12,953 nt of DNA. Source: Ruminococcaceae bacterium UBA5391. GTDB lineage: Bacteria > Bacillota > Clostridia > Oscillospirales > Acutalibacteraceae. Shown here in pieces: positions 1-12,953 of the stretch (position 1 is the stretch's first letter; every line of letters begins with the position of its first letter). A program made the translations under genes and the position numbers. The notes beneath the pieces are model-generated. The model saw nothing but the letters and a program-made list of their open reading frames with translations, made no database searches and was not told the origin of the DNA. The stretch covers positions 3,127 to 16,079 of the forward strand of contig DHOL01000018.1 in NCBI GenBank assembly GCA_002410755.1. Direction: 5' to 3'.

Positions 1-24
1 ACCCAGTGCCGGTCGCTTTCCGAT

Positions 25-56
25 AAAAGAAAAGCCACAAGGTCTTGGCCTTGTGG
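25..56 (-). terminator. Rho-independent terminator of tRNA-Ala
   Basis: An 8-bp perfect stem (arms at 35-42 and 49-56, six-base loop) lies just downstream of the tRNA-Ala 3' end. Read on the minus strand it is followed by two T-runs (complement of 25-28 and 30-33). Both position and structure fit a terminator for the single tRNA transcript. Confidence 0.75.
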
Positions 57-66
57 TTTCCTGTTT

Positions 67-142
67 TGGTGGAGCATAGCGGGCTCGAACCGCTGACCTC
101 CACACTGCCAGTGTGGCGCTCTCCCAGCTGAGCTAATACCCC
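67..142 (-). tRNA. tRNA-Ala (anticodon GGC)
   Basis: Read on the minus strand this folds as a complete cloverleaf. The acceptor stem GGGGTAT pairs with ATGCTCC, allowing G-U pairs, followed by discriminator A and a genome-encoded CCA (complement of 67-69). The D-arm contains AGCTCAGCTGGGAGAGC and the T-arm contains GGTTCGAGCCC. The anticodon stem CCACA/TGTGG closes the loop CTGGCAG, giving anticodon GGC (complement of 107-109), which reads the alanine codon GCC. A promoter lies upstream and a hairpin terminator downstream, so it appears to be a one-gene transcript. Confidence 0.96.
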
Positions 143-167
143 AGAACTGTAATGAAACAGCCTTATA

Positions 168-196
168 AAGATAGCACATTTGGGCAAAAAATTCAA
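168..196 (-). promoter_or_regulatory. Promoter of tRNA-Ala
   Basis: On the minus strand TTGAAT (complement of 191-196) and TATCTT (complement of 168-173) are separated by exactly 17 nt. They sit about 26 nt upstream of the mature tRNA 5' end. Each hexamer matches the sigma-A consensus at four of six positions, and the spacing and location support the call. Confidence 0.65.
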
Positions 197-213
197 GTGC
201 TTTTTTAAAAAAA

Positions 214-228
214 CTGATGCTGCATCAG
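214..228. repeat. Short perfect inverted repeat between tRNA-Ala promoter and amidase gene
   Basis: CTGATGC and GCATCAG form a perfect 7-bp inverted repeat around one central base. It lies between the tRNA-Ala promoter and the divergently transcribed amidase-domain gene. The minus strand continues with seven T's, so it could be a small hairpin. With only one central base, a protein-binding palindrome is the better reading. Function unknown. Confidence 0.3.
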
Positions 229-355
229 AGGCCAGGAACATATACAAAGTGCCAAAGTTTCCGGGCATCAGCGGCGTTTTACCTTACGGGCAGATTCATA
301 TTATTCCTCTCTTACCTCATACCATAGGCATGGGAAAGAAGGGGGATACAGCAGT

Positions 356-847
356 ATGCTGAAAGAAATTCCATATGACCGTTCTGCCGCCGTCAAATAC
401 GCTGAAGCCTGGGCTTTAAAGAGGAACCCGCGCTTTTTCAACTTTGATGGAATGGGCGGGGACTGCACAAACTTCGCTTCCCAGTGTATTTACGCAGGTT
501 GTCGGATTATGAATTATGCCCCGACTTACGGGTGGTTTTATATCAGCCAAAACAACCGTTCCGCTTCGTGGAGCGGGGTGGAATTTCTTTACCGGTTCCT
601 AACCGGGAACCGCTCCGTAGGCCCCTATGCAGAAGAAGCAGGCATGGAAGCTCTCCAGCCGGGTGACCTGATTCAGCTCGGTACACCGGAAGGCCATTTC
701 TATCACACGCCGGTTGTACTTTCCACCGAAGGAGGAAATATCCTTGTTGCCGCTCATACTTTTAACACACTGTACCGTCCGCTCTCGGACTATTCCTACT
801 ATACAGCGCGTTGCCTTCATATGAAAGGCGTCCGCAGGTGGGAATAA
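356..847 (+). CDS. Amidase domain-containing protein (papain-like cysteine hydrolase)
   Basis: This 163-residue protein resembles the small clostridial 'amidase domain' (Pfam amidase_6 type) proteins, which have a papain/NlpC-P60-like fold and are thought to cleave peptide or amide bonds in peptidoglycan-related substrates. The key signature is GGDCTNFASQC at residues 34-44, with C37 as the likely nucleophile. H117 in GHFYHTPVV is the likely general base, and H134 in AAHTF is another conserved candidate. The YDR..AV.YA..WA..RNP opening is typical of this family. The ATG at 356 is preceded by a purine-rich AAGGGGG box about 8 nt upstream. No signal peptide or membrane segment is visible, so the site of action is uncertain; it may act in the cytoplasm, in spores, or leave by a non-classical route. 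No clear promoter or terminator was seen. The physiological substrate is not known. Confidence 0.85.
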   Translation: MLKEIPYDRSAAVKYAEAWALKRNPRFFNFDGMGGDCTNFASQCIYAGCRIMNYAPTYGWFYISQNNRSASWSGVEFLYRFLTGNRSVGPYAEEAGMEALQPGDLIQLGTPEGHFYHTPVVLSTEGGNILVAAHTFNTLYRPLSDYSYYTARCLHMKGVRRWE

Positions 848-866
848 GGCTGTCTCTGCCAAAGGC

Positions 867-895
867 TTGAACTGTACTCCTGCATGAGCTATAAT
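867..895 (+). promoter_or_regulatory. Promoter of the SDR gene
   Basis: TTGAAC (867-872) and a perfect TATAAT (890-895) are spaced by 17 nt. Transcription would start near 902, giving a leader of about 29 nt before the SDR start codon. This separates the SDR from the amidase gene ending at 847. Confidence 0.8.
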
Positions 896-930
896 AAGGT
901 AAAATCTTTCGGGAAAGAGGCTTGATTAAA

Positions 931-1689
931 ATGGGAATGCTGCAAAATAAAGTTGCAGTCGTTACCGGATCCACTTCGGGGATTGGCTTGGCAACCGCAG
1001 AAAAGTTTGCTGAAGAAGGGGCAAAGGTCGTCATTACCGGCAGGAACCATGAGAAAGGCCTTGCTGTAGAACATTCCATCCGCGGGAATGGAAAAGAAGC
1101 CACTTATATCCCCTGCGACGTTACCAAAGAAGAAGATATTGCCCATTTAATGGATGGAGCGGTTGAGCATTACGGTCGTCTCGACATTCTCGTCGGGAAT
1201 GCCGGAATCCCGGAGACAAAATCTCCAGTCCACAAAATGAAGTTGGAGGATCTTACTAGGGTTCTGAACACCGATTTGATTGGTGTTGTGCTCTCCAATA
1301 AATATGCCATTCAGAAAATGCTGAAAAATGAGGGAAAGCAGAAGGGGTGCATTGTCAACGTTGCCTCCATCCTCGGTGTAGTTGGTGCAGCCAACAGCAT
1401 TGCCTACCCAATCAGCAAAGCAGGTGTCATCAATTTCACCCGCTCACAGGCCGTGACCTACGCCCCGCTCGGCGTCCGTATGAACTGTGTCTCCCCGGGT
1501 TATGTAAACACCCCTCTGTTGGACAAGCTTCCAGCAGACCTGATTCGCTCAAAAGTTGCCCTGCACCCTATCGGCCGCTTTGCAGAGCCTTCTGAAATTG
1601 CAAATGCCATCCTGTTCCTGAGCAGTGATATGGCGTCTTTCGTTGTTGGGGCAAACCTTCTGGTAGACGGCGGGTATACCGCACTCTAA
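931..1689 (+). CDS. Short-chain dehydrogenase/reductase (SDR family oxidoreductase)
   Basis: This 252-residue protein is a classical SDR, an NAD(P)-dependent oxidoreductase with a Rossmann fold. The cofactor-binding TGxxxGxG motif is TGSTSGIG at residues 12-19. CDV (62-64) is the adenine-ring motif, and GNAG (89-92) replaces the usual NNAG. The catalytic tetrad is N113, S146, Y159 and K163 (YPISK). The C-terminal SPGYVNTPL and DGGYTAL segments are also typical. R38 after the second beta strand could favour NADP(H), which is an inference. The ATG at 931 is chosen because the AAAGAGG box ends 10 nt before it; an in-frame TTG at 922 abuts the box and is too close. The closest functional groups are 3-oxoacyl-ACP reductase-like or sugar/alcohol dehydrogenases, and the substrate cannot be assigned from sequence. 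Confidence 0.93.
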   Translation: MGMLQNKVAVVTGSTSGIGLATAEKFAEEGAKVVITGRNHEKGLAVEHSIRGNGKEATYIPCDVTKEEDIAHLMDGAVEHYGRLDILVGNAGIPETKSPVHKMKLEDLTRVLNTDLIGVVLSNKYAIQKMLKNEGKQKGCIVNVASILGVVGAANSIAYPISKAGVINFTRSQAVTYAPLGVRMNCVSPGYVNTPLLDKLPADLIRSKVALHPIGRFAEPSEIANAILFLSSDMASFVVGANLLVDGGYTAL

Positions 1690-1713
1690 GTGCTATTGTG
1701 TTTTCCCTACAAA

Positions 1714-1759
1714 AAGGCAGCATCCCTCCCGGCTTTTCAACCGGAAAGAATGCTGCCTT
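1714..1759. terminator. Convergent terminator shared by the SDR gene and thrS
   Basis: AAGGCAGCAT (1714-1723) pairs perfectly with ATGCTGCCTT (1750-1759), with a further CCGG/CCGG pairing inside. It lies between the ends of two convergent genes. On the minus strand it is followed by five T's, a strong terminator for thrS. On the plus strand the following TTAGCTTTT is weaker but plausible. Confidence 0.85.
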
Positions 1760-1776
1760 AGCTTTTCAGGTAAACA

Positions 1777-3540
1777 TCAGCATTCCCGAGTATCGATTTC
1801 CCTGCGAACCTGCGCGATAAAAGGTTCCAGCTCCGTCGTCACTGTTTTGCCATCGCGGCCGCGAACGCTGATATTACGGTTTTCAGCCTCTTTTGTGCCG
1901 ATAATCAGCATATATGGCACACGGTCGACTTGCTGAGCCTGCCGGATTTTATAGCCAATCGTCTGATTGCTTTCGTCAAGAGTTGTGCGGATTTTTACAG
2001 CGGCCAGTGCCTTACTGACCGATTTTGCATAGTCTGCGCTCTTTTCCGAGACAGGCAGGACCTTAACCTGGATTGGAGCCAGCCATGTTGGGAACTTGCC
2101 GGCATAATGCTCAGTCAGGATGCCAATAAAGCGTTCAATGGAGCCAAAGCAAACACGGTGAATCATAATTGGGCGTTTCTTTTCACCGTTTTCATCCGTA
2201 TATTCCAAGTGGAAATTCAGCGGCATCTGGAAGTCCAGCTGGATTGTTCCGCACTGCCAGGTACGTCCAAGGGAATCCTCCAGATGAAAGTCAATTTTCG
2301 GCCCATAGAAAGCGCCGTCACCTTCATTGACCTTATACGGCATCTTCATCTTCTCCAGAGCATGGATAAGGCCGTTGGTCGCCGCTTCCCAGTCCTCGTC
2401 TGAGCCCATGCTGTTTTCCGGACGCGTGGAAAGCTCAACATGGTATTTGAACCCAAACTTACTGTATACCTGGTCAATCAGGTGCACAACATTTACAATT
2501 TCATCGGTAATCTGGTCGGGGCGCATAAAGATGTGAGCATCATCCTGCGTGAAGCAGCGGACCCGGAAAAGTCCATGCAGTGTGCCGCGCAACTCATGGC
2601 GGTGGACAAGGCCAAGTTCTCCAATGCGCAGCGGCAGGTCACGGTAACTGCGGGGCTCATTGGCGTAAACCAGGACACCGCCCGGGCAGTTCATCGGCTT
2701 TACACAGTAATCTTCGCCGTCAATTTTGGTGGAATACATGTTGTCCTTATAATGGTCCCAATGGCCACTGGTCTCCCAAAGCTTGCGGCTCATAATCATC
2801 GGCGTGGAAACTTCTACATATCCATTTGCCTCATGCAGTTCACGCCAGTACTGGATCAGTTCATTCTTAATAGTCATTCCGTTCGGCAGGAAAAATGGGA
2901 AACCGGGGCCAACGTCGTTCATGAAAAACAGCTTCATTTCCTTGCCAATCTTTCGATGGTCACGGCGGGCTGCCTCTTCCAGCAACTTTATGTGGGCATC
3001 CAGTTCAGCCTGACTTGCAAATGCGATTCCGTTGATGCGTGTGAGCATCCTGTTTTTCTTGTCGCCGCGCCAGTAGGCACCGGACTGCTGGGTAAGCTTA
3101 AAGGCTTTCAGTTCTTTGGTGTAGGCCAGATGAGGTCCAAGGCACATGTCAACATACTCTCCCTGCTGGAAGAAGCTGATTTCGGCGCTTTCCGGCAGGT
3201 CCCCAATGTGCTCAACCTTGTACGGTTCATTGCGTTCTTTCATCAGCTTGACAGCTTCCGCACGCGGCAGGATAAACGACTTAATCGGCAGGTTTTCCTT
3301 GACGATTTTGTGCATCTCCGCTTCAATTTTTGAAAGGTCGTCATCGGCTAGCTTGACGTCCCCGAGATCCACGTCATAATAAAAACCGTTGTCGGTCGCA
3401 GGGCCAAACGCAAAATGGGCCTGCGGGTACAGGCGTTTGATAGCCTGTGCCATCACATGGGCAGCCGTATGGCGGATGACATGCAGCTGCTGGTCTGCCG
3501 GGCATTCCTTTACAGTGCCGTCTTTGTAAATAATTTTCAT
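1777..3540 (-). CDS. thrS: Threonyl-tRNA synthetase (TGS-less form)
   Basis: The product (587 residues) charges tRNA-Thr with threonine. The editing domain carries HTAAH (H24, H28) and the CLGPH pair (C133, H137), so its Ser-tRNA-Thr hydrolysis site looks intact. The class II catalytic core follows. The zinc ligands that bind threonine are C285 in MNCPGG, H336 in FTQDDAHIF (motif 2) and the histidine of the IHRVCFGSIERF segment (motif 3). An anticodon-binding domain closes the protein from about residue 485. Only 23 residues precede the editing motif, against about 72 in the E. coli enzyme, so the N-terminal TGS domain is missing. Shortened forms like this occur in some Clostridia. The ATG at 3540 has an AAGGAG box 8 nt upstream. 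The frame stays open further upstream, but that stretch is T-box leader RNA. Expression is probably controlled by that T-box. Confidence 0.96.
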   Translation of the reverse strand: MKIIYKDGTVKECPADQQLHVIRHTAAHVMAQAIKRLYPQAHFAFGPATDNGFYYDVDLGDVKLADDDLSKIEAEMHKIVKENLPIKSFILPRAEAVKLMKERNEPYKVEHIGDLPESAEISFFQQGEYVDMCLGPHLAYTKELKAFKLTQQSGAYWRGDKKNRMLTRINGIAFASQAELDAHIKLLEEAARRDHRKIGKEMKLFFMNDVGPGFPFFLPNGMTIKNELIQYWRELHEANGYVEVSTPMIMSRKLWETSGHWDHYKDNMYSTKIDGEDYCVKPMNCPGGVLVYANEPRSYRDLPLRIGELGLVHRHELRGTLHGLFRVRCFTQDDAHIFMRPDQITDEIVNVVHLIDQVYSKFGFKYHVELSTRPENSMGSDEDWEAATNGLIHALEKMKMPYKVNEGDGAFYGPKIDFHLEDSLGRTWQCGTIQLDFQMPLNFHLEYTDENGEKKRPIMIHRVCFGSIERFIGILTEHYAGKFPTWLAPIQVKVLPVSEKSADYAKSVSKALAAVKIRTTLDESNQTIGYKIRQAQQVDRVPYMLIIGTKEAENRNISVRGRDGKTVTTELEPFIAQVRREIDTREC

Positions 3541-3572
3541 CCTTCTCGCTCCTTTTCTTATTGTAGGGATGC

Positions 3573-3605
3573 AAAAAGCACCCCTGGACTTTTTTCCAAG
3601 GGTGC
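3573..3605 (-). terminator. Regulated terminator of the thrS T-box
   Basis: On the minus strand an 11-position stem (arms are complements of 3595-3605 and 3578-3588, one mismatch) is followed by five T's (complement of 3573-3577). The 5' arm CACCCTT can instead pair with the AAGGTG of the T-box, giving the mutually exclusive antiterminator. The structure ends about 33 nt before the thrS start codon. Confidence 0.88.
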
Positions 3606-3806
3606 CTGTCATATCAGCACGGTTCCACCTTGATTTTTGGCTCTCTGCCCCGTAACGCGGGCCGGACGTCAGCACTTTTGCAAAAGCTTTCTTGCGCTGC
3701 AGTTCAGGAGGGGTGTCTGCCGCTTCCGCCCAGGCTTCTTGCACCAGAATGAAGCCCTCTCTGGGGGAACAGAAAATGCGGTGTCGGTCTCCATCAACAC
3801 TTTTCT
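3573..3806 (-). promoter_or_regulatory. Thr T-box leader (tRNA-sensing riboswitch) of thrS
   Basis: On the minus strand this leader carries the hallmark T-box sequence AAGGTGGAACCGTGC (complement of 3617-3631), which pairs with the 3' end of uncharged tRNA. Stem I is visible: the base GGAG/CTCC (complements of 3789-3792 and 3707-3710), a CCGC/GCGG segment, the distal AGAG motif and the conserved apical GGTGCAA (complement of 3739-3745). The specifier loop reads ACACC (complement of 3712-3716). It contains ACA and ACC in different registers, both threonine codons, so the specificity matches thrS. An alternative terminator hairpin lies just downstream of the T-box. In the known mechanism, uncharged tRNA-Thr stabilises the antiterminator and turns thrS on. 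Confidence 0.93.
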
Positions 3807-3812
3807 ATTTTT

Positions 3813-3841
3813 ATCCTATCACAGCAAAAAGTAAAGGTCAA
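3813..3841 (-). promoter_or_regulatory. Promoter of thrS
   Basis: TTGACC (complement of 3836-3841) and TAGGAT (complement of 3813-3818) are separated by 17 nt on the minus strand. Transcription would begin about 15 nt before the base of T-box stem I, as expected for this leader class. Confidence 0.78.
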
Positions 3842-3864
3842 GTACCGAGAACAAAATTTGCCGG

Positions 3865-4662
3865 TCATTTTTGGGCAACCGTATCAGAATACTCCCCGAT
3901 AAACAGTCTTCCATCTTTGCTGTCACAGGCAAGATAGAAGAAATGGTAAGTCCCAGGTTTTTCCGGCACAGTGTTGTAGACTTTGAGGTCCGCATTATAA
4001 ACCATGAAATAATCAAAGTCGGCACTTTTGGGAGTCTGCATCGAGTAAAAGTCCGGAACAATCCCGGCAAGCTGGTTAGAAAGGGAAGTCACCCACAGGT
4101 CGCTTCCCTTAAGGGAATTTCTAAGTTCCTCCGCCTGCCCGCTGCCGGCAACCTCAAATTTACTCATAGTACTGCAATAAAGCGGTTCTCCGGAAGAATC
4201 CGATGAAGTTTTGGCCTCAGCAGAGACTTTCTGTGTTGTAATTTTACCTTTGTCTGGCAGGGTAAAATGGATTTCCGATGAGACACTGCTTAGATAAGAA
4301 AGGTCATGCACGTAAATACCCTGAAACAAAAAGGGAGAAAAGCCGTAAAAGCAGAGAAATACCGCCACAATAAGGCCTGCGACGATGTTCTTTGTTGTTT
4401 TCATTCCCTCCCTTTTATAGATAATGCCAAAAATCAGGCTTGCAAGAGGAATTGGCAATGGCAGGAAAAACAGCCACATACTGTCCATTACCGCCGAGCT
4501 GTATGACCCGTTCCTCATTACAAGAAAGACAGCAAGGAAAAAGCTGAAAAATGAGAGGATAAACAGCGCCATTAAAAGGGCTTTGATGCCTCGGGCCGAT
4601 TTTCTCTCCCCAGCTCCTGATGCCGTCTTTTGCTCTCTAATTTTTTCTGAATACAGTTTCAC
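3865..4662 (-). CDS. Hypothetical membrane protein with extracytoplasmic C-terminal domain
   Basis: I do not recognise this 265-residue protein. It has a charged cytoplasmic-looking N-terminus (residues 1-25, rich in K/R/E). Three hydrophobic segments follow at about 27-49, 63-82 and 92-113. A soluble C-terminal region of about 150 residues ends FIGEYSDTVAQK. The helix 2-3 region (PIPLASLIFGIIYKREG) has the look of small DUF4190-like membrane modules, but I would not assign a family. The start is GTG at 4662, supported by an AGAGAGGTG box 8 nt upstream. It follows the MATE transporter gene by 45 nt on the same strand without a visible terminator, so the two are probably co-transcribed. No function is proposed. 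Confidence 0.75.
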   Translation of the reverse strand: MKLYSEKIREQKTASGAGERKSARGIKALLMALFILSFFSFFLAVFLVMRNGSYSSAVMDSMWLFFLPLPIPLASLIFGIIYKREGMKTTKNIVAGLIVAVFLCFYGFSPFLFQGIYVHDLSYLSSVSSEIHFTLPDKGKITTQKVSAEAKTSSDSSGEPLYCSTMSKFEVAGSGQAEELRNSLKGSDLWVTSLSNQLAGIVPDFYSMQTPKSADFDYFMVYNADLKVYNTVPEKPGTYHFFYLACDSKDGRLFIGEYSDTVAQK

Positions 4663-4707
4663 GGCAAATTCACCTCTCTGCTGAAAGTGCAGGATTCCCG
4701 GTCTGTA

Positions 4708-6075
4708 TCAGTCCAAACCATGCACCCAGTTGGATCTTCGGTAATAGATAAAGTAAATCACGGCACTGATTGTCCACGTAATTGGGTAAGCCCAGTAAAT
4801 CAGTCTGATGTCATGTGAAATATTCATCGCGACAGTAATATAGAGGATTCGGAAAATACACCATACGCTAAACATAATCAGCATCGGCACGACGGCTTTC
4901 CCTGCGCCGCGGCAAATGCCTGCAATGCAATGGGAAAAGGCAAGCAGGCAGAAAAACAGCGCCTCCGTTTTCGCCTGCTGGGTACCGTAGAAAATAACGT
5001 TTGGGTCCCTGTTGAAAAGGCTCACTAGGAAAGGAGAGCAGAGGAAAATAAAAACGCCGATTGTTTCTGCCAGGATAAAAGACGTGCGAATGCCAAAGCG
5101 GACCCCTATCTCAGCACGGTCATACTTTCCTGCGCCGAGGTTCTGGCTGACGAACGTCGCAAGGGCAATGGCAAAACACGTAATCGGCAGGAACGCAAAG
5201 CCTTCAATTTTGGCATAAGAGCCATACCCTGCCATCGCGTCTTCTCCAAAAGAATTGATATAGGTCTGAACAATAACATTTGCAAAGCCAATGACTGAAT
5301 TTTGGACACCTGTCGGAAGGCCATACCGGACAATTTCTCCCATCATATCCCGGTCAAACCCGATTTTTCGGAGCGATATCTGGTAAACCGTCCCCCTTTT
5401 TGTCAGGTGTGCAATGCAAAGGATTACACTGACAATCTGTGAAATTGTCGTCGCAACTGCCGCAGACTCGACACCCCAGCGAAAACCTGCCACAAACAGC
5501 AGATCCAGGATGATATTCAGGACGGAAGAAACAATCAGATAATAAAGCGGCCTCTTGCTGTCCCCCACCGCAGTCATAATGCCGGTGAAGATATTATAGA
5601 GCACAATGGCAAGTCCGCCGTAAAAATAGTACCGGAAATAAATAATGGAGTCAGGCAGCACCTTTGGGTCTGTTGCCATCCAGCGCAGAATTGTCGGGGT
5701 TGACCAGACGCCAAAGACGGTCAGGGCCGCCCCTGCAACAACGCCAAATGCGACATTGGTATGAATCGCCTTTGACATTTCTTCATAATTCCCGGCACCA
5801 AAATACTTGGAAATTGCTACTCCGGCACCCAATGCCACACCAGTAACAAAACTGGTCAAAAGATAGATTAGCGTCCCGGCAGAACTGACTGCCGCCAGCG
5901 CGCTTTTTCCAAGAAAATTTCCCACGATGACTGAGTCTGCCGTATTGTACATCTGCTGAAATAATTGGCTCAGGCAGATCGGCACTGCAAATGCAAGGAT
6001 CAGATCTCTAGGGTTTCCCACCGTCATATCCGTTGTGCCCTGCTCCACATTATCCGTATGACGATCTGAATTCAT
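4708..6075 (-). CDS. MATE family efflux transporter
   Basis: The 455-residue product is a full-length multidrug and toxic compound extrusion transporter, an inner-membrane antiporter usually driven by Na+ or H+ gradients. It has about 12 hydrophobic segments in two homologous halves. The first helix carries the family signature PICLSQLFQQMYNTADSVIVG (residues 32-52), and the second half has the corresponding LPTGVQNSVIGFANVIVQTYINSFG region. The start at 6075 is preferred over an in-frame ATG at 6090 because the AGGAG box (complement of 6083-6087) sits 7 nt before it. The leader contains a strong hairpin. A small membrane protein gene follows, probably in the same transcript. Substrate unknown; subfamily resembles the NorM/DinF-type clostridial proteins. 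Confidence 0.94.
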   Translation of the reverse strand: MNSDRHTDNVEQGTTDMTVGNPRDLILAFAVPICLSQLFQQMYNTADSVIVGNFLGKSALAAVSSAGTLIYLLTSFVTGVALGAGVAISKYFGAGNYEEMSKAIHTNVAFGVVAGAALTVFGVWSTPTILRWMATDPKVLPDSIIYFRYYFYGGLAIVLYNIFTGIMTAVGDSKRPLYYLIVSSVLNIILDLLFVAGFRWGVESAAVATTISQIVSVILCIAHLTKRGTVYQISLRKIGFDRDMMGEIVRYGLPTGVQNSVIGFANVIVQTYINSFGEDAMAGYGSYAKIEGFAFLPITCFAIALATFVSQNLGAGKYDRAEIGVRFGIRTSFILAETIGVFIFLCSPFLVSLFNRDPNVIFYGTQQAKTEALFFCLLAFSHCIAGICRGAGKAVVPMLIMFSVWCIFRILYITVAMNISHDIRLIYWAYPITWTISAVIYFIYYRRSNWVHGLD

Positions 6076-6153
6076 CCGGTTTCTCCTCATTACTGCTAAA
6101 TCTTGATTCCAGCTCCGGAATGCAGCTTCTTTCTGTGTTCCACTCTCTTAACC

Positions 6154-6189
6154 GGAAGGAGCCGTCGGTCTTAATCGGCGGCTCCTTCC
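6154..6189. repeat. Strong hairpin in the MATE gene leader
   Basis: GGAAGGAGCC (6154-6163) and GGCTCCTTCC (6180-6189) are perfect inverted repeats. The pairing extends inward by about four more pairs including a G-U, around a small AT-containing loop. It lies between the tRNA-Pro terminator and the MATE start codon, about 80 nt upstream of the latter. No T-run follows on either strand, so it is not a standard terminator. It could be an RNA leader structure or a protein-binding site. Confidence 0.6.
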
Positions 6190-6228
6190 CCGACAAGCTA
6201 AGAAGCACAGGCCGCACCTAAAAAGCAT

Positions 6229-6261
6229 AAAAAAAGCCCAGGCGCATGATGCGTCCAGGCT
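6229..6261 (-). terminator. Rho-independent terminator of tRNA-Pro
   Basis: On the minus strand a 12-position stem (complements of 6250-6261 and 6235-6246) forms with two G-U pairs and one A-C mismatch around a three-base loop. It is followed by seven T's (complement of 6229-6235). It starts five bases after the encoded CCA of tRNA-Pro. Confidence 0.82.
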
Positions 6262-6266
6262 CAGCC

Positions 6267-6342
6267 TGGTCGAGGTGACAAGATTCGAACTTGCGACATC
6301 CAGCTCCCAAAGCTGGCGCGCTACCAGCTGCGCTACACCTCG
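6267..6342 (-). tRNA. tRNA-Pro (anticodon TGG)
   Basis: On the minus strand a complete cloverleaf is present. The acceptor stem CGAGGTG/CACCTCG opens with the C1 characteristic of bacterial tRNA-Pro, followed by discriminator A and encoded CCA (complement of 6267-6269). The D-arm reads TAGCGCAGCTGGTAGCGC and the T-arm contains AAGTTCGAATCTT. The anticodon stem CCAGC/GCTGG closes the loop TTTGGGA, giving anticodon TGG (complement of 6307-6309), which reads CCA and, by wobble, other proline codons. It has its own promoter and terminator. Confidence 0.96.
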
Positions 6343-6411
6343 AGACAAAAGGACTGCTTCCCAGCGCTGCAGAAAGACTTTTTTGATCTCTGAAAGAAGC
6401 GTACTGGATTT

Positions 6412-6440
6412 ATTATACGAAGAATATGGTCATATGTCAA
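6412..6440 (-). promoter_or_regulatory. Perfect consensus promoter of tRNA-Pro
   Basis: TTGACA (complement of 6435-6440) and TATAAT (complement of 6412-6417) match the sigma-A consensus at all 12 positions with the optimal 17-nt spacer. Transcription would start near 6405, leaving about 62 nt of 5' leader for RNase P to remove from tRNA-Pro. Confidence 0.92.
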
Positions 6441-6505
6441 GCTGGATTTGCACTTCCCACACAGAAAGCCAGGAAAACCGCCCCGTTTTTTGCTTCCGTT
6501 CCGAT

Positions 6506-6916
6506 TCATGCAGAAGTGCATTCTCTGATGTGCGCTGCGACTTTAACATCCTCTTTTTTAATATGATTTAAAAGCCAGCCTGCCACACTTGTATTTGTCT
6601 TTGCCACAAGGTCAATGGAAGCGCCCTTCTGCTGATATTCATCAACAAGGTTCTGCACGGTTTTCCTGAATGCATCATGGTATCTTTTATGGTTGGGATA
6701 ATCCGGGTAACGGTACTTCCTTTGCAGCCCTTCCTCATCACTGAAATGCTTGTTTACATAATTGTTGAGAAAATTCAGCGTTTCTTCAATCTCTGTACGG
6801 CCGCGGCCCGTCATACATGCTGACAAAAGCTTATTAATTGCAGTAAACAGTTGCCTGTGCTCATTGTCAATCAGCTCATTGCCTGTTTCAAGGTCTTTTG
6901 TAAACTGATATACCAT
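6506..6916 (-). CDS. Bacteriohemerythrin (hemerythrin-like oxygen-binding protein)
   Basis: This 136-residue protein is a single-domain hemerythrin, a four-helix bundle that binds O2 reversibly at a di-iron site. All seven expected ligands are visible: H20 in IDNEHRQLF, H57 and E61 in the HxxxE motif HFSDE, H76 and H80 in the HxxxH motif HKRYH, and H118 and D123 in HIKKED. The length matches free-standing bacterial hemerythrins. In anaerobes they are thought to buffer or sense oxygen or iron, which is inference here. The ATG at 6916 lies 9 nt after a GGGGG box; an in-frame GTG three bases upstream is the alternative. It stands as a single gene, and no strong terminator was found before the tRNA-Pro promoter. 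Confidence 0.94.
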   Translation of the reverse strand: MVYQFTKDLETGNELIDNEHRQLFTAINKLLSACMTGRGRTEIEETLNFLNNYVNKHFSDEEGLQRKYRYPDYPNHKRYHDAFRKTVQNLVDEYQQKGASIDLVAKTNTSVAGWLLNHIKKEDVKVAAHIRECTSA

Positions 6917-6951
6917 CACTACATGCCCCCATAAAATTGATTCTGCTTCAT

Positions 6952-6981
6952 ATTGTATCTTGAAAGAAAAATTTATGGCAG
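6952..6981 (-). promoter_or_regulatory. Possible promoter of the hemerythrin gene
   Basis: TACAAT (complement of 6952-6957) matches the -10 consensus at five of six positions. The best -35, CTGCCA (complement of 6976-6981), is weak and 18 nt away. The rest of the 270-bp divergent spacer towards the LicD gene (about 6982-7170) is AT- and pyrimidine-rich, and I saw no other clear site in it. Confidence 0.35.
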
Positions 6982-7186
6982 TTTAAAAAGAATAATAGAT
7001 ATTATTATTTATTTATTCTTCTATTTTCTCTCTTCTATTTGTTTCCGTATGCCGGGTTCTTTCTGCTCAGAGCTTTCTCTTTTTCCATGGAAGCCCCTGT
7101 TATTTAGGAGGGCAAGGGTGTAAAATATCAGAGAAAAGAAGCCGGAATACAGGCTAACCATTCCAGCAATCAGGAAAGGATTTTTA

Positions 7187-8083
7187 ATGAGTGCTTTTTT
7201 CAGGGAATATCAGCCCCAGGACTTAAAACGGCTCCAGCAGACACTGACAGAAATGGGTGCCAACCTGCTTTCTTTCTGCCGGGAGCATGGCCTTACGGTG
7301 CTTGGTGCATACGGGACGGTATTGGGGGCCTATCGGCACCATGGGTTTATCCCATGGGACGACGACATGGATTTTTACATGCCGCGGAAAGACTACAACC
7401 GGCTTCTGGAACTGACCGGTAAGGGTGTTACGATACCCGGTTATGAAATCCAGTCCTTACAAAATAACCCGGACTACATGAAACCGTTTGCAACCATACA
7501 GAAACTCGGAACTCTTTTTATCAGTAAGGGGGCCGAGCACTCCCCGGGCCATGAGCGGATGCATATTTCAATCGATCTCTTTCCGCTCGATTACCTGCCG
7601 GAAAATAAAAGGCTTGCCAAAAAGTTTGCCCGCATGGCCCGTTTCTGGTGTATGATGATGTATCTGCACAGCGGGCTGCCGGTGAATTTTCCCTTTCAAA
7701 ATCCAGTCCTCCGGAAAATGGCCTCGGCTGTGTGCGGGCTTGCCCGTTTTGGGATGAAACTTTTCCATATCGACACGGTCGCGATTCAGAAAAGGATTGA
7801 CTTTTGGCGGAGCAAAAGCAGTTCCGTCTCATCTGGGAAGATGTGCTATCTGGGAGACGTAAATTCCCTTTTCGGCTGGATTCAGGATCCGGCGTCCAAC
7901 CCGCCGAACTTTCTTCCTTTTGGTTCTCTTTTGCTTCCCGTGATGTCGGACCCGGAAGATTACCTGCGGCGCGAATACGGGAAAGACTTTATGGAGCTCC
8001 CCCCTCCGGAAAAGCGCGCGAACCATGCAGCCGCCGTGCTGGATTTCGGGCAGGAAAAGCTTCCGTCTGTAAGCCGCAGATAA
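7187..8083 (+). CDS. LicD family protein (phosphocholine/nucleotidyltransferase-fold)
   Basis: The 298-residue product belongs to the LicD family, a nucleotidyltransferase-like fold. The best-known members transfer phosphocholine to cell-surface teichoic acid or lipopolysaccharide, and others move sugar-alcohol phosphates. The signature is GTVLGAYRHHGFIPWDDDMD (residues 43-62), with D58-D60 and D62 the presumed metal-binding acidic residues, followed by the MPRKDYNRL segment. There is no signal peptide, so it should act in the cytoplasm or at the inner membrane face. The ATG at 7187 has an AGGAAAGG box 7 nt upstream. No other surface-polysaccharide gene is in the window and no choline uptake or CTP:phosphocholine genes are seen, so the donor and acceptor are unknown. 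It ends convergently 22 nt from hydF. Confidence 0.9.
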   Translation: MSAFFREYQPQDLKRLQQTLTEMGANLLSFCREHGLTVLGAYGTVLGAYRHHGFIPWDDDMDFYMPRKDYNRLLELTGKGVTIPGYEIQSLQNNPDYMKPFATIQKLGTLFISKGAEHSPGHERMHISIDLFPLDYLPENKRLAKKFARMARFWCMMMYLHSGLPVNFPFQNPVLRKMASAVCGLARFGMKLFHIDTVAIQKRIDFWRSKSSSVSSGKMCYLGDVNSLFGWIQDPASNPPNFLPFGSLLLPVMSDPEDYLRREYGKDFMELPPPEKRANHAAAVLDFGQEKLPSVSRR

Positions 8084-8095
8084 GGAAGGATTTTT
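8060..8095. terminator. Bidirectional terminator between licD-like gene and hydF
   Basis: CTTCC-GTCTG (8060-8069) pairs with CAGAT-(AA)-GGAAG (8077-8088), giving ten pairs with one G-U and a two-base bulge. On the plus strand TTTTT follows at 8091-8095, and on the minus strand CTTTT follows. It overlaps the LicD stop codon and lies in the tight convergent junction, so it may serve both transcripts. Confidence 0.6.
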
Positions 8096-8105
8096 ACCGG
8101 TGGCC

Positions 8106-9344
8106 TCAGTGAAACGGCTTTTCCGCGTTTCCTTCCCACCGCCGGTATTCCTTTTCGATTTCCGGAAGCACAGCAAGACTGCGCTCCAGTATTCCATTCA
8201 TGTAGGCAATCGCGACGCCATAGTTCGTCATGGGGATACTTTGGTCTTTTGCGCATTTCATGCGGTACTTCAGTTCCCGCGGATTCAGCATACAGCCGCC
8301 GCAGTGTAAAACAAGGGCATATTCTGACAAGTCCTCCGGGAATCCCATACCGCTGGAAAACCTGAATTTCAGATTTTTTTCCGTAAATTCTTTCAGCCAG
8401 CGCGGCAATTTGACACTGCCAATATCGTCACACTGGCGGTGGTGGGTACAGCCTTCGCTGATAAGAACGGTATCCCCGTCCTTCAGGTGGCTGACCGCCG
8501 TTACGCCACGCACCGCATCCAGAAGGAGCCCTTTGTAGCGGGCCATCAGAATGGAAAAGGATGTCAGGGGGATGTCCGGCGGCGTTTCGGCTGAAACACG
8601 CGCAAAGGCCTGTGAATCGGTAATTACCATGGCAGGTTTCCGTCCAAGCGACTTCAATGCCGCGGTAAGCCCGTTTTCCCTGACAACAACCGAGATTGCG
8701 TCGGCTTCCAGAATATCGCGGATCATCTGCTGCTGCGGGAGAATCAGACGCCCTTTTGGCGCGGCGGAATCAATCGGCGTCACAAGGACCACAATATCCC
8801 GGGGTTGCAGCAAGTCTCCGACGAGGTGCAGCCGCAGGTCCTCGGGGGGTGTCAGGTGCGCAAGCTTTTCCTTCAGTTCCGGGATTCCGCTGCCCGTCTT
8901 TGCACTGACATAGGCTTCCTCTTTTGCAGGCGCCGGATGCCCCGGCACAAGGTCGCTTTTGTTCCACACAATCAGATAGCGGATTCCCTTTTCCCGAAAC
9001 AGTTTAAGCAGCTCCCGGTCACAGCCGCATAAACCGGCAGACGCATCTGCTACCAGCACGGCAAGATCTGCCCTGTTCAGCATCTGCCGTGCTTTCTGCA
9101 CACGCATTTGCCCCAGAGTCCCCGCATCGTCGTCAAAGCCGGGCGTGTCAATGATGACGACCGGGCCAAGGGGCAGCAGTTCCATGGATTTGCTGACCGG
9201 ATCGGTCGTTGTTCCCTTGGTGTCGGAAACGACGGCCATATCCTGTCCGGTGACCGCATTGACAAGGCTTGACTTTCCTGCATTGCGGCGGCCAAAAAAG
9301 CCGATATGGACCCGGTCGCCGGACGGTGTGTCATTTAGTCCCAT
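8106..9344 (-). CDS. hydF: [FeFe]-hydrogenase H-cluster maturation GTPase HydF
   Basis: HydF is the GTPase scaffold on which the diiron subcluster of [FeFe]-hydrogenase is assembled, with HydE and HydG, before transfer to the hydrogenase. The 412-residue product has the opening NDTPSGDRVHIGFFGRRN. Its P-loop is GRRNAGKSS (18-26), followed by the G2 threonines T45-T47, DTPG (66-69) and NKSD (128-131). The C-terminal cluster-binding domain carries C299-T-H301 and HCGGC (H347, C348, C351), matching the CxHx(n)HCxxC pattern of HydF. The start at 9344 has a GGAG box 10 nt upstream; a GTG at 9371 in the same frame would add nine unfamiliar residues. It begins 30 nt after the solute-binding lipoprotein gene with no visible terminator between, suggesting co-transcription. 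hydE and hydG are not in the window. Confidence 0.96.
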   Translation of the reverse strand: MGLNDTPSGDRVHIGFFGRRNAGKSSLVNAVTGQDMAVVSDTKGTTTDPVSKSMELLPLGPVVIIDTPGFDDDAGTLGQMRVQKARQMLNRADLAVLVADASAGLCGCDRELLKLFREKGIRYLIVWNKSDLVPGHPAPAKEEAYVSAKTGSGIPELKEKLAHLTPPEDLRLHLVGDLLQPRDIVVLVTPIDSAAPKGRLILPQQQMIRDILEADAISVVVRENGLTAALKSLGRKPAMVITDSQAFARVSAETPPDIPLTSFSILMARYKGLLLDAVRGVTAVSHLKDGDTVLISEGCTHHRQCDDIGSVKLPRWLKEFTEKNLKFRFSSGMGFPEDLSEYALVLHCGGCMLNPRELKYRMKCAKDQSIPMTNYGVAIAYMNGILERSLAVLPEIEKEYRRWEGNAEKPFH

Positions 9345-9374
9345 TTTAGGGTATCTCCTTTCCGGATGCACGGT

Positions 9375-10517
9375 TCAGAACGCGGAGGCCGCGGAGACCG
9401 GTGCAAAGATTTTTTCTGCCTGTTTGTCTGTCAAGGTAACGCCAAAGACCGTCTTGTAGTATTCTTTCGTCTTGGCCGTAATGTCGATATTCTTAAAAAG
9501 GTCCGGATAAACCGCCTTGGCAAGCCACAGCAGCGTAATGGGCGTGTCTACACCCGGAGTATAGCTGCGGTACATGCCGAGCGGCATTTTATATACTTCC
9601 TTTTTCTTCACTGCATCAATGGTACTCCAGTCAAAATTCCCGATTTTGTTGGAGTAGAGGTCGGCTGCCTGTGCCGAATTAAAATTGGTGATAAAAATTT
9701 TCTGGGGATTCCATTTGCAGACTTGCTCCATGCTGACGGCTGTAGAATTATCCATAGACAGTTCCTCGCCGACATTGACGGCGCCAACCGCGTCAGCCCA
9801 CCACTGCCCAAAGAACTGCTTGCCCGACGTCGTAATTTTTGCATTGCTGTACTGGAACAGGAAAAAAACTTTCGAGCGTTTTTCCTCTGCAAGTCTGGAA
9901 ACACGCTGCTGCACAAGGCCGTAAGTCTTGTTACTGTAGTCCGACACAATTTTGCTGCGGCTGTTGTCGGGAAAAATCTCGCTCAGGAGGGAAATCCACT
10001 GGTTCAGTGTCTCAATGCAGTTATAGTTCCATTTGTTTGCGGAAACGGCAACCGCTGCAAACCCGGCATTCCTCAGCTGCTTTCCGAGCGCAGTGCTCCC
10101 TGCGCTGTAAAACACGACATCCGGATGCAGCTTTAAAAGCTCCTCCGTATTGACATTCGCACCATTGATAAAATCGGTCTTGGCGCTGAGGATTGCCGGA
10201 TACAGTTCGGAAAGCAGGCTGTTTTTAGCGGCAGTCATGCTTGGCTGCGCCATGCCGACAATTTTTTTGGCCGAATCGAAAAAGACAGCCAGCACCGACG
10301 GCAGCGGATAAATATCACAGACCGCAATGCGTTCAATTTTTTTTGGCACTTTGACGGTATTGCCAGCATGGTCGGTCACGGTAATCGTAGAAGATGCAGC
10401 GGAAGATACGCCGCCTGAAGCGGCAGGCTTTGCCTTCTCCTGCGGGGTGCAGCCCGCTGAAGTTAAAATCATGGCAGATGCCATAAAAGCGGCAAGAAAA
10501 CGCTTGATGGTTTTCAT
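9375..10517 (-). CDS. ABC transporter substrate-binding lipoprotein, FecB/BtuF-like
   Basis: The 380-residue protein resembles periplasmic-type binding proteins of class III (helical-backbone fold), which deliver siderophores, heme or cobalamin-like metal chelates to ABC importers. A lipoprotein signal peptide (charged KTIKR, hydrophobic stretch, TSAGC) places the lipidated Cys at residue 23. A low-complexity Ala/Ser linker precedes ITVTDHAGNTVKVPKKIERI, the usual start of the binding domain. The ATG overlaps the stop of the upstream nitrogenase-like gene (ATGA), with an AAGGAAG box 7 nt before it. No permease or ATPase gene is present in the window, so the importer must be encoded elsewhere or beyond the right edge. 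The ligand is not identifiable. The neighbourhood suggests a metal chelate linked to the reductase encoded just upstream, which is inference. Confidence 0.9.
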   Translation of the reverse strand: MKTIKRFLAAFMASAMILTSAGCTPQEKAKPAASGGVSSAASSTITVTDHAGNTVKVPKKIERIAVCDIYPLPSVLAVFFDSAKKIVGMAQPSMTAAKNSLLSELYPAILSAKTDFINGANVNTEELLKLHPDVVFYSAGSTALGKQLRNAGFAAVAVSANKWNYNCIETLNQWISLLSEIFPDNSRSKIVSDYSNKTYGLVQQRVSRLAEEKRSKVFFLFQYSNAKITTSGKQFFGQWWADAVGAVNVGEELSMDNSTAVSMEQVCKWNPQKIFITNFNSAQAADLYSNKIGNFDWSTIDAVKKKEVYKMPLGMYRSYTPGVDTPITLLWLAKAVYPDLFKNIDITAKTKEYYKTVFGVTLTDKQAEKIFAPVSAASAF

Positions 10518-11662
10518 GTTTTGACTTCCTTTTCAAAAGAATTGAAATTGGAGACAAGGTTTGGAATGGATTCCCGGAAAATCCGCCCGGAAAAAGCTTC
10601 GTTCGGCAGCGGAAGGAAATCCGCGTCCGCAGGGCAGATCGGTCGGTAAAGCGGATCGGCAATCACCCACTTCATGCCCCGCAGGAAGGGAATCAGCTCC
10701 TCTTCGTCCGTTGCGGCAAGGCAGTTCTGTGAAAGCAGGGAGCTACTGGTTTCCACCGGGCAGAGGACACGGCAGCAGATTCCTTTTTCAAGCCGCAGGG
10801 CAGCGGCAAGTGACAGCGAAGTAACGCTTTCGCCAATGATGGCCGTATCGCATTCATTTTCGGAAGGACAGCACGCAATGATATTTTCCCCCGTGCCGGC
10901 AGCAGTGCGCAGTGCCCTGATAATTTTCGCTGAAAAAGCGTGACCAAACGGGGTACCGACAACGTAAGGGGTGCCAAAAATCTCCCGCAGGATTTTTGCT
11001 GCGGCAAGGCCACAGGCCGAAACCACAAGGTTAACCTGCGCTTTGCCCGCGCTTTGGATTTCTTCCAGGCTGCTCCCCATGGCCCAGACCGACCGCACGG
11101 CAAAGCCGGAATTCTCCAGCCAGGCTTTCATGGAACGGTTGCTGCCATTTACAGAGAAGTCAAGCGGTGTGACACCGAGGAGATTCACGCTGAGCGTCTG
11201 ATCCCTTTTCACACCGCGTGTGCACATCCTCTCCGCAAGGGCAGAAAAGGCCATGGAAGCGCCGGAAATGTAGGAGTGCATCCCATTCGTCGCAAAGCCG
11301 AACGAGGGGATGTCTGTTTCCTCTTCCACACGCTTTGCAAGCGCCTGGAAATCGACGCCGGTCATCATTGGTATTGGCGTGCCGGCGATGGCAACAAACC
11401 GCGGTGAAAATTCTTTTGCAGCTGATACAACATCTTTAATCAGCTTATCGTCGTTGCCGAGAATTGCATCCATTTCGGTGAGGCCGGAAAGGAAGACAAG
11501 GCTGTCGCTGTCATACCACCGCGGTTCGTCATGGGTACTGTAAGTCGAGTTGCAGCCGGACGCATCATGCATCACTGTCATCCCGCCAAGCTCAAACAGT
11601 GCTGAACAGACGCCGGAAGTATCGCCCGTATAAGTTGAAATGATTCTCGCAGTTTGTTTCAT
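10514..11662 (-). CDS. Nitrogenase component 1-like protein, shorter subunit (NifK/NifE-like oxidoreductase)
   Basis: The 382-residue product belongs to the nitrogenase component 1 superfamily (NifD/K, NifE/N, BchN/B, CfbD and relatives). Members hold iron-sulfur clusters and receive electrons from a NifH-like ATPase. Features include an early Gly/Cys region (C19), HDASGCNSTYSTHDEPRW with C37, and the SGLTEMDAILGND segment (59-71), which matches the family's S-x-L-x-E-x-D/x-I-x-G pattern. Where NifD/K have a third cluster cysteine this protein reads AIAGTPIPMMTGVD, so only two candidate ligands remain. It is short for the family (about 450-520 in true NifD/K). The ATG at 11662 overlaps the upstream stop (ATGA) and gives the natural start MKQTARIIS; in-frame GTG 11677 and ATG 11671 are alternatives. 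Probably a heteromeric partner of the upstream gene product. Confidence 0.83.
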   Translation of the reverse strand: MKQTARIISTYTGDTSGVCSALFELGGMTVMHDASGCNSTYSTHDEPRWYDSDSLVFLSGLTEMDAILGNDDKLIKDVVSAAKEFSPRFVAIAGTPIPMMTGVDFQALAKRVEEETDIPSFGFATNGMHSYISGASMAFSALAERMCTRGVKRDQTLSVNLLGVTPLDFSVNGSNRSMKAWLENSGFAVRSVWAMGSSLEEIQSAGKAQVNLVVSACGLAAAKILREIFGTPYVVGTPFGHAFSAKIIRALRTAAGTGENIIACCPSENECDTAIIGESVTSLSLAAALRLEKGICCRVLCPVETSSSLLSQNCLAATDEEELIPFLRGMKWVIADPLYRPICPADADFLPLPNEAFSGRIFRESIPNLVSNFNSFEKEVKT

Positions 11663-12953
11663 AGGCAGCATCCGCACCCCATTCCTTTAATCTGGATCAG
11701 GTGCCTTGCATTTTTAGGTTCCCGAAATGCTTCGGACATCACCTCCGCGAGACGGCAGATGCCGCTGAATCCATAAAGGCCGCCGCCTTCGACCAGATTG
11801 ACAAAATAGCCGGAGCCGGTAAAATAAGCAGCTTTCTGTCCGACGGCCAGCGTCTTTTCCGCCGGACTGCGCGGAAGAATCCGCATGGCCGGCTGGGAAA
11901 CCGGATAGAGAAGCAAATCCGGCGCAAGGCTTTGCAATGCGTCAAAATCGGCGTGCTCCGAACTGGAGAAGCTGTCGGCATAAACCCGCGTTACATGGAA
12001 ACCATGGCTGAGCAACAGCCTTGCAAGGCCAAGCGGACGCGGAAATGCAGTGCAGTCAACGGCAACCGGCGTATCCCCCAGTTCCTCCGCTGTCTTTCCG
12101 AGCGCCGCTTCACAGCGGGCGATACCCGGTGAAAAGTCGGGTGTCCGGATGCTGACGGTTTCACAGAGGTATTTCAGGTTTTCAGAAATCTCATCATAGT
12201 TAAAGCTGAACGGGATGCAGATATGCTTCTGCCCAAGCCTGCGCTCCAGCTCATCCCCGGCTGCTTTCGCCGCAGGATAATAGGAGATGCAGAAAGCGCT
12301 TTCCGCCATCTGCTGATACTCCTCATAAGTTTTGCAGCCGGTAATTTCCCGCACGGTAAAGCCATTTCCGGCAAGGAGCGCATAAAGTTCGCTCTTTTTG
12401 TCCGTTGCAAAGTCATTGCCAACAATGCTTACCGATTTCGGGTTGAGTTTTCTCGGTTTCAGGAGACTGTAAAGCTGTTTCCGCATCGTCTGGTCGGGAT
12501 TAAGCCCGCTTTTGCGCATAATCGGATTCATGTAGCAGTCAGCAAAGTCAATATCCGGAAATTTTTTCCGAAGGTGCCTGTAAACAAGCGGAAGGTCACA
12601 GCCGATAAAGTGGTGGATACAGCTCGTAAAGACAAGAACGGCAGGCGGCTTTTCCGGCAGCTTTCCGATAATGTCCGAGACACCGTCGAAAATCAGCTTT
12701 TCCATATCGCCGCTCAGCACGTCTTTCTCCCGCACCGCAACTGTGGAAAAGCGGTCAGAGACGCCCATCTCGGCGGCAGTCAGCACAACACCGCGCAGAC
12801 ATCCCTGTGCACAGACAAAAATCTGGTGCGCACCCGGAATCAGCATCCCGGTATGGACAATGTTCCAGGTTCCGCGTGCAGGCGCAGAGTATTCCAGTCC
12901 CGGCAGAAAAGGCGACGGGAAACGGGCATCCGCAATCCGCACCGGAATTCCGG
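11659..12953 (-). CDS. Nitrogenase component 1-like protein, longer subunit (5' end outside window)
   Basis: At least 427 residues are encoded, and the frame stays open to the window edge, so the true start is beyond it. Counting from the GTG at 12942, FVCAQGCLRG places C44 and C48 like the first P-cluster-type cysteines of NifD. FTSCIHHFIGCDL places C108 and C115 at the position of the NifD CPVGLIGDD loop. The ADCYMNPIMRKSG and SVSIVGNDF segments look like the second and third Rossmann-like domains. Near the C-terminus VEGGGLYGFSGI resembles the NifD GPYHGFDGF turn, but by eye the cofactor-binding His is replaced by a hydrophobic residue. The protein ends GMGCGCCL, a cysteine-rich tail not seen in NifD. 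It leads a chain of three overlapping genes. Reaction unknown; nitrogen reduction is unlikely. Confidence 0.85.
   Translation of the reverse strand, partial: GIPVRIADARFPSPFLPGLEYSAPARGTWNIVHTGMLIPGAHQIFVCAQGCLRGVVLTAAEMGVSDRFSTVAVREKDVLSGDMEKLIFDGVSDIIGKLPEKPPAVLVFTSCIHHFIGCDLPLVYRHLRKKFPDIDFADCYMNPIMRKSGLNPDQTMRKQLYSLLKPRKLNPKSVSIVGNDFATDKKSELYALLAGNGFTVREITGCKTYEEYQQMAESAFCISYYPAAKAAGDELERRLGQKHICIPFSFNYDEISENLKYLCETVSIRTPDFSPGIARCEAALGKTAEELGDTPVAVDCTAFPRPLGLARLLLSHGFHVTRVYADSFSSSEHADFDALQSLAPDLLLYPVSQPAMRILPRSPAEKTLAVGQKAAYFTGSGYFVNLVEGGGLYGFSGICRLAEVMSEAFREPKNARHLIQIKGMGCGCCL

What the first reader, a model, noticed from the sequence alone, without database searches (positions are those of the whole stretch)
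9375..12953. Divergent nitrogenase-like reductase operon fused in context to a metal-chelate-type binding lipoprotein
Two nitrogenase component 1-like genes and a FecB/BtuF-like lipoprotein are joined by two ATGA overlaps, implying translational coupling and a shared task. Known nitrogenase relatives reduce N2, protochlorophyllide, chlorins, Ni-sirohydrochlorin diamide or thioethers. None of those gene contexts is visible here, as there are no chlorophyll, F430 or nif biosynthesis genes. An uptake lipoprotein inside the operon suggests that the reductase acts on, or needs, an imported metal chelate or tetrapyrrole-like compound. This is the best candidate in the window for an undescribed system.
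Basis: partly seen in the sequence, partly recalled or inferred. Interest (0 to 1): 0.8.

Follow-up and report, generated by a model that had tools for sequence, protein, structure and literature searches.

The report
Nitrogenase-like replacement for hydrogenase maturase HydG
A set of nitrogenase-like genes sits where related bacteria keep the gene for HydG, the enzyme that makes the carbon monoxide and cyanide ligands of their iron hydrogenase, and it seems to do that job by a different, still unknown chemistry.

Summary
In detail: two nitrogenase component-1-like genes (here NflD, NflK) and a FecB-type lipoprotein are joined by two ATGA overlaps. This is an [FeFe]-hydrogenase maturation operon with NflHDK plus a binding protein in the hydG slot.

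In a class-wide draw of 393 genomes, all 19 carriers of this NflK clade have hydE and none a recognisable hydG; none of the 235 hydE+hydG+ genomes carries the clade. The exclusion holds within families and genera. 64 of 66 distinct carriers encode [FeFe] hydrogenase. In a second locus type the importer is replaced by hyp genes (Fe(CN)2CO assembly) plus a second NflHDK set, mostly in genomes without [NiFe] hydrogenase.

Best reading: a HydG-free route to the H-cluster in which NflHDK makes the iron-carbonyl-cyanide unit for HydE. The role is well supported, though 4-5 of 50 other carriers also have hydG; chemistry and imported compound are inferred. The link to hydrogenase maturation genes was printed in 2012, missing hydG in acetogens in 2022; I saw no paper joining them.

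The parts
11659..12953 (-). NflD: nitrogenase component-1-like subunit, 5' end beyond the window (masked stretch); keeps the alpha-C88 and alpha-C154 type cysteines, lacks FeMoco ligands, ends in GCGCCL
10514..11662 (-). NflK: nitrogenase component-1-like partner subunit (K1 clade); keeps the beta-C95 type cysteine only
   Evidence: PF00148 121.1 bits; ATGA overlap with NflD; clade; cysteines
9375..10517 (-). Substrate-binding lipoprotein of a FecCD-type ABC importer, MolA/CeuE-like
8106..9371 (-). HydF, H-cluster scaffold GTPase (open from GTG 9371; ATG at 9344 is a likelier start)
   Evidence: TIGR03918 544 bits, cut-off 325.55; 3 bp after the lipoprotein stop

Best explanation
The operon (TM1266 - FecCD - ATPase - HydE - NifH/NflD/NflK - lipoprotein - HydF) is an [FeFe]-hydrogenase maturation operon in which NflHDK takes the place of HydG. 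Shown: gene content and order, occupation of the hydG slot, strong mutual exclusion with hydG among hydE-bearing genomes, presence of [FeFe] hydrogenase, HydE and HydF over their equivalog cut-offs. Inferred: the NifH-like ATPase passes electrons to a [4Fe-4S] cluster held by two Cys of NflD and one of NflK, and the complex builds or remodels on an iron the CO/CN unit that HydE uses; HydE and HydF then finish the [2Fe] subcluster as usual. The starting material comes from outside through the importer (type 1, this window) or from HypFCDE plus a second NflHDK set (type 2).
For: Slot: relatives with hydG can read TM1266-hydE-hydG-hydF (e.g. L185, L193, L197, L208); this family reads hydE-nifH-nflD-nflK-SBP-hydF: 19 of 80 loci have hydE upstream and hydF downstream, 18 of them with the lipoprotein. 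Exclusion: among HydE+ genomes of the class draw NflK is in 19 of 24 without HydG and 4 of 235 with it, Fisher p 1.2e-20; those 4 fall outside the K1 clade, leaving 19 of 19 and 0 of 235. It holds within families (exact probability 1.9e-12) and in three genera that contain both states. Second sample, 50 of the 80 genomes found by homology: HydG over cut-off in 4, split in a fifth. [FeFe] hydrogenase in 77 of 80 genomes tested, 64 of 66 distinct K1 carriers. Type 2 swap: 14 of 80 loci carry hyp genes, 64 the lipoprotein, 0 both; genome-wide, HypD in none of 43 distinct type 1 carriers and in all type 2 carriers tested; at least 3 switches on the tree; 18 of 23 HypD+ K1 carriers have no [NiFe] hydrogenase match. 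HydE keeps 73 of 88 positions.
Against: 4, probably 5, of the 50 homology-selected carriers also have hydG, so the two can coexist. 5 of 24 HydE+HydG- genomes have no NflK match (G202, G406, G489, G531, G587). A sister group, type 3 (NifH-NflD-NflK-SBP-FecCD-ATPase without hydE/hydF beside it), occurs in genomes with hydG or without hydE, so the enzyme-importer pair has a job outside hydrogenase maturation. G728 and G323 carry NflK but no [FeFe] hydrogenase passed E 1e-20. The window's genome is 71% complete, so its own lack of hydG proves little. The 2022 acetogen paper assigns a HydG to C. autoethanogenum and offers atypical radical-SAM candidates in the other acetogens; C. carboxidivorans has a 198-bit match below the 312-bit cut-off. 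No experiment.
Confidence: 0.72

Rival explanations
1. NflHDK is an accessory iron- or metal-supply unit: the importer brings a metal chelate or oxyanion, NflHDK reductively frees or inserts the metal, and CO and cyanide reach HydE/HydF from an unidentified source or from an unrecognised HydG-like radical SAM enzyme.
For: The binding protein is closest to metal and oxyanion binders. Type 3 pairs the same enzyme and importer without hydE/hydF. PMC9431212 (section 17) cites about 1% HydA activation with HydE and HydF alone, more with added CO or cyanide, and lists atypical HydG candidates in acetogens.
Against: Does not explain why hydG, a ligand source and not an iron importer, is what is missing, or why HypFCDE, which assemble an iron-cyanide-CO unit, stand where the importer is absent.
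Confidence: 0.16
2. One reading: NflHDK reduces an imported tetrapyrrole or metal chelate as its own pathway, and hydE/hydF are mere neighbours.
For: FecCD permease, ATPase and lipoprotein are present; type 3 loci lack hyd genes.
Against: hydE, hydF or TM1266 is found in 65 of 80 loci; of the other 15, 5 are contigs under 6 kb and 8 are type 2 clusters; exclusion of hydG within genera; no importer in type 2 loci.
Confidence: 0.06
3. HydE and HydF serve NflDK: the nitrogenase-like protein is itself the target and receives an H-cluster-like organometallic cofactor.
For: hydE and hydF are operon partners; NflD1 has extra conserved cysteines and a Cys-containing tail not seen in the NflD2 and type 3 proteins compared.
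Against: [FeFe] hydrogenase genes are present in 64 of 66 distinct carriers, and one lies beside the cluster in L172; no other maturation route for them is visible in carriers without hydG.
Confidence: 0.06

Closest known systems
HydE-HydF-HydG maturation of [FeFe] hydrogenase
   Same: HydE and HydF over equivalog cut-offs, TM1266 regulator, same operon position, [FeFe] hydrogenase in the genome
   Different: no recognisable HydG in most carriers; NflHDK plus an importer, or plus HypFCDE/NflHDK2, in its place
NifEN and other nitrogenase-like cofactor makers (CfbCD for F430, DPOR, COR)
   Same: NifH-type ATPase with a two-subunit component-1 fold; three P-cluster-position cysteines kept (alpha-C88, alpha-C154, beta-C95); a cofactor-building role is proposed
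   Different: equivalog cut-offs not reached; FeMoco ligands absent; no nif, chlorophyll or F430 genes recognised in the operon; own clade
HypCDEF assembly of Fe(CN)2CO for [NiFe] hydrogenase
   Same: HypF, HypD, HypE and a HypC-like small ORF in type 2 loci
   Different: 18 of 23 HypD+ carriers have no [NiFe] hydrogenase match; genes lie with NflHDK2/NflHDK1 and in several loci with hydF/hydE
MolA/CeuE-type binding proteins with FecCD permeases
   Same: sequence family and fold of the binding protein; permease and ATPase families
   Different: ATPase carries a C-terminal TM1266-like domain; ligand unknown; operon belongs to hydrogenase maturation
NifHEN-like genes beside hydrogenase maturation genes (Dos Santos 2012, PMC3464626)
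   Same: probably the same family; that paper names Coprococcus catus and other Firmicutes and guesses a role in metallocluster assembly (passages seen)
   Different: the passages seen mention neither loss of hydG, nor hyp genes, nor the importer/hyp swap

Membership tests
[FeFe]-hydrogenase maturation operon (HydEFG type) | HydE over the equivalog cut-off | tested here: met
   TIGR03956 543.5 bits, cut-off 254.6, on contig C62, placed upstream by an 80-of-86-base end match
[FeFe]-hydrogenase maturation operon (HydEFG type) | HydF over the equivalog cut-off | tested here: met
   TIGR03918 544 bits, cut-off 325.55
[FeFe]-hydrogenase maturation operon (HydEFG type) | HydG present | tested here: not met
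   none over cut-off in the window's genome (71% complete) nor in the 19 K1 carriers of the class draw; 4, probably 5, of 50 in the other sample have it
[FeFe]-hydrogenase maturation operon (HydEFG type) | an [FeFe] hydrogenase to mature | tested here: met
   two PF02906 matches in the window's genome, best E 5.3e-87
Nitrogenase component-1 superfamily (PF00148) | Pfam cut-off and fold | tested here: met
Nitrogenase / NifEN proper | FeMoco ligands (alpha-C275, alpha-H442; numbering recalled) and equivalog cut-off | tested here: not met
   the C275 column is mostly not Cys (2 of 10 type 2 NflD1 have Cys) and the H442 stretch is replaced in the representatives printed; best nifE score 70.9 against a cut-off of 505.1
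DPOR, COR, CfbD | NCBIfam equivalog cut-offs | tested here: not met
   NflK: BchB 56.7 of 490.35, CfbD (TIGR03282) 30.2 of 268.4; no BchY/BchZ match at E 0.001 for the window's proteins
Methylthio-alkane reductase (MarDK) | placement in the Mar clade | tested here: inconclusive
FecCD-type ABC importer | binding lipoprotein, FecCD permease and ATPase in one operon | tested here: met
   PF01497 50.4 bits, PF01032 282.5 and PF00005 106.8 bits; permease and ATPase are on C62, so the one-operon claim rests on the contig-end match and on relatives
Molybdate importer (MolABC) | molybdate or tungstate as ligand | not testable with these tools
   only sequence and fold kinship with HI_1472

The most novel reading that the evidence does not exclude
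There is a HydG-free, tyrosine-independent route to the H-cluster. HypFCDE build an Fe(CN)2CO unit (cyanide from carbamoyl phosphate), NflHDK2 and NflHDK1 remodel it by ATP-driven reduction into the Fe(CO)2CN-type unit that HydE accepts, and bacteria such as the window's own, where neither HypD nor a second NflHDK set was found, import a small iron-cyanide/carbonyl complex made by neighbours. That would be organometallic cofactor cross-feeding in the gut and a bridge between the [NiFe] and [FeFe] cofactor pathways.
Probability: 0.26. Interest if true: 0.97.

Novelty: new variant of a known kind. Interest (0 to 1): 0.88.

Why it matters
HydG is regarded as the source of the CO and cyanide of the H-cluster. 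Acetogens used in industry (C. ljungdahlii, C. carboxidivorans) encode [FeFe] hydrogenases without a recognisable hydG, and several carry HypCDEF without HypAB; both points were left without firm explanation in 2022 (PMC9431212). One gene cluster accounts for both. It would add a new job to the nitrogenase superfamily, explain H2 metabolism in many gut Clostridia, and can be tested with isotope labelling and gene deletion in culturable strains.

Tried and rejected

Rows dropped: 50 of 80 loci were passed to (limit 50; mostly shorter contigs left out). In one search, 28 of 149 rows were left out by random draw, L166 among them; one search put L166 back. L020 is not in the tree because its ORF is too long for my length filter; I count it as K1 by 61% identity. 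G000, G475, G660 and G728 are placed alone, G667 through its duplicate L070; G648's row L175 is a long branch and its place is less sure. L199 repeats L194 and was left out of the HydE set; L213 is a 100-base throwaway fetch. At least three genomes occur under two handles (G336=G667, G309=G619, G329=G526, by identical coordinates) and were counted once in '66 distinct carriers'. The 19 HydE of HydG genomes and the hydG loci were picked by me from the tables, several because hydE and hydG lie close; in L205 and L209-L212 they are not adjacent. They illustrate order and give no rate.
Full report
What is there. On the minus strand of the window three genes overlap by ATGA: an NflD-like subunit (11659 to beyond 12953), an NflK-like subunit (10514-11662) and a FecB-type lipoprotein (9375-10517). 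Three bases after the lipoprotein stop the hydF reading frame begins (8106-9371; TIGR03918 544 bits against a cut-off of 325.55). The window is bases 3127-16079 of contig C13 (16,987 bases) of a 1.64-Mb, 71% complete genome. Beyond the window lies a partly masked NifH-like gene. A second contig, C62 (4114 bases), carries in order a TM1266 regulator, a FecCD permease, an ABC ATPase with a C-terminal TM1266-like domain, HydE (TIGR03956 543.5 bits, cut-off 254.6) and the start of a NifH-like gene. The end of C62 matches the end of C13 at 80 of 86 positions (score 74; best of 300 shuffles 17). The operon is therefore TM1266 - FecCD - ATPase - HydE - NifH - NflD - NflK - lipoprotein - HydF. The join is an inference from that match; relatives show the same order on one contig (for example L017, L021, L058).

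How common it is. A protein search with NflK scored 7997 clusters, the candidate limit. In the window's own family 12 of 300 genomes, its own included, have a match at E<=1e-15.

Locus types. Of 80 loci, 64 carry the lipoprotein (type 1), 14 carry hypF/hypD/hypE instead (type 2), none both, and 2 neither: L068 ends shortly after NflK but has the permease, L069 has hydE and hydF without either. hydE was seen in 34, hydF in 36, TM1266 in 55, any of these in 65 of 80. Of the 15 without, 5 are contigs under 6 kb and 8 are type 2. hydE within 3.5 kb upstream and hydF within 2.2 kb downstream: 19 of 80, or 16 of the 56 loci with enough flank; 18 of the 19 have the lipoprotein. Type 2, seen whole in L177 and, without the first NifH, in L172, reads NifH2-NflD2-NflK2-HypF-HypD-HypE-TM1266-(NifH)-NflD-NflK-HydF-HydE. 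A small ORF starting MCVGLPARVV, which I read as HypC (recalled motif), lies between hypF and hypD in L043 and L044. Hyp assignments in L044 and L060 are by Pfam, elsewhere by phmmer against the L044 proteins. Among the 80 loci the second NflHDK set occurs only with hyp genes (11 with, 0 without; 3 hyp loci without it).

The hydG slot. In several relatives that have hydG the order is TM1266-hydE-hydG-hydF (L185, L193, L197, L208 and others; chosen by me, no rate; in L205 and L209-L212 the genes are apart). The NflHDK-lipoprotein block takes the place of hydG.

HydG is missing. In 50 of the 80 genomes (limit of one call), HydG passes its cut-off in 4: C. drakei, Intestinibacter bartlettii, a Lactobacillus sp. 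MAG and Loigolactobacillus binensis; a fifth, G320, has split pieces. In an even draw of 393 genomes of the class, filtered at 90% completeness with the window's own genome added, HydE is present in 259 (E<=1e-60), HydG in 241 (E<=1e-70) and NflK in 25 (E<=1e-25). Among HydE+ genomes, NflK is in 19 of 24 without HydG and 4 of 235 with HydG (Fisher p 1.2e-20). Two NflK+ genomes lack HydE. The four HydG+ exceptions (G412, G466, G480, G576) and the two HydE- ones (G474, G699) all lie outside the clade that holds the window's NflK (SH-aLRT 96 in the 121-row tree; 100 in the 100-row tree; G699 only). With that clade, called K1, 19 of 19 are HydE+HydG- and 0 of 235 HydE+HydG+ genomes have it. Kinship does not explain this: the 19 lie in nine families, eight of which also contain HydG+ relatives; the exact within-family probability is 1.9e-12; and three genera hold both states with no overlap (g186: 6 K1+HydG- and 4 K1-HydG+; g257: 2 and 1; g307: 1 and 1). 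Five HydE+HydG- genomes have no NflK match (G202, G406, G489, G531, G587) and stay unexplained.

There is a hydrogenase to mature. PF02906 is found in 77 of 80 genomes tested; counting only distinct K1 carriers, 64 of 66 (not in G728 and G323). The window's genome has two matches.

The hyp genes point at the chemistry. HypD is found in 23 of 66 distinct K1 carriers: in all 12 type 2 and none of the 37 type 1 genomes of the homology sample, and in G335, whose NflK locus has neither; in the class draw likewise in the type 2 carriers only. So 43 distinct type 1 carriers lack it. A [NiFe]-hydrogenase large subunit (PF00374, E<=1e-10) was found in only 5 of the 23 (one of these, G687, a weak partial match). 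HypCDEF make Fe(CN)2CO (starts of the abstracts of PMC12130793 and PMC12134894, listing). Importer and hyp genes need at least three switches on the NflK tree. The economical reading is that the importer brings in what HypFCDE plus NflHDK2 make, or something that replaces it. This is inference.

Type 3. A sister group (G412, G466, G480, G474, G699, a Treponema saccharophilum plasmid) reads NifH-NflD-NflK-SBP-FecCD-ATPase without hydE or hydF beside it; G170 and G576 are partial views. It shows that the enzyme-importer pair is wider than the hydrogenase job and is the main reason for keeping the metal-supply rival.

What was known. Dos Santos et al. 2012 (PMC3464626; [quoted passage not shown] PMC9431212 (2022; passages and section 17) could not find hydG in five of eight Clostridium acetogens and HypA/HypB in five, gave no firm explanation, and suggested among other things an unidentified ligand mechanism. 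It also assigns a HydG to C. autoethanogenum and lists atypical radical-SAM candidates in the others, which tells against my reading; in my search C. ljungdahlii has no match above 68 bits and C. carboxidivorans one of 198 bits, both below the 312-bit cut-off. It cites a purified electron-bifurcating [FeFe] hydrogenase from C. autoethanogenum; since that paper gives this species a HydG and I did not test its genome, this is only indirect support. Its C. ljungdahlii Hyp genes have neighbouring locus tags (CLJU_RS11345 to 11360); that they are the genes in L044 is my inference. In the listings of searches of the open library I saw no paper that joins NflHDK, HydG loss and HypCDEF; most subscription papers are not in that library.

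Verdict. The role in HydG-free H-cluster maturation is well supported by gene order, exclusion and the hyp swap. The chemistry of NflHDK and the imported compound remain inferred.

Noticed in passing
L019 1-14589: Loigolactobacillus binensis has two NflDK pairs and six binding-protein genes between hydE and hydF, and also hydG elsewhere; hydrogenase maturation genes in this Lactobacillaceae genome deserve a look.
   Followed up: no
L184 (Sporomusa termitida plasmid): A distant NifH-NflD-NflK set with two iron-type permeases, an ATPase, a binding protein and an alpha/beta hydrolase-fold gene: possibly a siderophore-type relative.
   Followed up: no
L182 (Treponema saccharophilum plasmid pTS1): Type 3 cluster on a plasmid in a spirochaete, with two binding proteins.
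   Followed up: partly
L044 7349-7717: A four-helix bundle protein (TIGR02436) lies between hypE and nifH in C. ljungdahlii and has a homologue in L054, but none was matched in L042 or L043; possibly an insertion.
   Followed up: no
L013 1412-2503: The ABC ATPase carries a C-terminal TM1266-like domain (65.3 bits): a transporter ATPase joined to a hydrogenase-system regulator domain.
   Followed up: partly
G687 contig C3: A second HypD lies near a partial [NiFe]-hydrogenase-like match (47 bits) in this type 2 genome.
   Followed up: no
window 6506-6919: A hemerythrin-domain protein (PF01814) downstream of hydF on the same strand; not counted as part of the operon.
   Followed up: no
window 7187-8083: LicD-family gene converging on hydF (PF04991).
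   Followed up: no
window 67-142 and 6267-6342: tRNA-Ala(ggc) and tRNA-Pro(tgg) genes; other window genes: amidase, SDR oxidoreductase, ThrS, MATE transporter.
   Followed up: no
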